A DNA stretch of 64,000 bases from assembly GCF_000154825.1 (NCBI RefSeq), contig NZ_DS560019.1, forward strand, positions 868,001-932,000, in the 5' to 3' direction. Positions within the stretch are counted from its first letter, which is position 1. Each line of letters begins with the position of its first letter. Under the pieces are notes generated by a model. It saw nothing but the letters and a program-made list of their open reading frames with translations, was not told the origin of the DNA and did no database searches. The stretch comes from Anaerofustis stercorihominis DSM 17244. Its GTDB lineage: Bacteria > Bacillota > Clostridia > Eubacteriales > Anaerofustaceae. Of the stretch, positions 1-64,000 are shown piece after piece. Both the position numbers and the translations under genes were made by a program.

Positions 1-378
1 AAAATCAGAGACATTCTAACCGAGAATAAAACAAAAGAACTGGTTGAGAAAGAAAAAATGGAAGAAAAATCAGCCAGAAGCAAGGCTGTTAAGCTTGCTA
101 ATGAGGACGCGAGATTTGTTCTTCCGGGAGCCTGCGAAACGAAGATCATTACTACAATGAATGCAAGACAGCTGCTTCATTTTTTCGAAGAAAGAACTTG
201 TACCAGAGCACAGTGGGAAATAAGAGGGCTTGCCACGGAAATGTTGAAGCTTGTAAAGGAAGTATGTCCCGTTATATTCGATAGTGCTGGTCCGGGCTGT
301 GTAAGAGGTGCATGTCCCGAAGGTAAAATGAGCTGCGGAAAAGCAAAAGAAATAAAAGAAAAATTTTTGAATTTATAG
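1..378 (+). CDS. thyX: FAD-dependent thymidylate synthase ThyX, C-terminal part
   Basis: This frame is already open at base 1, so the gene starts upstream of the window and only about the last 125 residues are visible. ThyX makes dTMP from dUMP using methylene-tetrahydrofolate and FAD. The visible part carries typical C-terminal ThyX features: [12 protein letters not shown], then [13 protein letters not shown] and AQWEIRGLA, which in the family contribute to dUMP and flavin binding. The RHRxxSxNE signature lies outside the window. The tail has several Cys residues ([15 protein letters not shown]), as seen in some clostridial members. rlmB follows after 15 bases, so the two are probably co-transcribed. 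Confidence 0.9.
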
Positions 379-393
379 AGGTAAATTAATTTA

Positions 394-1122
394 ATGAGTA
401 ATTATGAAAAAGTAATAGGAAGAAATGCGGTCAGAGAAACTTTAAAGGCGGGAAGAAATGTAAATAAACTTTATATAAGCGAAAATCATGATTCCGGTTT
501 GGTAAGTATAATAAAAATGGCAAAGTCAAAGGGGATATCCATTCAAAAGACCAATAACCATAAGCTTGATAGTATGTCGGGTAGCACACACCATCAAGGC
601 GTTCTTGCTCTTTGTTCTCCCGTAGAAACAATTTCGCTCAGAGAGCTTATAGAAAAAATGAATGAAAAGGTCACTAAACCTTTAGTAGTTATCCTAGATA
701 ATATAACAGACCCCCATAATGCCGGAGCCATAATCAGAAGCGCATACTGTGCAGGTGCGGACGGTGTTATAATGCAGACAAGAAGAAGCGCTTCTATCGG
801 AGAGGGTATGTATAAATCTTCTGCCGGAGCCATTGAACATATTGATTTATGCGAAGTATCGAATATAGCTCAAACCATAGATACACTTAAAAAAGAAGGC
901 TTATTTGTAGTGGGACTTGATATGAACGGAGAAAACTACTACGATATGGATTATGATATGCCTTTAGCTTTGGTTGTCGGTGCTGAAGGTAAGGGACTTG
1001 GTAGACTTATTAAAGAAAAATGTGATTTTATAAGCTCTATTCCTTTAAAAAATGATTTCGATTCATTGAATGCTTCCGTTGCTGCGGGAATAGTTCTTTT
1101 TGAAGCTGTAAAAACAAGATAA
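394..1122 (+). CDS. rlmB: 23S rRNA 2'-O-ribose methyltransferase RlmB (SpoU/TrmH family)
   Basis: A 242-residue SPOUT methyltransferase. Family members methylate the 2'-OH of a 23S rRNA guanosine (G2251 in E. coli) with S-adenosylmethionine. The N-terminal substrate-binding domain (about 1-75) starts with IGRNAVRETL. The knotted catalytic domain shows the three SpoU motifs: ITDPHNAGAIIRSA near residue 107, VVGAEGKGL near 195 and SLNASVAAGI near 225. The length is normal. The start has a GAGGT site 12 bases upstream. The gene follows thyX closely and ends in a terminator. RlmB and the related tRNA methylases are hard to separate by sequence, but the N-terminal domain favours RlmB. Confidence 0.9.
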   Translation: MSNYEKVIGRNAVRETLKAGRNVNKLYISENHDSGLVSIIKMAKSKGISIQKTNNHKLDSMSGSTHHQGVLALCSPVETISLRELIEKMNEKVTKPLVVILDNITDPHNAGAIIRSAYCAGADGVIMQTRRSASIGEGMYKSSAGAIEHIDLCEVSNIAQTIDTLKKEGLFVVGLDMNGENYYDMDYDMPLALVVGAEGKGLGRLIKEKCDFISSIPLKNDFDSLNASVAAGIVLFEAVKTR

Positions 1123-1148
1123 AACTCTGCTTTTGCGGAGTTTTTTTA
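1122..1148 (+). terminator. Terminator after thyX-rlmB
   Basis: ACTCTGC and GCGGAGT pair around a TTTT loop and are followed by seven T residues. This is a canonical intrinsic terminator that overlaps the rlmB stop codon. Confidence 0.9.
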
Positions 1149-1258
1149 TTTAATAATTTTTTTTTAATAAAGATTTAAAGTATTTTTAATGATAAGTTAT
1201 GTAAAATATAAATTGGAAAAATTTATTATTTTATGAAATAAATAAAAAGTATATTTCG

Positions 1259-1287
1259 TTGACTTTAAGGTCATTATTTTATATAAT
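1259..1287 (+). promoter_or_regulatory. Sigma-A-type promoter of the pyr operon
   Basis: TTGACT (1259-1264) and TATAAT (1282-1287) are separated by exactly 17 bases. Transcription would start near 1294, just ahead of the PyrR-type leader and about 138 bases before pyrB. Confidence 0.85.
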
Positions 1288-1300
1288 ATTTAAAAATACT

Positions 1301-1408
1301 TTTAACTTAGCACGAGAGGCTAAAAAGGTTATACTTCGATAAATAAATAGCTTATACCGAAGCTATGCATTTTTTGTAGATACCTAGCCTAAGTGCAGGT
1401 ATTTTTTT
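1301..1408 (+). promoter_or_regulatory. PyrR-type attenuator leader of the pyr operon
   Basis: The leader contains GCACGAGAGGCTAAAAAGG (1310-1328), which closely resembles the PyrR binding loop (anti-antiterminator) of Bacillus pyr leaders; TTAG and CTAA form its upper stem. AGGCTA (1317-1322) is complementary to TAGCCT (1385-1390), which overlaps the 5' arm of the terminator. Binding-loop formation should therefore free the terminator, and pairing between the two segments should block it. From the known family mechanism, PyrR with UMP would stabilise the loop and stop transcription when pyrimidines are plentiful. No pyrR gene lies in the window. Confidence 0.8.
1379..1408 (+). terminator. 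Attenuator terminator ahead of pyrB
   Basis: ATACCT (1380-1385) pairs with AGGTAT (1397-1402), followed by a T-run. It lies 24 bases before the pyrB start and its 5' arm overlaps the antiterminator partner TAGCCT, as expected for a regulated terminator. Confidence 0.8.
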
Positions 1409-1431
1409 ATAAATATCGGAGGTATATACTT

Positions 1432-2358
1432 ATGTTAAAAGGTCGAGATTTGATCGAACCAACAAATTTTACAGTAGAAGAATTAGATGAAATATTTGCG
1501 CTTGCTAATGATATTCTAAATGACGAAAAAAAATATGTGGATGTATGTCATGGGAAATTATTGGCAAGCCTTTTTTATGAACCTTCAACAAGAACGAAAT
1601 TTTCTTTCGACGCTGCGATGTACAGGCTTGGCGGTAATGTCTTAGGATTTTCCGACCCGAATACATCGAGTACTTCGAAAGGAGAATCTCTTGCAGATAC
1701 TACAGTGGTCGTTTCAAATTATGTAGATATAATCGTTGCAAGACATCCCAGAGAAGGTACAGCAAAATTGATGAGTGAACATTCAAGAGTTCCCGTTATA
1801 AATGCGGGAGACGGCGGACATCAGCATCCAACTCAAACGCTTACGGATCTACTTACAATTCAGTATTACAAACACGATTTCAATAATCTAAAGATAGGTG
1901 TATGCGGAGACTTGATGTTCGGAAGGACTATTCATTCTCTCGTAAAAGCAATGTCAAGATATGAAAATATAGAGTTTGTCTTTATTTCACCGAAAGAACT
2001 TTCAATGCCGGAATATATAAAGGAAGAAATCGAAGGAAAAGCTAAATACTCCGAAACAAATTCACTTGATGAAGTCATTGGAGATTTGGACGTTCTTTAT
2101 ATGTCAAGGGTTCAAAGAGAGAGATTTGTAAATGAAGAAGAATATTTGAGATTGAAAGATTATTTTATTCTTACAAAGGAAAAGCTTGAAAAAGCCAAAG
2201 AGGATATGATAGTTATGCATCCTCTTCCTAGGGTAAATGAAATATCTACTGATGTAGACGATGACAAAAGAGCGGTTTACTTTATGCAGGGCAGGCTTGG
2301 AATGTATGTAAGGATGGCTTTGATTATGAAGTTATTGGGGGTAGAAGTAGATGATTAA
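1432..2358 (+). CDS. pyrB: Aspartate carbamoyltransferase catalytic chain
   Basis: Joins carbamoyl phosphate and L-aspartate to N-carbamoyl-L-aspartate, the committed step of pyrimidine synthesis. The 308-residue protein has the carbamoyl-phosphate loop [10 protein letters not shown] near residue 50, the active-site [12 protein letters not shown] near 130 and MHPLPRV near 260. I start at ATG 1432 because CGGAGGT lies 9 bases upstream; the frame runs 39 bases further back, but that part lies in the terminator. The last 8 bases overlap pyrI, so the two subunits are translationally coupled, consistent with a PyrB-PyrI holoenzyme. Confidence 0.97.
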
Positions 2359-2785
2359 TGTTTCTAAATTAAAACAAGGTATAGTTATAGACCATATTAA
2401 GGTAAATCATGGATATGAAGTCTTTAAACAACTTAAACTTGATGAAGTAGACGATGTAATAGTTCTTATGAGAAATATACCCAGTCATAAAATGGGTAAA
2501 AAAGATATTATTAAAATCGAAACGGACTTAAAGCTTGATTTAACTATACTTGGGCTTATAGACCCTAATATAACGGTAAGTTATATCGAAAACGGAGAAA
2601 GAGTAAAGAAGATACAGCCAAGACTTCCCGAAGTAGTTGAGGGGATTTTAAAATGTAAAAATCCGAGATGTATAACTCAGTACGAAAAAGTTGAAAATAT
2701 CAAGTTTTACTTGGCTAATCCGGAAAAGAAAGAATATAGATGTTCTTACTGCGACTCAAAGACTACTTTGGTAGAAAATAAATAA
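2351..2785 (+). CDS. pyrI: Aspartate carbamoyltransferase regulatory chain
   Basis: Regulatory subunit that binds the catalytic trimers and, in characterised enzymes, nucleotide effectors such as CTP and ATP. At 144 residues it is close to the usual length (about 150). The C-terminal zinc domain is visible as four cysteines in two pairs: CKNPRC near residue 103 and CSYC near 131. The N-terminal part (about 1-95) is the nucleotide-binding region. The ATG overlaps the end of pyrB. Its presence suggests allosteric control of enzyme activity on top of transcript attenuation in the leader. Confidence 0.95.
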
Positions 2786-2793
2786 GGTGGAAT

Positions 2794-3948
2794 ATGAAAA
2801 AACTGTTTAAAAACGGAGTAATAGTCGATAAGACCAAAACATCAAAAGAAGATGTATTGGTTGTCAACGGAAAAATAGAGCAAATAGGGAAAGATTTAAA
2901 ATATGATGATGCAGAAATCATTGATTTAAAAGGACAAGCTTTGATGCCTGCATTCATAGATATGCACTCACATTTCAGAGATCCGGGGTATACTTATAAA
3001 GAAGATATAGAAACCGGAATGAAAGCAAGTGTAAAAGGCGGCTACAGCGTTGTATGTACCATGGCAAACACTAATCCTATTTGCGATAATAAAGAGGTAT
3101 TATCTTATGTAAAGGAAAAGTCCGATAAAGTAGGTTTAAATAAAGTAATTCAAATCAGTGCCATAGGTAAGAACCTTGAAGATAAAGAATTTGTAAATAT
3201 AGAGGAAAACAAAAAATATACCAATTTATTTTCCAATGACGGAAGGACTATATTCAGTTATGATTTTATGGAAGAAGCTTTGAAGAAATCCAAAGAATAT
3301 GATTTTCATTTATTGACACACTGTCAGCCAGAAGAAGAAATAATAGAAAGAGATATGAAGCTTCTTGAAAAGGTCGGAGGAAATCTTCATGTTTGCCATA
3401 TAAGTACCAAGAAATCTTTGGAGCTTATAAAAGAAGCAAAAGCCAAAGGACTTGGAGTGACTTGTGAAGTAGGTCCTCATCATCTTTTTGCCGATAGTCT
3501 CGATTACAGAGTAAATCCTTCATTTGCGACATATGAGGATAGAATGGCAGTAATACAAGGTATCAAAGATAATAAAATAGATGTACTTGCAACCGACCAT
3601 GCTCCTCATTCAATTGAAGATAAAGAAAAAGGTGCTCCGGGAATAGACAATATCGAAGTTGCCTTTTCAATGTATTATAAGATATTTAAAGAACATTGTA
3701 TCAGTATCAACAAATTAAGTGAAATGATAAGTTTTACGCCGGCTAAGAAAATCGGACTCAATAAAGGCTTGATCAAAGAGGGATACGATGCCGACTTTGC
3801 CGTGGTAGATTTAGATTATAAAGGTAAGATAAAAAAAGAAGAGTTTATATCAAAATCCAATAACACACCTTTTGACGGATATGATATAAACGGAAAAGTG
3901 TTGATGACTTTTGTGGAGGGAGAAAAGAAGTATGAAATTAATAGATAA
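2794..3948 (+). CDS. pyrC: Dihydroorotase
   Basis: Zinc amidohydrolase that cyclises carbamoyl-aspartate to dihydroorotate. The 384 residues show the HxH metal motif DMHSHFRDPG near residue 57, the substrate-linked ANTNP, a histidine in LLTHCQPEEE, another in VCHIS, and ATDHAPHS near residue 265. The class I architecture resembles Bacillus PyrC but is somewhat shorter than the usual 425 or so. It starts 8 bases after pyrI with AAGGTGG upstream, and its end overlaps pyrF by 17 bases, so it is a middle gene of the operon. Confidence 0.95.
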   Translation: MKKLFKNGVIVDKTKTSKEDVLVVNGKIEQIGKDLKYDDAEIIDLKGQALMPAFIDMHSHFRDPGYTYKEDIETGMKASVKGGYSVVCTMANTNPICDNKEVLSYVKEKSDKVGLNKVIQISAIGKNLEDKEFVNIEENKKYTNLFSNDGRTIFSYDFMEEALKKSKEYDFHLLTHCQPEEEIIERDMKLLEKVGGNLHVCHISTKKSLELIKEAKAKGLGVTCEVGPHHLFADSLDYRVNPSFATYEDRMAVIQGIKDNKIDVLATDHAPHSIEDKEKGAPGIDNIEVAFSMYYKIFKEHCISINKLSEMISFTPAKKIGLNKGLIKEGYDADFAVVDLDYKGKIKKEEFISKSNNTPFDGYDINGKVLMTFVEGEKKYEINR

Positions 3949-4792
3949 GCTTTACGAGAGAAGTAAAAAAAATATGGCGGTTTGTCTCGGTCTTGATACA
4001 AAGGAAGCATTCCTTCCCGAATATATAAGCGATATGGATATTTCTTTGGGAGAAAAATATTTTTTGTTCAACAAAGCTATAATCGATGCCACAAAAGATA
4101 TCGTGGCTTGTTATAAAGTACAAATCGCATGTTACGAAGCTTTGGGGATGGACGGACTAAATGCATATCAAAAGACTTTGAAATATATAAGGGAAAATGA
4201 CGGTATCGTAATTGCCGATATAAAAAGAGGAGATATTTCTTCCACTGCCGCAATGTATGCCGATGGACACTTTAAAGGAGATTTTGAAGCAGACTTTATT
4301 ACCATAAACACATATATGGGCTCTGATGCAATCAGTCCGTATTTCGATTATTTGAAAAATGGAGATAAAGGGCTATTTGTATTAGTTAAAACATCAAATC
4401 CCAACGGACATCAAATTCAGGATTTGGAAACCAAAGAAGATAAGAAAGTATATGAAATAATGGCGGAGTACGTTGATAAATGGGGCGAAGATTTCGTCGG
4501 AGAATGCGGATACAGTGCCGTAGGTTCCGTTGTCGGACTTACTTATCCCAAAGAATTCTTGGATGTAAAAAAATATATGCCAAAAGCATTTTTCTTGATT
4601 CCGGGATACGGAGCGCAGGGCGGAACGGGCAAAGATATAGCGGAAATCTTTAAAGATGATATCTGCGGTGTAGTGAATTCATCGAGAGGTATTATTTCTG
4701 CTCATAAGGGAAAAGTAGAGGATGAGACCTTTACAACTCTTACCGTAAAGGCAGTAAAAGATATGCAAGAGGATATTGGAAAATGGCTATAG
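3932..4792 (+). CDS. pyrF: Orotidine 5'-phosphate decarboxylase (type 2 PyrF)
   Basis: Removes CO2 from OMP to give UMP, the last step of the pathway. The catalytic motif ADIKRGDISSTA lies near residue 95 and phosphate-loop residues in PGYGAQGG near 228. At 286 residues it belongs to the longer second PyrF subfamily. ATG 3932 is chosen because GGAGGGAGAAAAGAAG precedes it and the next residues match the family N-terminus; an earlier in-frame start at 3911 would run through that ribosome site. The gene lies mid-operon, out of pathway order, and overlaps pyrK by 10 bases. Confidence 0.95.
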   Translation: MKLIDKLYERSKKNMAVCLGLDTKEAFLPEYISDMDISLGEKYFLFNKAIIDATKDIVACYKVQIACYEALGMDGLNAYQKTLKYIRENDGIVIADIKRGDISSTAAMYADGHFKGDFEADFITINTYMGSDAISPYFDYLKNGDKGLFVLVKTSNPNGHQIQDLETKEDKKVYEIMAEYVDKWGEDFVGECGYSAVGSVVGLTYPKEFLDVKKYMPKAFFLIPGYGAQGGTGKDIAEIFKDDICGVVNSSRGIISAHKGKVEDETFTTLTVKAVKDMQEDIGKWL

Positions 4793-5481
4793 TATTATTT
4801 AATAAGAAAATTAAAGATGACATTTATATGTTGAAGCTTAAAGGAAAATTTGAAGGAAAAGAAGGACAGTTTTATATGTTAAAACCCAAGAATACTTTTC
4901 TTTCAAAACCAATAAGTATTCATGATATTGATAAGGAAGGTATATCATTCCTATATCAGGTAAAAGGAGAAGGGACTAAATATTTTTCTACTTTAAAAGA
5001 AGGTATGGAAGTTGACTTGTTCGGTCCGAGAGGCAACGGTTTCGATATAGAAAATATTGATAAGGACGTTACTGTTATCGGCGGAGGAATAGGAACTGCA
5101 CCTTTATATTATTTGATTAAACAAATAAAGAATAAATATCCAAATAAATACATTAGAGTTTATTTGGGATTTACAAAGGAAGATTATTTGGTTGATGAGT
5201 TTAAGAAGATAGCAGATGAAGTAATCGTAGATGTTGGCGGGATAATTACACATCAAGTGGACTTTACAAAAGACGATAAATATTTTTCATGCGGTCCGGA
5301 TATCATGATGAAAAGTGCTTATGATTTGGCCAGTAAAGAAGGACATGATGTTATCGTGTCTCTCGAAAACAGAATGGCTTGTGCTGTCGGCGCTTGCCTC
5401 GGGTGTAATGTAAGAACTTCGGGCGGAAACAGAAAAGTTTGTAAAGACGGTCCTGTCTTTGCGGGAAGCGAGGTATACTAA
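4783..5481 (+). CDS. pyrK: Dihydroorotate dehydrogenase B, electron-transfer subunit PyrK
   Basis: Carries FAD and a 2Fe-2S cluster and passes electrons from dihydroorotate oxidation in PyrD to NAD+. The 232 residues show the FAD-binding stretch SKPISIHDI near residue 45, the nucleotide-binding GGGIGTAPLYYL near 105, and a C-terminal cluster motif with cysteines in CAVGACLGC and VC around 205-225. It overlaps the end of pyrF by 10 bases and pyrD starts one base after its stop, so the two subunits are coupled. The length is slightly short of the usual 255 or so. Confidence 0.95.
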   Translation: MAIVLFNKKIKDDIYMLKLKGKFEGKEGQFYMLKPKNTFLSKPISIHDIDKEGISFLYQVKGEGTKYFSTLKEGMEVDLFGPRGNGFDIENIDKDVTVIGGGIGTAPLYYLIKQIKNKYPNKYIRVYLGFTKEDYLVDEFKKIADEVIVDVGGIITHQVDFTKDDKYFSCGPDIMMKSAYDLASKEGHDVIVSLENRMACAVGACLGCNVRTSGGNRKVCKDGPVFAGSEVY

Positions 5482-5482
5482 A

Positions 5483-6385
5483 ATGGATAGACTGAAAGTA
5501 AACTTTTTAGGTAAAGAATTTTCTAATCCATTGGTAGCGGCAAGCGGAACTTTTGGTTTCGGGAGAGAATATTCAGAGTTCTTTGATGTAAGTGAAATAG
5601 GAGGAGTGTGTTCTAAAGGACTTACTTTGAAACCTCAGCCGGGAAATTCCGGAAACAGGATTTGGGAATCTCCAAGCGGGGTGATAAACAGTATAGGACT
5701 GGAAAATCCCGGAGTAAGAAGCTTTTTAATAAAGGATTTACCTTATATGAATAAGCTTGGAACAAGGGTGATTGTAAATTACGGAGCCCACAGCACAGAG
5801 GACTTCTTGGAAGGTATCGAACTTTTAAATAAAGAAGAACTTGATTTTATTGAACTGAATATATCATGTCCAAATGTTAAAGAAGGCGGTATGGCTTTTT
5901 GTATGGATAATAAGAGTGCTTATGATATAACAAAAGCGGTAAAAGAAAAATCCGTACATCCAATCATAGTGAAGCTTTCTCCAAACGCTCCGAGTATTGT
6001 TGAAGTTGCTAAAGCCGTTGAATCTGCAGGGGCTGACGCTGTAAGTCTTACAAATACTTTTTTGGCTATGGCAATAGATATAAATAAGAAAAAACCTGTC
6101 TTTGATAATGTATATGCCGGTCTTTCCGGATCTGCAATAAAACCCATTGCACTCAGAATGGTTCATCAAGTGGCTAAAGAAATAGAAATACCTATTTTGT
6201 CTTACGGCGGTGTAAGCAATTATATGGACGCACTAGAATTCATAATGGCGGGTTCGACTCTTGTCGGAGTGGGAAGTGCAATATTTGCAGATCCTACAGT
6301 AATGATAGATATAAAAAAAGACTTGGAAGAATATTTAATAAGAAATAATATAGATAATATAAGTGAATTGATTGGGATAGTATAA
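5483..6385 (+). CDS. pyrD: Dihydroorotate dehydrogenase B, catalytic subunit (type 1B)
   Basis: FMN enzyme oxidising dihydroorotate to orotate. Motifs are ASGTFGFG near residue 23, NISCPNVKEGG near 127 with the class 1 active-site cysteine, KLSPNAP near 163, and SYGGVSN plus GSTLVGVGSA in the FMN phosphate site near 240-265. The length of 300 fits type 1B, and adjacent pyrK confirms the NAD-linked form. ATG 5483 comes directly after the pyrK stop; the frame extends 24 bases further back inside pyrK, but the family N-terminus (MDRLKVNFLG) starts at this ATG. Confidence 0.95.
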   Translation: MDRLKVNFLGKEFSNPLVAASGTFGFGREYSEFFDVSEIGGVCSKGLTLKPQPGNSGNRIWESPSGVINSIGLENPGVRSFLIKDLPYMNKLGTRVIVNYGAHSTEDFLEGIELLNKEELDFIELNISCPNVKEGGMAFCMDNKSAYDITKAVKEKSVHPIIVKLSPNAPSIVEVAKAVESAGADAVSLTNTFLAMAIDINKKKPVFDNVYAGLSGSAIKPIALRMVHQVAKEIEIPILSYGGVSNYMDALEFIMAGSTLVGVGSAIFADPTVMIDIKKDLEEYLIRNNIDNISELIGIV

Positions 6386-6405
6386 GAAAGGTAAGGTATA
6401 TATAA

Positions 6406-6993
6406 ATGAGTGAACAAAGAGTAAAAGAGATTTTAAAAGAAACGGAAGCATTTCTAGAAGGTCATTTCCTTCTTTCATCGGGAAGACATTCAAATCAGTA
6501 TGTACAATGTGCTAAATTATTAAGATTTCCTGATAAGGCAGCGGAAGTTTTAAAAGAAGTAACTGAACAAGTAAAAGATCTCGGTATAACAAAGATATGC
6601 GGGCCGGCTATGGGAGGCGTTATCGTCTCTTATGAGCTTGGCAGACAGCTTGGTATAGAAAGTATATTTACCGAAAGAAAAGACGGTAAAATGGAACTTA
6701 GAAGAGGTTTTAGTGTAGGTAAAGGTGATAAGGTACTCATAAGCGAAGATGTTATCACTACCGGGAAAAGCACTTTGGAAACCGTTAAAGTACTTGAAGA
6801 TATGGGCGCGGAAGTTGTTGGTGTTTGTTCTATAGTAAACAGAACAAGTGATGATTTGAATTTCCCACTTCCTATATACTCTGCTATAAGACTAAACATA
6901 GTTTCTTATGACGGTGAAGATTGTCCTTTATGTAAAGAAGGAAAAATCGAACTTGTAAAACCGGGCAGCAGAGATTTTAAAAAATCTAAATAA
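6406..6993 (+). CDS. pyrE: Orotate phosphoribosyltransferase
   Basis: Transfers ribose phosphate from PRPP to orotate, making OMP for PyrF. The 195-residue protein has the type I phosphoribosyltransferase fold with the PRPP motif VLISEDVITTGKST near residue 110 and an N-terminal hood with SSGRHSNQYVQC near 25. Two C-terminal cysteines (CPLC) occur, as in some clostridial homologues. It follows pyrD after 20 bases and precedes carA by 12. It completes a self-sufficient UMP pathway in one transcript. Confidence 0.95.
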   Translation: MSEQRVKEILKETEAFLEGHFLLSSGRHSNQYVQCAKLLRFPDKAAEVLKEVTEQVKDLGITKICGPAMGGVIVSYELGRQLGIESIFTERKDGKMELRRGFSVGKGDKVLISEDVITTGKSTLETVKVLEDMGAEVVGVCSIVNRTSDDLNFPLPIYSAIRLNIVSYDGEDCPLCKEGKIELVKPGSRDFKKSK

Positions 6994-7005
6994 AGAGGTT
7001 ATATA

Positions 7006-8064
7006 ATGAAAGGATATTTACAGTTAGAAAATGGAATGACCTTTGAAGGTGAGCTTTTTGGTAAGATCCAAGAGAAAGTAATCGGAGAAGTTGTATTTAA
7101 TACTTCGATGACCGGATACCAAGAGATTTTAACAGACCCGTCTTATTACGGTCAAATTGTTACGATGACTTACCCGCTTATAGGTAACTATGGAGTTAAT
7201 TTTGATTATGAACAATCGGATAGCTGCAAGGCAAGAGGTTTTATAGTTAAAGAAGTATGTTACAAACCTAATAACTTCAACAATGAAATGACACTTCCGG
7301 ACTATTTGGAAAGCGAAGACATAACAGCATTAAGCGGGATAGATACGAGAATGCTTACAAAAGTTCTCAGAAACGAGGGTGTTATGAGAGGAATGATAAC
7401 CACTCATATGATGCCTAAGACCAAGCTTATCGAAATACTGGATGAACACGATAATTCAAAAAGTGTTTTCACGGTTTCTACTTCAAATACATATGAAATC
7501 AAAGGAAAAAAAGACGCAAAACATATCGTTATATATGATTATGGTATAAAAACCAATATTATAAATATGTTTAAGGAAAAAGGACTTAATTTAACTATCG
7601 TTCCTTTTGACACTAAAGCCGAAGACGTTTTGAAAATAAACCCTGATGCGGTATTTTTATCTAACGGCCCCGGAGACCCTATGGATCTTCCTATGTGTGT
7701 TGAAGAAATCAAAAAACTAATAGGTAAACTTCCTATTCTCGGTATTTGCCTGGGACATCAGCTTGCTTCTTTGGCTTTAGGCGGAACAACAAAGAAACTT
7801 AAATTCGGTCACAGAGGCGGAAATCACTCTGTTAAAAATTTAGCTAATGAAAGAGTATTCATTACAAGTCAAAATCATGGATATGTGGTTGATAAACTTC
7901 CCAAAGATGTTGAAGTGACATATACACATGTAAATGACGGAAGTATCGAAGGAATGAGAGTAAGAGATAAAAAAATATATACTGTTCAGTTCCATCCCGA
8001 AGCTTGTCCGGGACCAACTGACAACGGGAATGTATTAGACGAAATTTTAAAGGTAATAGAGTAG
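7006..8064 (+). CDS. carA: Carbamoyl-phosphate synthase small (glutaminase) subunit
   Basis: Class I glutamine amidotransferase that releases ammonia from glutamine for CarB. The 352 residues consist of an N-terminal small-subunit domain (about 1-150, with [16 protein letters not shown]) and a C-terminal amidotransferase. The catalytic cysteine lies in [16 protein letters not shown] near 245 and the partner histidine and glutamate in VQFHPEA near 330. GGPGDP near 225 forms the oxyanion strand. Placement inside the pyr operon suggests a pyrimidine role (pyrAA in Bacillus terms). No second carAB pair is visible here. Confidence 0.95.
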
Positions 8065-8074
8065 GAGGATTATC

Positions 8075-11000
8075 ATGCCAAAAAGAGACGATATAAGTAA
8101 AGTATTGGTTATAGGTTCAGGTCCGATCATCATCGGACAAGCTGCCGAGTTTGATTATTCGGGAACACAAGCCTGTGAAGCCATAAGAGAAGAAGGATTC
8201 GAAGTTGTTCTTATAAATTCCAACCCTGCTACTATTATGACAGACAAACAAACTGCGGATAAAGTATACATAGAACCTATTACTTTGGAATCGGTTGTAA
8301 AAATTATTGAAAAAGAACGTCCAGATGCAATTATCGGCGGTATGGGCGGACAGACAGCTCTTAACATGACTATGGAGCTTCATAATAAAGGTATCCTTGA
8401 TAAATACGGAATAAAAGTTATCGGAACAAGTGTTGAAGGTATCATGAAAGGTGAAGACAGAGATGAGTTTAGAAAACTTATGCAGGAAATCGGTCAGCCT
8501 ATCATCGAAAGCAGGATTGTAAATACTCTTGAAGATGCTAAAAAAGCCGCTCTTGATATCGGATATCCCGTTGTTGTAAGACCTGCGTATACACTCGGAG
8601 GTACCGGAGGCGGTATCGTAAATAACGAAGATGAGTTATTGAAGATTGCGGAAAGCGGACTTTCTCTTTCTATGACTACTCAAATCCTTATTGAAAAGAG
8701 TATTAAAAACTGGAAAGAAATAGAATACGAAGTAATGAGAGACTCTAACGGTACCTGTATTACTATCTGTAATATGGAAAATATAGACCCTGTCGGTATC
8801 CATACCGGGGATAGTATAGTTGTCGCTCCTACTCAAACTCTTTCGGATAAAGAATGTCAAATGCTCCGTTCCGCTTCTCTTGATATAATCGAAGCGGTAG
8901 GTATCGAAGGCGGATGTAATGTTCAGTTTGCACTTCATCCTGACAGTATGGAATATGCGATTATAGAAATAAATCCGAGAGTATCACGTTCTTCTGCGCT
9001 AGCCTCAAAAGCCGTAGGTTATCCTATAGCTAAAGTATCTGCAAAGATCGCACTCGGCTATCATTTGGAAGAAATCAGAAATGCAGTTACAAAAGAAACC
9101 TTTGCATGCTTCGAACCTGCAATTGATTATGTAGTTATCAAAGTTCCAAAATGGCCATTCGATAAATTCCTAAGTGCAAAAAGAGACCTTGGAACGAAGA
9201 TGATGGCTACCGGAGAAGTAATGTCAATAGGCAGGACTTTTGAAGAAGCGTTTTTAAAGGCTATCAGATCTCTTGAAATCAAAAAGCATACTTTAGTTCA
9301 TAATAAAGTAAATGATATTCCGATAAAAGAATTAAGACATAAAGTATTTAAAGCAGATGATGAAAGAATATTTGTATTGGCTCAAATGCTCAGACTTAAA
9401 TATTCGGTTACTCAAGTAAGTAAGATAACGGGTATTGACTTATTCTTTGTAAATAAAATAAATGAAATAGTAAAAAGAGAAGAACACTTAAAGACTTTAA
9501 CTTTGGAAACTTTAACAAAAGCAGAATTGCTTGACCTTAAGAAAAAAGGATTTTCCGATAAAGGTATCAGTTTCTTAATGGGCGTCAGAGAAAAAGATAT
9601 ATATGAAATGAGACAAATGTGGAATATCAACCCTGTTTATAAGATGGTTGATACATGTGCGGGCGAATTTGAAGCTTATACTCCATATTATTATTCAACA
9701 TATGATACCGAAGATGAGGTAGTGGTAAGTGATAAGAAGAAAGTAATGGTTATCGGTTCCGGACCTATTAGGATAGGTCAGGGTATAGAATTCGACTACA
9801 GTTCCGTTCACTGCGTTTATGCACTAAAGCAAATGGGTATAGAAACTATCGTTGTTAATAATAACCCCGAAACCGTAAGTACCGATTTTGATACTTCCGA
9901 TAAACTTTATTTTGAACCTTTAACAGATGAAGACGTACTTAATATTTACAATAAAGAAAAACCTGACGGTGTAATTCTTCAGTTCGGCGGACAGACTGCG
10001 ATAAAGCTTGCGGAAATGTGTGTAAGAGAAAATATTCCTATTTTAGGTACATCTCCGGATAGTATCGATAAAGCGGAAGACAGGGAAAGATTTGAAGCTA
10101 TGCTTTCAAAGTTAGGTGTAAAACAGCCTAAAGGAAAAGGTGTATTCACAGTTGAAGAAGGTAAAGAAATAGCTCAAAAAATAGGATATCCCGTACTTGT
10201 AAGACCTTCATATGTTCTAGGCGGCAGAGGTATGATGATTTGTCATGATGAAGAAAGTCTTATCAAATACCTTACTAATGCGATAAAAGAAGACGGTAAA
10301 AATCCTGTCCTAATTGATAAATACTTATTCGGACTTGAAGTTGAAGTAGATGCGGTTTGTGACGGTGTAGATGTATTTGTTCCGGGTATAATGGAACATC
10401 TTGACAGAGCAGGTGTCCATTCGGGAGACAGTGCGACACTATATCCTACAAGACACGTAAGTGATAAAATCAAAGAAACATTATATGATTATACGAGAAA
10501 AATAGCTCTTGAACTTAATGTAAAGGGAATGATAAATATTCAATTTATCGTATTTAAAGATGAACTTTATGTGATCGAAGTTAACCCTCGTTCAAGCAGG
10601 ACCGTACCTTATATTACAAAAATCACTAATGTTCCTATTTTGGAAATGGCTGTTAGGTCAATGTTCGGACCTTGTATTAAAGAAATGGGATACGGAAGTT
10701 ACATTCAGCCGGACAGCGAAAATTATGGCGTAAAAGTTCCGGTATTCTCTACGGAAAAACTTCCTAACGTTGAAGTAAGCCTCGGACCTGAAATGCGTTC
10801 TACGGGAGAAGTCCTCGGTGTAAGCAAAAATTATTTGGAAGCTTTATATAAAGGGTTCTTAGCTGCCGGATTTGACTTGAGTAAGAGAAAGAGAAAACTT
10901 CTTATTTCATTAAATGATGACAGCAAAGAGGAATTCCTTCCTTCTCTTAAAAAGATGTCTGATATCGGATATGAATTCTTTGCCACAGAAAATACAAAGA

Positions 11001-11299
11001 ACTATATGGAAGGACATGGAATTAAAAATGTTACCGAAGTATATAAAATAGGACATGAAGGAGAACATAAGGATTTAGGTATCTTAGATGTTATTAAAAA
11101 TCATAAGATCGATTTGATTATAAATACTCCGGGAAGTTCCTCGGATTCGGAAACAGACGGATTTAAGATAAGAAGATGTGCCGTTGAATGCGGAGTAAGT
11201 GTAGTGACTTCAATCGACAGTGCCATTGCACTGGCTACGTTATTCAGTGAAGATTTAAATTTCAGTGATTTTGATGTAACCGATGTTGCAAACTATTAG
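8075..11299 (+). CDS. carB: Carbamoyl-phosphate synthase large subunit
   Basis: Makes carbamoyl phosphate from bicarbonate, ammonia and two ATP. At 1074 residues it is full length, with the expected internal duplication: two ATP-grasp halves, the first opening with [21 protein letters not shown] and the second near 555 with [20 protein letters not shown] (shown only as recognisable landmarks). An oligomerisation region lies between them and an MGS-like allosteric domain at about 930-1074, where UMP binds in characterised enzymes. It is the last gene of the pyr operon and ends 10 bases before a strong terminator. Confidence 0.96.
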
Positions 11300-11308
11300 T
11301 TATAATTT

Positions 11309-11340
11309 AAGAAGATAGTGTCTTGCTATCTTCTTTTTTA
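11309..11340 (+). terminator. Terminator of the pyr operon
   Basis: AAGAAGATAG pairs with CTATCTTCTT around a 7-base loop, followed by TTTTTA. It ends the pyrB-carB transcript. Confidence 0.93.
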
Positions 11341-11402
11341 TTACCGTAAGAAAAGTTTGGTATAAAACACCGTAAAATAAAGGGAAAGTAAGTTTAAAAT
11401 AA

Positions 11403-11431
11403 TGGACTTTTGCTCATAAGTATTTTATAAT
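11403..11431 (+). promoter_or_regulatory. Possible promoter of the secreted repeat protein
   Basis: TGGACT (11403-11408) and TATAAT (11426-11431) are 17 bases apart. The -35 box matches consensus at four of six bases. The start codon is 132 bases downstream, leaving a long leader in which I see no known riboswitch. The sequence is AT-rich, so chance matches are possible. Confidence 0.4.
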
Positions 11432-11563
11432 ATTATTATATAAAATTATTGGATACTACTTTTTTATGAGGGAAAAAGTGTATTAGACAATATTTTGTTC
11501 TTAATTAGTTTAATATAGTAACAAAGAGTTACTAAAAATAAATATATAAAGGAGAAATTAATT

Positions 11564-12859
11564 ATGAAAAAAGTTTTAAAAAGACTTTTGGTGCTTACTT
11601 TAGTATCAATGTTTGCACTGGGCAGTACGGGCGTATTTGCAGCAGAGAATGCCAACGTACAAGCAACGTTAGAAAAAGGCGAAAATATAAAGGTAAGTAA
11701 ACAAACGGCAGCAAAGCCTATAGAAAAATCAAGCAACTTAAAGGCAATTGTTAAAAAGTCAGCTCTTTCTAATATTAATAGTCTTTCTGCTACGACAATG
11801 ACTTACAGTACAACAGCTAAACCTGCATATGCAAAAGGAGTTATTCCCGGAGTATATTCTACAAATACACAAGTTTTATGTCTTCCTATAAAAGCTAATG
11901 CAACGGGTAAGTTATGGATAGATGCAGTTGTTCCAATCGGAAGCCCTTGCAGTGTTCAAGTATATGTTGGTACTCTCTCTGGAAGTACGTTTACACCTGT
12001 AAATGACTATGGATACGTAACTGCGGGTAAGACTGATATAGGAATCGGTGGTTTGGATGTAGTAGCAGGAAGAACGTATTATATAGGACTTGCTAATTCC
12101 AAAGAAAATGCGTTGGTTAATCTCCGAGGATATGTATATACTTATACTTCAGGCAGAACTCTTCCTGTAAATAAAATCATGTTATCTTCAGGTGTAAAAG
12201 GTAGCTCAAATGCAACGCCTTCACTATTATATAAAATTAAACCAAGTAAAACCGGTACAATTAGTGTATCTTTAACTGAATATGGTATGTCTAGTTCTGC
12301 GGGATATGTAACATTATATAATTCAAAGAAAAAAGCTATATCTTCTAAACTATGGTATTATAGCAAGTCAAGCTCAAGCAGAGCGTATTTCGGAGTAAAA
12401 GCAGGAACAACATATTATATAAAAATAACCGATGCAAGAGGCTCTTATTCTTCTCAGTATAAATATGGCGTAAAATATACCAATACCAAAGTTACGGATA
12501 GAAACTTATCTAAAAAAAGTAAAGCGAAAACAATTAAACGTAAAAAATCGGTATCTACGGTTTTTGTTGCTTCAACCGGGAAAAGTGTAGATTGGTATAA
12601 ATTTAAAGTAACTAAAAAGAGAAAAACTCAAATTAAACTTTATACTTCAGGTATTAAATCCGGTAATCTTTATGTAACAGTGTATAAAGGCAAAAAGAAA
12701 ATAGGTTCTACAAAGAAAGTACCATATTATGCAAATTCATTCACCGGAACTATAACGTATGGTCGCAGTTATGGCAAGGCAGATAAAGGTACTTATTATG
12801 TTAAAGTTCAGCAAGGTGCAAAATGCAGCGGTAAATATTCTATTAAATATGTAAAATAG
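11564..12859 (+). CDS. Secreted protein with repeated PPC-like beta-sandwich domains
   Basis: The 431 residues begin with a signal peptide (MKKVLKRLL, a hydrophobic core, cleavage near VFAAEN at about 27). A linker of roughly 60 residues follows. Then come about three beta-rich units of 90-110 residues, each ending in a 'GTYY' type strand: AGRTYYIGL near 168, AGTTYYIKI near 278 and KGTYYVKVQ near 414. This pattern resembles bacterial pre-peptidase C-terminal (PPC) domains, but no peptidase is attached. The protein is strongly basic (Lys-rich). AGGAGA lies 11 bases before ATG. It stands alone between two terminators. Function is unknown; a surface-binding or matrix role is a guess. Confidence 0.75.
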   Translation: MKKVLKRLLVLTLVSMFALGSTGVFAAENANVQATLEKGENIKVSKQTAAKPIEKSSNLKAIVKKSALSNINSLSATTMTYSTTAKPAYAKGVIPGVYSTNTQVLCLPIKANATGKLWIDAVVPIGSPCSVQVYVGTLSGSTFTPVNDYGYVTAGKTDIGIGGLDVVAGRTYYIGLANSKENALVNLRGYVYTYTSGRTLPVNKIMLSSGVKGSSNATPSLLYKIKPSKTGTISVSLTEYGMSSSAGYVTLYNSKKKAISSKLWYYSKSSSSRAYFGVKAGTTYYIKITDARGSYSSQYKYGVKYTNTKVTDRNLSKKSKAKTIKRKKSVSTVFVASTGKSVDWYKFKVTKKRKTQIKLYTSGIKSGNLYVTVYKGKKKIGSTKKVPYYANSFTGTITYGRSYGKADKGTYYVKVQQGAKCSGKYSIKYVK

Positions 12860-12863
12860 ATTT

Positions 12864-12896
12864 AAAAAGAGAAGTATATATACTTCTCTTTTTTAT
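12864..12896 (+). terminator. Terminator after the secreted repeat protein
   Basis: AAGAGAAGTA (12867-12876) pairs with TACTTCTCTT (12881-12890), followed by TTTTT. Confidence 0.92.
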
Positions 12897-12933
12897 TACT
12901 TATAAATAATTTATTACTTATATTTTAAACTTC

Positions 12934-12961
12934 AAAAAGCAGTTTTGTACTGCTTTTCTTT
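12934..12961 (+). terminator. Second hairpin upstream of kdp
   Basis: AAAAGCAG (12935-12942) and CTGCTTTT (12950-12957) pair around TTTTGTA, followed by CTTT. It could be a backup terminator of the upstream gene or part of kdp control. The remaining 100 bases before kdpF hold no clear consensus promoter and no ydaO-type c-di-AMP riboswitch. Confidence 0.6.
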
Positions 12962-13064
12962 AATAGTAAATCTTTATGCAATCTTAATACTCATTACTTG
13001 TCCCTTAACACTATTTTAATTCTTTAAGTGATAGACTTTAATTTGTTAAAAGGAGGATATAAAG

Positions 13065-13151
13065 ATGACATTTCTTATAGTAATAAGCGGTTTGGCAGCT
13101 GTGGGTATGCTTATATACTACGCTGTTATACTTCTGGGAGGTAGAGAATAA
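13065..13151 (+). CDS. kdpF: KdpF-like small subunit of the Kdp potassium pump
   Basis: A 28-residue single-helix membrane peptide (TFLIVISGLAAVGMLIYYAV core, ending LLGGRE). In the Kdp complex KdpF is a lipid-like stabilising subunit of about 29 residues and precedes kdpA. The ribosome site AGGAGG is 8 bases upstream (13051-13056), the best in the operon, and the stop codon overlaps the kdpA ATG (TAATG). Sequence conservation of KdpF is weak, so the call rests on position, size and hydrophobicity. Confidence 0.8.
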   Translation: MTFLIVISGLAAVGMLIYYAVILLGGRE

Positions 13152-14959
13152 TGAGTAATTCAATTTTGCAATATGTGTTTTATTTGGTAATTTTAGTTGC
13201 TTTAGCCATTCCTTTAGGAAAATACATAAGCAAAGTAATGAATGGCGAAAAGGTATTTTTATCAAAAATAATGCTTCCCGTTGAAAATTTTATTTATAAA
13301 GTTTTAAAAATCAAAAAAGATGAAGAAATGGGATTTAAAAAATATGCAATAAGTGCATTGGCATTCAGTGCATTTGGATTGATTTTTCTATTTGTAATTC
13401 AATGTGCACAAAAATTCTTACCTTTAAATCCTGAAGGTATCAGCGGTATGAGCTGGGATCTATCATTTAATACAGCAGCAAGTTTCGTTACAAATACAAA
13501 CTGGCAAGCTTATAGCGGCGAATCTCAATTAAGTTATTTGTCACAGGCTTTAGGATTAACGGTACAAAACTTTACATCTGCTGCAACAGGTATGGCTGTT
13601 CTATACGCTTTGGTAAGGGGACTAATGAAGGTTAAAAGTAAAGGGCTAGGTAACTTTTTTGTGGATGTTACAAGAAGTATTTTATATGTATTGATCCCAC
13701 TTTCATTAGTAGTAACGATAGGTATTGCTTCACAAGGTGTTGTACAAACATTTAAAGGACATGAAGAAGTTAGCCTACTTGAACCTGTAGCCGTAACTAC
13801 CGAAGGTGAAATCATAGAGAATGCAAAAATTCAAGATAATAAAGTTTATGTTAATGGTGAACAGATAAAAGATGCTGAAGTGGTAACAAAACAAATCGTT
13901 CCTTTAGGTATGGCAGCGAGTCAGGTTGCAATAAAGCAGCTCGGAACAAACGGCGGTGGATATTATGGAGTTAACTCTGCACACCCACTCGAAAACCCAA
14001 CGCCTTTCTCTAATATGTTGGAAATGCTTTCCTTATTATTGATTCCTGTTGCATTGTGTTTTGCCTTTGGCAGAGATATTAAAAACAAAAAACAAGGGAT
14101 TGCTATATTTATGGCAATGTTTATATTATTAGTTGGTTTTATGGGTATAACTGCCTATAGCGAACATGCTTCTACGCCTGCATTTACTTCAAATCCTGCG
14201 GTAAGCACATCAGTTGATGGGCAAATCGGTAACATGGAAGGTAAGGAAACGAGGTTCGGTATTGCCTCATCTGTTACATGGGCTAGCTGGACAACAGCGG
14301 CATCAAATGGTTCCGTAAACTCTATGCATGACAGCTATACTCCTATAGGAGGAATGATACCAATGCTTCAAATGCAGCTAGGTGAAGTAGTATTTGGCGG
14401 TGTAGGATGTGGATTATACGGAATGCTAGGTTTTGCGATTTTAGCGGTATTCGTGGCAGGTCTTATGGTTGGAAGAACCCCCGAATTCTTGGGAAAGAAG
14501 ATAGAGCCTTTTGAAATGAGGATGGCAGTATTGGTATGTCTGGCTACTCCTATAGCTATACTTATAGGAAGCTTCCTGGCTACTATACTTCCGTCAACGG
14601 CTGATAGTTTGAATAATGCGGGAGCTCATGGGCTCAGTGAAGTGATTTATGCTTTCTCTTCTGCGGGCGGTAATAATGGTTCGGCATTTGCAGGATTTAA
14701 TGCAAATACACCATTCCTAAATGTTAATTTAGGTTTCGTAATGTTATTTGCTCGTTTCGTTCAAATGACAGCGTGTCTTGCCATAGCGGGAAGTCTTGCA
14801 AAGAAAAAGAAAATTGCTGTAACCGCAGGAACTCTATCAACATCAAATGCTATGTTTGTATTCTTACTTGTACTAATGGTACTAATAGTAGGGGCATTGA
14901 GTTTCTTCCCTGCATTGGCTCTCGGACCGATAGCAGAATTCTTTGAAATGATTATATAG
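13151..14959 (+). CDS. kdpA: Potassium-transporting ATPase, K+-channel subunit
   Basis: Channel-like subunit that selects K+ and passes it through the KdpFABC complex. The 602 residues form about ten membrane helices. The four selectivity-loop regions are visible: [12 protein letters not shown] near 115, [15 protein letters not shown] near 270, the [14 protein letters not shown] region near 383, and [11 protein letters not shown] near 504. It is about 45 residues longer than E. coli KdpA because of a hydrophilic extracellular insertion at roughly 200-255 ([12 protein letters not shown]), common in clostridial forms. It is translationally coupled to kdpF and 22 bases from kdpB. Confidence 0.97.
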
Positions 14960-14981
14960 TAAAGGAGATTATAGTAGTATT

Positions 14982-17054
14982 ATGAAAAATAATGAATATA
15001 CAAGCGCTTTAAAAGATAAAGATATGGTGCTACGTGCCATAAAAGATTCTTTTATAAAACTTTCTCCGAAAATACAAGCTAAAAATCCGGTAATGCTTCT
15101 TGTATACATATCGGCTATACTTACAAGTATTTTGTTTGTAGCTGCTCTGTTTGGCATTCAAGATGCACCAAAGGGATATATCCTTGGAATAGCACTTATC
15201 CTTTGGTTCACGGTTTTATTTGCTAACTTTGCGGAAGCTATTGCGGAAGGCAGAGGGAAGGCCCAAGCCGATTCCCTCAGAGCCGCAAAGCAGGATGTAA
15301 AAGCATATAAAATTCCGTCAATAGATAAAAAAGAAGAAATAACAGAGATTTCTTCTGCACAACTTCAAAAAGACGATATTGTAATCGTAAAAGCAGGTGA
15401 ACAAATTCCAGCTGACGGAGAAGTCATAGATGGTGCTGCTTCTGTAGATGAAAGTGCCATAACAGGTGAATCTGCACCGGTTATAAGAGAAAGCGGCGGA
15501 GATAGAAGTGCCGTTACAGGCGGTACAACTGTTATATCTGACTGGATAGTAATGAAAGTAACAAGTGAAAAAGGTGAAAGTTTCCTGGATAAAATGATAG
15601 CAATGGTTGAGGGTGCTTCAAGAAAGAAGACACCAAATGAAATTGCTCTTGAAATATTTTTGGTAGCCTTATCAATCATATTTATATTGGTAACACTTGC
15701 TTTATATGGCTATTCTTTATTCTCAGCAAATCAGCAAGGTGTTGAAAACCCAACATCAATAACATCACTTATTGCGTTATTGGTTTGTTTGGCTCCAACT
15801 ACTATTGGTGCACTTCTTTCTGCAATAGGTATTGCGGGAATGAGCAGACTTAATAGTGCAAATGTGCTTGCAATGAGCGGAAGAGCAATTGAAGCGGCAG
15901 GTGATGTGGATATATTGATGCTTGATAAGACAGGAACTATTACTTTAGGAAACAGGAAAGCAGATGCTTTTATACCTGCCAGGGGAATAGATATAAAAGA
16001 ACTTGCAGATGCTGCACAGCTTTCGTCTTTAGCAGATGAAACACCGGAAGGCAGAAGTATTGTAATATTGGCAAAAGAAAAGTTTGGATTAAGAGGCAGA
16101 AATCTTGAAGAATTAAATATGGAATTCGTTCCTTTTACAGCTAAAACTCGTATGAGCGGTGTAAATATGGATGGAGTAGAAATCAGAAAAGGTGCTGCTG
16201 ATACCATCAAACAATATGTGGAAGAACAAGGCGGCAACTTTAATACCGAGATTGAAGAAGCTGTAAATAAAATAGCTAACCAAGGCGGAACGCCGCTTGT
16301 TGTAGCTAAAAATGATAAAGTATTGGGTGTTATCCACTTAAAAGATATTATAAAAAAAGGCGTAAAAGAAAAATTCGCCGACCTTAGAAAAATGGGCATT
16401 AAGACGATAATGATTACCGGCGATAATCCTCTTACTGCTGCTGCTATTGCTGCGGAAGCAGGTGTGGATGATTTCCTTGCAGAAGCTACCCCTGAAGGTA
16501 AACTTGATATGATAAGAGACTTTCAAAAGAAAGGTCATCTTGTTGCTATGACAGGGGACGGTACAAATGATGCTCCCGCACTTGCACAGGCAGATGTTGC
16601 GGTAGCAATGAATTCAGGTACTCAGGCTGCAAAAGAAGCAGGTAATATGGTGGATTTGGATTCCTCACCTACAAAATTAATTGATGTAGTAAGGATAGGT
16701 AAACAGTTATTAATGACAAGAGGAAGTCTTACAACATTTAGTATAGCAAATGATATTGCAAAATACTTTGCTATAATACCTGCTTTATTCATAGGATTAT
16801 ATCCGGGATTGCAGGCTCTTAATATAATGGGACTTCACAGTGCAAATGCAGCTGTGTTCTCAGCTATTATATATAATGCACTTGTTATTGTAGCTTTGAT
16901 ACCTCTTGCATTAAAGGGTGTTAAATACAGGGAAGTATCTTCCGGAAAACTTCTCAGCAGGAATTTACTTGTTTACGGACTCGGTGGTATTATTACTCCA
17001 TTTATCTTTATCAAGATAATAGATATGGTCATCGTTTCGTTAGGTTTGGTATAG
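14982..17054 (+). CDS. kdpB: Potassium-transporting P-type ATPase, catalytic subunit
   Basis: P-type ATPase that energises K+ uptake. The 690 residues carry the actuator motif ITGES near 163, the phosphorylation site [10 protein letters not shown] near 312, the nucleotide-binding KTRMSG and KGA in the N domain, and the hinge [16 protein letters not shown] near 525. The length matches the family (about 680). AGGAGA is 15 bases upstream, a rather long spacing. It lies between kdpA and kdpC and is needed with both for function. Confidence 0.98.
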
Positions 17055-17068
17055 GAGGAAAAGGATAA

Positions 17069-17665
17069 ATGAAAGGTACAATAAAAAGATCTTTAATGTT
17101 TGTAATAATCACTACTGTACTTTGCGGACTTATATATACTTTTGTTATGACTGGTATCTGCCAGGTTTTATTTCATGATAAAGCTAACGGAAGTATAATT
17201 GAAGTAAACGGAGTGAAATATGGAAGTGAATTTATGGCACAGCAGTATGAAGATGAAGATCATATGTGGGGTCGTGTTATGAACTTAAATATGACCACAT
17301 ATAAAGATAAAGACGGAAATACTCTTCTTTATTCCGGACCTTCAAATGTAACTCCCGCAAGTGGAGATTTTGAAAAAACTATAGAAGAAAGAGTAGAAAA
17401 AATAAAAGCAAATCATAAAGAAATGGGAAATACCCCTATTCCGCCTGATTTAGTAACAAATTCGGGAAGTGGTCTAGACCCTGAAATATCTCCGGAAGCA
17501 GCAGAATATCAAGTGAAGCGACTTGCTAAAAATAATGGTATGAATGAAACGCAGGTCAAAGCAATAATCGATAAATGTACCAAAGGACGTTTCTTAGGTA
17601 TATTTGGAGAAAAAAGAGTAAACGTATTAAAAGTTAACTTAATGTTAGATGGAATATTAAAGTAA
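17069..17665 (+). CDS. kdpC: Potassium-transporting ATPase, KdpC subunit
   Basis: Single-span subunit that supports ATP binding by KdpB. The 198 residues start with a membrane helix (about 8-31), followed by an extracellular domain. The family stretch with GSEF near residue 52 and FWGRxS-like HMWGRVMN near 69 are recognisable, as is the C-terminal PEISPEAAEYQVKRLA near 143 and GRFLGIFGEKRVNVLKVN near 176. The strong site GGAGGAAAAGG precedes the ATG by 8 bases. It is slightly divergent in the middle, but length and context are clear. Confidence 0.95.
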   Translation: MKGTIKRSLMFVIITTVLCGLIYTFVMTGICQVLFHDKANGSIIEVNGVKYGSEFMAQQYEDEDHMWGRVMNLNMTTYKDKDGNTLLYSGPSNVTPASGDFEKTIEERVEKIKANHKEMGNTPIPPDLVTNSGSGLDPEISPEAAEYQVKRLAKNNGMNETQVKAIIDKCTKGRFLGIFGEKRVNVLKVNLMLDGILK

Positions 17666-17678
17666 AAGGAGATTAGAT

Positions 17679-18050
17679 ATGCATAACAAAGTCATCGCAT
17701 ATAAGGAACAAGTAAATGTTTTAAAAGATATTAAACCAAATTTTGAAGAATCATTGTTAATGGTTTATATCTATATGCTTGGATGTGAACTTAGCATGAA
17801 TCCAAAGGTATATAAAATCGAAAAAGAACATTCTTTATGGGTATATTATGAAAAGGCTTGTTATGCAGTTGAAAGTTTCTTTGATGAATTTGGTATAAGT
17901 GCGGGGTTAATATCAAATAAATATCCTTTATCGGTTTATGGGATCATAAATGATAATGAGTCAGCTTCGCTTGTATCTTATTATGATTTAAGTGACAGTA
18001 AAGTTGTACTTATGAAAAAAATGTATCCGGTAAAGATTTTGATGAAATGA
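17679..18050 (+). CDS. Unknown protein encoded between kdpC and kdpDE (123 residues)
   Basis: I do not recognise the family. It is a soluble-looking alpha/beta protein of 123 residues without signal peptide or membrane helix. Features are an acidic-aromatic helix (EESLLMVYIYMLGCELSM) around 24-41, a charged central part with two YYEKACYAVE-like segments, and a hydrophobic C-terminus. AAGGAGA lies 8 bases before ATG, and the gap to kdpC is 13 bases. Its last four bases (ATGA) overlap the next gene, so the two are coupled. Position inside the kdp operon suggests a role in Kdp assembly or signalling, but this is inference. Confidence 0.75.
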   Translation: MHNKVIAYKEQVNVLKDIKPNFEESLLMVYIYMLGCELSMNPKVYKIEKEHSLWVYYEKACYAVESFFDEFGISAGLISNKYPLSVYGIINDNESASLVSYYDLSDSKVVLMKKMYPVKILMK

Positions 18051-18565
18051 CTGATATTTGTGTAAAAGTAGAAATAAATGATTTATTTTTACTGGATAGT
18101 TTTTATGAGTTGCTAAATAACCTTGATTATAGGAAAAGTTATATTGCAGTCGATAGAGCAAAGTTCTCGGAATATATGTTTAATAATATGGATGAAGAAG
18201 ATAAAAATACTTTTTATAAGTATATAAAATTAGATGATCCATATGAACATGAATCCTTTATTGATTCTCTTAGTATAGAACAAAGAAAAGAGTTGTGGAT
18301 ATTCTTTTTGAAAGATAAATTATCGCCCATTGATTTTGATTATGCTTTCGAGAGATATAAAGATGATACTATGTATTCTTTATTTGAATGGGAGCTTGCT
18401 CTTAGGCTTGCACTCAGTGATATGGATATAAGTATAAAATATGATGATAATAATTTTAAAGTAATTGATAAAAATAATAAAAGGCTATATTTTGATTATT
18501 CATCCGAAAATAATGCAGAGAAATTATTTTTAAAAATATTATTTCCGGTAAATACTTTTAAGTAA
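18047..18565 (+). CDS. Unknown protein encoded upstream of kdpD (172 residues)
   Basis: Not recognised. The 172 residues are acidic, rich in Asp, Glu, Tyr and Phe, and predicted soluble and mostly helical. No signal peptide, membrane span or Cys cluster is visible. A central DPYEHESFIDSLSIEQRKEL segment (about 64-83) is strongly charged, and the C-terminus (YDDNNFKVIDKNNKRLYFDY) looks like a beta hairpin. It starts at ATGA overlapping the preceding gene and is followed by the hairpin at 18570-18605 and kdpD. Codon use and base composition match its neighbours, so transfer is not suggested. A partner role with the preceding 123-residue protein is plausible. Confidence 0.75.
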   Translation: MTDICVKVEINDLFLLDSFYELLNNLDYRKSYIAVDRAKFSEYMFNNMDEEDKNTFYKYIKLDDPYEHESFIDSLSIEQRKELWIFFLKDKLSPIDFDYAFERYKDDTMYSLFEWELALRLALSDMDISIKYDDNNFKVIDKNNKRLYFDYSSENNAEKLFLKILFPVNTFK

Positions 18566-18569
18566 TATT

Positions 18570-18605
18570 AAATAGTGTTAATATTTGAATATATTAACAC
18601 TGTTT
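18570..18605 (+). repeat. Long inverted repeat between the unknown kdp-linked genes and kdpD
   Basis: AGTGTTAATAT (18574-18584) and ATATTAACACT (18591-18601) are perfect 11-base arms around TTGAAT; flanking TAAA/TTTA extends the pairing with one mismatch. It sits between the upstream stop and the kdpD ribosome site (AGGAG at 18614) and lacks a T-run. It could be a partial attenuator, an RNA-processing site or an operator dyad. Confidence 0.7.
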
Positions 18606-18623
18606 ACTTTGTTAGGAGAAATT

Positions 18624-21314
18624 ATGAGACCTGATCCGAATAAAATTTTAGAGAAAATCAAGACAGAAAATATAAATAACAATTACGGTAAACTAAAGAT
18701 ATTTTTTGGCTATGCTGCTGGAGTTGGTAAAACATATTCAATGCTTGAGGCTGCTCATAAAGCAATCGATAATGGGAAAGATGTCATTATTGGATATATT
18801 GAGCATCATGCTCGTCCCGAAACCATGGCTCTTACAAATGGTATAGAACATTTAGATAATAAAGAAACAAAGTATAATGGCATTGTTCTTAAAGAGTTTG
18901 ATTTGGATGCTGCTCTTAAAAGAAATCCTGAGATAATACTTGTAGATGAGCTTGCCCATACCAATGCTGAAGGTTCCAGACATGTAAAGAGATATCAGGA
19001 TATTGAAGAATTACTGAAAGCAGGAATAAATGTATATACCACTGTAAATGTTCAGCATATCGAAAGTCTAAATGATATAGTTGCTTCGATTACAGGAGTA
19101 GAAGTAAGGGAAAGGATACCGGACAGAATATTTGACCTTGCTTATCAGGTGGAGCTTGTTGATATTGAGCCTGCGGACCTAATAGACAGGCTCAATAAAG
19201 GCAAGATTTACAGAGAGGACAGAGCTGTTACCGCACTGGATAATTTCTTTACCGTAGATAACCTTACCGCACTTAGAGAAATTGCTTTAAGGAGATGTGC
19301 GGATAGGGTAAATAAAATATCGGAAAAGATAAAAAATCCTTTAAAAAAGGCTTCTCCTGTCAATGAACATATTCTAATCTGTTTATCTTCGTCTCCAAGC
19401 AATAAAAAAGTAATCAGAACTGCCGCTCGTATGGCAGATGCTTTTAAAGGAACATTTACCGCACTATATGTAGAGACTTCCGAAGCAAAAGAAATAAATA
19501 AGGAAGATGAAAAAAGATTAAACGAAAATTTTAAGTTGGCAGAACAGCTTGGTGCAAATATAACAACAGTATATGGAGATGATATAGTTTTTCAGATTGC
19601 AGAGTTTGCAAGGCTGTCAAATGTTTCTAAAATAATTATTGGAAGAAGCGGGAATAAAAAAGGATTTTTTTCTTCTAATACTTCTTTTGCAAATAGGTTA
19701 TCTTCCATATATCCTAATTTGGATATTTATATTATTCCCGACAGTGATATAAAGAGCAAAAGAAATGTAAAAAATATCATTGATAAAAATCAAGTAAATA
19801 TTAGTTTCATTGATTCATTTAAGTCTATTATTATTCTGCTATTATGTACTTTACTTGGTTTTATTTTCTATACACTTGGTTTTAGTGAAGCAAATATAAT
19901 AACGGTATATATTTTGGGTGTACTTGGAACTGCAGTAATAACTCCTAAGAAAATATATCCAATCGTTTCTTCTTTTTTTAGTGTTTTGATATTTAATTTC
20001 TTTTTTACTGTACCGAGATTTACTTTGGATGCATACGACAAAGGATATCCGGTAACCTTTTTAATAATGTTCATAGCAGCATTTGTTACGGGAACACTTA
20101 CTTCCAGAATAAAAGAGCAAGCAAAGCAGTCGGTAAGAGTTGCATATAGGACAACAGTTCTTCTTGAAACAAACCAAAAATTACAGCAAGTAAAGAGTAA
20201 AGAAGAAATAATTGAGGAAACGGGAAAACAGATACTTAAGTTGTTTGATAAAACTACTATTATATATTTATCATTATATGATAGATTATTGGAACCTCAA
20301 ATATTTATGGCGGATAAAAATGAAGATATAAGGGAATATATAAATGCCAATGAACAAGCTGTTGCTCTCTGGGTATATAAAAATAACAAACATGCCGGAG
20401 CTTCCACCAATACTCTGAACGGAGCAAAATGTTATTATTTGTCCATAAGAGGTAAAGAAGGGATTTATGGTGTCGTAGGTGTTAAAATAGATAAAAATGA
20501 GGAATTTAGTATGTTTGACAGAAGCCTTCTAATTTCAATGGTGAATGAATGCGGTGCTATACTTGAAAACAATTATCTGGAAGAAAAGAATGAAAAAGCA
20601 TTATTGGAAGCAAAGCAGGAAAAACTTAGAGCTAACTTGTTACGCTCAATATCACATGATTTAAGGACACCGCTTACAAGCATATCAGGAAATGCCTCGG
20701 TATTATTAAAAGATTTTGACAGTCTCGATAATAATAAGAAGCATGAACTATACGAAGATATGTATGATGATTCCATGTGGCTTATAAACCTTGTAGAAAA
20801 CCTTCTTTCGGTTACTAGGATTGAAGATGGAAGCATGAATTTGAATATAGAGCCTGAACTTTTGAGTGAAGTCATAGGTGAAGCACTTAAACATATCAAT
20901 AGGAAAAGTGTTGAGCATAATATAAAAGTAGAAAATAATGATGAATTAATAATGGCAAAAATGGATTCCAGACTTATCATGCAGGTTATAATAAATATCG
21001 TAGACAATGCAATAAAATATACTCCTGAAGGTTCGGATATTACAATAAAGGTTAATAAAAAAAATGGTTACGTTTATACCAGTATAATTGATAATGGGAA
21101 GGGAATAAGTGATGAAGGAAAGAAAAATTTATTTAAAATGTTTTATACAGGTGGAAATATAGCAGACAGCAGAAGAGGTTTGGGACTTGGATTATATCTT
21201 TGTAAAACAATAGTAAATGCACACGGCGGAGAACTGATGGTTAAAGATAATACTCCGAAGGGTACTATATTTACATTTTCATTAAAAGCACAGGAGGTCA
21301 CATTACATGAATAG
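18624..21314 (+). CDS. kdpD: Sensor histidine kinase KdpD
   Basis: Membrane kinase that senses potassium limitation and phosphorylates KdpE. The 896 residues match full-length KdpD. In order: N-terminal KdpD domain with Walker A GYAAGVGKT (near 28-36), a universal-stress-protein domain (about 248-370), four clustered membrane helices (about 395-495), a GAF-like region, HisKA with SISHDLRTPLTS near 675, and HATPase motifs NIVDNAIKY and GLGLGLYLC. The USP domain contains SSS, then exactly 20 residues, then FTALY (residues 255-282), the pattern linked to c-di-AMP binding. ATG 18624 is preceded by TAGGAG; the open frame extends 39 bases upstream without a better site. It overlaps kdpE by 8 bases. 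Confidence 0.96.
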   Translation: MRPDPNKILEKIKTENINNNYGKLKIFFGYAAGVGKTYSMLEAAHKAIDNGKDVIIGYIEHHARPETMALTNGIEHLDNKETKYNGIVLKEFDLDAALKRNPEIILVDELAHTNAEGSRHVKRYQDIEELLKAGINVYTTVNVQHIESLNDIVASITGVEVRERIPDRIFDLAYQVELVDIEPADLIDRLNKGKIYREDRAVTALDNFFTVDNLTALREIALRRCADRVNKISEKIKNPLKKASPVNEHILICLSSSPSNKKVIRTAARMADAFKGTFTALYVETSEAKEINKEDEKRLNENFKLAEQLGANITTVYGDDIVFQIAEFARLSNVSKIIIGRSGNKKGFFSSNTSFANRLSSIYPNLDIYIIPDSDIKSKRNVKNIIDKNQVNISFIDSFKSIIILLLCTLLGFIFYTLGFSEANIITVYILGVLGTAVITPKKIYPIVSSFFSVLIFNFFFTVPRFTLDAYDKGYPVTFLIMFIAAFVTGTLTSRIKEQAKQSVRVAYRTTVLLETNQKLQQVKSKEEIIEETGKQILKLFDKTTIIYLSLYDRLLEPQIFMADKNEDIREYINANEQAVALWVYKNNKHAGASTNTLNGAKCYYLSIRGKEGIYGVVGVKIDKNEEFSMFDRSLLISMVNECGAILENNYLEEKNEKALLEAKQEKLRANLLRSISHDLRTPLTSISGNASVLLKDFDSLDNNKKHELYEDMYDDSMWLINLVENLLSVTRIEDGSMNLNIEPELLSEVIGEALKHINRKSVEHNIKVENNDELIMAKMDSRLIMQVIINIVDNAIKYTPEGSDITIKVNKKNGYVYTSIIDNGKGISDEGKKNLFKMFYTGGNIADSRRGLGLGLYLCKTIVNAHGGELMVKDNTPKGTIFTFSLKAQEVTLHE

Positions 21315-22014
21315 ATTAATATTAGTTGTGGAAGATGATAATGCAGTAAAAAACTTAATATCTACTACTTTAGAAAGTAAAGAATATAAATTTCATACTG
21401 CCAAAAACGGCAAACAGGCGCTGGATGAGGCAATCAGCAGAAAGCCTGATGTTATACTATTAGATTTGGGACTTCCTGATATGGATGGAGTTGATATAAT
21501 AAAAAAAATCAGAGGTTGGTCTAATATGCCCATAATTGTAGTTAGTGCAAGGAGTGAGGATAAAGATAAAATAGATGCTTTGGATGCGGGTGCGGATGAT
21601 TATCTAACTAAACCTTTCAGCGTGGATGAACTATTAGCAAGATTAAGGGTTGCATTTAGAAGACTTGATTATCAAAATAGTAATTATAATAAGAATGAAA
21701 GTCCTATATTTATTAATGGAGGACTTAAAATAGATTATGAAAGCGGATGTGTTTTTGTAGATGATAAAGAAGTGCATTTAACTCCTAATGAATATAAGTT
21801 GATTTGTCTATTAAGTAAAAATGTTGGTAAGGTACTTACTCACAAATATATTTTAAATGAAATATGGGGTACGGCTTTTGACAGTGACGTTGCTTCCCTA
21901 AGAGTATATATGGCAACTCTTAGAAAAAAGATAGAAAATGACAGTGAACATCCTATTTATATACAAACACATATTGGTGTTGGATATAGAATGCTTAGGA
22001 TAGAAAATAAATAA
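21307..22014 (+). CDS. kdpE: Response regulator KdpE
   Basis: OmpR-family regulator, partner of KdpD. The 235 residues have a receiver domain with acidic pair EDD near 9, phospho-acceptor Asp in ILLDLGLPDMDG near 54 and KPF near 106, then a winged-helix DNA-binding domain (about 135-232, TPNEYKLICLL and GVGYRM). It overlaps the kdpD end by 8 bases and is followed by a terminator. Activating kdpFABC under low potassium is expected from the family. Confidence 0.96.
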   Translation: MNRLILVVEDDNAVKNLISTTLESKEYKFHTAKNGKQALDEAISRKPDVILLDLGLPDMDGVDIIKKIRGWSNMPIIVVSARSEDKDKIDALDAGADDYLTKPFSVDELLARLRVAFRRLDYQNSNYNKNESPIFINGGLKIDYESGCVFVDDKEVHLTPNEYKLICLLSKNVGKVLTHKYILNEIWGTAFDSDVASLRVYMATLRKKIENDSEHPIYIQTHIGVGYRMLRIENK

Positions 22015-22046
22015 GGAGCTTCTCTACAGAAGTTCCTTTTCTTTTT
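22013..22046. terminator. Shared terminator between kdpE and queH
   Basis: AAGGAGCTTCT (22013-22023) pairs with AGAAGTTCCTT (22028-22038) with one G/T mismatch, followed by TTCTTTTTG. It serves kdpE on the plus strand and, with an A/T-rich tail on the other side, may also serve the convergent queH, whose 3' end lies in the stem. Confidence 0.8.
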
Positions 22047-22599
22047 GTTTATTTATTAGTTCTTTCCTTCTTTTCTTTGAAAATCTTTCTTCCTCGCTGA
22101 AAATACAACCACAGTAGTTTTGTCTGTAAAGATTTAATTCTATAGCTTTTTCCTGTCCTTCATTAAAGTATGGTCTGAAATCTCTATATAAAAATTCAAT
22201 ATCATATTTTTTGCCGGCAGCTTTTGCTATCATACATATTAAATCGTGGTCTTGATACGGGCTTATTAAAAGAGTGGTCGTAAATGCGTCAAATCCCTTT
22301 TCTTTCGCGTATTTTGCAGTTTCAAAAAGACGCATATTATAGCATACACCACATCTGTTATCAAAGTTTGGATATATATTATCTATAAATTCTCTAAGTC
22401 CGTATTCATTTTCAATTATTAACTTAACATCTATTTCATTGGTATAATCTATCAGTGTCTTTTTCCTTTTTTTATATTCCTGAAAAGGATGAATATTCGG
22501 ATTATACCAAAAACATGTTGGTTCGATATTTTCTTTTCTAAGTGTTTCTATGCACATAATCGAGCAGGGAGCACAGCATGTATGAAGTAGTACTTTCAA
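22024..22599 (-). CDS. queH: Epoxyqueuosine reductase QueH
   Basis: Reduces epoxyqueuosine to queuosine in tRNA; QueH is the non-cobalamin form that uses iron-sulfur chemistry. The 191 residues show the diagnostic Cys pairs: HTCCAPC near the N-terminus, RCGVCYNMR near 83, and QNYCGC near 158. I choose the TTG at 22599 because AGGAGG lies 6 bases upstream. An ATG at 22614 would add five residues but overlaps that ribosome site, so it is less likely. The gene stands alone on the minus strand and converges with kdpE. Confidence 0.9.
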   Translation of the reverse strand: MKVLLHTCCAPCSIMCIETLRKENIEPTCFWYNPNIHPFQEYKKRKKTLIDYTNEIDVKLIIENEYGLREFIDNIYPNFDNRCGVCYNMRLFETAKYAKEKGFDAFTTTLLISPYQDHDLICMIAKAAGKKYDIEFLYRDFRPYFNEGQEKAIELNLYRQNYCGCIFSEEERFSKKRRKELINKQKEKELL

Positions 22600-22679
22600 A
22601 ATTATCCTCCTCATAGTATAATAATATATATTATATAGTTAAAAACATATAAATGCAATATGTAGAAAGCAGAGCGGTT

Positions 22680-23009
22680 ATGGGAAGATTTATAGCTTTA
22701 GGCGTTATTATAATAGTAGTAATTATTTTTATCTTGATCGGACGCAGTATTTCAAAGAGCAAGAAACCTGTACAGTATATGTCGAATGTAAGTAAATTAC
22801 CGGACGTTAATGATGTAGCGGGATATAATAAAGCACTGGGAAAAGTTTTTATTTATTTTGGATTATTACTTTTGCCTATTATGTCACCCTTGATTTTTGC
22901 ACCTAAGCATTCATTAGGTTCTATAGTAAGTGTGCTGCTTGCTATGCCATGGGTAATAGGACTTATTGTTTGCTGTTATATTGTCGAAAACAAATATAAA
23001 GAAAAATAA
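22680..23009 (+). CDS. Small unknown membrane protein
   Basis: A 109-residue protein with an N-terminal membrane helix (about 5-22), a soluble stretch of 30 residues containing SNVSKLPDVNDVAGYNKALG, and two more hydrophobic segments (about 55-70 and 80-97). It resembles small clostridial proteins with a DUF3784-like layout, but this is weak. The start is uncertain: ATG 22680 gives a clean membrane N-terminus but has a poor ribosome site; the frame runs back to 22653. It diverges from queH and ends in a terminator shared with the EF-G-like gene. Confidence 0.6.
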   Translation: MGRFIALGVIIIVVIIFILIGRSISKSKKPVQYMSNVSKLPDVNDVAGYNKALGKVFIYFGLLLLPIMSPLIFAPKHSLGSIVSVLLAMPWVIGLIVCCYIVENKYKEK

Positions 23010-23033
23010 AAGCACCTTAATAGGTGCTTTTAA
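23007..23033. terminator. Shared terminator between the small membrane gene and the EF-G-like gene
   Basis: AAAGCACC (23009-23016) pairs with GGTGCTTT (23023-23030) around a 6-base loop, with A-run and T-run flanks, so it can work in both directions for two convergent genes. Confidence 0.88.
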
Positions 23034-23038
23034 AATAT

Positions 23039-25126
23039 TTATTTTTTAGCTTCTTTTCTGGCATTTGCTTCATCAATAATTTTCTGGCTTGCCATTTGAG
23101 GAACTTCGTCATATCTTTCAAATTCCATTGTGAAAGAACCTCTTGCCTGAGTCATAGATCTGAGTTCCGTAGCATATTTAAACATTTCTCCCAAAGGTAC
23201 TTCTGCTGTAACCATCGTTTTTCCGTTACCAACAGGATCCATTCCAAGAACTCTGCCTCTCTTCTTGTTTAAGTCTCCCATTACATCCCCTGTGTTATCA
23301 TCAGGTATTGTAATTTCAACTTTATATATAGGTTCGAGTAAAATAGGGTTAGCTTCAGCCATACCTTGTTTATATGCAAGGTTTGCAGCCATTTTAAAGC
23401 TCATTTCGTCTGAATCTACAGGGTGGAATTTTCCGTCAAATAGAGTTGCTTTAAGACCAACTACGGGATATCCCGCAAGTACGCCGTGTTTGATACATTC
23501 TCTAAGTCCCTTTTCTACCGCAGGGATAAAGTTTCTAGGAACTGCTCCGCCTACTACTGCATCCACAAATACAAGATCGTCTTCCAAATTATATGTAGGT
23601 TCGAAATCTATATTTACAACACCGAACTGACCTCTTCCGCCTGATTGTTTTTTATGTTTACCTTCGGCTGTTGCTTTTTTCTTAATCGTTTCTCTATATG
23701 GGATAATAGGAGGTGTAAGTACAACTTCTATACCATATTTATTTTTAAGTTTATCTTTTACTACTTCAAGATGAGTTTCACCCATTCCATATAAAACATT
23801 TTGATGAGTTTCTTCATCTCTTTCAACTACAATTGTCGGATCTTCTTCTTTTAATTTAGCTAGCCCCGTAGATAATTTATCTTCATCTCCTCTTGATTTC
23901 GGTTCTATTCCCGTAAATATGATTGATTGAGGGAATTCAATCGGATTAAATTTAATATTATCTTTAGGATCACAAAGTGTATCCGATGTTTTTGTATAAG
24001 CAAGTTTAGCAAGTGCTCCTATATCGCCCGGATGCATTTGCATGACTTCTTCTTGCTTTTTACCTATCAAAGTATAAATCTTAGCGATTTTTTCTTTTTT
24101 ATCTTGATTGGTATTATTAAGTTCCATTCCCGGTTTTAATATACCGCTCTTGATTTTAAATAATGATAATTTACCGACAAATGGGTCTGCTATTGTTTTA
24201 AATACAAATAAACTAAGCAGTTCATCATCCGCATAATGTCTCTGTGCCTGTTTTCCGTCTTGGTCTACTTTAGCCGCTTTGGCTTCGATAGGTGTAGGGA
24301 AATTATATACTATGGCATCTAGGAATTTATCTACAGCGATATCATTTAATGCACTTACACAGAATACCGGGATAAGTTCTTCATTTGCTATTGCGGTCTT
24401 AACTCCGGAATGAAGTTCTGCTTCCGTAAGAGTACCGTCTTCATCTTCAAAGTATTTTTCCATTAATTCTTCATCTGTAGTTGCTGCAATTTCAAATATG
24501 ATATCTTTATATTTAGATGATTTTTCAATTGTTGAATCTGGTACGTCAGTAATCGTTACTTTACCATGTTCGTATGTATAAGCTTTGTTATCAAAAATAT
24601 CAGCTACGCTGTTAAAACCTACTCCTTCATTGATCGGGATTTGGAAAGGTACGATTTTAGGTCCGGTCAGAGCCCTAAGTTCTTCCATGACTTTATGAGT
24701 ATCTACATTTTCTCTGTCAAGTTTGTTTATTACAAATGCAACCGGAATGCCTCTTTCTACAGCCATTTCATAAGCTTTTTCAGTTCCTACCTGAACTCCG
24801 CTTATTGCATCTACCACTATTACCGCTGTATCTGCTACTCTAAGTGCAGAGCATTGTTCTCCTATGTAATCAAAATAACCCGGAATATCAAGTACATTTA
24901 TTTTAACTCCGCCGTGTTCGATAGGAATTAAAGATGTAGAAATTGAACTACTTTTAGCTTGTTCGCACGTATCATAATCCGAAATCGTAGTACCGTCTTC
25001 TGTCTTTCCAAGTCTTTCTATAAGACCCGCTTTCAAAGCCATAGCTTCTGCAAGCAAGGTCTTACCTGAGCCTCCATGTCCAAGTAATGCAATGTTTCTT
25101 ATATCCTTGGTTTTATAAGTTTTCAT
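23039..25126 (-). CDS. Elongation factor G-like GTPase (EF-G paralogue)
   Basis: A 695-residue protein with the five EF-G domains. The G1 loop is GHGGSGKT, G3 is DIPGY and G4 is NKLD, instead of AHIDAGKT and DTPGH of canonical EF-G; this places it with the EF-G-like subfamily (sometimes fusA2) rather than the main translocase. Domains II-V follow, with GMGETHLEV near 450 and GVVNIDF and YPV motifs in domain IV. It is unlinked to rpsL, rpsG or tuf, as expected for a paralogue. The role is not established; translocation or ribosome recycling help is possible. AAGGAAAA lies upstream of ATG. Confidence 0.9.
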   Translation of the reverse strand: MKTYKTKDIRNIALLGHGGSGKTLLAEAMALKAGLIERLGKTEDGTTISDYDTCEQAKSSSISTSLIPIEHGGVKINVLDIPGYFDYIGEQCSALRVADTAVIVVDAISGVQVGTEKAYEMAVERGIPVAFVINKLDRENVDTHKVMEELRALTGPKIVPFQIPINEGVGFNSVADIFDNKAYTYEHGKVTITDVPDSTIEKSSKYKDIIFEIAATTDEELMEKYFEDEDGTLTEAELHSGVKTAIANEELIPVFCVSALNDIAVDKFLDAIVYNFPTPIEAKAAKVDQDGKQAQRHYADDELLSLFVFKTIADPFVGKLSLFKIKSGILKPGMELNNTNQDKKEKIAKIYTLIGKKQEEVMQMHPGDIGALAKLAYTKTSDTLCDPKDNIKFNPIEFPQSIIFTGIEPKSRGDEDKLSTGLAKLKEEDPTIVVERDEETHQNVLYGMGETHLEVVKDKLKNKYGIEVVLTPPIIPYRETIKKKATAEGKHKKQSGGRGQFGVVNIDFEPTYNLEDDLVFVDAVVGGAVPRNFIPAVEKGLRECIKHGVLAGYPVVGLKATLFDGKFHPVDSDEMSFKMAANLAYKQGMAEANPILLEPIYKVEITIPDDNTGDVMGDLNKKRGRVLGMDPVGNGKTMVTAEVPLGEMFKYATELRSMTQARGSFTMEFERYDEVPQMASQKIIDEANARKEAKK

Positions 25127-25220
25127 TTTTGTTTTTTCCTTTCGCTTTTATTTTTGATAATATTATAAAAGGCCGCAGCTATACACTTAGTTTTCAGCCA
25201 CAACCTCGATGTCCATAATA

Positions 25221-25652
25221 TTATTGTTTATATAATTTTTTTCTTAGTTTTTTCTCTTTCCTTCTGTTAAAAAAGTCTTTTACTACCATCGCTGCAAACA
25301 TGACGTTTTTTGCGGTAGAATATACTTTTTTTACTTTCATGGTTCCTTCCATGATTCCGGAGGGATCATCTAAGGGAGTTTTAAGAGCTGTTTCTATACC
25401 TTTTACAGAGCTGTTTACTTTGTTTGTCAGCTCAACTGCGTCGCTTGTGATATGTTCTACATTTTCTATAATGGAGTTTATATTTTTTGTATTGTCTTCT
25501 GTTATTGTTTGTACATCTTTTAGTAATGTGTTTACTTCGTTCATTGTTTTTGATAATTTATTTACCGTTATAATCAAATATATAATCAATATTACTAAAG
25601 CAATGCAAAGAGCAATCAACGCCATATCTAAGGGACTGATATTTATATTCAT
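25221..25652 (-). CDS. DUF948-type membrane protein
   Basis: The 143 residues start with one membrane helix (about 9-29), followed by a long amphipathic coiled coil (about 30-90, TVNKLSKTMNEVNTLLKDV and similar heptads). A short conserved PLDDPSG near 94 and a very basic tail (RRKEKKLRKKL) follow. The pattern fits DUF948 general-stress/envelope proteins of Firmicutes. TAGGAGA precedes the ATG by 8 bases. Upstream, the YtxH-like gene ends 9 bases away on the same strand, so the two form an operon. Function is unknown, probably envelope-associated. Confidence 0.75.
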   Translation of the reverse strand: MNINISPLDMALIALCIALVILIIYLIITVNKLSKTMNEVNTLLKDVQTITEDNTKNINSIIENVEHITSDAVELTNKVNSSVKGIETALKTPLDDPSGIMEGTMKVKKVYSTAKNVMFAAMVVKDFFNRRKEKKLRKKLYKQ

Positions 25653-25661
25653 TTACTTCTC

Positions 25662-26039
25662 CTACATAAGCTCTTCATCAAACTTAAGTTCAAAATCGTC
25701 TATATCTTCGTTTTCTTTTTTATCTTCGCTTAATTCGCTGCTTGCTGATTTGACCATACCTTTTAAATCATCTATTTGTTCATCGGCATAGTTTTTTGCT
25801 TCTTCGATTTTTCCTTTTGCTGCGTCAAATACAAAGTCAGCTCCTTCTTTAGCTTGTTTTGATAAATTTTCTGCCTTTTCCAAAGAATGTTGTGCAAAAG
25901 TAGCTAGTTCATCTTTAGCAATGTAGTAATTATCCAATGCTATATCCATAAGCTCTTCCTTGTTGTCATAGGCATATTTTGCTGCAATACCTGCAATTAC
26001 ACCTATTGTTAATCCTGCTAAAAATTTTCCGTTTGACAT
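25662..26039 (-). CDS. YtxH-like envelope/stress protein
   Basis: The 125 residues have an N-terminal glycine-rich membrane helix (FLAGLTIGVIAGIAAKYAY, about 5-23) typical of YtxH proteins, then a helical Ala/Lys/Glu-rich coil (about 40-100) and a very acidic C-terminus (EDKKENEDIDDFELKF). AAGGAGGA lies before ATG. Downstream is the DUF948-like gene; YtxH and DUF948 genes are often paired in Firmicutes, which supports both calls. Its biochemical role is unknown; Bacillus relatives belong to the general stress response. Confidence 0.72.
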   Translation of the reverse strand: MSNGKFLAGLTIGVIAGIAAKYAYDNKEELMDIALDNYYIAKDELATFAQHSLEKAENLSKQAKEGADFVFDAAKGKIEEAKNYADEQIDDLKGMVKSASSELSEDKKENEDIDDFELKFDEELM

Positions 26040-26218
26040 AATTTCTGTCCTCCTTAATACATCTATTTATATATTATCACATTTCAGGTAAAAAATACAT
26101 ATAATTTTTATTTGATTTACTTTCGTTTTCATTCAATAATAATAAAATGAAACTATTAGTTATTTTTATATTTTTATTTATAAATTATTTAAAGTTTAGT
26201 AATTGTAACGTTATTAAT

Positions 26219-26248
26219 AAAAAAAGACATACATTTATGTATGTCCTT
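26219..26248 (-). terminator. Terminator of rpsF-ssb-rpsR
   Basis: On the minus strand GGACATACAT pairs with ATGTATGTC around AAA, followed by TTTTTTT. It lies 14 bases past the rpsR stop. Confidence 0.9.
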
Positions 26249-26261
26249 ATAATTTACTTAA

Positions 26262-26507
26262 TTATTCAGTAGTATATGGTAATAATGCTGCGTTTCTTGC
26301 GATGTTTACAGCTTGTGTAACACCTCTTTGATGTTTGGCACATGTACCGGTTACTCTTCTAGGTAAAATTTTGTATCTTTCAGATACATATTTTTTAAGT
26401 AATTTTGTATCTTTATAATCAATGTGTTCTATTTTATTTTCGCAGAAATAGCAAACTTTTTTTCTTCTTCTAAATCCGCCGTTAGAACCTTGTCTTTGCA
26501 TAGCCAT
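26262..26507 (-). CDS. rpsR: 30S ribosomal protein S18
   Basis: The 81-residue S18 binds S6 on the small-subunit platform. Conserved landmarks are CYFCENK near 19, [22 protein letters not shown] and TGTCAKHQR near 57. Three cysteines (CxxC plus one in TGTC) resemble the zinc-capable S18 variant. AAGGAGA lies upstream of ATG. It is the last gene of a conserved rpsF-ssb-rpsR operon. Confidence 0.96.
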
Positions 26508-26531
26508 AGCTTTTCTCCTTTACTTAATTAA

Positions 26532-26954
26532 TTAAAATGGCATATCATCGTCGTCCATTTCACTAAAGCCGTCCATTGGTACGCCGAATTCGTTATCCTG
26601 AGACTTGTATGAATTATTATTTCTCATACCATCATTTTTGGAACCAAGGAAAGTGACTTCTTCGGCAACGACTTCGGTCACATATCTTTTGCTTCCGTCA
26701 TTTGCGTCATAGCTTCTTGTTTGTATCCTGCCTGCTACAGCCGTTTGTCTTCCTTTTGAAAGATATTGGCCGCAAAGCTCCGCAGTTTTTCCCCAAGCAA
26801 CTATTGGGATAAAGTCTGTTCCTCTTTCTCCGTCTCTTGACTTAAATGTTCTGTCAACTGCTAGTGTAAATGTACTAACACTTGAACCTGAAGTTAAAAC
26901 TCTTGTTTCAGGATCTCTTGTTAGACGTCCTATCAATACTACTTTGTTTAGCAT
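26532..26954 (-). CDS. ssb: Single-stranded DNA-binding protein
   Basis: Tetrameric SSB that covers single-stranded DNA in replication and repair. The 140 residues start with MLNKVVLIGRLTRDPE, have the OB fold (about 1-108) and end with the acidic tip DDDDMPF that recruits partner proteins. A short hydrophilic linker lies between. It sits between rpsF and rpsR, a widespread arrangement, with AGGAGA 6 bases before ATG. Confidence 0.97.
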   Translation of the reverse strand: MLNKVVLIGRLTRDPETRVLTSGSSVSTFTLAVDRTFKSRDGERGTDFIPIVAWGKTAELCGQYLSKGRQTAVAGRIQTRSYDANDGSKRYVTEVVAEEVTFLGSKNDGMRNNNSYKSQDNEFGVPMDGFSEMDDDDMPF

Positions 26955-26975
26955 TTTTATCTCCTAAATATAAGA

Positions 26976-27272
26976 TTAATATCTTTTTACGATAATGTCT
27001 CTTATGATATCTTCTGTAATTCTGAATGTATGGTTTAGTGCGTCTAAACAAGGTTTTTCAGCTTCAAAATTAATTAATGTATAGTATGCGTCACGATACT
27101 TGTTGTTAATTTTGTATGCTAATTTTTTCATGCCCCATTCATCAACTTCTTCAACCTTACCACCATTACTTGTGATTACGTTTTGAATTTTTTCAACCAT
27201 TGCCTTAACTTCTTCTTCAGTCATGTCAGGTCTAACAGCGAATAATGTTTCATATTTTTGCATATCTTTCAC
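26976..27272 (-). CDS. rpsF: 30S ribosomal protein S6
   Basis: The 98-residue S6 partners S18. It begins MKDMQKYETLFAVRPD and contains WGMKKLAYKIN near 46 and YTLINFEA, typical of bacterial S6. The ribosome site AAGGAGGTGAAAG is near perfect. First gene of the operon, behind a consensus promoter and a two-hairpin leader. Confidence 0.97.
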   Translation of the reverse strand: MKDMQKYETLFAVRPDMTEEEVKAMVEKIQNVITSNGGKVEEVDEWGMKKLAYKINNKYRDAYYTLINFEAEKPCLDALNHTFRITEDIIRDIIVKRY

Positions 27273-27334
27273 CTCCTTATGGACTCATGGGGAAAACTTT
27301 AAATTTTCCCAAGGATGTGACGAATTGTCACAGT
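27273..27334 (-). promoter_or_regulatory. Structured 5' leader of rpsF
   Basis: The leader contains two hairpins: TGTGAC/GTCACA (27316-27332) and GGGAAAA/TTTTCCCC (27289-27310). Many bacteria regulate this operon through an S6:S18-binding leader RNA. I could not confirm the conserved bulge of that motif here, so a regulatory role is only suggested. Confidence 0.4.
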
Positions 27335-27340
27335 TAAATT

Positions 27341-27369
27341 ATTATATCCTTTAAAATCCTTTTTGTAAA
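27341..27369 (-). promoter_or_regulatory. Promoter of rpsF-ssb-rpsR
   Basis: On the minus strand TTTACA (27364-27369) and TATAAT (27341-27346) are separated by exactly 17 bases. Transcription would start near 27334. Confidence 0.85.
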
Positions 27370-27544
27370 GGCTTTTTATAACTTTTTGTTGATAAAAAAG
27401 TGTTTTAAATATATATTAACTTTTTAATAAGTGTTATATTTTATATTTTATTTATCAACTTTTTTATAAAAAATATTAAATTTTATAAAAATATCTTGAG
27501 AAAAAAGTTATATTATGTTAATTTAATATTCGTAAGTAAAAAAC

Positions 27545-27632
27545 GGAGGATTGACCGAGTGGCTAAGGAGCTCGCCTGGAAAGTGAGTAAGGTGTAACAG
27601 CCCCGCGGGTTCGAGTCCCGTGTCCTCCGCCA
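27545..27632 (+). tRNA. tRNA-Ser (anticodon GGA), CCA encoded
   Basis: The 88-base gene has acceptor strands GGAGGAT/GTCCTCC, discriminator G and encoded CCA (27630-27632). Anticodon arm CTCGC-CTGGAAA-GTGAG gives anticodon GGA, reading UCC/UCU. A long variable arm (class II) and the T loop GGGTTCGAGTCCC follow. It is a solitary tRNA gene with its own terminator. A weak promoter (TTGAGA at 27496, TAATTT 17 bases later) may precede it. Confidence 0.95.
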
Positions 27633-27645
27633 TATTTGATTTTAT

Positions 27646-27680
27646 TATCCTTTTAATGATTTAAAAGGATATTTTTTATT
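27646..27680 (+). terminator. Terminator of tRNA-Ser
   Basis: ATCCTTTTAA and TTAAAAGGAT (27647-27670) pair perfectly around TGAT, followed by a T-run. Confidence 0.88.
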
Positions 27681-27784
27681 TTATTTCTTATTTGTTCTTT
27701 TAGTAATGTGATTTAAGCTTTTTGATTATATACTATTGATTTTTTATCGAGTATTTTGTAAATAATAAATCTTGTGACTTACAT

Positions 27785-27813
27785 TAAAAAAAGCCCTTTT
27801 GGGCTTTTTTTAT
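27785..27813. terminator. Terminator of the LCP gene
   Basis: AAAAAAAGCCC and GGGCTTTTTT pair around TTTT, with T-runs on both strands. It overlaps the 3' end of the minus-strand LCP gene at 27810. Confidence 0.9.
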
Positions 27814-29153
27814 TTTGTATATACTTTTGAATCTATTGCATATTTCGTTGTATACAGAGTTTTATTTTCGTATTCTGTATTTCGTTGTTCCACTGTCGGA
27901 GAAACCGTATAGTCCGTTCCGTAGATTATTTTATGAAGATACTGTACATTTTCTTTTAATGTATCAAATATCAAGCACCATCCTCCGTTGATGGTCCCAG
28001 ATTTCATAAGGTCGTTTTTAGTAAGCGATTTTGATTTCGGACCACCGTCTCCTTTTAAGTATGCCATTATAATAGGCCACATATCGTTTGATGACATAGA
28101 TGTTGTGATATAAGGAAGTACCGATTCAAGGGCTTTCTTCTGTGTTAAAAGACTGCTGCTTTTTAGTTTGGAATAAATTTTTCCTAGAACTATTCTTTGT
28201 CTTGCCGTCCTTTGGTAATCTCCGTTTCCCGCATATCTTATCCTACAGTAAGATAATGCTTGTTTCCCATCTAAATTTTGATTTCCGGCTTTTGTGAGTT
28301 CTTTTGATTTTGCACCTTTTAAAAGTCTGTTATTTTCTCTTATATATTTATTCAGATTGTCGATTTCATCTTCTTTTACATTTACAGTAATTCCGCCCAG
28401 TGCATCCACTATATCGGCTACTGCTTTAAAGTTTACTTCTGCGTAATCGTGAATATTTAAGTCGAAGTTTTCATTCAAGGTCTTTACTGTCATTATAGGA
28501 CCGCCGAAGGAATGCGCAGCGTTTATTTTGTCAAAACCGTAATCCTCATCTCCGACTTGTGCAATTTTTATATAGGAGTCTCTGAGTATTGAAGTAAGAG
28601 TTATTTCTCCGGTCTTACTGTTTACAGAACAAACCATTAGTGAGTCGGTTCTTCCGTTTTCTTTCCCTCTTGAATCTACTCCGAATAAGGCATAATTTTT
28701 AATATATTTATTTTCTTTTCTGTAATAATCATTTACATAAGAAGATATCCCAAGTTCGCTGTCTCCCTTTGGAAAGTCAACGGTGTTCATTTTTGCGAAT
28801 ATTTGATTTACTTGATAATAAGCAAACGCCGATGCGGCAATCAAGAAAACAAGAATGAATACAGCAATTTTTTTGATTCTCTTCTTCCAAGGTTTTTGAG
28901 GCTTTTTCCTCTTTCCCTTAGGTCTTTTAGTCATTTTAGCAGGCTCTTCTCTTCTATGGTCCCTTGGGTCTTTATTGTTATTAGGTCTTTTAGGTCCGTT
29001 ATTATTAGAAGGTCTTTTCCCTTTTGGTCTTTTGCTTGGTTTTTTTCTGTTTCTTTTTTCTTTGTCTCTTATTTTTCTAAGTTCACCAAGAGCTTCGTTT
29101 TCATCTATTTTGATTACTTCTCCGTCAGCTCTTCTGACTACAATTTTACCCAT
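27810..29153 (-). CDS. LytR-CpsA-Psr (LCP) family wall-polymer ligase
   Basis: LCP enzymes attach anionic polymers such as teichoic acid or capsule to peptidoglycan. The 447 residues have a very long basic cytoplasmic tail (about 1-92, rich in Lys, Arg, Pro, Asn; KRPKGKR occurs twice), one membrane helix (about 95-114), then the extracellular LCP domain. Conserved parts are ALFGVDSRG near 155, GRTDSLM near 165, TSILRDSYIKI near 186, DKINAAHSFGG near 206, DALGGI, and CRIRYAGNGDYQRTARQR near 305 with the pyrophosphate-binding Arg residues. AGGTTATT precedes the start. The unusual feature is the tail. Confidence 0.92.
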   Translation of the reverse strand: MGKIVVRRADGEVIKIDENEALGELRKIRDKEKRNRKKPSKRPKGKRPSNNNGPKRPNNNKDPRDHRREEPAKMTKRPKGKRKKPQKPWKKRIKKIAVFILVFLIAASAFAYYQVNQIFAKMNTVDFPKGDSELGISSYVNDYYRKENKYIKNYALFGVDSRGKENGRTDSLMVCSVNSKTGEITLTSILRDSYIKIAQVGDEDYGFDKINAAHSFGGPIMTVKTLNENFDLNIHDYAEVNFKAVADIVDALGGITVNVKEDEIDNLNKYIRENNRLLKGAKSKELTKAGNQNLDGKQALSYCRIRYAGNGDYQRTARQRIVLGKIYSKLKSSSLLTQKKALESVLPYITTSMSSNDMWPIIMAYLKGDGGPKSKSLTKNDLMKSGTINGGWCLIFDTLKENVQYLHKIIYGTDYTVSPTVEQRNTEYENKTLYTTKYAIDSKVYTK

Positions 29154-29274
29154 ACTATAATAACCTCATTTTAAATATATTAGTATAAAATTAAATACTT
29201 AATCGTATTAATCGAAATTTGGTTTATTTTATCCATTTTATTTATAATATAACATTTATATTATGAAAGTATTA

Positions 29275-30405
29275 TTACCTTATTAAAATTTTATTAAGAA
29301 TAGGAGTTTTTACCTCTATTGCCTTACTTTGACACATTTCCTGACAGCAATAGCACCTTATGCATTTTGAATAGTCATAGCTTATCCTGTTTTCTTTTTC
29401 ATTAAAACTTATGGCTTTGTCGGGAAGGGGACATGCATTAACACAAATTTTACATCTGATGCATTTCTTCTGTACAATATAAGGCTTCTTTAAAATAAAT
29501 CTTCTGAACTTTTTATATTTATCAAATTTTCCTATCCCAACGGGTTCTCTTACTACGTCAAAGTCATTGTTAATAAACTTTTCAAAATCATCTCCGACGA
29601 TTTCAATGTCTTCTTCTTTAGTCCCATAATTGATTTTTCTGGCATATTCTATAAAAGGAAGATAATTTCTGTCCAGATTTACCATTTTAGCAAAAATTAT
29701 GTCAATTGCAATAGGGTCTTCGGAAATTAACAAAACATTCATCTTTGTCGGTGTTCCGCTTCCCGGTCCGTTTCCTTCCATTGCAACCACTCCGTCCATT
29801 ATGTTGAGCTTAGGCTTTATGGTCTTGACCAGGTCGATAAGCATTTTTGAAAAACTTTCTCCGTCGGAGAATTTAACGTGGCTTGCTCCTTTATTAAATC
29901 CGTTTACGCAGCCGAAAATATTTTTTATCGCACCGGTTATCCTTGTAAGCTGATGAGTTTTCATTTTTGAAATACTAATAATACTGTCGCTCTCGGTTAC
30001 TGCATTTGCTATCTCAAATTGCTTTGCGAAATCATTTTCGGGATTATGGACAGTGTTTCCCTGAGAAAAATCTTTTAATTCTATGTTGTATTTTTCTCCT
30101 ATATCATATAGTCCGCTTTCTTTTGCTACGGATATGGTCGAGCCTTTTCCCGGAGAATCTCCGTAGGATATATTTTTATAATCATTTTCTTTTAGTATTT
30201 TTACCATTGCCTCAAAGACGCTTGGGTGAGTTGTAACTGCATATTCCGGACTTCTCGGTTTTAGAAGGTTTGGTTTTATTAGGATTTTTTCGTCTTTATT
30301 TACGAACTTTTCAATCCCTCCGACCAAATCTATCCCCTTTTTTAGGGCATTATATACATTTTCTATTTCATAGTTATCCAAATAAACTAATGCAACTTTT
30401 GACAT
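29275..30405 (-). CDS. DUF362 protein with two 4Fe-4S clusters
   Basis: The 376 residues consist of a DUF362 domain (about 1-290) with KPNLLKP near 46, GDSPGKG near 101, SKMKTH near 144 and GNGPGSGTP near 212, followed by a C-terminal ferredoxin with two clusters: CIRCKICVNACP near 317 and CIRCYCCQEMC near 348. DUF362-ferredoxin proteins are common in anaerobes; their reaction is unknown. It is divergent from tilS. On the minus strand an extended -10 box (TGGTATACT, 30432-30440) is a likely promoter. Confidence 0.85.
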   Translation of the reverse strand: MSKVALVYLDNYEIENVYNALKKGIDLVGGIEKFVNKDEKILIKPNLLKPRSPEYAVTTHPSVFEAMVKILKENDYKNISYGDSPGKGSTISVAKESGLYDIGEKYNIELKDFSQGNTVHNPENDFAKQFEIANAVTESDSIISISKMKTHQLTRITGAIKNIFGCVNGFNKGASHVKFSDGESFSKMLIDLVKTIKPKLNIMDGVVAMEGNGPGSGTPTKMNVLLISEDPIAIDIIFAKMVNLDRNYLPFIEYARKINYGTKEEDIEIVGDDFEKFINNDFDVVREPVGIGKFDKYKKFRRFILKKPYIVQKKCIRCKICVNACPLPDKAISFNEKENRISYDYSKCIRCYCCQEMCQSKAIEVKTPILNKILIR

Positions 30406-30478
30406 GATTATCTCCGTTTATATTTTTAGATAGTATACCATAATTTTACTTTAAAGTGTAATATTTATGGTATTTACC

Positions 30479-30507
30479 TTGATAATTGCTTTTTACTTTA
30501 TTAAAAT
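30479..30507 (+). promoter_or_regulatory. Promoter immediately upstream of tilS
   Basis: TTGATA (30479-30484) and TAAAAT (30502-30507) are 17 bases apart. Initiation would fall within about two bases of the tilS ATG at 30514. Confidence 0.65.
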
Positions 30508-30513
30508 GGACAT

Positions 30514-31908
30514 ATGAGAAAAAATTCAGCGAAGATTGTTAAAAAAGTAAAAGATTTTATTTTAAAGAACAATTTAATAAAAAACAAAGATAAAGTGATG
30601 ATTGCTTTATCCGGAGGCAGTGACTCTGTTTGTTTGCTTCATATCTTGAATACATTAAAAAATGATATGGGATTTTCTTTATATGCTTTTCATTTAAATC
30701 ATAATATCAGAGAAGAAGCAAAGAGAGATGAAAAGTTTGTTTTAGATCTATGTAAAACTTATGACGTCCCTTTATTTCTTGAAAGCGAAGATATGCCGGC
30801 GCTTCATGAAGACAGCAGTCTTGGATTGGAAGAAATAGGCAGAAAGAAAAGATATGAACTCATAAATAAAATAATGAAAGAAAATCATATTGATAAAGCT
30901 GCAACAGCTCATCATCTTCTTGACCATAGCGAAAGCATGATTTTAAATATGGTAAGAGGAAGCGGAATAAGAGGACTTAGAGGTATTTCCGTAAAAAATG
31001 ATAATATAATCAGACCTATTTTAAATCTTACCAAAGAAGAAATTTTATGCTATATAGAAGAAAATGAACTCGAATACGTAACCGATGTGACGAATTTCGA
31101 TACCGATTACAGCAGGAATAATATTAGGCATAACATACTTCCTCATTTGGAGGAAATAAATGATAATGTTTATAATCATTTTTTTGAGCTCTCGAGTGTT
31201 GCCGGAGAAGTAGACGATTTATTAAATGAGCTTGCTTCCGAAGTAAATATTATCAAAGAAGATAGCAAAGTTTATATAAGTCTGAAAGATTATTATTCTC
31301 TTCATATTGCGGTTAAAAAGCAGATATTATTCAATATGTTAAATCAGCTCGGTATAAAAAAAGATATAAATTCAAGGGCGATAAATAATATAGTTGATTT
31401 GATAGAAAAAAATAATACATCTTTTGAAATAAATTTAATAAATAATATTGTAGCAAAACGAAGATATGATAAACTATACTTTGAGTATTTAAGTAAAGAT
31501 AAAAGAGAAAGTATAAATTGGGAAGTAGATAATAAAAATAAATTTGAAATCAAATACAATGATATTATCATCAAATTAGAAAAAAAAGATGTTTTAGACA
31601 AAAACAGTGAAGATAAATACGTGGATTATGATAAAATAAGGGGTAAACTTTTTTTAAGGACGAGAAAAGATGGAGATAAATTTTCTCCTTTTGGTTTAAA
31701 CGGAAGTAAAAAGTTAAAAAAATATTTTATAGATAAAAAAATACCAAAGGAAGACAGGGACTTTATCCCGCTTTTAGTAGATGAAGAAAATATCGTTGCG
31801 GTTATAGGCTATGACATAAACAATAAATACAGGATAGATGAAAATACAAAAAATATATTAAGCATAAATTATAAAACTATGAGAGGTAAACATGAAAGAA
31901 GACATTAA
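30514..31908 (+). CDS. tilS: tRNA(Ile)-lysidine synthetase
   Basis: Converts the wobble C of the minor tRNA-Ile to lysidine so that it reads AUA; essential in most bacteria. The 464 residues show the PP-loop ALSGGSDSVCLL near 32, HLNHNIREEAKRDE near 68 and HHLLDHSESMILNM near 133, with the TilS substrate domain and C-terminal domain (about 380-464) following. No ribosome site precedes ATG 30514, and the nearby promoter would leave almost no leader. It overlaps hpt by 17 bases. tilS-hpt-ftsH is a conserved Firmicute order. Confidence 0.95.
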   Translation: MRKNSAKIVKKVKDFILKNNLIKNKDKVMIALSGGSDSVCLLHILNTLKNDMGFSLYAFHLNHNIREEAKRDEKFVLDLCKTYDVPLFLESEDMPALHEDSSLGLEEIGRKKRYELINKIMKENHIDKAATAHHLLDHSESMILNMVRGSGIRGLRGISVKNDNIIRPILNLTKEEILCYIEENELEYVTDVTNFDTDYSRNNIRHNILPHLEEINDNVYNHFFELSSVAGEVDDLLNELASEVNIIKEDSKVYISLKDYYSLHIAVKKQILFNMLNQLGIKKDINSRAINNIVDLIEKNNTSFEINLINNIVAKRRYDKLYFEYLSKDKRESINWEVDNKNKFEIKYNDIIIKLEKKDVLDKNSEDKYVDYDKIRGKLFLRTRKDGDKFSPFGLNGSKKLKKYFIDKKIPKEDRDFIPLLVDEENIVAVIGYDINNKYRIDENTKNILSINYKTMRGKHERRH

Positions 31909-32425
31909 AGAAATTTTGATCACCGAAGAAGAGCTTAAAGAAAAAGTTCAGGAGCTTGGTAAAATATTAACAAAGGATTATAAGGATAAAAATCCGCTTG
32001 TTATATGTGTTTTAAGAGGAGCGGTAATGTTCTTAAGCGATTTACTAAGAGAAATCGATACCTTTGTGGATATGGACTTTATGGCTGTATCGAGCTATGA
32101 AGGTACTAATTCTTCGGGAGTAGTAAATATCGTAAAAGACCTTACAACTAATATAGAAGGAAGAGACGTACTTATAGTAGAGGATATCCTTGATACGGGA
32201 AGGACTTTGGATTATTTGATGAGGATCTTAAATCAAAGACACCCTAAGAGCATGAAAATATGTTCATTACTTATTAAAAAGGGAAGAGAAGAAATAAAAG
32301 TTCCTGTGGATTATTACGGATTTTATATCCCTAACGAATTCGTGGTGGGATATGGACTTGACTATGATGATAAATACAGAAATCTTAAGTATATAGGTAT
32401 ACTAAAAGAAGAAGTTTATTCATAA
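31892..32425 (+). CDS. hpt: Hypoxanthine phosphoribosyltransferase
   Basis: Purine salvage enzyme converting hypoxanthine or guanine with PRPP to IMP or GMP. The 177 residues carry the PRPP motif VLIVEDILDTGRTLDYL near 97 and CVLRGAVMFLSDLLREI near 42. It is translationally coupled to tilS (17-base overlap, AGAGGT before ATG) and precedes ftsH. Confidence 0.95.
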   Translation: MKEDIKEILITEEELKEKVQELGKILTKDYKDKNPLVICVLRGAVMFLSDLLREIDTFVDMDFMAVSSYEGTNSSGVVNIVKDLTTNIEGRDVLIVEDILDTGRTLDYLMRILNQRHPKSMKICSLLIKKGREEIKVPVDYYGFYIPNEFVVGYGLDYDDKYRNLKYIGILKEEVYS

Positions 32426-32467
32426 AATAAAGATAATGTTAAAATTTTTTATATACTTTGCTAATTA

Positions 32468-32496
32468 TTGTTAATAATTAATAAGTATGATAAAAT
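32468..32496 (+). promoter_or_regulatory. Promoter upstream of ftsH
   Basis: TTGTTA (32468-32473) and TAAAAT (32491-32496) are separated by 17 bases. ftsH therefore has its own transcript in addition to read-through from hpt. Confidence 0.6.
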
Positions 32497-32532
32497 AACT
32501 AATTAATAAAGGAAAGGAAATAGGTAAATATT

Positions 32533-34416
32533 TTGAATAAAAGATTTAAAACAGTGACTATATATATTGTTCTGATCTTAGGTACTTATTTACTTGTCAG
32601 CATGCTTACGGGATCACTAAATCCACTGTCGAGTTCTGCCAAGACAGAAAAAGCATCTTACAGTAAATTGGTACAAAATATAGAATCGGACAATGTAAAA
32701 AGTATAATTATAAATAGAAATAAATCCACTGCCAAATCGACACTGAAAAGCGGGGATACAATGCTTGTATCCAATGTATCCGTAACGGAGCTAGATAAAC
32801 TTATTACAAGTTATATCACAGAAAAACCGGGAGAATTGGACGTAACATATGATGTGTCAAATCCATCGGGGTGGACCAGTGCTTTAATGGCACTTATATC
32901 CATAGGTCTACTGGGATTTTTGGTTTTTGTGTTCTTCTCTCAGCAGGGAGGCGGAGGAAATAAAGTGATGACTTTCGGAAAGAGCAAAGCCAAGCTTTAT
33001 ACAAAATCCGATAAGCAGTATACTTTTGCTGACGTAGCAGGAGCTGATGAAGAAAAAGAAGAGCTTGCGGAAGTCGTAGACTTCTTAAAATCTCCTAGAA
33101 GATATATTGACCTTGGAGCGAGGATACCTAAAGGGGTACTTTTGGTGGGACCTCCGGGAACAGGTAAAACACTCCTTGCAAAAGCGACCGCAGGAGAAGC
33201 AAAGGTTCCTTTCTTCAGTATAAGCGGTTCCGATTTTGTTGAAATGTTCGTGGGTGTAGGTGCCAGCAGAGTCAGAGATTTATTCGAAACTGCAAAGAAA
33301 AACTCACCTTGTATCGTATTCATAGATGAAATCGACGCTGTGGGACGTCACAGAGGTGCAGGTCTCGGCGGCGGAAACGATGAAAGAGAACAGACATTAA
33401 ATCAATTATTGGTTGAAATGGACGGTTTTTCAAATCAGGAAGGTATAATCATCATTGCGGCTACCAACAGAGCCGATATATTAGACCCTGCTATTTTAAG
33501 ACCGGGCAGATTTGACAGACAAGTAATGGTTGCTCCTCCGGATGTAAAGGGAAGAGAAGATATATTAAAAGTTCATTCTAAAGGCAAACCTTTGGCAGAT
33601 GATATCGACCTAAGTATTATCGCAAAGAGTACAGCCGGCTTTACGGGTGCGGACCTTGAAAATGTGATGAATGAAGCAAGTTTGCTTGCAGCGAGAAAAA
33701 GAGAAAAGAAAGTTTCTATGAAGGATATCGAAGAAGCAATTAAGAGAGTAATTGCAGGTCCGGAAAAGAAAAGTAAAGTAATCACCGATGAAGATAAGAA
33801 AATCACTGCTGCTCATGAAGCTGGTCATGCAGTTGTAATGAAGAGTCTTCCTCAGTGCGATGAAGTCAGAGAAATTTCTATCATTCCTAGGGGAATGGCT
33901 GCTGGATATACTATTTCTCTGCCGGATAATGACAATTCTCATATGCCAAAAGGTAAACTTCTCGATTTGATATGCGGTCTTCTTGGAGGAAGAGCTGCGG
34001 AAGAAGTTTTGCTTGACGATATATGTACAGGAGCTTCAAACGATATCGAAAGAGCTTCAAAAATAGCAAGAAGCATGGTAACCGAATGGGGTATGTCTGA
34101 ACTTTTAGGACCTCTCGGACTAGGAAGCGGACAGGACGATGTATTCATCGGAAGAGATTTCCTCAGAAGTAAAAACTACGGAGAAGAAGTTGCCAGTGCT
34201 ATAGATAAAGAAGTAAGAGATATTATCAACGAATGTCATGAAAAAGCTATAAATATCTTAAAAGAACACAAAGATAAACTTGAACTTGTAACAAACGAAC
34301 TTATAAAGAAAGAAACTTTGACCGGAGAAGAATTTGCAAGTCTTTATGAAACAGGCAAATATCCGGGCGAAGCGGAAGAAGCAAAGGATAAGGAAGAAAA
34401 TAAAGATGAACAGTAA
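32533..34416 (+). CDS. ftsH: ATP-dependent zinc metalloprotease FtsH
   Basis: Hexameric membrane protease for quality control. The start is TTG 32533, with AGGT 8 bases upstream; no ATG gives the membrane N-terminus. Two membrane helices (about 8-26 and 113-135) flank an extracellular domain. The AAA domain has Walker A GPPGTGKT near 206 and Walker [11 protein letters not shown] near 262, arginine-finger region RPGRFDRQ near 318, and the zinc site HEAGH near 423. The 627-residue length is normal. It overlaps the following thioesterase gene by 11 bases. Confidence 0.97.
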
Positions 34417-34801
34417 ATTGACAGTTGGGCTTAAGAACGAAAGAGAATTAACAGTTGAAGAAAAACATCTTGCTTCAAGCAAAGGCAGTGGAGCCGCGGA
34501 AGTATTTTCCACTCCGGATATGCTTTTATTGATGGAAGGAACTTGTTTTAAATTAGCAGAAGAATACTTGGACGAAGGAGAATCTACCGTGGGAACGGCG
34601 GCAAACTTTAAACATTTGGCGGCAACTCCTCTCGGGATGAAAGTCAGATGTGAATGTGAACTTATCGAAGTAGACAGAAGAAGACTTTTATTTAAAGTCG
34701 ATGTTTATGACGAACAAGAAAAAGTGGGAGAAGGTACTCACGAAAGATTTATAATAGACCAAGCAAAATTCGAAGCGAAAGCAGAAGCTAAAAAGAAATA
34801 A
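34406..34801 (+). CDS. FlK-like hotdog thioesterase
   Basis: A 131-residue hotdog-fold protein. Thr36 (STPD), Glu44 (MEGTC) and His70 (NFKHLA) are spaced exactly as the Thr42, Glu50, His76 triad of fluoroacetyl-CoA thioesterase FlK, though its substrate here is unknown and probably another acyl-CoA. The ATG at 34406 lies inside the ftsH 3' end (11-base overlap) and has AAGGAAGAAAATAAAG upstream; an earlier in-frame ATG (34334) would add a basic stretch encoded by ftsH in another frame. A terminator follows. Confidence 0.85.
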
Positions 34802-34812
34802 ATCAAATATTT

Positions 34813-34845
34813 AAAAGAGCGGTAATGCTACCGCTCTTTTTTTAT
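34813..34845 (+). terminator. Terminator after the ftsH transcript
   Basis: AAAAGAGCGGTA and TACCGCTCTTTT pair around ATGC, followed by TTT. It is very stable. Confidence 0.93.
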
Positions 34846-34947
34846 AAAAAGTTTATACATCAAACGTTATATTTTTCAAGATAATTTTTTATTTTATGTA
34901 ATAATTAACTTATAAAAATAATTTATTAAATAAAGATGGTGTTTATA

Positions 34948-35316
34948 ATGAAAATAGATTATAAAAAGTTAGGTGGAAAAATTAAAAAGGCAAGACAAAA
35001 AGAAAATTTAACCCAGGAAACTTTAGCCGAAATATTAGACTTATCAGCCAGTCATTTAAGTCATGTGGAAAATGGACTTGCAAAAGTATCATTACCAACT
35101 ATTTATTCTATTGCCAAAATATTAAATGTAAGTTTGGATAATCTATTAGGTCTTGAATTTGAAAATGAATCATTATATGTAACGATAAAGGAAATAAAAA
35201 AATTATTGGAATTCTGTTCAATTACAGAAAAAGAATTATTATTTGAAAATCTTGAAATATTAAAATTGTATAATTTGAAAGAATATTTAGTAAAGTGTGA
35301 AAATTTAAGTATCTAA
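34948..35316 (+). CDS. XRE-family helix-turn-helix regulator
   Basis: A 122-residue Cro/CI-type protein. The HTH occupies about residues 10-60: RQKENLTQETLAEILDLSAS then HLSHVENGLAKVSLPT. The rest is a short helical C-terminus (KELLFENLEILKLYNLKEYL) with no obvious ligand site. ATG 34948 is favoured by GATGGTG 6 bases upstream; the in-frame ATG 34936 lies within that site. The gene stands alone between a terminator and the CoA-transferase; the target is unknown. Confidence 0.8.
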   Translation: MKIDYKKLGGKIKKARQKENLTQETLAEILDLSASHLSHVENGLAKVSLPTIYSIAKILNVSLDNLLGLEFENESLYVTIKEIKKLLEFCSITEKELLFENLEILKLYNLKEYLVKCENLSI

Positions 35317-35415
35317 ATAATTTATTATTTCAATATTTAATTACGATACGAATTTTTTAACTTTTCCTTTGATTACTAAGATGATATACTTTAATAAATA
35401 TCGGAGGTTATAAAT

Positions 35416-36648
35416 ATGATAAAAGAAAATAATCAATCTAAGGATTATAAAAAAGTAAGAATGAACGGAGCATTGAGCAATTTAAAAATACTCGATTTTT
35501 CTACTCTTCTTCCCGGACCTTATGCTTCTTTGGTCTTTGCCGATATGGGTGCGCAGGTAATAAAAATAAGCTCCTCATCAAGACCGGATATCGTTGCGGA
35601 TTATCCTCCTTTTGTAGACGGTACTGATTTATCAGCTAATCAAGCTTGGCTTGGCAGAAATAAAAAGAATTTATTTCTAAATTTAAAAAATCCTAAGGCA
35701 ATAGATATCGTAAAAGAACTTATAATGGAATATGATATTATTTTGGAGCAGTTTCGTCCAGGAGTAATGGATAAACTTGGGCTGGGTTATGAAAAGCTTA
35801 AGAAAATCAATCCCAATCTCATATATTGTTCTCTTACTGGATACGGACAGACGGGACCTTTGAGCCAAAATGCGGGACATGATATAAATTACCTTGCAAG
35901 AAGCGGAAATATGGCGCATGCGGGAAAGGCTGATATCGGACCTGTTCTTACGAATATGCAGATTGCGGATGTTTGTGCGGGCTCGATGAATTCCGTAGTT
36001 GGTATATTGGCGGCTGTAAATTACAGGAATATGACAGGAGAAGGTCAGTATATAGATATTTCCATGTACGACGGGTTGATACCTTTCAATGCAATGGACG
36101 GTGCGGGTTTCTTGGTTTCGGGAGAAGAGCCTAAAAGGGAAAAACAAAGGCTTAACGGCGGATGTATATATGATTTTTACCAAACAAAAGACGGTGAATA
36201 CCTCAGTGTAGGTTGTCTGGAGCCTCAGTTTTGGAGGGAATTTTGTATACTTATTGACAGGGAAGAATACATTGAAGGTTCGGTATGTCCGGAAGAAATC
36301 GATAATGTCAAAGAAGATATAAGAAATGTTATAAAGAATAAAACAAAAGATGAGTGGATGGAAATATTCAGCGGCAGAGACGTTTGTGTGGAACCTGTAT
36401 TATCATTAAAAGAAGCATTGATTGAAGATGAGCATGTCAAGAAAAGAGAAATGGTCGTAGATGTAAAAAGCTCTCAAAATGAAGATATTAATATAAAACA
36501 AATGGGAAATCCAATAAAACTTTCGAAATGTCCTTATAATTATGAAAAGTCGGGATATCCTCTCGGATATCATACTAAAGAAATAATAACTTCCATGGGT
36601 TATTCAAGTGAAGAATTTGAAGAGATGAATAAAGAGGGAGTGTTCTAG
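35416..36648 (+). CDS. Family III CoA-transferase (CaiB/BaiF type)
   Basis: Family III enzymes move CoA between acyl acids or epimerise 2-methylacyl-CoA. The 410 residues show LDFSTLLPGPYAS near 26, DMGAQVIKI near 42, PGVMDKLGLGYE near 116, GYGQTGP near 140 and the conserved catalytic aspartate in GHDINYLARSGN near 155. It resembles the alpha-methylacyl-CoA racemase branch, but the substrate cannot be told from sequence. CGGAGGT lies 7 bases before ATG. The gene is monocistronic, ending in a terminator shared with fbp. Confidence 0.88.
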   Translation: MIKENNQSKDYKKVRMNGALSNLKILDFSTLLPGPYASLVFADMGAQVIKISSSSRPDIVADYPPFVDGTDLSANQAWLGRNKKNLFLNLKNPKAIDIVKELIMEYDIILEQFRPGVMDKLGLGYEKLKKINPNLIYCSLTGYGQTGPLSQNAGHDINYLARSGNMAHAGKADIGPVLTNMQIADVCAGSMNSVVGILAAVNYRNMTGEGQYIDISMYDGLIPFNAMDGAGFLVSGEEPKREKQRLNGGCIYDFYQTKDGEYLSVGCLEPQFWREFCILIDREEYIEGSVCPEEIDNVKEDIRNVIKNKTKDEWMEIFSGRDVCVEPVLSLKEALIEDEHVKKREMVVDVKSSQNEDINIKQMGNPIKLSKCPYNYEKSGYPLGYHTKEIITSMGYSSEEFEEMNKEGVF

Positions 36649-36656
36649 GTTAAAAA

Positions 36657-36684
36657 TAAAAAAGACCCTTATGGGTCTTTTTTA
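36657..36684. terminator. Shared terminator between the CoA-transferase and fbp
   Basis: AAAGACCC and GGGTCTTT pair around TTAT, with A-run and T-run flanks suitable for both convergent transcripts. Confidence 0.9.
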
Positions 36685-38646
36685 AGTCCTCTTTATGATA
36701 CCCTTTTGATATGCAGTAAGAAGCATTTCAAGATAATATATTTCCTTTTTTATATCCTTTGCTTTATCGGTATCTTTAACAAGTATCCTCTTGTCATTAT
36801 CATACAAAAATCTATGTTCGCTCCTGATATCAATTTCATGCTTGATTGCATAATCCACATTGTTGAATGGATGATGTGTTATCAAGTTCATCCCGTAAGA
36901 GTTATAAGTAAGTGTAAATCCCGCAATCCCGGTAACATCTCTGTAAGCTTTTGAATAGCCACCGTCTATCAATAACAGTCTGCCGTTAGCTTTTATAGGA
37001 GTTTGCCCCGCTTTTAATTTTATAGGCACATGACCGTTTATTATTCTCGAATAGCTGTCATGGAGTCCGAATTCTCCAAGTATATCTATGGCAACTTCTT
37101 CTTCGTTGGATTTTGTAAAATAAGATAAATATGTTTCTTTGTGTGTTTCTTTATCATTTATAAAATATCTTTCAAAAGTAGCCATTTTACTTTTCCCGAA
37201 TAGAGGAGAATTGGGAGAGCACCATAAATACCAAAAGTAGGAGGTGTCTTTATTATCAGAGGTAATGGAACTTCTTAAATGATATTCCATTTTATCCATC
37301 AGTTCTTTTCCTTTATAATATTCTTCTCCGACCCTTACTTCTTTAAAGCTTCCGTCTTCGTTAAGAGGTATACATCCATGGAAGAGTAAATTTTTATTGT
37401 AAGTTAGATACATACTTCCTTTTGTTAGAAGTGTATCTATATGTTCACTCAGTTTTTCACTGGATATAAAGCTGTGCTTTAATGTTTTTATTATTTTTTC
37501 TTCCTCTTCTGTAAGTTTACTCACATCATCTTTATCGATAGTAGGAAAATCCTTTGTGTTTAATTCATACTCTATATCATCAATTATTATTGTTCCTTTA
37601 TCAAAGTCACATTTGGATAACATATCTCTGTTATCCATTAAATACTCCGGATGTTTCTTTATTATTTGTGTTTCGAGTTTAAATTGAATGATTGTCATGG
37701 CTTTATGCATTTTAGCCATCAATGTTTCATCAATATCCGGATCTTCATCACTAAGTCTCGGAAAGAACTCCTTTAAATCTTCCTTTGAAGAGTTTTTGTA
37801 TGTCGCAGAAGCAAATAATGATAGAGGAAGTATACCTATTCCGTATCCGTCTCTAAGTGTTTCTATATTTCCGTATCTGAGACAAATCCTTATTACATTT
37901 GCTATACATGCTTCATTTCCGTAGTTTGCGCCCATCCATACCACATCGTGGTTTCCCCACTGGATATCAACGCTATAATGATTTGATATTATATCCATTG
38001 CTTTATGGGCACCCCTGCCTCTGTCGTAAATATCGCCTATGATATGAAGATGATCTAAGTTTAAAGTCCTTATGGAACGGCATATTTTAACAATGAAATC
38101 TTCGCTTGCATTAGTATCGATTATTGTATCAAATATATTTTCAAAATATAATGCTCTTTTTTCGTCTTCATCATTTTTAAATAATAATTCTTCGATTATG
38201 TTTACGTAATTTTTATCTATATTTCTTCTGACTTGTTCTCTTGTAGATTTACTGGATACATTAGCCAATATTTCAATAAGGTATTTTAGCGTATCCTTGT
38301 ACCATTCCTTATTTAATTTATCCTCAATAGAGAGAAGTTTGAGTTTCTTTACCGGATAATATATGAGGGTAATTATGGTGTTCAATTCTTCCTCATTTAC
38401 TTTGTCTCCTATAGTTTCCGTTACTTTTCTTCTTATGCTTCCCGAACAGTTCCTAAGTACGTGTTCAAAGGCTTCGTTTTCTCCGTGAATATCAGTTATA
38501 AAATGTTCTGTTCCTTTCGGTAAGTTTAAGTTTGCGTTAAGCTCTATTATCCTTGCTCTTGTTTCACATACATTTGTATACTGCTTTGAGAATAAAGTCA
38601 GATAATCTTTATTGTCATATATCTCCTTTGTGCTAAATTTTCTCAT
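36682..38646 (-). CDS. fbp: Class III fructose-1,6-bisphosphatase
   Basis: Gluconeogenic phosphatase of the Firmicute-type class III. The 654 residues match the family length and show a calcineurin-like metal centre: TDIHGENEAFEHVLR near 47, IIGDIYDRGRGAHKAMD near 206 and QWGNHDVVWMGA near 228, with INGHVPIK near 534 towards the C-terminus. It is not related to the class I/II enzymes. AAGGATGG lies before the start. It is unlinked to other carbon genes here. 259 bases separate it from the divergent mfd. Confidence 0.95.
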   Translation of the reverse strand: MRKFSTKEIYDNKDYLTLFSKQYTNVCETRARIIELNANLNLPKGTEHFITDIHGENEAFEHVLRNCSGSIRRKVTETIGDKVNEEELNTIITLIYYPVKKLKLLSIEDKLNKEWYKDTLKYLIEILANVSSKSTREQVRRNIDKNYVNIIEELLFKNDEDEKRALYFENIFDTIIDTNASEDFIVKICRSIRTLNLDHLHIIGDIYDRGRGAHKAMDIISNHYSVDIQWGNHDVVWMGANYGNEACIANVIRICLRYGNIETLRDGYGIGILPLSLFASATYKNSSKEDLKEFFPRLSDEDPDIDETLMAKMHKAMTIIQFKLETQIIKKHPEYLMDNRDMLSKCDFDKGTIIIDDIEYELNTKDFPTIDKDDVSKLTEEEEKIIKTLKHSFISSEKLSEHIDTLLTKGSMYLTYNKNLLFHGCIPLNEDGSFKEVRVGEEYYKGKELMDKMEYHLRSSITSDNKDTSYFWYLWCSPNSPLFGKSKMATFERYFINDKETHKETYLSYFTKSNEEEVAIDILGEFGLHDSYSRIINGHVPIKLKAGQTPIKANGRLLLIDGGYSKAYRDVTGIAGFTLTYNSYGMNLITHHPFNNVDYAIKHEIDIRSEHRFLYDNDKRILVKDTDKAKDIKKEIYYLEMLLTAYQKGIIKRT

Positions 38647-38854
38647 TTTTTACCATCCTTATTTTATATACTCTAAATATGTATATTAAATACTATATTT
38701 ATTTATAATAATCCAATTTTGTGAAAAGAAGATTAATTTAAAATTAAAATAAATATTTATATTTGAATATTTGTGTATTTTAGAGTAAAATCTTTTAGCT
38801 GAGTATCATTTTATACTTTAATTATATTTGTTATTATATCATAAAAAGCTATGT

Positions 38855-38876
38855 ACATTTTAAAATGTGTTATAAT
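38855..38876 (+). promoter_or_regulatory. Extended -10 promoter and palindrome upstream of mfd
   Basis: TGTGTTATAAT (38866-38876) carries an extended -10 element. A perfect 14-base palindrome ACATTTTAAAATGT (38855-38868) overlaps its upstream edge and may be an operator. No good -35 box is seen. The same TGTGTTATAAT occurs upstream of the aquaporin. Confidence 0.5.
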
Positions 38877-38905
38877 ATAAAAATACATTGATAAGGGGAC
38901 TTTAA

Positions 38906-41900
38906 ATGATTGAGAGTATATTGAGTGCCGCAACGTTTTTGAATAAAATAAATTATACTGCCGATAAAAAAGGGAGTATTTTTCTTCATGGAGTCAGCTC
39001 TAATTTAAAAGATATGATCACTGTTCATGAATTATATAAAGAAAAAAGACCTGTCATTTATATTTTAAAGGATGATGTTTCGGCAAAAGAAACTTATTTG
39101 AATTTAAGTGATATATTGTCTGAAAAAGATATTTTATATTACCCTGCAAAGCCCATAACTCATGAGTTTATCGACAGTCATTCAATGGAACTTACCAATA
39201 AAAGAGTCAATGTCATAAAAAATGCTGTAATGGGAAGTAAAAAAATAATAGTTACTTCTATCAATGCCGCTATCGAGAAAGGTCTGTTTTGGGGTAAAGA
39301 CAGTATAATAACAAAGAAGACTGAAGACATATTAGATATAGACGAATTTATAGAAATATTGAATAAGTTCGGATATGCAAGAGAATATGAAGTTACGGGT
39401 CAGGGAGCATACTCCGTAAAGGGCGGGATTGTAGATGTGTTCATTATGGGGGATGAAGTACCCGTTAGGATAGAGTTTTTCGACGATGAAATAGATTCGA
39501 TAAGAACGTTCGATAAAAATACCGGAAAAAGCATTGAAAAGATAAATAAATTTACTCTTGTTCCCGCAAAGACAAGCTTACTTGATTATGATGAAATAAA
39601 TAAACTCAATAAAAAAGTAAGAGCTAAGCTCGAAAAAGCGATAACTCAAAATGAAGATGAAGAAATAGACAAAAACTACAGAGAACTTTACGAAAAGATA
39701 GCAGATGATACAAATGATACGACAAAGTATATATTCTATGCTTCAAAACAAACAAAGTCATTGATTGATTTATATAAAGACCCTCTTATTATTTTTGACG
39801 ATTACAGCATAATAAAAAAGACTTACAATAGATTTTTTAAAGAAAACAAAGAAGAACTGAAAGATTTGGCTGAGCATGGAAAGATGCTCGATATACAAGT
39901 AAACAATCATTTTAAATTCGCCGAAGCGGAAGAAAGGTTTATAAATTTAGATTCTTTGATTTATTTTGATTTATCAATGGCTTCAAATAATTTGTTTTGC
40001 AAAGATATAGTTGAAGTAAAATCAAGTGATAATATCAATTATGTAAAGAATATCAATTATTTAATTGACAATATCGTTACTTATTTAAAAGAAGATTATA
40101 AGGTTATTATTACTTATAAAAACGAAAAGGAAAAGAAGAATCTTTCGGAATTTTTAAGTAATTATAATATAGACTATACTCACACTGTTAAAGAAGGGCA
40201 TGTCGCACTTGTAAAATCAAATATCAGAAACGGAGTAAATATTTTAAGTGAAAAATTATTTATTCTGTCTTATAACGATGTACTTATAAAAAAAGAAGCT
40301 AAGAAAAAAAGAACTAAAAAAGATAAACATAATGAAAAAGCTTTCTTCAGTGAGATAACTAAGGGTGATTATGTAGTTCACGAAACTTACGGTATCGGAA
40401 GATATCTGGGAATGGTAAATATGGAAGCCGGCGGGCTATATAATGATTACCTTGAAATCGAATTTGCCGGAAATGACAAATTATACGTAATTGCAAATAA
40501 GATGAACTTGGTAAGTAAATATATAGGTTCATCGGACGCACCTCCAAAGCTTAATAAATTGGGTTCTCAGGTTTGGGAAAACACCAAGAACAAAACGAGA
40601 AAAGCTGTAAAAGAGCTTGCAAAAGAATATATTACATTATATGCAAAGAGAAGGGAAATAAAAGGTTTTGCCTTTTCAGCCGATACTCCGTGGCAAAAAG
40701 AGTTTGAAGATAATTTCGGTTATGAACTTACCGAAGATCAGGAAAGATGTGTAAGAGAAGTAAAAGAAGATATGGAAAAGCCTTATCCTATGGATAGACT
40801 TATATGCGGAGATGTAGGTTTTGGCAAGACCGAGGTTGCCGCAAGAGCAATTTTTAAAGCTGTAATGGACGGTAAGCAATGTGCAGTTTTAGTCCCGACG
40901 ACTATTCTTGCAATGCAGCATTACAATACGTTTGTGGAGAGATTTAAAGATTTTCCTGTGAAAATAGAAATGCTTTCAAGGTTTAAAACGAAGAAAGAAG
41001 AAAACAGGATAATAGATAAGCTTGAAAGAGGGAAAGTGGATATAGTAATCGGGACACATAAACTTCTTTCGGATAATGTAAATTTTAAGGATTTGGGTTT
41101 ACTTGTAGTTGACGAAGAACAAAGATTTGGAGTAGCTCATAAAGATAAGCTTAAACTGTTAAAGGAAAATGTAGATACCCTTACTCTTTCCGCAACTCCA
41201 ATCCCAAGGACACTTAATATGTCTCTTATCGGTATAAGAGATTTATCGACGATTGAAAAGCCTCCCAAGGAAAGAGAAGAAACCGAAACATATGTAATCG
41301 AATATGACGATTATATTATAAAAGACGCGATAAACAGAGAGTTATCCAGAGGGGGGCAGGTATTCTTTGTTTATAATTCAGTAAAGAATGCGGAAAAGAC
41401 ATGCCTTAAACTAAGGAAATTGATACCGGGATTAAAAGTAGAGTTTGCAAACGGACAAATGCCGGAAAGGGAACTCGAAAAGACGATGTTCAGATTTTTG
41501 AATAAGGAATTTGATGTGCTTGTTTGTACAGCTATAGTGGAAAACGGACTCAATATCTTAAATGCAAATACGATGATAATAAAAGAAGGTAATAATCTAG
41601 GTCTTTCACAATTGTATCAGCTTAGAGGAAGAGTAGGAAGAAGCAATAAAAATGCTTATTGTTATGTAACTTATGAAAAAGATAAAGCTTTGAATGAAGT
41701 TGCAATGAAAAGATTGAAGGCTATAAATGAATTTACAAAGTTTGGTTCCGGTTTTCAAATCGCAATAAGGGATCTTCAAATAAGAGGCTCGGGAAATCTT
41801 CTCGGTGCAAATCAAAGCGGTCACTTTACGAATGTAGGTTATGAGCTTTATACAAAAATGCTTCAGGAAGCTCTTAAGGAAAGTAAAGGAGAAGCACAAA

Positions 41901-42358
41901 AAGAACCTGTTGAAACTACCATTAACATTAAAATAAATGCTTATATAGATAAAAAATATATAGAAGATGAAAAGCAAAGGATAATCACTTATAAAGAAAT
42001 AGCCAGCATAGAAACAGAAGCTGATAAAGATGAAATGGTTGAAAATCTTATTGATATATACGGAGATATAAGAAAAGAAACACTCAATTTAATGGATATA
42101 TCTCTTCTTAGGAATAAAGCAAGTAAAAAAGATATATTAAGTATAAATGTAAATGAAGAAAACAGGGAAATATATTTTGACTTTGACAAAGAAAAAGAAA
42201 TCCATATGGATAAAATAAACAAGTTATATGAAATCTTTAAAGGTAAATTTATTAAAAATAGTAAATTTATAAGGATTTGTTTCCCATATAAAAAGACAAG
42301 AAACGTACATCAAAGTATTATGAAACTAATAGATAAAATAATTGATAATATAGCTTAA
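38906..42358 (+). CDS. mfd: Transcription-repair coupling factor Mfd
   Basis: DNA translocase that removes stalled RNA polymerase and recruits UvrA. The 1150 residues contain an N-terminal UvrB-like module, the RNA-polymerase interaction domain (GDYVVHETYGIGRYLGM near 487), the helicase core with Walker A GDVGFGKTEVAARA near 635, VVDEEQRFGVAHK near 737 and LSATPIPRTLNMSL near 764, and a C-terminal TRCF domain (about 1000-1100). Length is normal. The next gene, a PrsA-like foldase, follows after 62 bases; this pairing is common in clostridia. Confidence 0.97.
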   Translation: MIESILSAATFLNKINYTADKKGSIFLHGVSSNLKDMITVHELYKEKRPVIYILKDDVSAKETYLNLSDILSEKDILYYPAKPITHEFIDSHSMELTNKRVNVIKNAVMGSKKIIVTSINAAIEKGLFWGKDSIITKKTEDILDIDEFIEILNKFGYAREYEVTGQGAYSVKGGIVDVFIMGDEVPVRIEFFDDEIDSIRTFDKNTGKSIEKINKFTLVPAKTSLLDYDEINKLNKKVRAKLEKAITQNEDEEIDKNYRELYEKIADDTNDTTKYIFYASKQTKSLIDLYKDPLIIFDDYSIIKKTYNRFFKENKEELKDLAEHGKMLDIQVNNHFKFAEAEERFINLDSLIYFDLSMASNNLFCKDIVEVKSSDNINYVKNINYLIDNIVTYLKEDYKVIITYKNEKEKKNLSEFLSNYNIDYTHTVKEGHVALVKSNIRNGVNILSEKLFILSYNDVLIKKEAKKKRTKKDKHNEKAFFSEITKGDYVVHETYGIGRYLGMVNMEAGGLYNDYLEIEFAGNDKLYVIANKMNLVSKYIGSSDAPPKLNKLGSQVWENTKNKTRKAVKELAKEYITLYAKRREIKGFAFSADTPWQKEFEDNFGYELTEDQERCVREVKEDMEKPYPMDRLICGDVGFGKTEVAARAIFKAVMDGKQCAVLVPTTILAMQHYNTFVERFKDFPVKIEMLSRFKTKKEENRIIDKLERGKVDIVIGTHKLLSDNVNFKDLGLLVVDEEQRFGVAHKDKLKLLKENVDTLTLSATPIPRTLNMSLIGIRDLSTIEKPPKEREETETYVIEYDDYIIKDAINRELSRGGQVFFVYNSVKNAEKTCLKLRKLIPGLKVEFANGQMPERELEKTMFRFLNKEFDVLVCTAIVENGLNILNANTMIIKEGNNLGLSQLYQLRGRVGRSNKNAYCYVTYEKDKALNEVAMKRLKAINEFTKFGSGFQIAIRDLQIRGSGNLLGANQSGHFTNVGYELYTKMLQEALKESKGEAQKEPVETTINIKINAYIDKKYIEDEKQRIITYKEIASIETEADKDEMVENLIDIYGDIRKETLNLMDISLLRNKASKKDILSINVNEENREIYFDFDKEKEIHMDKINKLYEIFKGKFIKNSKFIRICFPYKKTRNVHQSIMKLIDKIIDNIA

Positions 42359-42420
42359 ATTGTGTATAATTTATAACATTATGATAGTTTATAATCATTT
42401 AATACAGAAAGGATTTATTT

Positions 42421-43935
42421 ATGAAAAATATTAAAAAAATAATCGGGATTGCAATGGCAGTCACTCTATTATTCTCGGCATTCGGCTGTAGTGTAAATGA
42501 AGAAAAGCTCGCTAATAAGGCTGTCGCTAAAGTGGGAGATACCGAAATACCCAAAATGAATTTAGATGCTGTTGTTGGTTTTACTCTTGTATCTTACTAT
42601 GCCAACTCTGGTACAGAAATTTCTATGGAAGATTCTTCGGTTTCCAGTTTGAAAGAAGAAGTTGCGAACAATCTCGTTGAATATGAACTTGTTAAAAAAG
42701 CAGCTAAAGACTACGGATATACAAAAAATGATAAAGAAGTAAAAGAGGCGGCAAAAGAAACTCTTAAATCTATTAAATCAAGCTCTTATTTAAAAGGAGA
42801 TAAGTATAAAAGTGTTTTGAAACAATACGGCTTCGAAGATGAAAAGAGCTTTGAAAATGCAGTTAATCTATATGCAGAATTTTCAACTTATACTTCCGGG
42901 TTTGCAGAAAAATTCAGAAATAAAGTTCAAGGCGGTAAATATGCAACTGCAAATTATATGACTGTTGATGATATAAAAGTAACTGCTTCTATTTATTATT
43001 ACTGTTATATCCAAAAGGCAATGGAACAGGAGTATAATGAATATCAAAAACAATACAGCGGTTCAGCGGATAGCTCCGAATCTGAACAAAAGACCGATGA
43101 ACAGAAGCAGCAAGAATTAAAAGAATCTACAGTGGCTATGGTAAAAGAAAAAGCTGCATTCTATGCTGCAGGAAAAGAAGCCAAAACGAAAATAGATACT
43201 AAGAAAGTCAATTCTAAGAAGGCTGAAAACGAGTCTTTATCATCAATGTTTGGGAGTGATACATTAACTTCCGTTTACAATGCTTACGGGCTCACAAAAA
43301 AACAATATGACGAAGCGGGAAAATGGATCGCTACGGCTGATTTATATAAAGAAGCGTTAGAAGAAAAAGTTACTTATGATAAACCGACAGAAAAAGATGC
43401 AGAAAAAGAATTTAACAAAAATACTAAGGCTTATGATAAATCAACTGTCAGTGCAAAACATATACTTACTTCCGATAAATCTTTAGCAAAAGAAATATAC
43501 GAGCAAGCTACTCAAAAAGGTGCCGATTTTGATCAAATAATGAGTAAGTATCAAAAAAATTCAGCGGTACAGGAAGCTTCGGATTTAGGGGCTTTTACCT
43601 ATCCTTCTATGGTAGAGGATTTTTCCAAAGCTGCATTTGATGCGGAAAAAGGAAGTGTCGTGGGTCCTGTTAAAACCGAATATGGTTATCATGTGATATA
43701 TGTTTATGATAAAAATACTGTAGAGCCAAAATTTGAAGACAGCAAAGATACTATATTATCTAAACTGGACAGTCAAAATAAACTTGAAGCCGTAAATAAA
43801 TTAGATGAAGATATCAAGGATAAACATAACGGAAAAGTCGAGATAGAGGATATTGATGAACCTTATAATATGCTTTTGGCTGAACTTAAAAAAGATAATA
43901 AAGTTAAAATTTATAAATCTGTATTAAATAAATAA
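42421..43935 (+). CDS. PrsA-like peptidyl-prolyl isomerase lipoprotein
   Basis: Extracytoplasmic foldase for secreted proteins. The 504 residues begin with a lipoprotein signal (LFSAFGC, Cys at 23), then a SurA-like N-terminal domain (about 28-300), a low-complexity Ser/Glu/Gln-rich insertion (about 215-235), and a parvulin rotamase domain (about 340-450) with VSAKHIL, ASDLGAFTYPSMV and EYGYHVIYV. It is longer than Bacillus PrsA (about 290). AGAAAGGA lies 8 bases upstream of ATG. Confidence 0.88.
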   Translation: MKNIKKIIGIAMAVTLLFSAFGCSVNEEKLANKAVAKVGDTEIPKMNLDAVVGFTLVSYYANSGTEISMEDSSVSSLKEEVANNLVEYELVKKAAKDYGYTKNDKEVKEAAKETLKSIKSSSYLKGDKYKSVLKQYGFEDEKSFENAVNLYAEFSTYTSGFAEKFRNKVQGGKYATANYMTVDDIKVTASIYYYCYIQKAMEQEYNEYQKQYSGSADSSESEQKTDEQKQQELKESTVAMVKEKAAFYAAGKEAKTKIDTKKVNSKKAENESLSSMFGSDTLTSVYNAYGLTKKQYDEAGKWIATADLYKEALEEKVTYDKPTEKDAEKEFNKNTKAYDKSTVSAKHILTSDKSLAKEIYEQATQKGADFDQIMSKYQKNSAVQEASDLGAFTYPSMVEDFSKAAFDAEKGSVVGPVKTEYGYHVIYVYDKNTVEPKFEDSKDTILSKLDSQNKLEAVNKLDEDIKDKHNGKVEIEDIDEPYNMLLAELKKDNKVKIYKSVLNK

Positions 43936-43950
43936 TGAAAATAAATTGCT

Positions 43951-43979
43951 AAAGAGAAGAATAATCTTCTCTTTTTTTA
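43951..43979 (+). terminator. Terminator after mfd-prsA
   Basis: AAAGAGAAGA and TCTTCTCTTT pair around ATAA, followed by more T residues. Confidence 0.9.
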
Positions 43980-43989
43980 TTTGTTTAAA

Positions 43990-44000
43990 TGTGTTATAAT
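43990..44000 (+). promoter_or_regulatory. Extended -10 promoter of the aquaporin gene
   Basis: TGTGTTATAAT is identical to the element upstream of mfd. The -35 region is a T-run without good consensus. The start codon is 52 bases downstream. Confidence 0.5.
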
Positions 44001-44051
44001 ATATCAATTGAGTAAAAACACAATAAATATAATTAAAGAGAGGAAATAGTT

Positions 44052-44744
44052 TTGAAAAAATATTTAGCAGAATTTATAGGAACATTTGTATTAGTATTCT
44101 TTGGATGCGGTAACGCTGTAGTCTTAGGCGGCTTCACAGGAGGAATGGGAAGCGGATTTTTGGGAGTTGTAGCTATTGCTTTGGCATTCGGGCTTGCAAT
44201 CGTTGCTGCCGCCTATGCAATAGGAGATATCTCCGGATGTCATGTCAATCCCGCAGTTTCTCTTTCTATGCTTATAACGGGAAGAATGAACTTAAATGAT
44301 TTTATAGGATATGTTATAGCACAAGTTTTGGGAGCATTGGCAGGAAGCGGAGTGCTTTACTTTATAACATCGGCAAGCCAGGGACTTAGAGGCTTTGGTG
44401 CGAATGGATACGGAGAGTTAAGCGGAGTAGGCTTAAATATGATTGGAGCATTGGCAGTAGAAGTAATTCTTACTTTTGTATTTATAATGACAATTTTAAG
44501 AGTAACCGATAATGAAAAAACAAGTCATATGGCGGGTCTTATAATCGGATTGACCCTTACTTTTGTACATATAATAGGTATTCCTTTGACTGGGACCTCC
44601 GTTAATCCTGCAAGGAGTTTAGCTCCTGCAATATTTACGGGAGGAGCTGCTTTATCACAAGTATGGTTGTTTATACTTGCTCCTTTGGTTGGAGGTGCAA
44701 TTGCAGCTTTTGTTCATAAATATTTATACAGTACCGAACAATAA
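44052..44744 (+). CDS. Aquaporin (MIP family)
   Basis: Six-span membrane channel of 230 residues, with both NPA half-helix motifs: HVNPAVSLSM near 64 and SVNPARSLAPA near 184. Start is TTG 44052, with GAGGAAA upstream. The spacing and short loops resemble AqpZ-type water channels rather than the longer GlpF glycerol type, although this does not settle what passes through. It is monocistronic with its own promoter and terminator. Confidence 0.9.
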   Translation: MKKYLAEFIGTFVLVFFGCGNAVVLGGFTGGMGSGFLGVVAIALAFGLAIVAAAYAIGDISGCHVNPAVSLSMLITGRMNLNDFIGYVIAQVLGALAGSGVLYFITSASQGLRGFGANGYGELSGVGLNMIGALAVEVILTFVFIMTILRVTDNEKTSHMAGLIIGLTLTFVHIIGIPLTGTSVNPARSLAPAIFTGGAALSQVWLFILAPLVGGAIAAFVHKYLYSTEQ

Positions 44745-44753
44745 TTAAAATGC

Positions 44754-44790
44754 AAAAGAGCATATGTTTTACATATGCTCTTTTTTTATT
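44754..44790 (+). terminator. Terminator of the aquaporin gene
   Basis: AAAAGAGCATATGT and ACATATGCTCTTTT pair around TTT, then TTTT. It isolates the aquaporin from the downstream redox cluster. Confidence 0.92.
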
Positions 44791-44810
44791 TAAAAAGTTT
44801 TAAAAAGTAC

Positions 44811-44841
44811 TTGACTTGGAGTCAACTCCAAGTGATAGGGT
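44811..44841 (+). promoter_or_regulatory. MerR-type operator-promoter of the redox cluster
   Basis: -35 TTGACT (44811-44816) and -10 TAGGGT (44836-44841) are separated by 19 bases, a spacing typical of MerR-activated promoters. The perfect dyad CTTGGAGT-CA-ACTCCAAG (44815-44832) fills the spacer. It is nearly identical to the element before the MerR gene at 50363-50393. The weak -10 fits a promoter that needs activation. Confidence 0.82.
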
Positions 44842-44890
44842 TTTATTGTGAAGAAATAATTATAAAAATATATTTCATGAAGGAGTTAAA

Positions 44891-45364
44891 ATGAAAAAGA
44901 AATTGATTGTATATTATTCATACACTGGTAATACAAAGATGATCGTGGATATTTTAAAAGATAACCTTGATGTTGATATCGTAAGGTTAGAAACAATAAA
45001 GCCATACAGCGGAAGTTATGATGATGTGGTCGAACAGGGGAAAAAAGAAACCGACAGTAGATACATGCCTGAGATAAAAGAGATAGGAATAGATTTAAAA
45101 GATTATGATGAAATTCTTTTGGGAAGTCCCGTTTGGTGGTACACATTTGCACCTGCCGTAAGGACTTTTTTATCTAAATATGATTTAAGCGGGAAAAAAA
45201 TTGTTCCTTTTATTACTAACGGAGGGTGGATAGGAAGTACTGTTGATGATATTAAAAGTTTAGCTAATAATTCACAAGTAAAAAATGCTATAAATATAAA
45301 GTTTAACGGTAGTGATATGGAAACTTCAATGAGTGAAATAAATGCTTGGATAGACAAATTATAA
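44891..45364 (+). CDS. Flavodoxin-family protein, first copy
   Basis: A 157-residue cytoplasmic flavodoxin-like protein. The FMN phosphate loop is YYSYTGNTK near 8 and a second flavin loop is LGSPVWWYTFAP near 78. ITNGGWIGS near 105 completes the site. It is more distant from the two other flavodoxins of the cluster (45395 and 48357) than they are from each other. AGGAG lies 7 bases before ATG. It is the first gene after the 19-bp-spacer promoter and probably carries electrons or reduces quinone-like substrates. Confidence 0.88.
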   Translation: MKKKLIVYYSYTGNTKMIVDILKDNLDVDIVRLETIKPYSGSYDDVVEQGKKETDSRYMPEIKEIGIDLKDYDEILLGSPVWWYTFAPAVRTFLSKYDLSGKKIVPFITNGGWIGSTVDDIKSLANNSQVKNAINIKFNGSDMETSMSEINAWIDKL

Positions 45365-45394
45365 AAAATATGAAAATCAATAAGGAGATAAGAA

Positions 45395-45871
45395 ATGAAC
45401 AGTAAAAAAACTTTAGTAGCTTATTTTTCACACAGCGGAAATACAAGAACCGCAGCAGAAAAAATAGCGGGTTTAACAAACAGTGATTTATTTGAAATAA
45501 AACCAATTAAAAGGTATCCGAAAAATTATAACGAGACGGTTGCAATTGCAAAAAAAGAAATAAATGGGAACGCAAGACCTAAGATTTCAGATAGTGTAAA
45601 AGATATGGACTCGTATGATGTGATTTATCTCGGTTATCCGAATTGGTGGAGTACCATGCCTATGGTTGTATTTACTTTTTTGGAAGGATATGATTTCATA
45701 GGCAAAAAAATATATCCGTTTTGTACACATGGTGGAAGCAGAATGGGAAGAAGCGAAAAGGATATTAAAGATTTATGTCCTAATGCAGTTATAGGTAAAG
45801 GACTTCCTATAAGCGGAAATAGTGTAAATAGCTGTGATGAAATGATAAAAAATTGGATAGAGGTAAAATAA
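45395..45871 (+). CDS. Flavodoxin-family protein, second copy
   Basis: A 158-residue cytoplasmic flavodoxin-like protein. FMN loops are YFSHSGNTRT near 10 and GYPNWWSTMP near 82, plus PFCTHGGSRMGRSE near 109. The central and C-terminal regions are very similar to the lipoprotein flavodoxin at 48357, so these two look like a duplication. AAGGAGA lies 6 bases before ATG. The stop is one base before the next gene. Confidence 0.88.
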   Translation: MNSKKTLVAYFSHSGNTRTAAEKIAGLTNSDLFEIKPIKRYPKNYNETVAIAKKEINGNARPKISDSVKDMDSYDVIYLGYPNWWSTMPMVVFTFLEGYDFIGKKIYPFCTHGGSRMGRSEKDIKDLCPNAVIGKGLPISGNSVNSCDEMIKNWIEVK

Positions 45872-45872
45872 T

Positions 45873-46631
45873 ATGTCAAATAGCAATAAAGTAAAAGAAT
45901 ATTATAAAAAAATGTCTTTATTATATGACTCTGATTTATTAAAAAATGATCCTGAGTTTATGGATATATTTAATAATTTTGCATTTGATGAAGTTTTAAG
46001 TCAAGATGATTTGGACGACAAGACGAGATTTATGGCTATATTATCTGCATTGATAGGTTGCCAGGGTATAGATGAATATAAAATAATGTTATCTGTTTCT
46101 CTTGAGTTAGGCGTCACTCCGACAGAAATCAAAGAGATAGTATACCAATCTACAGCTTATCTGGGTATTGGCAGAGTTCTGCCTTTTTTAAAAGCAACTA
46201 ATGAGGTTTTTGAAGAGGATGGGATAGAACTTCCTCTTCAAAGTCAGTCAACAACTACTAAAGAAAACAGAAGAGAAAAAGGCAGTCAAGTTCAAATGGA
46301 TATTTTCGGGGAACATATGAAAGATTTTTGGAAATCCGGGCCCGAAGAAAGTAAACATATAAATTATTGGTTGGCGACGAATTGTTTCGGAGATTATTAT
46401 ACTAGGACGGGGCTTGATAATAAACAAAGAGAAATGATCACATTTTGTTTTCTGTCAGCTCAGGGTGGCTGTGAGCCTCAGCTTATAAGTCATGCTGTCG
46501 CAAATATGAGAATAGGAAATGATAAAGAGTTTTTGATAAATATCATCTCTCAGTGTCTTCCTTATATAGGTTACCCCCGTTCTTTAAATGCGCTTAACTG
46601 TGTTAATGAGGCTTATAAAAATATTAAATAG
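45873..46631 (+). CDS. Doubled carboxymuconolactone-decarboxylase-fold protein
   Basis: The 252 residues contain two CMD-like helical units (about 35-110 and 160-245): LDDKTRFMAILSALIGCQG near 47 and GLDNKQREMITFCFLSAQGG near 180, each followed by a helix with LGV/HAVANMR. The CxxC peroxidase motif of AhpD is absent; single Cys residues occur at about 63 and 200. True decarboxylase activity is doubtful; such proteins are often oxidoreductase partners. It is encoded one base after the second flavodoxin. Confidence 0.78.
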   Translation: MSNSNKVKEYYKKMSLLYDSDLLKNDPEFMDIFNNFAFDEVLSQDDLDDKTRFMAILSALIGCQGIDEYKIMLSVSLELGVTPTEIKEIVYQSTAYLGIGRVLPFLKATNEVFEEDGIELPLQSQSTTTKENRREKGSQVQMDIFGEHMKDFWKSGPEESKHINYWLATNCFGDYYTRTGLDNKQREMITFCFLSAQGGCEPQLISHAVANMRIGNDKEFLINIISQCLPYIGYPRSLNALNCVNEAYKNIK

Positions 46632-46651
46632 AAAATATATAGGAAAGATTG

Positions 46652-47689
46652 ATGAAATACATTAAATTGGGCAATTCGGATTTGAATGTATCAAGAATAT
46701 GTATGGGGTGTATGGGCTTTGGCAATCCATTGAGCGGTCAGCATACATGGACTTTGGATGAAAATCATTCGGGAGAAATCATTAAAAAAGGACTTGACTT
46801 GGGTGTTAATTTCTTTGATACCGCCATTGCGTATCAAGGCGGAACGAGTGAAGAATATCTTGGAAGAGCAATCAAGGATTATACAAATAGAGAAAATATC
46901 GTAATTGCTACTAAATTTCTGCCAAGAAGCGATGATGAAATTAAAAATGGGATTAGCGGACAGATACATATAGAAAAAATGTTAAATCAAAGTCTTAAAA
47001 ATTTGGGGACGGATTATGTTGATTTATATATTTATCATATGTGGGATTATAATACTCCAATACACGATATTATGGAGGGTCTTAATAATGTTGTAAAAGA
47101 AGGTAAGGCTCGCTATATCGGGGTTTCCAATTGTTTTGCTTGGCAGCTCGCGAAGGCAAATTCTTTGGCTGAAAAAGAGAATTTTGAAAAGTTTATATCG
47201 GTTCAGGGACATTATAATTTGATTTTCAGAGAAGAAGAAAGGGAAATGATCCCTTATTGCAAAGAAGAAAACATAGCACTTACACCGTATAGCTCTCTTG
47301 CCGGGGGCAGGCTTTCGAGAAATCTTAACGAAAGGACAAAAAGACAGCGAGAAGACAGTTATGCTGAATTAAAATATGGCGCTACTAAAATGCAGGATAA
47401 CGTCATAATCGAAAGGGTAGCTGAGATAGCTAAAGAAAGAGAAATATCAATGACGGAAGTATCTTTGGCATGGTTACTTACAAAAGTTGCTTCTCCCGTT
47501 GTAGGTGCTACAAAGTTGAAACATATCGAAGACGCTGCAAGTGCTGTCGATGTCGTTTTAACAACAGAAGAAATAGACTATTTGGAAGAAAAATATTCTT
47601 CACATGATTTGGTCGGCGTTATGGCTCAAAATCGTCCGGAACTTTCGAATTCCAAACATGTATGGTCTGTCGGTAAACAGGAAATATGA
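46652..47689 (+). CDS. Aldo/keto reductase
   Basis: A 345-residue NAD(P)H-dependent reductase. The catalytic tetrad is visible: Asp and Tyr in FFDTAIAYQGG near 52-57, Lys in ATKF near 86 and His in LYIYHMW near 126. The nucleotide part includes SPVVGATKLKHIEDA near 285. Aldehydes or ketones are the usual substrates. ATG 46652 is preceded by AGGAAAG; TTG 46649 directly before it is a less likely start. It is 20 bases from the previous gene and has no terminator after it. Confidence 0.9.
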   Translation: MKYIKLGNSDLNVSRICMGCMGFGNPLSGQHTWTLDENHSGEIIKKGLDLGVNFFDTAIAYQGGTSEEYLGRAIKDYTNRENIVIATKFLPRSDDEIKNGISGQIHIEKMLNQSLKNLGTDYVDLYIYHMWDYNTPIHDIMEGLNNVVKEGKARYIGVSNCFAWQLAKANSLAEKENFEKFISVQGHYNLIFREEEREMIPYCKEENIALTPYSSLAGGRLSRNLNERTKRQREDSYAELKYGATKMQDNVIIERVAEIAKEREISMTEVSLAWLLTKVASPVVGATKLKHIEDAASAVDVVLTTEEIDYLEEKYSSHDLVGVMAQNRPELSNSKHVWSVGKQEI

Positions 47690-47905
47690 TTAAAATCATT
47701 TAAAAGCAAAAGGTAAATAAATCATTCGTGTTTGGTTGATTGTCAGTATAATGAGTGGTTTTAGATATAAAATATTCAAATAAATTCAATGTGTTTATGT
47801 TAATACTGGCAGATAGCAATGATATTTTTATGTTTAAGATAAAAGATATTTTACTTAATAAAGTAATAAAACATAATTAAAAACTAAAATAAAGAGGTAT
47901 TTTAA

Positions 47906-48319
47906 ATGAGTAATAAAAATGAAATAGTAAAAGAAATGATTTTTCCTATAGGAGACAAAAATAATGCTTTTAAGGATTATTTTGTAGGACAGAGTTATTT
48001 AAACATGCTTACAACCGAGAGAGTAGGAATAGGTAATGTAACTTTTGAACCAAAATGCAGAAATAACTGGCATATACATCATAAAGGTGGGCAAATCCTT
48101 TTGGTAACCGGAGGAAGAGGCTATTATCAGGAATGGGGTAAGGAAGCAAGAGAACTTTTTCCCGGAGATGTAGTAAACATCCCGCCTGAAGTCAAACACT
48201 GGCATGGTGCATCTAAAGACAGTTGGTTTTCACATCTGGCTGTTGAAGTTCCGGCTGATGGCGCTTCCAATGAATGGCTGGAAGCTGTTTCGGATGATGA
48301 TTATAACAAGTTAAAATAA
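47906..48319 (+). CDS. Cupin-domain protein
   Basis: A 137-residue single cupin. Metal-ligand motifs are WHIHHKGGQILLV near 51 and KHWHGASKDSWFSHLAV near 96, with FPGDVVNIPP between. Small cupins of this type are often encoded next to CMD-fold and aldo/keto reductase genes. AGAGGT lies 8 bases before ATG. The 216 bases upstream contain no gene or terminator that I can support, and no clear operator, so it probably shares the cluster transcript. Confidence 0.85.
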   Translation: MSNKNEIVKEMIFPIGDKNNAFKDYFVGQSYLNMLTTERVGIGNVTFEPKCRNNWHIHHKGGQILLVTGGRGYYQEWGKEARELFPGDVVNIPPEVKHWHGASKDSWFSHLAVEVPADGASNEWLEAVSDDDYNKLK

Positions 48320-48356
48320 TGTTATAACTTTATTTAATATAAAAGAGGAGACTATA

Positions 48357-48971
48357 ATGAAAAAAATATTTGTATTATTTCTTACTTTAATAATGTTAGC
48401 AGGAATAAGCTCATGCGGCAGCAATGGGACCTCCAATACTGATAATCAAAGCTCAAAGAGCGGTACTGCGACTCAAAACAGCGGAAATACAAACAAAATA
48501 TTAGTTGCATATTTCTCTTATTCGGGAAATACAAAAACCGTTGCCGAGAAAATTCAAAAGAATACTAATGCTGAAATTTTTAGAATAGAAACAAAAGAGG
48601 ATTATCCCAGCGACTATGATGCTGTAGTAGATAAAGCACAGCAAGAACAGGATGAGAATGCAAGACCGGAACTTAAAAGCAAAATAGAAAATTTAGATGA
48701 TTATGATGTTATATTTTTAGGTTATCCGAATTGGTGGGGTACAATGCCAATGGCTTTATTTACTTTTTTGGAAGAAAATAACTTAGATGGCAAGACCATA
48801 GTTCCTTTTTGTACTCATGAAGGAAGTGCTCTCGGAAGAAGTGAAGATGATATAAAGAGTTTATGTTCAAAATCAACGATCAAAGAGGGGCTTGCCATAA
48901 GAGGAAGTGATGTAAATGCAGATGATACGGATAGTGAAATAAATAAGTGGATAGAAAATTTAAATTTATAA
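48357..48971 (+). CDS. Exported flavodoxin lipoprotein
   Basis: A 204-residue flavodoxin with a lipoprotein signal: MKKIFVLFL, hydrophobic core, LAGISSC with Cys at 21. A Ser/Thr/Asn linker (about 22-44) tethers the flavodoxin (about 45-204): AYFSYSGNTKT near 51, GYPNWWGTMP near 123, PFCTHEGSALGRSE near 150. It closely resembles the cytoplasmic copy at 45395. FMN must therefore be available outside, or bound before export; no apbE-like FMN transferase is in the window. AGGAG lies 8 bases before ATG. It is adjacent to a predicted membrane cytochrome. Confidence 0.85.
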   Translation: MKKIFVLFLTLIMLAGISSCGSNGTSNTDNQSSKSGTATQNSGNTNKILVAYFSYSGNTKTVAEKIQKNTNAEIFRIETKEDYPSDYDAVVDKAQQEQDENARPELKSKIENLDDYDVIFLGYPNWWGTMPMALFTFLEENNLDGKTIVPFCTHEGSALGRSEDDIKSLCSKSTIKEGLAIRGSDVNADDTDSEINKWIENLNL

Positions 48972-48990
48972 TAAATGTCGGGAGAGTTGA

Positions 48991-49650
48991 TTGAAAAATA
49001 AAAAAGGATTTAATGTTGTATTGGATATTTCAATGCTTATTCTCATGCTTATCGAGATATCGGGAAGACTTGTAAGTTCGTTTTATCATGAACTTTTGGG
49101 TATAGGGCTTATAATGTTATTCATTTTACATAATATAAAAAATAGAAATTGGTATAAATCTATTTTTAAAGGGAGATATAACCTATACCGTACTTTGATT
49201 TTTATTATCAATGCAGGTCTTTTAATATCTTTTAGTGTGCTTATGATAAGTGCTGTCCCCATATCGAGGAGTATATTTAAATTCCTCGATATAGAAGGCG
49301 GATTAAATATTAGAAAGCTTCATACTGCATCTTCATATATAGGATTGATTTTTATATCTCTCCATCTGGGTTTTCATATGGAAATGATAATAAATAAAGT
49401 CAAAAATAAAATAAATATCCGTGGATTGACAAAAATCGTTTTCTGCATTATTTTTGCTTTAACTTTTATATGGGGTATAAGGTCATTTATTTATAGGAAT
49501 ATACTTTCTAAAGTAATTGCATATTATTCCTTTGATATCGCTTCTTCAAATGATAGTTTACTAGTCGCTTTTGGGGATTATTTCTGTATAGTATTTTTCA
49601 TTTCTTTCCTATGTTATTTTATTATGAAATTTATAAAGAAACATATTTAA
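48991..49650 (+). CDS. DUF4405-like membrane protein, probable diheme cytochrome b
   Basis: The 219 residues form about five membrane helices. His33 and His47 lie in helix 2, His111 and His125 in another helix; each pair is 14 residues apart, the pattern of transmembrane heme-b ligation. His129 is a further candidate. The layout fits DUF4405 (related to membrane cytochrome b units). Start is TTG 48991 with GGAGAG 4 bases upstream. It lies 19 bases after the flavodoxin lipoprotein and 27 before an iron-sulfur flavoprotein, which suggests transmembrane electron transfer. Heme binding is inferred. Confidence 0.72.
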   Translation: MKNKKGFNVVLDISMLILMLIEISGRLVSSFYHELLGIGLIMLFILHNIKNRNWYKSIFKGRYNLYRTLIFIINAGLLISFSVLMISAVPISRSIFKFLDIEGGLNIRKLHTASSYIGLIFISLHLGFHMEMIINKVKNKINIRGLTKIVFCIIFALTFIWGIRSFIYRNILSKVIAYYSFDIASSNDSLLVAFGDYFCIVFFISFLCYFIMKFIKKHI

Positions 49651-49677
49651 ACAAAAAAATTATTTACTGGAGGTAAT

Positions 49678-50214
49678 ATGAGTAAAAAAGTATTGATTAT
49701 ATCAAGCAGCCCGCGTAAAGGGGGTAATTCCGATACACTTTGTGATGAATTCAAACGAGGAGCCGAAGAGGCTGGTAATAAAGTTAAAAAATTATTTTTG
49801 AAAGATAAAAACATAAATTATTGTGTGGGGTGCGGAGTTTGTAATCAAACGGGAAATTGTACCCAGAAAGATGATGCTGATGAAATCGTGAATAATATGA
49901 TAAATGCGGACGTAATCGTAATGGCAAGTCCCGTATATTTTTATACTATATCCGCACAAATGAAAACACTGATTGACAGGACTTGTGCCAAACATAGACA
50001 AATAAAAAATAAAGAATTTTATTTCATTTTAACTGCCGCAGACAGCAGGCCGGAGTCTTTGATAAGAAGTATAGAATGTTTCAGAGGTTTTACTTCATGC
50101 CTTATAAATCCTGTGGAAAAAGGTATAATTTATGCAAACAGTGCTTGGAACATGGGAGACATAAATGAAAATCAGACTATTGAAGAAGCTTATCGAATGG
50201 GATTTAATATTTAA
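49678..50214 (+). CDS. Iron-sulfur flavoprotein (NADPH-dependent FMN reductase fold)
   Basis: The 178 residues have a flavodoxin-like fold with FMN loop SSSPRKGGNSDT near 10 and the compact motif C49-x2-C52-x2-C55-x5-C61 (YCVGCGVC...C), the 4Fe-4S pattern of iron-sulfur flavoproteins. ASPVYFYTISAQMK near 88 forms the second flavin loop. In anaerobes this family transfers electrons from ferredoxin or NAD(P)H to quinones, oxygen or peroxide. TGGAGGT lies 6 bases before ATG. It is the last gene of the block. Confidence 0.88.
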   Translation: MSKKVLIISSSPRKGGNSDTLCDEFKRGAEEAGNKVKKLFLKDKNINYCVGCGVCNQTGNCTQKDDADEIVNNMINADVIVMASPVYFYTISAQMKTLIDRTCAKHRQIKNKEFYFILTAADSRPESLIRSIECFRGFTSCLINPVEKGIIYANSAWNMGDINENQTIEEAYRMGFNI

Positions 50215-50280
50215 AGAAGTAAAATTCATATTTTATTAATTTTTATATAAATCGTTTAATAGTGAGTGAGGTATAAAGTA

Positions 50281-50358
50281 ATGTTTAATATAATAAATCA
50301 AGTGTGTATTTTCATGATATCTTGGGTACATAAGTTATTATTATTTTTATTTTCTTAA
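50281..50358 (+). CDS. Possible 25-residue hydrophobic peptide
   Basis: ATG 50281 with GTGAGGT 8 bases upstream opens a frame of 25 residues ending in a very hydrophobic stretch (HKLLLFLFS). It ends 5 bases before the MerR promoter. Too short and isolated to judge; it may be a chance frame. Confidence 0.25.
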   Translation: MFNIINQVCIFMISWVHKLLLFLFS

Positions 50359-50362
50359 ATAC

Positions 50363-50393
50363 TTGACTTGGAGTTCACTCCAAGTTATATAAT
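50363..50393 (+). promoter_or_regulatory. MerR-type operator-promoter of the merR gene
   Basis: TTGACT (50363-50368) and TATAAT (50388-50393) are separated by 19 bases. The dyad CTTGGAGT-TC-ACTCCAAG (50367-50384) fills the spacer and matches the element at 44815-44832 in all 16 arm bases. This implies autoregulation. Confidence 0.87.
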
Positions 50394-50460
50394 ATATATA
50401 AAGATATAAAAGCATTTTATTAATGAAGTATAATTATACGATTAACGGAGGGATTTGATC

Positions 50461-50844
50461 ATGAAAATAGCTGAAGTAAGTAAAAAATTAAATGTGTCCC
50501 AGGATACTATACGTTATTATGAGCGAATAGGTTTAATTCCTCATGTTCCGAGAAATAGCGGAGGAATAAGAGAATTCAGAGATGAAGATTTAAACTGGAT
50601 CGAATTTATAAGGTGTATGAGAGGTTCCGGACTGTCTATCGAATCCTTGGTTGAATATGTAAGTTTATTTCAGCAAGGTGATGAGACTATTGAAGGAAGA
50701 AAAGAAATTTTGCTTGAAGAACGAGAAAAGCTTAGTAAAAAGATTTCCGAAATGCAAAGCACATTGGAACGTTTGGATTATAAAATTAAAAGATACAGCG
50801 ATGGTCTTATGAAAAAATGCGAAGATAATTTAATAAAAAAATAA
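50461..50844 (+). CDS. MerR-family regulator (AdhR/NmlR-like, Cys52)
   Basis: A 127-residue MerR protein. The winged HTH starts MKIAEVSKKLNVSQDTIRYYERIGLIP and includes GIREF; a coiled coil follows (about 75-115). Cys52 in FIRCMRGSG matches the position of the redox/electrophile-sensing Cys in AdhR and NmlR relatives (Cys52/54); a second Cys is near the C-terminus (KKCEDN), and there is no metal-binding loop. ATG 50461 is preceded by GGAGGG 8 bases upstream. The operator pair at 44815 and 50367 is the likely target. Confidence 0.9.
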   Translation: MKIAEVSKKLNVSQDTIRYYERIGLIPHVPRNSGGIREFRDEDLNWIEFIRCMRGSGLSIESLVEYVSLFQQGDETIEGRKEILLEEREKLSKKISEMQSTLERLDYKIKRYSDGLMKKCEDNLIKK

Positions 50845-50923
50845 ATTGATTTTACTTTTAAAAATATAAATTTATTTAGGTAAAAATAATTATAACAATT
50901 TAAAATTCAATATTTGTAAGAAA

Positions 50924-50965
50924 AATAAACATGGATTAAGTAAATTTCTTCATGTTTATTTTTTT
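50924..50965 (+). terminator. Terminator after the MerR gene
   Basis: AAATAAACATG and CATGTTTATTT pair across an 18-base loop, followed by TTTTT. The long loop makes it weaker than others here. Confidence 0.6.
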
Positions 50966-51008
50966 ACCACTTTACGTTTTTTTTACTTTATATTTACCAA
51001 AGTATGAT
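50963..51008 (+). promoter_or_regulatory. Putative PhoP boxes and promoter of pstS
   Basis: TTTAC repeats begin at 50971, 50982 and 50993, exactly 11 bases apart, with another at 50963. Tandem TTWACA-like boxes with an 11-base period are the known PhoP binding pattern in Firmicutes. A -10 TATGAT (51003-51008) lies directly downstream, so the repeats cover the -35 region, as in PhoP-activated promoters. PhoP is encoded downstream at 55185. Confidence 0.7.
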
Positions 51009-51078
51009 TTCTGAAAAAATGATATTGATATATTATTACCACATAATAAATATCATTTCAAAGAGAGGAAAAGAAAAA

Positions 51079-51876
51079 ATGAAAAAGAAATTATTAGCTG
51101 TATGTTTAGCAGCATTATGCCTAATCGGATTTGCCGGCTGCGGAGCTTCAGGTTCCGGAACAATAACAATGGCAGGTTCAACTTCTATGGAAAGCGTTGC
51201 AAAAGCTTGGGGTGAAGCTTATCAATTAAATAATGATGTGACTATCGATGTTCAGGGCGGAGGTTCATCAGCGGGTGTTACAAGCGTAAAAGACGAAAGT
51301 GCTCAAGTTGGTATGTTAAGCAGAGAACTTAAAGATGAAGAAAAACAAGAAGGCTTAACAGAATATCAAGTAGCTATTGACGGTATAGCAATAGTAGTAA
51401 ATAAAGACAACAAAGTTGAAGAGTTGACAAGCAAACAAATTGCTGACATCTACACAGGTAAAATCACAAACTGGAAAGATGTAGGCGGAGCTGACGAAGA
51501 AATCGTGGTTGTAGGCAGAGAAGCAGGCAGCGGTACAAGAGACGGTTTTGAAAGTATCCTTGATGTTGAAGAAAAATGCAAATATAAAGCAGAACTTAAT
51601 GAAACAGGTCAAGTAAAATCAACAGTAGCTTCAACAAAAGGCGCTATAGGTTATATGTCACTTGGTTATGTAGATGATGAATTAAAGGCTGTAAAAGTTG
51701 ATGGAGTAGCACCAAGTGAAAGTACGGTTTCAGACGGCAGCTATAAAGTACAAAGACCATTTATCGTTGTAACAAGCGGGGATGCTTCAAGTGAAGTAAA
51801 AGCTTTTGTTGAATATATGTTAAGTGCTGACGGACAAGGTATCGTTGAAAGCAGTCACTTTGTAAAAGTAAAATAA
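51079..51876 (+). CDS. pstS: Phosphate-binding lipoprotein PstS
   Basis: Extracellular phosphate receptor for the Pst ABC transporter. The 265 residues begin with a lipoprotein signal (LIGFAGC, Cys at 22), then ITMAGSTSME near 28, GGGSSAG near 58, and GREAGSGTRDGFE near 153, all phosphate-binding loops. ATG 51079 is chosen as the signal peptide begins there with AGAGGAAA upstream; the frame extends back to 51004 but lacks a good site. It heads the operon with a separating hairpin before pstC. Confidence 0.96.
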   Translation: MKKKLLAVCLAALCLIGFAGCGASGSGTITMAGSTSMESVAKAWGEAYQLNNDVTIDVQGGGSSAGVTSVKDESAQVGMLSRELKDEEKQEGLTEYQVAIDGIAIVVNKDNKVEELTSKQIADIYTGKITNWKDVGGADEEIVVVGREAGSGTRDGFESILDVEEKCKYKAELNETGQVKSTVASTKGAIGYMSLGYVDDELKAVKVDGVAPSESTVSDGSYKVQRPFIVVTSGDASSEVKAFVEYMLSADGQGIVESSHFVKVK

Positions 51877-51902
51877 GATTTAATAATAAATAAATTTACA
51901 TA

Positions 51903-51930
51903 CATTAATGCACCTTATGGTGCATTAATG
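51903..51930 (+). promoter_or_regulatory. Strong hairpin between pstS and pstC
   Basis: CATTAATGCACC and GGTGCATTAATG are perfect 12-base arms around TTAT. The following TTACATTTTA is not a good T-run, so it is more likely a stabiliser or partial terminator that raises pstS over pstCAB. Confidence 0.85.
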
Positions 51931-51952
51931 TTACATTTTAAGAGGTAAGCGG

Positions 51953-52840
51953 ATGAAATTAAAAAATAAAACTAAGCAGGATAGAGTATCCGGAATATTT
52001 GAAAAGATTTTTTTATTTTGCGCTGTTATTTCTATTATAAGTGTTGTTGTTATAAGCTTATATATGATTATATCAGGATTTCCTGCTGTTAAAGAGATAG
52101 GTCTTTTTAACTTTTTGTTCGGTACTGTTTGGAATCCGACAGGGGCAAATCCCAGCTACGGAATTCTTCCTATGATACTTTCAAGTATCTGTGCTACATT
52201 CGGTGCTATTATTATAGGAGTTCCTATCGGAGTATTGACTGCAGTATTTTTGAGTGAAATAGCAAATAAAAAAGTTGCTAATTTTATTAGACCCTTTATA
52301 GAAATACTATCCGGAATTCCTTCTGTTATATATGGATTTGTAGGTCTGATATTATTGGTTCCGTTTATTGCCAAAGTATTTGATCTATCTTACGGAGCAA
52401 ACCTTTTTACAGGTATGCTCGTATTATCGATAATGATACTTCCTACAATAGTAACTATAAGCGAAAACAGTATAAGATCTCTTCCAAGCGAATATAAAGA
52501 AGCTTCGTTGGGACTAGGGGCTACAAAAATGCAGACTATATTTAAAATATTGATCCCTGCTGCAAGAAGCGGTATAACAACGAGTATAGTACTTGGTATA
52601 GGCAGAGCCATAGGGGAGACTATGGCAGTTATTATGGTTACCGGTAACAGTGTTAATATGCCGGACATTTTCCAGTCTGTAAGACTTATGACAAGCGGGA
52701 TAGTATCGGAAATGTCATATGCAGTCGGATTACATAAAGACGCATTATTTGCAATAGGACTGGTATTATTTATCTTTATTATGATAATAAACTTAATATT
52801 AAATGTCTTCTTAGCCAAAGCAGACCAGAAATATGATTAA
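51953..52840 (+). CDS. pstC: Phosphate ABC transporter permease PstC
   Basis: The 295 residues form about six membrane helices. The EAA cytoplasmic loop contains YKEASLGLGATKMQT near 182, and GRAIGETMAV near 218 is typical of phosphate permeases. A start-proximal AAGAGGT precedes ATG 51953. It overlaps the frame that begins pstA and couples to it. Confidence 0.95.
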   Translation: MKLKNKTKQDRVSGIFEKIFLFCAVISIISVVVISLYMIISGFPAVKEIGLFNFLFGTVWNPTGANPSYGILPMILSSICATFGAIIIGVPIGVLTAVFLSEIANKKVANFIRPFIEILSGIPSVIYGFVGLILLVPFIAKVFDLSYGANLFTGMLVLSIMILPTIVTISENSIRSLPSEYKEASLGLGATKMQTIFKILIPAARSGITTSIVLGIGRAIGETMAVIMVTGNSVNMPDIFQSVRLMTSGIVSEMSYAVGLHKDALFAIGLVLFIFIMIINLILNVFLAKADQKYD

Positions 52841-52853
52841 GCAGGAGGAAATG

Positions 52854-53702
52854 ATGAAAAAGAAAAAATTTAGATTGGCAGATAATATACTAAAGTTTCT
52901 TGTTATTATCAGTGCGGGATTTACGGCACTTCTTGCTTTATCACTTGTTCTATATGTAATGGTTAAAGGGGTTGGGAGTATTGATTTAAAAATGTTAACA
53001 ACTTCGCCTAGTGAACTTACGGGTTCCGTCGGAGTATTCCCAATGATAATCAATACTTTATATATGATAGTTTTGACTCTTGTTATTGCAGTCCCAATAG
53101 GTATAGGAAGTGCAATATATCTTAATGAATATGCTAGGAAAGAAAGCAAATTAGTTAAGGCAGTGGAATTCACAACTCAAACTTTGGCGGGTATTCCTTC
53201 AATAATATATGGTTTATTCGGATATATGTTCTTTAGTATATTCCTAGGTCTTAGAGTGTCGATCATATCAGGTACACTTACTCTTTCTATTATGGTATTA
53301 CCGACATTAATCAGGACTACGCAGGAAGCTTTAAGCAGTGTTCCGAACATGTACAGAGAAGGTGCTCTCGGAATGGGGGCGAAAAAAATATATTTGATAA
53401 GAACGATTTTACTTCCTTGTTCAATGCCCGGTATCGTAACCGCAGTGATATTGAGTGTAGGTAAAGTAGTCGGCGAAAGTGCGGCTTTGATATTTACCGC
53501 AGGAATGGGGTATATGCTGACCGGAGGATTAATAAATCATATGTTTAAAAGCGGTGCTACCCTTACGGTTCAGCTATACTTATATGCTTCAAGGGGTGAA
53601 AACCTTTCGGTTTGTTTTGCACTTGCAAGTATATTGATCGTGATAGTACTTATTATAAATTTATCGGCAAGGCTTCTATCTAAGAAGTTAGAGGCTAAGT
53701 AG
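52854..53702 (+). CDS. pstA: Phosphate ABC transporter permease PstA
   Basis: The 282 residues form about six membrane helices. [19 protein letters not shown] near 164 is the EAA loop and [15 protein letters not shown] near 204 matches the family. ATG 52854 (or 52851) is favoured by AGGAGG at 52843-52848; an in-frame ATG at 52833 lies in front of that site. It is 8 bases from pstB. Confidence 0.95.
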
Positions 53703-53710
53703 GAGGAAAG

Positions 53711-54472
53711 ATGGAAAAAAGAAAAAAGATTATAACCAAAAATATGGACCTTTATTATTCCAAAAACCATGCTTTAAAAAATATAAATATGGATATTTTA
53801 GAAAATGAAGTGGTTTCATTGATAGGTCCGAGCGGATGCGGAAAATCCACATATTTAAAGAGCATAAACAGAATGAATGATCTCGTTGAAGGTGTTAAAA
53901 TCACAGGAGAGATTTTAATAGATAATGAAAATATTTATGATGAAGATATAGATGTAACACTTCTTAGAAAAAAAGTAGGAATGGTATTCCAAAAACCCAA
54001 TCCGTTTCCAATGAGTATTTATGATAATATTGCTTACGGTCCAAGGGTTCATGGAATAAAAAATAAGAGTGAACTCGATGAAATCGTAGAGAGAAGTCTG
54101 AAGGGAGCCGCTTTATTTGAGGAAGTAAAAGACAGACTTAAAAAGTCGGCTTTTGGATTATCCGGAGGACAACAACAGAGGCTTTGTATAGCAAGAGCAT
54201 TAGCGGTCGAACCTGAAATCCTTTTAATGGATGAACCTACAAGTGCGCTTGATCCTATTTCTACCATGAAGATAGAAGAATTGGTGTTTGATTTAAAGAA
54301 AAAGTACACCGTTGTTATTGTTACTCACAATATGCAGCAAGCGGCAAGGATTTCCGATAAGACTGCATTTTTCCTTCTCGGAGAGCTTATCGAATTCAAT
54401 AAAACATCGGCGCTGTTTGCAAATCCAGAGCATCCTAAAACTGAAGAATATATAACCGGAAGATTTGGTTGA
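53711..54472 (+). CDS. pstB: Phosphate ABC transporter ATP-binding protein PstB
   Basis: The 253 residues show Walker [10 protein letters not shown] near 38, Q-loop [11 protein letters not shown] near 93, signature LSGGQQQRL near 150 and Walker [13 protein letters not shown] near 171, with the His switch in [10 protein letters not shown]. The [10 protein letters not shown] stretch is specific for PstB. AGGAGG lies 4 bases before ATG. It energises PstC/PstA. Confidence 0.97.
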
Positions 54473-54494
54473 TACTATGAAAAGGAGAATATAA

Positions 54495-55169
54495 ATGAGT
54501 GCAAGAAGAAGATTTGATGAAGAATTGGGTTTATTACATCATGAACTTGTAGAAATGGGTTCAATGATCGAAAAAGCAATAAAGACTTCATTTAAGGCAA
54601 TAGAAAGCGATGATGAGGAAGCCGCTAAAGATATAATAGAATCGGATAAAGCCATAAATGAAATGGAAAGAAAGATTGAAGCAAGATGTTTAAAACTTAT
54701 TTTAAGACAGCAGCCTGTAGCTACCGATTTAAGACTTATATCTACGGCAATGAAGATGATTACCGATATGGAGCGTATCGGAGACCATGCCGCAGACATT
54801 GCTTCTATATGTTTGGATGATGAAAAAGAAAAAAATCCGGAACCGTTCAGAATAGTAGACGATAAAATACTGAAAATGGCGGATATAGATTTGGAAATGG
54901 TTGCATCCAGTATTTCTGCTTTTATAAATGATAATTTAGAACTTGCAAAGACGACCATAAAGACTGATAGTGAGGTTGATGAGTTGTTTTATGAAGTTAG
55001 AGATGATATAATAAAAGGACTTAAATCGGATAAAATTTCTCCGAGTCTTGCGATGGATACGCTTATGCTTATTAAGTATTTGGAACGTATCGGAGACCAT
55101 GCAACAAATATATGTGAATGGGTTATATTCTATTTGACCGGAGAACATAAGAATAAGAAATTATTATAA
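54495..55169 (+). CDS. phoU: PhoU, negative regulator of phosphate signalling
   Basis: The 224 residues are two repeated three-helix PhoU units, each with the metal/contact motif: DMERIGDHAADIA near 94 and YLERIGDHATNI near 197. In characterised systems PhoU joins the transporter to the PhoR kinase and dampens the response when phosphate is plentiful. AAAGGAG lies upstream. It is followed directly by phoP. Confidence 0.96.
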   Translation: MSARRRFDEELGLLHHELVEMGSMIEKAIKTSFKAIESDDEEAAKDIIESDKAINEMERKIEARCLKLILRQQPVATDLRLISTAMKMITDMERIGDHAADIASICLDDEKEKNPEPFRIVDDKILKMADIDLEMVASSISAFINDNLELAKTTIKTDSEVDELFYEVRDDIIKGLKSDKISPSLAMDTLMLIKYLERIGDHATNICEWVIFYLTGEHKNKKLL

Positions 55170-55184
55170 AGAAAAGGAAAAATT

Positions 55185-55865
55185 ATGGGTAATTATATTT
55201 ATGTAGTTGAAGATGACAATAATATAAGTGAACTGTTAAAATGTTCACTGGAAGCATTTAATTATTACGTCAAAGTATTCGAAAACTGTGAAGATATGAT
55301 GATTGCATTAAAAGAAGAAAAGCCTAAACTGATGTTACTTGATATAATGCTTCCGGGAATGAGCGGTATCGATGCTCTTAAGCTACTAAAAAACAGTAAT
55401 AAATATAAAAGTATTCCTATAATTATTTTAAGTGCTAAAAGCAGTGAGATAGATAAAGTAAATGCTCTTGAACTCGGAGCAGATGATTATGTTACAAAGC
55501 CGTTTTCGGTCCTTGAACTTTCTTCGAGAATAAAGAGTGTTCTTAGGAGAAGTTATAAGGTAGAGGATAATATCTTAAATTATAAAGATATTACCATAGA
55601 TAAGGAAAATTATCTTGTTTCACATGACGGTGAAGAAGTTATCCTTACGAAGAAAGAATATAAAATTCTGTTATATATGCTTGAAAATAAAGGAAGAGTC
55701 GTAACCAGAGAAGAACTTTTAAACGAAGTTTGGGGTTATGATTTTGAAGGAGAAAGCAGAACTCTTGATATGCATATGAAGACACTTAGAAATAAAATAG
55801 GAAGTGAAGACGATAAATATAAGTATATAAAGACTATCAGAGGAATAGGATACAAATTAGGTTAA
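55185..55865 (+). CDS. phoP: PhoP/PhoB-type response regulator
   Basis: OmpR-family regulator of 226 residues. Receiver: EDD near 9, phospho-acceptor in LLDIMLPGMSG near 53, KPF near 105. Winged helix: LTKKEYKILLYML near 150 and GYKLG at the end. Its position next to pst and phoU identifies the phosphate system. AAAGGA lies 8 bases before ATG. The probable target is the 11-base repeats upstream of pstS, which would make the operon self-regulating. Confidence 0.93.
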   Translation: MGNYIYVVEDDNNISELLKCSLEAFNYYVKVFENCEDMMIALKEEKPKLMLLDIMLPGMSGIDALKLLKNSNKYKSIPIIILSAKSSEIDKVNALELGADDYVTKPFSVLELSSRIKSVLRRSYKVEDNILNYKDITIDKENYLVSHDGEEVILTKKEYKILLYMLENKGRVVTREELLNEVWGYDFEGESRTLDMHMKTLRNKIGSEDDKYKYIKTIRGIGYKLG

Positions 55866-55869
55866 TAAA

Positions 55870-57117
55870 ATGAGAAGATTTGTCTTTATTCGTAGTTTTA
55901 TTGTAGGACTTGTATGTACTTTAATATTAAGCTTTTCCTTTTTTATAGTTTTATCGAAAACTCAGGATAATGGTTATCATACTACTATTGAAGGATTCCT
56001 TCATACCGTAAACGAAACATATGCGTTTAGTGATAATTATCAAAAGGATGTAGACTATCTTCAGGACATTTCTACCGACAAATACAGAGTGACATTGATT
56101 TCTCCGAAGGGTGTGGTTTTAGCGGATTCCGCTCACGAAGGGATAACCGAAAATCATTCCGACAGAGAAGAAATAAAAGATGCCAAGAAAAAAGGCGAAG
56201 GATATATAATAAGGAATTCTTCCACTTTAAAAGAAAAAGTAATGTATGGTGCTATGGTTCTTAAAAATAAAAATATTTTAAGGGTAATGGTACCTATGGG
56301 AACTATATATGAAAATCTGCTTACAAAGATAAGTATATTCCTGCTTGCCATAGTAATTTCATTTTTGATATCATGGCTATTTGCAAGAAAGTTTGCAAAA
56401 GATTCTGTCATACCTTTCGGCAGTGCCGTTGATGTATACAAAAGAGAATTTTTTGCCAATGCTTCTCATGAATTAAAAACACCTATTACGTCCATAAGAG
56501 GTTTTGCGGAACTTATTTCTTCGGGACTTATAGATGATAAAGATAAAATAATAGAGTATAGTACCACTATTAAAAGGGAAGCAATCAGGATGGATACTTT
56601 GGTTGAAGGTATACTTAAATTATCAAGTTTGGAAGATGTGGATGAAGAAGATATGCCATTGGAAGAAGTTAATGTAAGTGACGTTGTAAAAGAGGCAGTA
56701 GAAGTACTTGACTATAAGATATATGAACGAAACATAACCGTAGATTTAGATTTAAAAGACGGATATATAATGGCGAGGCATGAAGATATTTTAAGGGTAT
56801 TTATAAATCTGATAGAAAATGGAATAAAATATAATAAAGATAACGGTAAGATTTATATCGATATAAAACAAATAAAAAGAAAAGTCCATATAACGATAAA
56901 AGATACCGGTATAGGTATAAAGGAAGAAAATCTTCCACATATCTTTGAAAGATTTTATAGAGTTGATAAGAGCAGGAACAGAAAAGTAGAGGGTTCCGGA
57001 CTTGGACTTTCGATAGTTAAAAGAATAATATACAAGTATAAAGGAACCATAGACGTCAAATCGGTTTATAATGCCGGAACGACTTTTATGATAACTTTCG
57101 ATGTTATACAAAAATAA
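55870..57117 (+). CDS. phoR: PhoR-type sensor histidine kinase
   Basis: The 415 residues have membrane helices at about 7-30 and 158-175 that enclose an extracellular domain (about 35-155). HisKA starts at about 190 with FFANASHELKTPITSIRGF, and the ATPase domain has NLIENGIKY near 312, DTGIGI near 343 and GSGLGLSIVKRI near 378. I see no separate cytoplasmic PAS/HAMP block, so it is shorter than Bacillus PhoR. It starts 4 bases after phoP. PhoU may act on it. Confidence 0.92.
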   Translation: MRRFVFIRSFIVGLVCTLILSFSFFIVLSKTQDNGYHTTIEGFLHTVNETYAFSDNYQKDVDYLQDISTDKYRVTLISPKGVVLADSAHEGITENHSDREEIKDAKKKGEGYIIRNSSTLKEKVMYGAMVLKNKNILRVMVPMGTIYENLLTKISIFLLAIVISFLISWLFARKFAKDSVIPFGSAVDVYKREFFANASHELKTPITSIRGFAELISSGLIDDKDKIIEYSTTIKREAIRMDTLVEGILKLSSLEDVDEEDMPLEEVNVSDVVKEAVEVLDYKIYERNITVDLDLKDGYIMARHEDILRVFINLIENGIKYNKDNGKIYIDIKQIKRKVHITIKDTGIGIKEENLPHIFERFYRVDKSRNRKVEGSGLGLSIVKRIIYKYKGTIDVKSVYNAGTTFMITFDVIQK

Positions 57118-57145
57118 AAAAGAAGATTAATATCTTCTTTTTTAT
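57116..57145. terminator. Terminator after pst-pho
   Basis: AAAGAAGAT and ATCTTCTTT pair around TAAT with A and T flanks. It also overlaps the end of the convergent lipoprotein gene. Confidence 0.88.
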
Positions 57146-58044
57146 TTATTCCAATATTCATTTATTCTTTGTTCGCTCCACTTTTCATAAGTTCCGTTTA
57201 TAGTTTTATACTTACTGCTTAGTGTCATTTTATTATCATTATTTATAGTAAATGTTAAAGTTTCTTTATTATTGGTTTCATAATCCTTATATGTTACTTT
57301 ATATTTATTTTCTCCGATTTCTGATATGGATGTGATATTCCCACCTGCATCAGAACCGGATGGTCCGCTATTTAATAAAGATACAACCAGTTTTAGCTGA
57401 ACACTTGAGCCATTTCCGTCATCCTTTACAACTATTAATTTATTATCCTTTTTGTTTACCCAGTATCCCATTACCGCTTTTTCTTTTTCCAAATAACTTG
57501 TGTGATAAATTTCTTCTTCATCTTCGCCTATTACTTCTAAAGTGATACTTTTCATTGCCTGATTATCTGAGGAGTCCTTTGCTGTAATTGTAACGTCATA
57601 TGAGCCTGTTTTTGTTGTATCATAATTTCCGTCTAAAGTAATTGTTAATTTGTCACTTGAGTTGTCTGTAATGGTAGCATATTTATTTATGTCGAATGTT
57701 TTATTACTTGCTGCAACTTTTATGGTTTCATCACAGTTTATGCCGGGATTTGTAGTATCAATAACTTTAAAAGTCAATTCCTGTTCATCTGTTTGTTTAT
57801 TATCTTTTTTTATTATGTAGTGAATCGTATATTCTCCGCATTTCCCAAGGTCAATATCATTTTCTAAAGCTTCTACCGTATAGCCTTCTCCGTTTTCTAT
57901 ACTTATCAAATCCATCAATTTTGCGTTTTTATTGGCTTCTATGCTTTCATTTTTCAGTGATATTTTAGGACCTTTAGAACATCCTCCAAGTATAAATATA
58001 CTAATGATTATTGATGTGATTAATATTATATTTTTTCTTCTCAT
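57142..58044 (-). CDS. Lipoprotein with Ig-like domains
   Basis: The 300 residues start with a lipoprotein signal (FILGGC, Cys at 22). Two Ig/cadherin-like beta domains follow (about 30-95 and 100-170), with the DUF5011-type phrase TKTGSYDVTITAKDSSDN near 144. The C-terminal 110 residues form another beta-rich domain with YKVTYKDYE and KMTLSSKY, similar to small lipocalin-like lipoprotein tails. AAGAGGTG precedes ATG. The upstream minus-strand gene (M23-lectin protein) ends 10 bases away, so they form an operon. Function unknown; surface binding is likely. Confidence 0.75.
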   Translation of the reverse strand: MRRKNIILITSIIISIFILGGCSKGPKISLKNESIEANKNAKLMDLISIENGEGYTVEALENDIDLGKCGEYTIHYIIKKDNKQTDEQELTFKVIDTTNPGINCDETIKVAASNKTFDINKYATITDNSSDKLTITLDGNYDTTKTGSYDVTITAKDSSDNQAMKSITLEVIGEDEEEIYHTSYLEKEKAVMGYWVNKKDNKLIVVKDDGNGSSVQLKLVVSLLNSGPSGSDAGGNITSISEIGENKYKVTYKDYETNNKETLTFTINNDNKMTLSSKYKTINGTYEKWSEQRINEYWNK

Positions 58045-58054
58045 TGTTCACCTC

Positions 58055-60268
58055 TTATTTAAATTTAGCTCCTTTAACTTTACTGTAATTACCATATGAA
58101 GTTACATTTTCTATTTTATTATAGGCTCTTACTTTATAATAATAAGGTTTATTTTTCTTCTTTTTCGATTTATCTATGTAGGACAATTTGCTTGTGGTTG
58201 CAATTCTTTTAAATTTTTTATCTTTATAATTGGAACGATAAATTTGGTATCCTTTAGCATAAGATGATTTTGAGTATTTTATTTTCACAGCATAATTTTT
58301 ACCCTTAGTGATTTTTATACCTTTTACGGTAGAAGGTTTTTTTATGTATTTAATACATACTGCATAGCTGTAGTTACCATATATAATAGTATTTTGGTTC
58401 TTATAATAAGGTCTTATTTTATAATAATAAAATTTATCCTTTTTTACTTTATCCGTAAAATTGTCTTTGTTCGTTACTCCTATTTTCTTATAATTTCTAT
58501 CTTTAACCGTAGATCTGTATACTTCGTATGCCGTAGCATTGTATGATTTATTGTATTTAATATTAACGTTGCTTCCGGGTGAATCTTTTATGCTTAGAGC
58601 TGTAATATTACTTGGTTTTATTTGTATGTTTTTTACCCCAGAGTATTTGCCCTTTGCAGAGAATTCAAACTTGGTCGCATATCCGATAACTTTAAAGTAG
58701 TACGTTTGACCAAATTTTAATTTTTTTGCAGTCATATTTGTTGAAGTCGTTTCTCCGAGTTTAGTATATTTCCCATTTTCAGAAGCTGAATAATAAACCA
58801 GATATTTATTAGCATTTACTTTATTCCAGCTGATTATTATATTATCGGCACCTTGCTGCTCTAATCGTATATTAGGTGCAGCCGGAGCTTTGGGTATATC
58901 TGTTTGTAATATAAACCCTTTATTTGCCGTCGAGGCTTTTTTTTCTGCTGTGCTGAAATTTGATAAGTCGTTCCAACCGTAATTTTTATTGGTATCTATC
59001 GCTAAATAATCTTCTCTTATATATGGTCTGTCTTTATATTCATCTGAAGGCTGTCCCTTTGCAAATGCCTTGTAAGAGAATTTAGTTCCGTCTACCCATT
59101 TAAATGTCCCTTGTTTCTTTTCATCGGTTGCACCTATGAAATAATAATCCTTTTTGCCGTATTTTTTTATCATGTTTATTACTGATTTGTTTCTGGTGCT
59201 GTTACTCAATATTGCCAGATGACCTCCAAGCCTCTTACATATGTTTTCTGAATATTTCCAAGATGAAGATACCTCAAATAAAGAATAAATTTTATTATCT
59301 GCAATGATTGATTTCTTTGGTGTATATTTAGGTAAATCTACATAAAATACTGTTTGTGCACTTGCACTGCTCTTTGTCCCGTATTTGCTGTCTATCGCTT
59401 GTATAAATACTTTATATTCCCCGGGTAATAAATTGGTAAACGTAACTTCATTTTTTGTTGTGCTTCCGCTTAATGTTGGGAAAAAAGTTGCATATTCTTT
59501 TGGTACAGAGTATAAATAATATTTATAGCTGTTTGCATTTTTTACTTTGCTCCATTTTACTTTCATTGATTTTGATGTTGTTTTGGCTTTGTATTTGCTT
59601 GTTATTACAGGAAGGCATTTTTTACATCCTTTTGCAAGTCCGTATTTTTTTTCTGTGCTTGCAGTAGTTTTTGCTAGTTTTCCGCAGATACATTTTCCTA
59701 TCAAAACATGGGGATGTTTTTTAGTGTCTTGTACTCCGTATTTATTATAAACATGAGTATGATTTTTGTTATAAGTATATTTTAACTTATTCGGATTTAC
59801 TTCTGCAGTTGAAGAGTAGTTCGGTGCTTTATTTACTTGGAAATGAAGGTGAACTCCTGTAGCCGCACCAGTCGCACCCATATATCCTATTATTTGTCCT
59901 TGTTTAATGCTTTGATTCTTTTTTACATATATAGAACTCATGTGCATATATGTCGACCTGTCTTTATTGTCACTGTGCTGCAAAATAACATAATTTCCTC
60001 TTCCGCTGTCATATCCTGTTTCTATGACAGTTCCTGTTTTTGCAGCGAGTATATATTTGCTGTCACATACCAGGTCAACTCCTGCATGAAATTTTTTAGT
60101 TCCGTATATGGGATGTATCCTCCAGCCGTAAGGACTTGTTACATGGGCTTTCGTATCCTCCAGCGGATATCTGTAGCTTTGTGCATTTATGGTTTTCAAG
60201 CTAAAGCTGCATGTAAAAATAAAAGTTAATATAAATATTATATTTAGTGACAAATTTCTTTTTTTCAT
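58055..60268 (-). CDS. Secreted M23 peptidase with C-type-lectin and fibronectin-III domains
   Basis: A 737-residue secreted protein. Signal peptide to about 29 (TINAQS). M23 endopeptidase (about 34-160) with metal ligands His61 and Asp65 in KFHAGVDL and His140/His142 in GVHLHFQV, so it looks active. A small Cys cluster (CxC ... CxxC, about 193-218) follows, then one FnIII-like unit (about 225-315), a C-type-lectin-like domain (about 325-455, GGHLAILSNSTRNK, GYGWNDL-type end as NYGWNDL) and three FnIII-like repeats (about 460-737) with paired YYYKIRPY and YYYKVRAY strands. ATG 60268 has AAAGGGG upstream; the frame extends 27 bases further. Probably cleaves peptidoglycan while bound to glycan. 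Confidence 0.88.
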   Translation of the reverse strand: MKKRNLSLNIIFILTFIFTCSFSLKTINAQSYRYPLEDTKAHVTSPYGWRIHPIYGTKKFHAGVDLVCDSKYILAAKTGTVIETGYDSGRGNYVILQHSDNKDRSTYMHMSSIYVKKNQSIKQGQIIGYMGATGAATGVHLHFQVNKAPNYSSTAEVNPNKLKYTYNKNHTHVYNKYGVQDTKKHPHVLIGKCICGKLAKTTASTEKKYGLAKGCKKCLPVITSKYKAKTTSKSMKVKWSKVKNANSYKYYLYSVPKEYATFFPTLSGSTTKNEVTFTNLLPGEYKVFIQAIDSKYGTKSSASAQTVFYVDLPKYTPKKSIIADNKIYSLFEVSSSWKYSENICKRLGGHLAILSNSTRNKSVINMIKKYGKKDYYFIGATDEKKQGTFKWVDGTKFSYKAFAKGQPSDEYKDRPYIREDYLAIDTNKNYGWNDLSNFSTAEKKASTANKGFILQTDIPKAPAAPNIRLEQQGADNIIISWNKVNANKYLVYYSASENGKYTKLGETTSTNMTAKKLKFGQTYYFKVIGYATKFEFSAKGKYSGVKNIQIKPSNITALSIKDSPGSNVNIKYNKSYNATAYEVYRSTVKDRNYKKIGVTNKDNFTDKVKKDKFYYYKIRPYYKNQNTIIYGNYSYAVCIKYIKKPSTVKGIKITKGKNYAVKIKYSKSSYAKGYQIYRSNYKDKKFKRIATTSKLSYIDKSKKKKNKPYYYKVRAYNKIENVTSYGNYSKVKGAKFK

Positions 60269-60409
60269 TATGTAAAACCCCTTTAATATAACCATTTATA
60301 TTTAAATAAAAAAATGTCAATAAACATAAATTTATGGTAATAATGACGTAGTTATTTGAATAATATGTGATAAATAATGAAAATATTATTAATACAATAT
60401 GATAGAAAT

Positions 60410-60432
60410 ATGATATAATATTATATATCATA
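60410..60432 (+). promoter_or_regulatory. Extended -10 with overlapping inverted repeat before the transglutaminase gene
   Basis: TGATATAAT (60410-60418) is an extended -10 element. ATATGATATA and TATATCATAT form inverted arms around it (60407-60432). The region is extremely AT-rich, so both could be chance. Confidence 0.35.
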
Positions 60433-60479
60433 TTATGCTACTATAAATTACTAAAATTAAAAATAGGGGGGGAATAAAA

Positions 60480-61603
60480 ATGAAAAAGAAAATAATATCT
60501 ATATATTAGACAGTAAAGTTAAGAATATTGAAGATAGTAAGAAAAATATAGATGAAACAGGATTTAACAATGAAACAGAAGACAACGAGAATCCATCTGT
60601 ACCCGAAGAGCCTTTTACAGGTGAAAAAGATGGTCATTACTATAAGGACGATATATTGCAGACCGGATTTATAAAAATTGATGGAAAGATGTATTATTTT
60701 GATCCTAATTTAAAAGATGAAAATGATATTGAAGGATTAAAATTTATTCCTTCAAAAAGCGGGATATATTTAAAAGCTGGTAAGTTTTATTATTTTTCGG
60801 CTGATGGTATAGTTAAAGAAGTATCAAAAAGCGGAATATATAAAATTGATAATAAATATTATTATATTTATAGTAATAATTCTATCTATAAGAGCAGTAC
60901 TTCCGGTAAGAAAAAAATTGGGAATAAATATTATTATATTTATTCCAATGGTACGGTTTTTGTCGGTGGATGGAAAAAAATAAATAACAAAAATCACTAT
61001 TTTACTACCAGCGGTGCAAAAATAGGTTGGGCAAAAATAGGTAAATATTATTATTATTTTTCATCAACAGGCATATTAAACGTTAATACGATTGTTGGTA
61101 AATATTATGTAAATAAAAGCGGTAAGAGAATTACAACAAAAACATCTATGGAAGCCGTTAAGTTAGTAAATAAAATATCAAAAAATAAAAAGAATAATAC
61201 AAAAGCAAAAAAATTAAAAGCTTGCTATAATTATATTTATAAAACTTATAAATATAAAAGAAGTTACGCAAAACCTACTTCAAAAGGGAAAAACTGGACA
61301 AGTTATTATGCTTACCAAATGTATAAAAAGAAAAAAGGGAATTGTTATAATTATGCAAGTTCATTCGCATATTGTGCAAAAGTATTAGGATATGATGCAA
61401 GAGTTGTAACCGGTAAAATAGTAGCATTGGGCGGCGGAATGACTCCTCATGGATGGGTTGAAATAAAACATTCCAATGGTAAATTATATTTGTACGATCC
61501 AAATATGCAAAAAAATTATAAAAACATAAATTCTTATCAGAGAACATATAAAAAGCCTCCTTTTGGCATAAAAAAACAAAAAGTATATCCTATAAATTTA
61601 TAG
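60480..61603 (+). pseudogene. Wall-binding-repeat transglutaminase lacking its signal peptide
   Basis: A G7 ribosome site (60466-60472) and ATG 60480 read MKKKIISIY and then a stop. From 60467 another frame is open to 61603 without a normal start near that site; it encodes an acidic linker, five or so aromatic cell-wall-binding repeats (KYYYIYSNG type, about 60650-61130) and a transglutaminase-like domain with Cys in GNCYNYA, His in TPHGWVEI and Asp in YDPNM. The MKKK start of a signal peptide is joined out of frame to the mature protein, and the hydrophobic core is missing. I call it broken by a deletion with frameshift; TTG 60656 could start a shortened cytoplasmic product. Confidence 0.7.
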
Positions 61604-61669
61604 GATATTATTTAGAGTAGTATTAAATTTATACTATAGTTTTTATATACAAAGAGAAAAGGGAGTTTT

Positions 61670-63073
61670 ATGGTTTTTAGTTCTATTGTGTTTTTATGTG
61701 CGTTTTTACCTATCACATTTATCTTATATACAATTATTCCGTCCTTAAAATTTAAGAATGGTTTATTAATCGTTGCGAGTTTGATTTTTTATGCATATGG
61801 GGAACCTATTTATATTTTGTTAATGCTGTTTAGTTCACTGGTTAATTTTATTTTTGCTAAAATAATCGGCTGCAATAAAGTTCGTATAAAAAAAGTGTTT
61901 TTAATTTTAGATGTTATTATTAACTTAGGAATGCTAGGGATATTTAAATATTCTTCAATGGTCGTTATCAGCTTAAATAATATTCTAAATTTAAACTTTA
62001 CTGTACCTAATATACTTCTTCCGATAGGTATATCATTTTATACTTTTCAAATTTTATCATATGTAATAGACGTATATTATAATAGGGTAAAAGTTCAAAA
62101 TAATTATTTTAAGTTACTTTTATATATATCTTTTTTCCCTCAGTTAATAGCGGGACCTATTGTTAAATATCATGATATCAATGAACAAATAGATAATAGA
62201 AAACAAATCCCGGAAGAAGTGGCAAAAGGGATAAGACGATTTATAGTTGGACTGTCCAAAAAAGTACTTATTTCAAATGTTATGGCTTTAGCTGCGGATA
62301 ATATTTATTCATATAACCTAACTGATATCAATATAGTTCTTTCTTGGATCGGTGCCATTTCTTATATGCTTCAAATATATTTTGATTTCAGCGGATACAG
62401 CGATATGGCTATAGGGCTAGGTAAAATGTTTGGATTTAATATAAAAGAGAACTTTAATTATCCTTATTATGCTGATAGCATAAAAGATTTTTGGAGAAGA
62501 TGGCATATTTCTTTATCTTCATGGTTTAGAGACTATTTATATATTCCACTAGGTGGAAATCGAAAAGGAAAGGTGCGTACTTGTATAAATAAAATAATAG
62601 TATTTTTCTTTACCGGATTGTGGCATGGCGCCAATTGGACGTTTGTTGTTTGGGGACTATATCATGGTTTGTTTTTACTGTTGGAAGAATATTTGAATTT
62701 TATAAAAAAGATGCCAAAAGTAATAAGACATATATATGTGATAATTGTTGTAGCAGTCGGTTTTGTAATGTTTAGAGCGAATACGCTTTATCAAGGTATA
62801 TATTTTATAAAGCAAATGTTTACCGGATATTCTTTTTCTCCACTATCAATTAGTCTAGCTTATGAACAGTTGAATCCATTGTTTATAATAGTACTTATTA
62901 TTGCAATTATAGGTTCTTTGCCTGTTAAGAAGTATATTAAAAATAAAGTTGACTTAAATAAATATAAACAAATCGAGACGGTTTATTATATTTTAAGTAT
63001 TGTTTTATTATTAATTTGTATTATTAATCTATCAGGAAGTACATATAATCCTTTTATTTATTTTAGATTTTAG
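61670..63073 (+). CDS. MBOAT-family O-acyltransferase (AlgI/DltB-like)
   Basis: Membrane acyltransferase that moves acyl groups across the membrane for polysaccharide or wall-polymer acetylation. The 467 residues form about ten helices. The PQLIAGPI segment near 161, DFSGYSDMAIGLGKMFG near 240, FWRRWHISLSSWFRDYLYIPLGG near 270 (landmark), and the catalytic His in FTGLWHGANWTF near 320 are typical of AlgI. AAAGGGAG lies 6 bases before ATG. The adjacent AlgJ-like gene forms the usual pair. Confidence 0.92.
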   Translation: MVFSSIVFLCAFLPITFILYTIIPSLKFKNGLLIVASLIFYAYGEPIYILLMLFSSLVNFIFAKIIGCNKVRIKKVFLILDVIINLGMLGIFKYSSMVVISLNNILNLNFTVPNILLPIGISFYTFQILSYVIDVYYNRVKVQNNYFKLLLYISFFPQLIAGPIVKYHDINEQIDNRKQIPEEVAKGIRRFIVGLSKKVLISNVMALAADNIYSYNLTDINIVLSWIGAISYMLQIYFDFSGYSDMAIGLGKMFGFNIKENFNYPYYADSIKDFWRRWHISLSSWFRDYLYIPLGGNRKGKVRTCINKIIVFFFTGLWHGANWTFVVWGLYHGLFLLLEEYLNFIKKMPKVIRHIYVIIVVAVGFVMFRANTLYQGIYFIKQMFTGYSFSPLSISLAYEQLNPLFIIVLIIAIIGSLPVKKYIKNKVDLNKYKQIETVYYILSIVLLLICIINLSGSTYNPFIYFRF

Positions 63074-63096
63074 ATATTAATGGAATGGAGAAAGAA

Positions 63097-64000
63097 ATGA
63101 ATAAAAATAAATCATTAGTTTATATAATTATCTGCTTTTTTTATATGCAGCATACCATTAATTGGAATGATAAATAATAAGACGGATGTTACGACTGAAA
63201 AGAAAGAACTATCTAAATTCCCTTCAATTAAAAAAGAAGAAAGTATTAACATACGATATTTGCCTGAACTGGGAGATTATTTTACTGAGCATTTTGCATA
63301 CAGACAGGAATTGGTATCTTTAAATTCCAGTTTATATACAAATCTGTTCAACGTTTCAAATACAGACAATGTTATTGCAGGCAGGAATAATTGGCTTTAT
63401 TATAAAGATTCATTAAATGATTATATTGGTAAAGACATAATGTCAGACCGAGCTATATTCAATGTTATTAATAATATAGCCATTATGCAGCAATATGTTC
63501 AGAATAAAAATAAAGAATTTATATTTACTATTGTGCCAAATAAAAATTCTTTATATTATGAAAATATGCCATACTATTATAAAAAAGTAAGTAATGATAA
63601 TAACTTATCAAACTTAAATAAAGAAATAAAACGTCAAAATATAAATTATGTTGATTTAAAATCGATATTTGAAAAAAATAAAAATATTTTATATTTAAAA
63701 CGGGATTCACATTGGAATAACAAGGGTGCATTATTGGCATACAATAGCATTTTAAATAAAAAAAATATAAAGCATTATTATTATGACGGAAACGAACCTA
63801 ATAAACAAAATGATTACATCGGGGATTTAAATTTAATGGTATATCCTAAATTTAGTGTTCCGGAAGAAAATTATTATTATGATTATAAGCAATATAAATA
63901 TGTGACCGATACAAAAAGTGTTGAGGAACCAATTATTAAAACAAAGTCATCTTATGGAAAAAATAATTTGCTTATGTACAGGGATTCTTTTGGGAATACT
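63097..64000 (+). pseudogene. Frameshifted AlgJ/AlgX-like acetyltransferase, partial
   Basis: ATG 63097 (AATGGAGAAAG upstream) opens a signal peptide (NKNKSLVYIIICFF) that shifts at a T7 run (63136-63142) and then meets a stop. With six T residues the frame would continue as ICSIPLIGM into the long reading frame that runs to the window edge. That part shows AlgJ-like motifs: GRNNWLYYKDS near 63382, DSHWNNKGA near 63706 and RDSFG near 63981, the Ser of which is the SGNH nucleophile. AlgJ-like proteins O-acetylate exported polymers with MBOAT partners. The gene is cut by the window end. The shift may be real, phase-variable or a sequencing error. Confidence 0.75.

Follow-up and report, generated by a model that had tools for sequence, protein, structure and literature searches.

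Between kdpC and kdpD of the kdp operon of Anaerofustis stercorihominis DSM 17244 lies one gene of ~295 residues, here called gene X, which is split by a one-base frameshift and had been described in the initial annotation as two unknown genes. X belongs to a real but unnamed protein family, which is without a Pfam or NCBIfam model and adjoins kdp genes only, in some Clostridia, and it probably forms an additional part of the KdpD/KdpE potassium sensor. In our main reading, to which we assign a probability of about one half, X is an accessory protein of KdpDE, cytoplasmic and of pseudo-GHKL type, and is inactivated or dependent on slippage in the strain of the window (the whole stretch of 64,000 nucleotides that was analysed). 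KdpDE is a textbook two-component system of which the inputs are still being worked out; K+, c-di-AMP and UspC have been joined since 2024 by a serine-kinase role on KdpB. Such a system would gain a testable layer of control in anaerobic Clostridia from a dedicated partner that is found in one KdpD clade only and possibly has a pseudo-ATPase fold.

One gene split at an A-run

All features of the operon lie on the forward strand of the window. A kdpF-like ORF of 28 codons (13065-13151), read by eye from the sequence as MTFLIVISGLAAVGMLIYYAVILLGGRE, precedes kdpA (13151-14959), kdpB (14982-17054), with a TGES motif in the 159-164 region, the site of the regulatory serine, and kdpC (17069-17665; Pfam KdpC, E = 1.4e-61). 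Gene X (17679-18565) follows, and then kdpD (18624-21314), with KdpD/Walker A, Usp, DUF4118, GAF, HisKA and HATPase domains, and kdpE (21307-22014). The two ORFs first reported in place of X, of 123 aa (17679-18050) and 172 aa (18047-18565), are present together with their ATGA overlap, and it was right that they fall in no recognized family, with neither fragment giving anything above threshold in Pfam and NCBIfam scans. However, the same stretch is one uninterrupted gene of 295 codons, also between kdpC and kdpD, in a congener, A. stercorihominis DSM 28733 (contig NZ_JANJZK010000003.1), the only one of 61 related genomes searched that gave good matches to both fragments, there in one open frame.

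In the DNA alignment of window and congener, the sole indel within X is in an A-run at 18015-18021, with seven A in the window and eight in the congener. This run is the point at which the frame of the ancestral single gene is lost: the first ORF consists of 114 in-frame codons from the N-terminal part of X and 9 out-of-frame codons, which read MYPVKILMK before a stop, and the second ORF is the C-terminal part, whose ATG 'start' is an internal methionine codon of X. A strong ribosome site had been claimed for both ORFs, and it exists for the first (AAAGGAGATTAGATATG) but not for the second, where CCGGTAAAGATTTTGATGAA stands before the start and has no Shine-Dalgarno core. The argument for translational coupling fails as well, because the ATGA overlap is a by-product of the frameshift. 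Moreover, a distant and intact homologue in another genome (G445) is co-linear with the congener protein along its full length of 295 residues (24% identity, E = 9e-37).

Between window and congener, the halves of X gave dN/dS of 0.16 and 0.18, and both are thus under purifying selection. Constraint on both sides of the break implies that the break is recent, is an error, or is bypassed by slippage; if the run is read correctly, X in the window strain is either lost or produced only via slippage on the A-run. A homopolymer error in sequencing or assembly, with X intact in the strain, is a less probable but still sizeable alternative, which concerns the split only and would fit any role of X. 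One base of an A-run is the only difference and both halves remain constrained, as such an error would have it; on the other hand, the ~56 kb that align with the congener have no other uncompensated indel well within a conserved ORF, length was kept in 58 of the 63 A/T runs of 7 or more, and X is broken in other genomes as well. The single uncompensated indel and the kept runs argue against an assembly that is error-prone in general, rather than against an error at this one site. Two separate, translationally coupled genes can practically be discarded in spite of the ATGA overlap and the ribosome site of the first ORF, given the single gene in the congener, the intact homologues of other genera, the second ORF without a ribosome site and the differing breakpoints of other split copies. 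A conserved two-product design based on programmed frameshifting was also considered and was dropped, since the position of the break differs among the split copies. The case illustrates how a frameshift can mimic a tidy two-gene cassette.

An A+U-rich hairpin of 16 bp (18569-18606) lies between X and kdpD and is kept in the congener according to the alignment. The RNA fold of 18560-18625 has a free energy of -17.4 kcal/mol (z = -4.5), and Rfam searches over the kdp operon gave no RNA family and no match for this hairpin. It is a possible attenuator or RNA-processing site, and could hold expression of kdpDE below that of kdpABC.

Distribution and gene order of the X family

A scan of named genomes with the single X protein gave the congener only; the first remote relatives came from a scan of the kdpC neighbourhood in other Clostridia, and a family profile then picked out ten members in one family, of which 148 genomes were searched. 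In total, 14 genomes from three Clostridia families were found to carry X, at 13 distinct loci, since two near-identical loci (L069 in G285 and L068 in G302) were counted as one. These two kdp loci lie at contig ends, in genomes that are placed in separate families, and reflect either recent transfer or contamination.

The initial annotation had proposed a search beside kdp in other Clostridia, and there the single-gene homologue borders on a kdp gene in 14/14 genomes, all of which have KdpA and KdpD; no copy away from kdp, which the initial annotation would have taken as a refutation, was found in the genomes searched. Gene order varies: ABC-X-DE in the two Anaerofustis genomes, DE-ABC-X in eight genomes, ABCDE-X in G1218, ABC-X with kdpD ~20 kb off in G1146, and X-DE with kdpA on another contig in G1155 and G1255, so that X adjoins kdpC in 11 of the 14. 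In a third Anaerofustis genome, X, KdpC, KdpA and KdpD were all not found, and many kdp loci in Clostridia are without X. Intact copies of 291-296 codons occur in several genera, down to ~20% identity and with conserved motifs. The congener protein and 16 family rows gave nothing above threshold in Pfam, PDB sequence searches with two family profiles gave no credible match, and no relative was found in viral contigs and plasmids. As a separate observation on gene order, two kdp loci from two genomes of one family (L043 and L044) have the order kdpC-kdpE-kdpD, in which the response regulator comes ahead of the kinase.

That kdp operons normally go from kdpC straight to kdpD, as the initial annotation had stated, is a simplification. 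For C. acetobutylicum, PMC5401905, citing Treuner-Lange 1997, gives the order kdpZYABCXDE, and small genes recur in this gap in its family: in the genome taken as C. acetobutylicum the slot holds a protein of 114 residues with an N-terminal hydrophobic segment, and KdpX-type proteins of 113-138 residues with such a segment occupy it in eight other genomes of the family. X of the window and the congener sits in the same kdpC-kdpD slot of a Clostridia kdp operon, but other members of the X family sit elsewhere around kdp, and X is a protein of ~295 residues that starts with no hydrophobic segment, whereas KdpX is short and membrane-anchored. No homology between X and the C. acetobutylicum-type KdpX was detected by BLAST, and hhalign gave a probability of 0.1% (E = 0.7). 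Because the slot protein in the C. acetobutylicum family is unrelated to X, X is, on sequence comparison, not KdpX but a positional analogue only. The KdpX-type family itself (loci L085-L087, L094, L099, L100, L103, L104 and L051) is apparently conserved and little studied.

Divergence and loss of X relative to its kdp neighbours

Across 12 genomes, and without control for the species tree, identity of X correlated with that of KdpD at r = 0.92 and of KdpE at 0.85, versus 0.69-0.73 for KdpA, B and C. In the same genomes, likewise uncontrolled for the species tree, the partial rank correlation of X with KdpD was ~0.77 given KdpA, B or C, and those of X with KdpA, B and C given KdpD were 0.04, 0.20 and -0.12. 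The nearest matches of Anaerofustis X, KdpD and KdpE all come from G1155, in which kdpABC is of another lineage than that of Anaerofustis and lies on another contig than X-kdpD-kdpE; X-kdpD-kdpE is apart from kdpABC in G1255 too. In the KdpD tree, all KdpDs of X-bearing loci fall in one clade (support 100/99), along with 9 X-negative rows, and the presence of X changes 4 times on the tree versus 12.1 times in shuffles, with 0 of 500 shuffles as low. The X-negative kdp loci of this clade gave no X with the family HMM and all filters off. Co-divergence and clustering on the KdpD tree thus place X nearer to the sensor than to the pump. Hence, of the roles first suggested for a kdp-dedicated protein, K+ sensing and KdpD control are supported in outline, and assembly of the pump is disfavoured because X diverges with KdpD rather than with KdpABC.

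X could instead be a factor for assembly, stability or activity of the KdpFABC pump, with the link to KdpDE due to shared regulation only. Its position directly 3' of kdpC in 11 of the 14 genomes would suit such a factor, as would a fold match in the chaperone class (see below) and the locus in G1146, where X sits with kdpABC and kdpD is ~20 kb away, which also speaks against a link to the sensor. However, divergence of X does not track KdpA, B and C once KdpD is accounted for, X lies beside kdpDE and away from kdpABC in G1155 and G1255, and Anaerofustis X is closest to G1155 X in spite of the different kdpABC lineage there. We thus regard a pump factor as unlikely and retain X as a probable part of the sensor.

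X is also broken in 4 of the 13 loci, by the A-run in the window, by a frameshift common to G302 and G285, by an in-frame TGA in G1150 and by a frameshift in G1156. By comparison, kdpA-E are full-length in all 13 loci (0 of 65 genes broken; Fisher p = 5e-4); errors in draft assemblies may inflate the count for X, although G302 and G285 agree. X is therefore lost more readily than its kdp neighbours, which fits a modulator, and losses as frequent as these suggest a brake or trimmer that can be dispensed with. Alternatively, X may be disrupted repeatedly because it is of little importance. In a separate rival reading, X would be a decaying, nearly neutral gene that hitch-hikes in kdp loci, and the broken copies and the numerous kdp loci without X would then be expected. 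This we consider improbable in view of dN/dS of ~0.17 between the congeners, the intact copies kept over several genera with their motifs, and the fact that X has kept its place beside kdp while the gene order changed.

Predicted fold and proposed role of X

The structure of X was predicted by AlphaFold2 from 16 family rows (pLDDT 89.5, pTM 0.83), in place of an unusable model from 6 rows (pLDDT 53). In the 16-row model, residues 3-153 match GHKL domains of the Hsp90 class (Foldseek E = 1.8e-4, to TRAP1). VIA gave Z = 8.9 against the HtpG N-domain (rmsd 3.5 over 137 residues), a score only modestly above the 7-8 that is typical of this tool for models without a clear match; all 50 matches listed are Hsp90-class GHKL, and RIIA and Hsp90-like proteins are prominent among viral models that match the fold. 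X nevertheless differs from Hsp90 and HtpG: neither the N-box Asn nor DxGxG is among the conserved columns of the X family alignment, X is half the size of Hsp90 and has no detectable sequence relation to it, and hhalign gave no relation of X to the HATPase domains of KdpD (9 rows) or to a single HtpG sequence. The N-terminal half is thus a probable pseudo-GHKL fold of Hsp90 type without the ATP-binding residues, and, judged from this model, probably serves as a non-catalytic binding module. The C-terminal half carries the motifs LW..FL, EWEL and LKILFP.

In E. coli, KdpD phosphorylates KdpE and, via an N-terminal serine kinase, also KdpB (PMC11018627), and UspC scaffolds KdpD/KdpE (PMC2714519); KdpD of Firmicutes is able to bind c-di-AMP (PMC8214093). 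KdpD of the window has an intact N-terminal Walker A (GYAAGVGKT) and a Usp domain in agreement with the c-di-AMP-binding motif in the literature (CLSSSPSN ... FTALY), and KdpB retains the target-serine region. In the mechanism that we propose, X would bind KdpD (or KdpE) in the cytoplasm, and bound X would tune or trim the output of its partner, in a manner comparable to the scaffolding of KdpD/KdpE by UspC in E. coli; what is tuned may be the balance of kinase and phosphatase on KdpE or the inhibition of KdpB by the serine kinase. Both the binding and the direction of its effect are our inference. By analogy, UspC offers a soluble accessory protein that acts on KdpD/KdpE in the role proposed for X, but it is a universal stress protein, whereas the gene of X is part of the kdp locus and the predicted fold of X is a different one.

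A bolder version, and in our estimate a long shot, would make X a third, previously undescribed component of KdpDE, in which an Hsp90-like pseudo-GHKL protein gates the kinase, phosphatase or serine-kinase output of KdpD and is switched on and off in Anaerofustis by changes of A-run length, as a contingency or slippage switch, giving variants of the K+ response in a gut population.

Two further observations concern KdpD in G1146. A KdpD frame at locus L150 (G1146:C3:1224000-1238000) has ~1180 residues, some 280 above the usual, and a second match to the KdpD domain lies ~117 kb beyond this KdpD, in an open frame of >1800 codons.

Follow-up and report, generated by a model that had tools for sequence, protein, structure and literature searches.

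The window, the whole stretch of 64,000 nucleotides of Anaerofustis stercorihominis DSM 17244 DNA analysed here, contains a gene encoding a DUF4405 protein, which probably moves electrons from one side of the membrane to the other with heme taken from elsewhere. The explanation that we favour, with somewhat more confidence than doubt, is that this protein is a diheme wire that reduces a lipoprotein flavodoxin holding non-covalent FMN, with scavenged heme and no self-made quinone. This explanation is based on the sequence, its conservation, the predicted helices, the gene order, gene fusions in relatives and missing pathway genes, and from these we infer the direction of electron flow, the donor, the acceptor or partner, the substrate and the side of each heme. 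The DUF4405 gene lies in the following cluster:

44891..45364, + strand: Flavodoxin_4 protein, no signal seen, presumed cytosolic (Pfam, genome search)
45395..45871, + strand: Flavodoxin_4 protein, no signal seen, presumed cytosolic (Pfam, genome search)
45873..46631, + strand: carboxymuconolactone decarboxylase (CMD) family protein, two domains (Pfam, NCBIfam)
46649..47689, + strand: aldo/keto reductase (AKR) (domain searches)
47906..48319, + strand: cupin, mandelonitrile-lyase-like, under the NCBIfam cut-off (domain searches)
48357..48971, + strand: Flavodoxin_4 protein with a lipoprotein-type signal (Cys20 in ISSC) and a short SYSGNT loop (Pfam, lipobox rule, loop alignment)
48980..48986, + strand: purine-rich GGGAGAG, ribosome-binding-like, upstream of the DUF4405 TTG start (read from the sequence)
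48991..49650, + strand: DUF4405 open reading frame, 219 residues, TTG start, predicted diheme cytochrome (Pfam, AlphaFold2 model, conservation)
49678..50214, + strand: FMN_red, NADPH-dependent FMN reductase family (Pfam)
50455..50844, + strand: MerR-family regulator, NmlR-like, 159 bits against an NCBIfam cut-off of 175 (NCBIfam)

All genes of this cluster (44891-50844) are on the + strand, and successive gaps of 37, 19 and 27 bases lie between the genes for the cupin, the lipoprotein flavodoxin, the DUF4405 protein and FMN_red. The whole genome contains three Flavodoxin_4 matches, all inside this 6-kb cluster, together with its one DUF4405 gene. Promoter-like sites in 44700-51010 are at chance level (33 found, 34.2 expected), and a scan of the nine cluster proteins recognised none that belongs to a ferrosome or an iron transporter. 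No paper on the combination of CMD, flavodoxin, aldo and cupin was found in the openly accessible literature. Directly downstream (51004-57117), the translations read as an apparent phosphate-binding lipoprotein, two permeases, an ATPase, a PhoU-like protein and a two-component system.

The open reading frame at 48991-49650 is genuine. Residues 72-129 of its product match PF14358 with 34.7 bits, above the curated Pfam gathering cut-off of 26.7, and PF14358 is matched by 54 of 54 aligned family members; no match to the protein was found in NCBIfam or by sequence search of the PDB. Both the TTG-started gene of 219 residues and the DUF4405 assignment proposed in the initial annotation are thus borne out, while its suggestion of a "minimal" cytochrome was rejected, as relatives usually have about 220-240 residues and the size of the window protein is ordinary among them. 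Relatives that align over the full length are only 24-34% identical to it, and the window member therefore appears isolated in sequence. When the window protein was the sole query, a contig profile search gave no relative; a five-row alignment of close relatives did recover them. DUF4405 carriers make up 9/67 genomes of the order and 27/391 genomes drawn from the class (own genome in both), and none was found in the other 12 genomes of the family. Culturable carriers include Merdimonas faecis and Blautia schinkii.

The window protein has histidines at positions 33, 47, 111, 125, 129 and 218, of which five are considered here:

49087..49089, + strand: codon of His33, which together with His111 is predicted to bind the outer heme, on the extracytosolic side (model, conservation; pairing tentative)
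49129..49131, + strand: codon of His47, which together with His125 is predicted to bind the inner heme, on the cytosolic side (model, conservation; pairing tentative)
49321..49323, + strand: His111 codon, predicted outer heme ligand (model, conservation)
49363..49365, + strand: His125 codon, predicted inner heme ligand (model, conservation)
49375..49377, + strand: His129 codon, invariant fifth histidine (kept in 114/114 sequences)

Conservation was assessed with the window protein plus 116 relatives that had been selected for their similarity (37 stretches and the best 80 of 306 matches in a second genome set, in which L108 gave no DUF4405 open reading frame and was dropped, leaving 79 loci), which gave 114 distinct sequences. 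His47, His111, His125 and His129 are each kept in 114/114 of these, window protein included, and His33 in 113/114; the lone miss is L054, an open reading frame in which stop codons intervene shortly before the region expected to hold this residue. The five near-invariant histidines imply, at the level of sequence, that a cofactor is bound. At least two His pairs at a spacing of 14 occurred in 0.54% of 200,000 shuffles of the window protein's own residues, which by itself is modest evidence given that the whole window had been read, and conservation appears to be the stronger evidence for the pairs. His129 may be an alternative inner ligand, a propionate contact or an electron entry site.

The AlphaFold2 model of the window protein (54-row alignment; mean pLDDT 87.3, pTM 0.84) contains six long helices, at residues 2-23, 30-50, 65-91, 105-140, 146-168 and 190-218. 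His33 and His47 are placed in the second helix, and His111, His125 and His129 in the fourth. When drawn on an ideal helical wheel, the two histidines of a pair are separated by 40 degrees in both cases and so share a face. Loops 48-66 and 130-148 as well as both ends of the protein are rich in Lys and Arg, and because of this charge distribution both termini and these two loops are predicted to be inside. Helices 2 and 4 would consequently run from out to in, placing His33 and His111 near the outer face and His47 and His125 nearer the inner face, with His33/His111 as the probable ligands of an outer heme and His47/His125 of an inner heme. Foldseek found no match in the PDB at E <= 0.001. The top rows of the VIA-align search against the PDB are mostly TRP/polycystin channels and other helical bundles; b6f, bc1, heme A synthase, STEAP1 and bacterial NADPH oxidase scored Z 6.8-7.8, which is the tool's own noise range, and the fold matches listed include neither a PepSY nor an MsrQ chain.

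In cytochrome b of the bc1 and b6f complexes, two His pairs about 14 residues apart on two helices hold two stacked hemes. The initial annotation had noticed the pairs His33/His47 and His111/His125, and they are indeed exactly 14 apart in two predicted membrane helices, do not lie on opposite faces of an ideal helix, and consist of four conserved residues; it had overlooked the fifth invariant histidine, His129, four residues past His125. Its comparison with bc-type cytochromes holds for the two pairs of about 14 spacing on two helices, but the resemblance is limited to this ligand spacing, and a reading as a relative of bc complexes was set aside, as neither the sequence nor the fold matches obtained supported it. 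Its central idea of a diheme cytochrome gains support from the literature, since the four histidines and six helices match a family of which one member binds heme b according to the accessible part of PMC11334425 (mSystems 2024), to which all our citations of this paper refer.

In that study, a purified DUF4405 protein from Oscillospiraceae (MBD5117352.1) had the spectra of heme b, the homologue having bound heme b on expression in E. coli, and AlphaFold models of DUF4405 proteins had six transmembrane helices and four central histidines (PMC11334425). In the window protein the six transmembrane helices are likewise predicted, and the four central histidines are kept in 113-114 of the 114 sequences. 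It is very likely that the window protein binds heme, and the heme-cytochrome interpretation is essentially already in print for the DUF4405 family (PMC11334425). The accessible part of PMC8238504 makes no mention of DUF4405.

The genome itself has no match to ferrochelatase (control matched in 8/14), ALAD (HemB; control matched in 11/14) or cytochrome bd (control matched in 10/14), and no UbiA homologue (control matched in 14/14). Because neither HemB nor ferrochelatase was found, heme, if present in the window protein, would be scavenged from outside, and because no UbiA homologue was found, a self-made quinone is unlikely as the electron source. Among 21 genomes, ferrochelatase was found in 0/21, ALAD in 6/21 and UbiA in 2/21 (one of the two under its cut-off). 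A DUF4405 relative is carried by 19 of these 21 genomes (19 of the 33 carriers), and 13 of the 19 are without ALAD.

The pairing of DUF4405 with a lipoprotein flavodoxin is repeated in related gut Clostridia. In the 79-locus set, a Flavodoxin_4 match occurs within five genes of DUF4405 in 69/79 loci and a lipobox-bearing one in 57/79; Flavodoxin_4 is immediately adjacent in 38/79, and none is found within five genes in 10/79. By position, Flavodoxin_4 is found in 33/77 loci at -1, just upstream, declining to 5/59 at +5. The 37-locus set, which takes in more distant DUF4405 types and shares some contigs with the 79-locus set, has Flavodoxin_4 within five genes in 20 loci, lipobox-bearing in 18 and adjacent in 15. 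The other neighbours within five genes in the 79-locus set are AKR (42), FMN_red (27), cupin (25), CMD (21) and MerR (11). All these neighbour counts are approximate, being obtained from simple open reading frame calls and a home-made lipobox rule.

In a few relatives DUF4405 is fused to Flavodoxin_4 or to another domain. In L050 (4501-6666, - strand), a single gene encodes DUF4405, a seventh transmembrane helix, an FGE-sulfatase domain and Flavodoxin_4, and it reads as a natural cytochrome-flavodoxin fusion. The L136 gene (6001-7755, + strand) joins DUF4405 to a seventh transmembrane helix with a lipobox-like sequence and a DUF362 domain. L063 (5394-7034, - strand) combines VanZ, a DUF4405-like part and Flavodoxin_4, with a loop that carries a flavinylation-like DAVSGAS motif; its DUF4405-like part was found by phmmer and is under the reach of Pfam for DUF4405. 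The seventh helix in the fusions would place the added domain outside. A DUF4405 subtype in L057, L058, L061, L066, L069, L071, L072 and L073 has at its end a tail rich in cysteines, similar to CTGCxxHCPLxxPxC, which is possibly a metal or cluster site.

According to PMC11334425, DUF4405 genes often occur with apbE and a flavinylated Flavodoxin_4, apbE co-localisation involves only a minority of DUF4405 proteins, and the discussion there describes flavinylation signs in extracytosolic flavodoxins, unlike cytosolic ones. The lipoprotein flavodoxin of the window has a SYSGNT loop with no flavinylation insertion, and no ApbE match was found in the genome (99.2% complete; control matched in 7/14). 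The window locus thus falls outside the flavinylation-associated subset of DUF4405 loci, which is defined by a nearby apbE and a flavinylated partner. This ApbE-free state is not general among DUF4405 carriers, because 23/32 DUF4405-carrying genomes (32 of the 33 carriers examined) have ApbE somewhere.

The 170 distinct flavodoxins near DUF4405 comprise 76 of the window type, with a lipobox and a short loop without insertion, 68 with a short loop and no recognised lipobox, 19 with a DxDA..SPS insertion and 7 with other long loops; L063 was classed as "short", as its alignment starts past the insertion. A strict flavinylation motif, D..[ST]GA[ST], was discarded as too narrow, being present in 1/179 flavodoxin entries (L063), and the DxDA..SPS type was then recognised in 19/170. 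The loop SWADNAVLxDDVDAVxSPSV..PGNV of this latter type occurs in lipoprotein flavodoxins of L042 (third gene upstream of DUF4405), L102, L109, L130 and others, and is a possible divergent flavinylation site; G076 (L042) has such an insertion-type flavodoxin, yet no ApbE match. Taken from their loops, these sequences suggest that many extracytosolic flavodoxins near DUF4405 are without flavinylation, unlike the published contrast. A search of the openly accessible literature for flavodoxin, lipoprotein and extracytosolic found no paper.

In the diheme wire that we propose, two b hemes would be stacked across the six-helix protein, the outer one held by His33/His111 and the inner one by His47/His125. 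The electron donor would be on the cytosolic side, probably a flavodoxin or the FMN_red-type flavoprotein of the same cluster, and would reduce the inner heme; electrons would then pass to the outer heme and on to the flavodoxin encoded next to it, anchored as a lipoprotein at the outer face. This flavodoxin would hold FMN non-covalently and hand electrons to extracytosolic substrates. As to purpose, respiration-like electron disposal or stress repair may apply. Against the wire, the missing heme pathway could also mean an unloaded protein, the flavodoxin is next door in only 38/79 loci, and the lipobox calls are home-made.

The other explanations differ in the purpose of the electrons or in the role of the heme. 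A redox module for stress repair would deliver electrons to oxidised or electrophile-damaged extracytosolic molecules by an MsrQ-like logic under NmlR-like MerR control, with the AKR, cupin and CMD proteins acting as cytosolic detoxifiers. The content of the cluster and the recurrence of these neighbours near DUF4405 (AKR in 42/79, FMN_red 27, cupin 25, CMD 21, MerR 11) speak for it, and it is compatible with the diheme wire, from which it differs in purpose; but no methionine sulfoxide reductase or thiol partner is among the nine cluster proteins scanned and the MerR protein scores under the NmlR cut-off (159 vs 175 bits), and we regard stress repair as unlikely. Relays of flavin and heme are able to reduce ferric iron. 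The window protein could be a cytochrome that handles iron in the manner of FezC, a ferrosome heme protein resembling DUF4405 (PMC11334425), moving electrons to or from iron at the membrane, with the flavodoxin incidental or aiding ferric reduction. The neighbours and fusions point to flavodoxin instead, no ferrosome or iron transporter gene is among the nine cluster proteins scanned, and the window protein has its four central histidines in one chain, whereas FezC could use homodimerisation (PMC11334425); this function seems distinctly unlikely.

A heme binder that is no electron wire, such as a sensor, store or importer in a heme-scavenging bacterium, would suit a genome without ALAD and ferrochelatase matches, in which any heme is foreign. 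Electron transfer across membranes usually relies on two stacked bis-His sites, the conserved partner is itself a redox protein, and in two relatives the protein is fused to flavodoxin, all of which makes such a role highly improbable. That no heme is bound in vivo, the histidines binding another metal or the protein being mostly apo in a heme-less lineage, we consider scarcely credible: the gene counts (ferrochelatase 0/21, ALAD 6/21, and 13/19 DUF4405 carriers without ALAD) favour this idea, but five histidines are kept in 113-114/114 sequences and the E. coli-expressed homologue bound heme b (PMC11334425).

We further raise, tentatively and with more doubt than confidence, that the diheme wire of the window represents a large class, so far undescribed, of modules for extracytosolic electron transfer in gut Clostridia that work without ApbE or self-made quinone, in which scavenged heme in DUF4405 would link a cytosolic flavodoxin or NAD(P)H-flavoprotein to lipoprotein flavodoxins with non-covalent FMN. 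If true, a function would be assigned to many DUF4405 genes that lack apbE nearby, which are the majority according to PMC11334425. The class would run against the published picture of extracytosolic flavodoxins as the flavinylated ones, and covalent flavinylation would not be required for them. Anaerobes without heme or quinone synthesis genes would still run a transmembrane heme wire, and therefore heme from the host or from neighbours would control their extracytosolic redox chemistry.

Among known systems, cytochrome b of bc1 and b6f shares with the window protein a pair of helices that each carry two His at a spacing of about 14, but there is no PDB sequence match, the Z of about 7 is helical-bundle noise, and the nine cluster proteins scanned include no Rieske or cytochrome c1/f partner. 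PepSY-like and MsrQ-like cytochromes resemble the proposed wire in having bis-His hemes in a membrane helix bundle and in transferring electrons across the membrane (PMC11334425), while they differ in that no sequence match was found and the window cluster has no PepSY domain or Msr partner. FezC binds heme and is DUF4405-like, and the window protein, a DUF4405 member, very likely binds heme as well; the heme sites of FezC are modelled by homodimerisation and its gene is found in ferrosome clusters (PMC11334425), in contrast to the four central histidines in one chain and the nine scanned cluster proteins without a ferrosome gene in the window. The MBD5117352.1 cytochrome differs in its setting, which is one of apbE and a flavinylated Flavodoxin_4 (PMC11334425), whereas the window genome has no ApbE match and its flavodoxin no flavinylation loop. 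In likeness, PF14358, six transmembrane helices and four central histidines are common to this cytochrome and the window protein, and the published DUF4405/apbE clusters often encode Flavodoxin_4 (PMC11334425), as does the window cluster.
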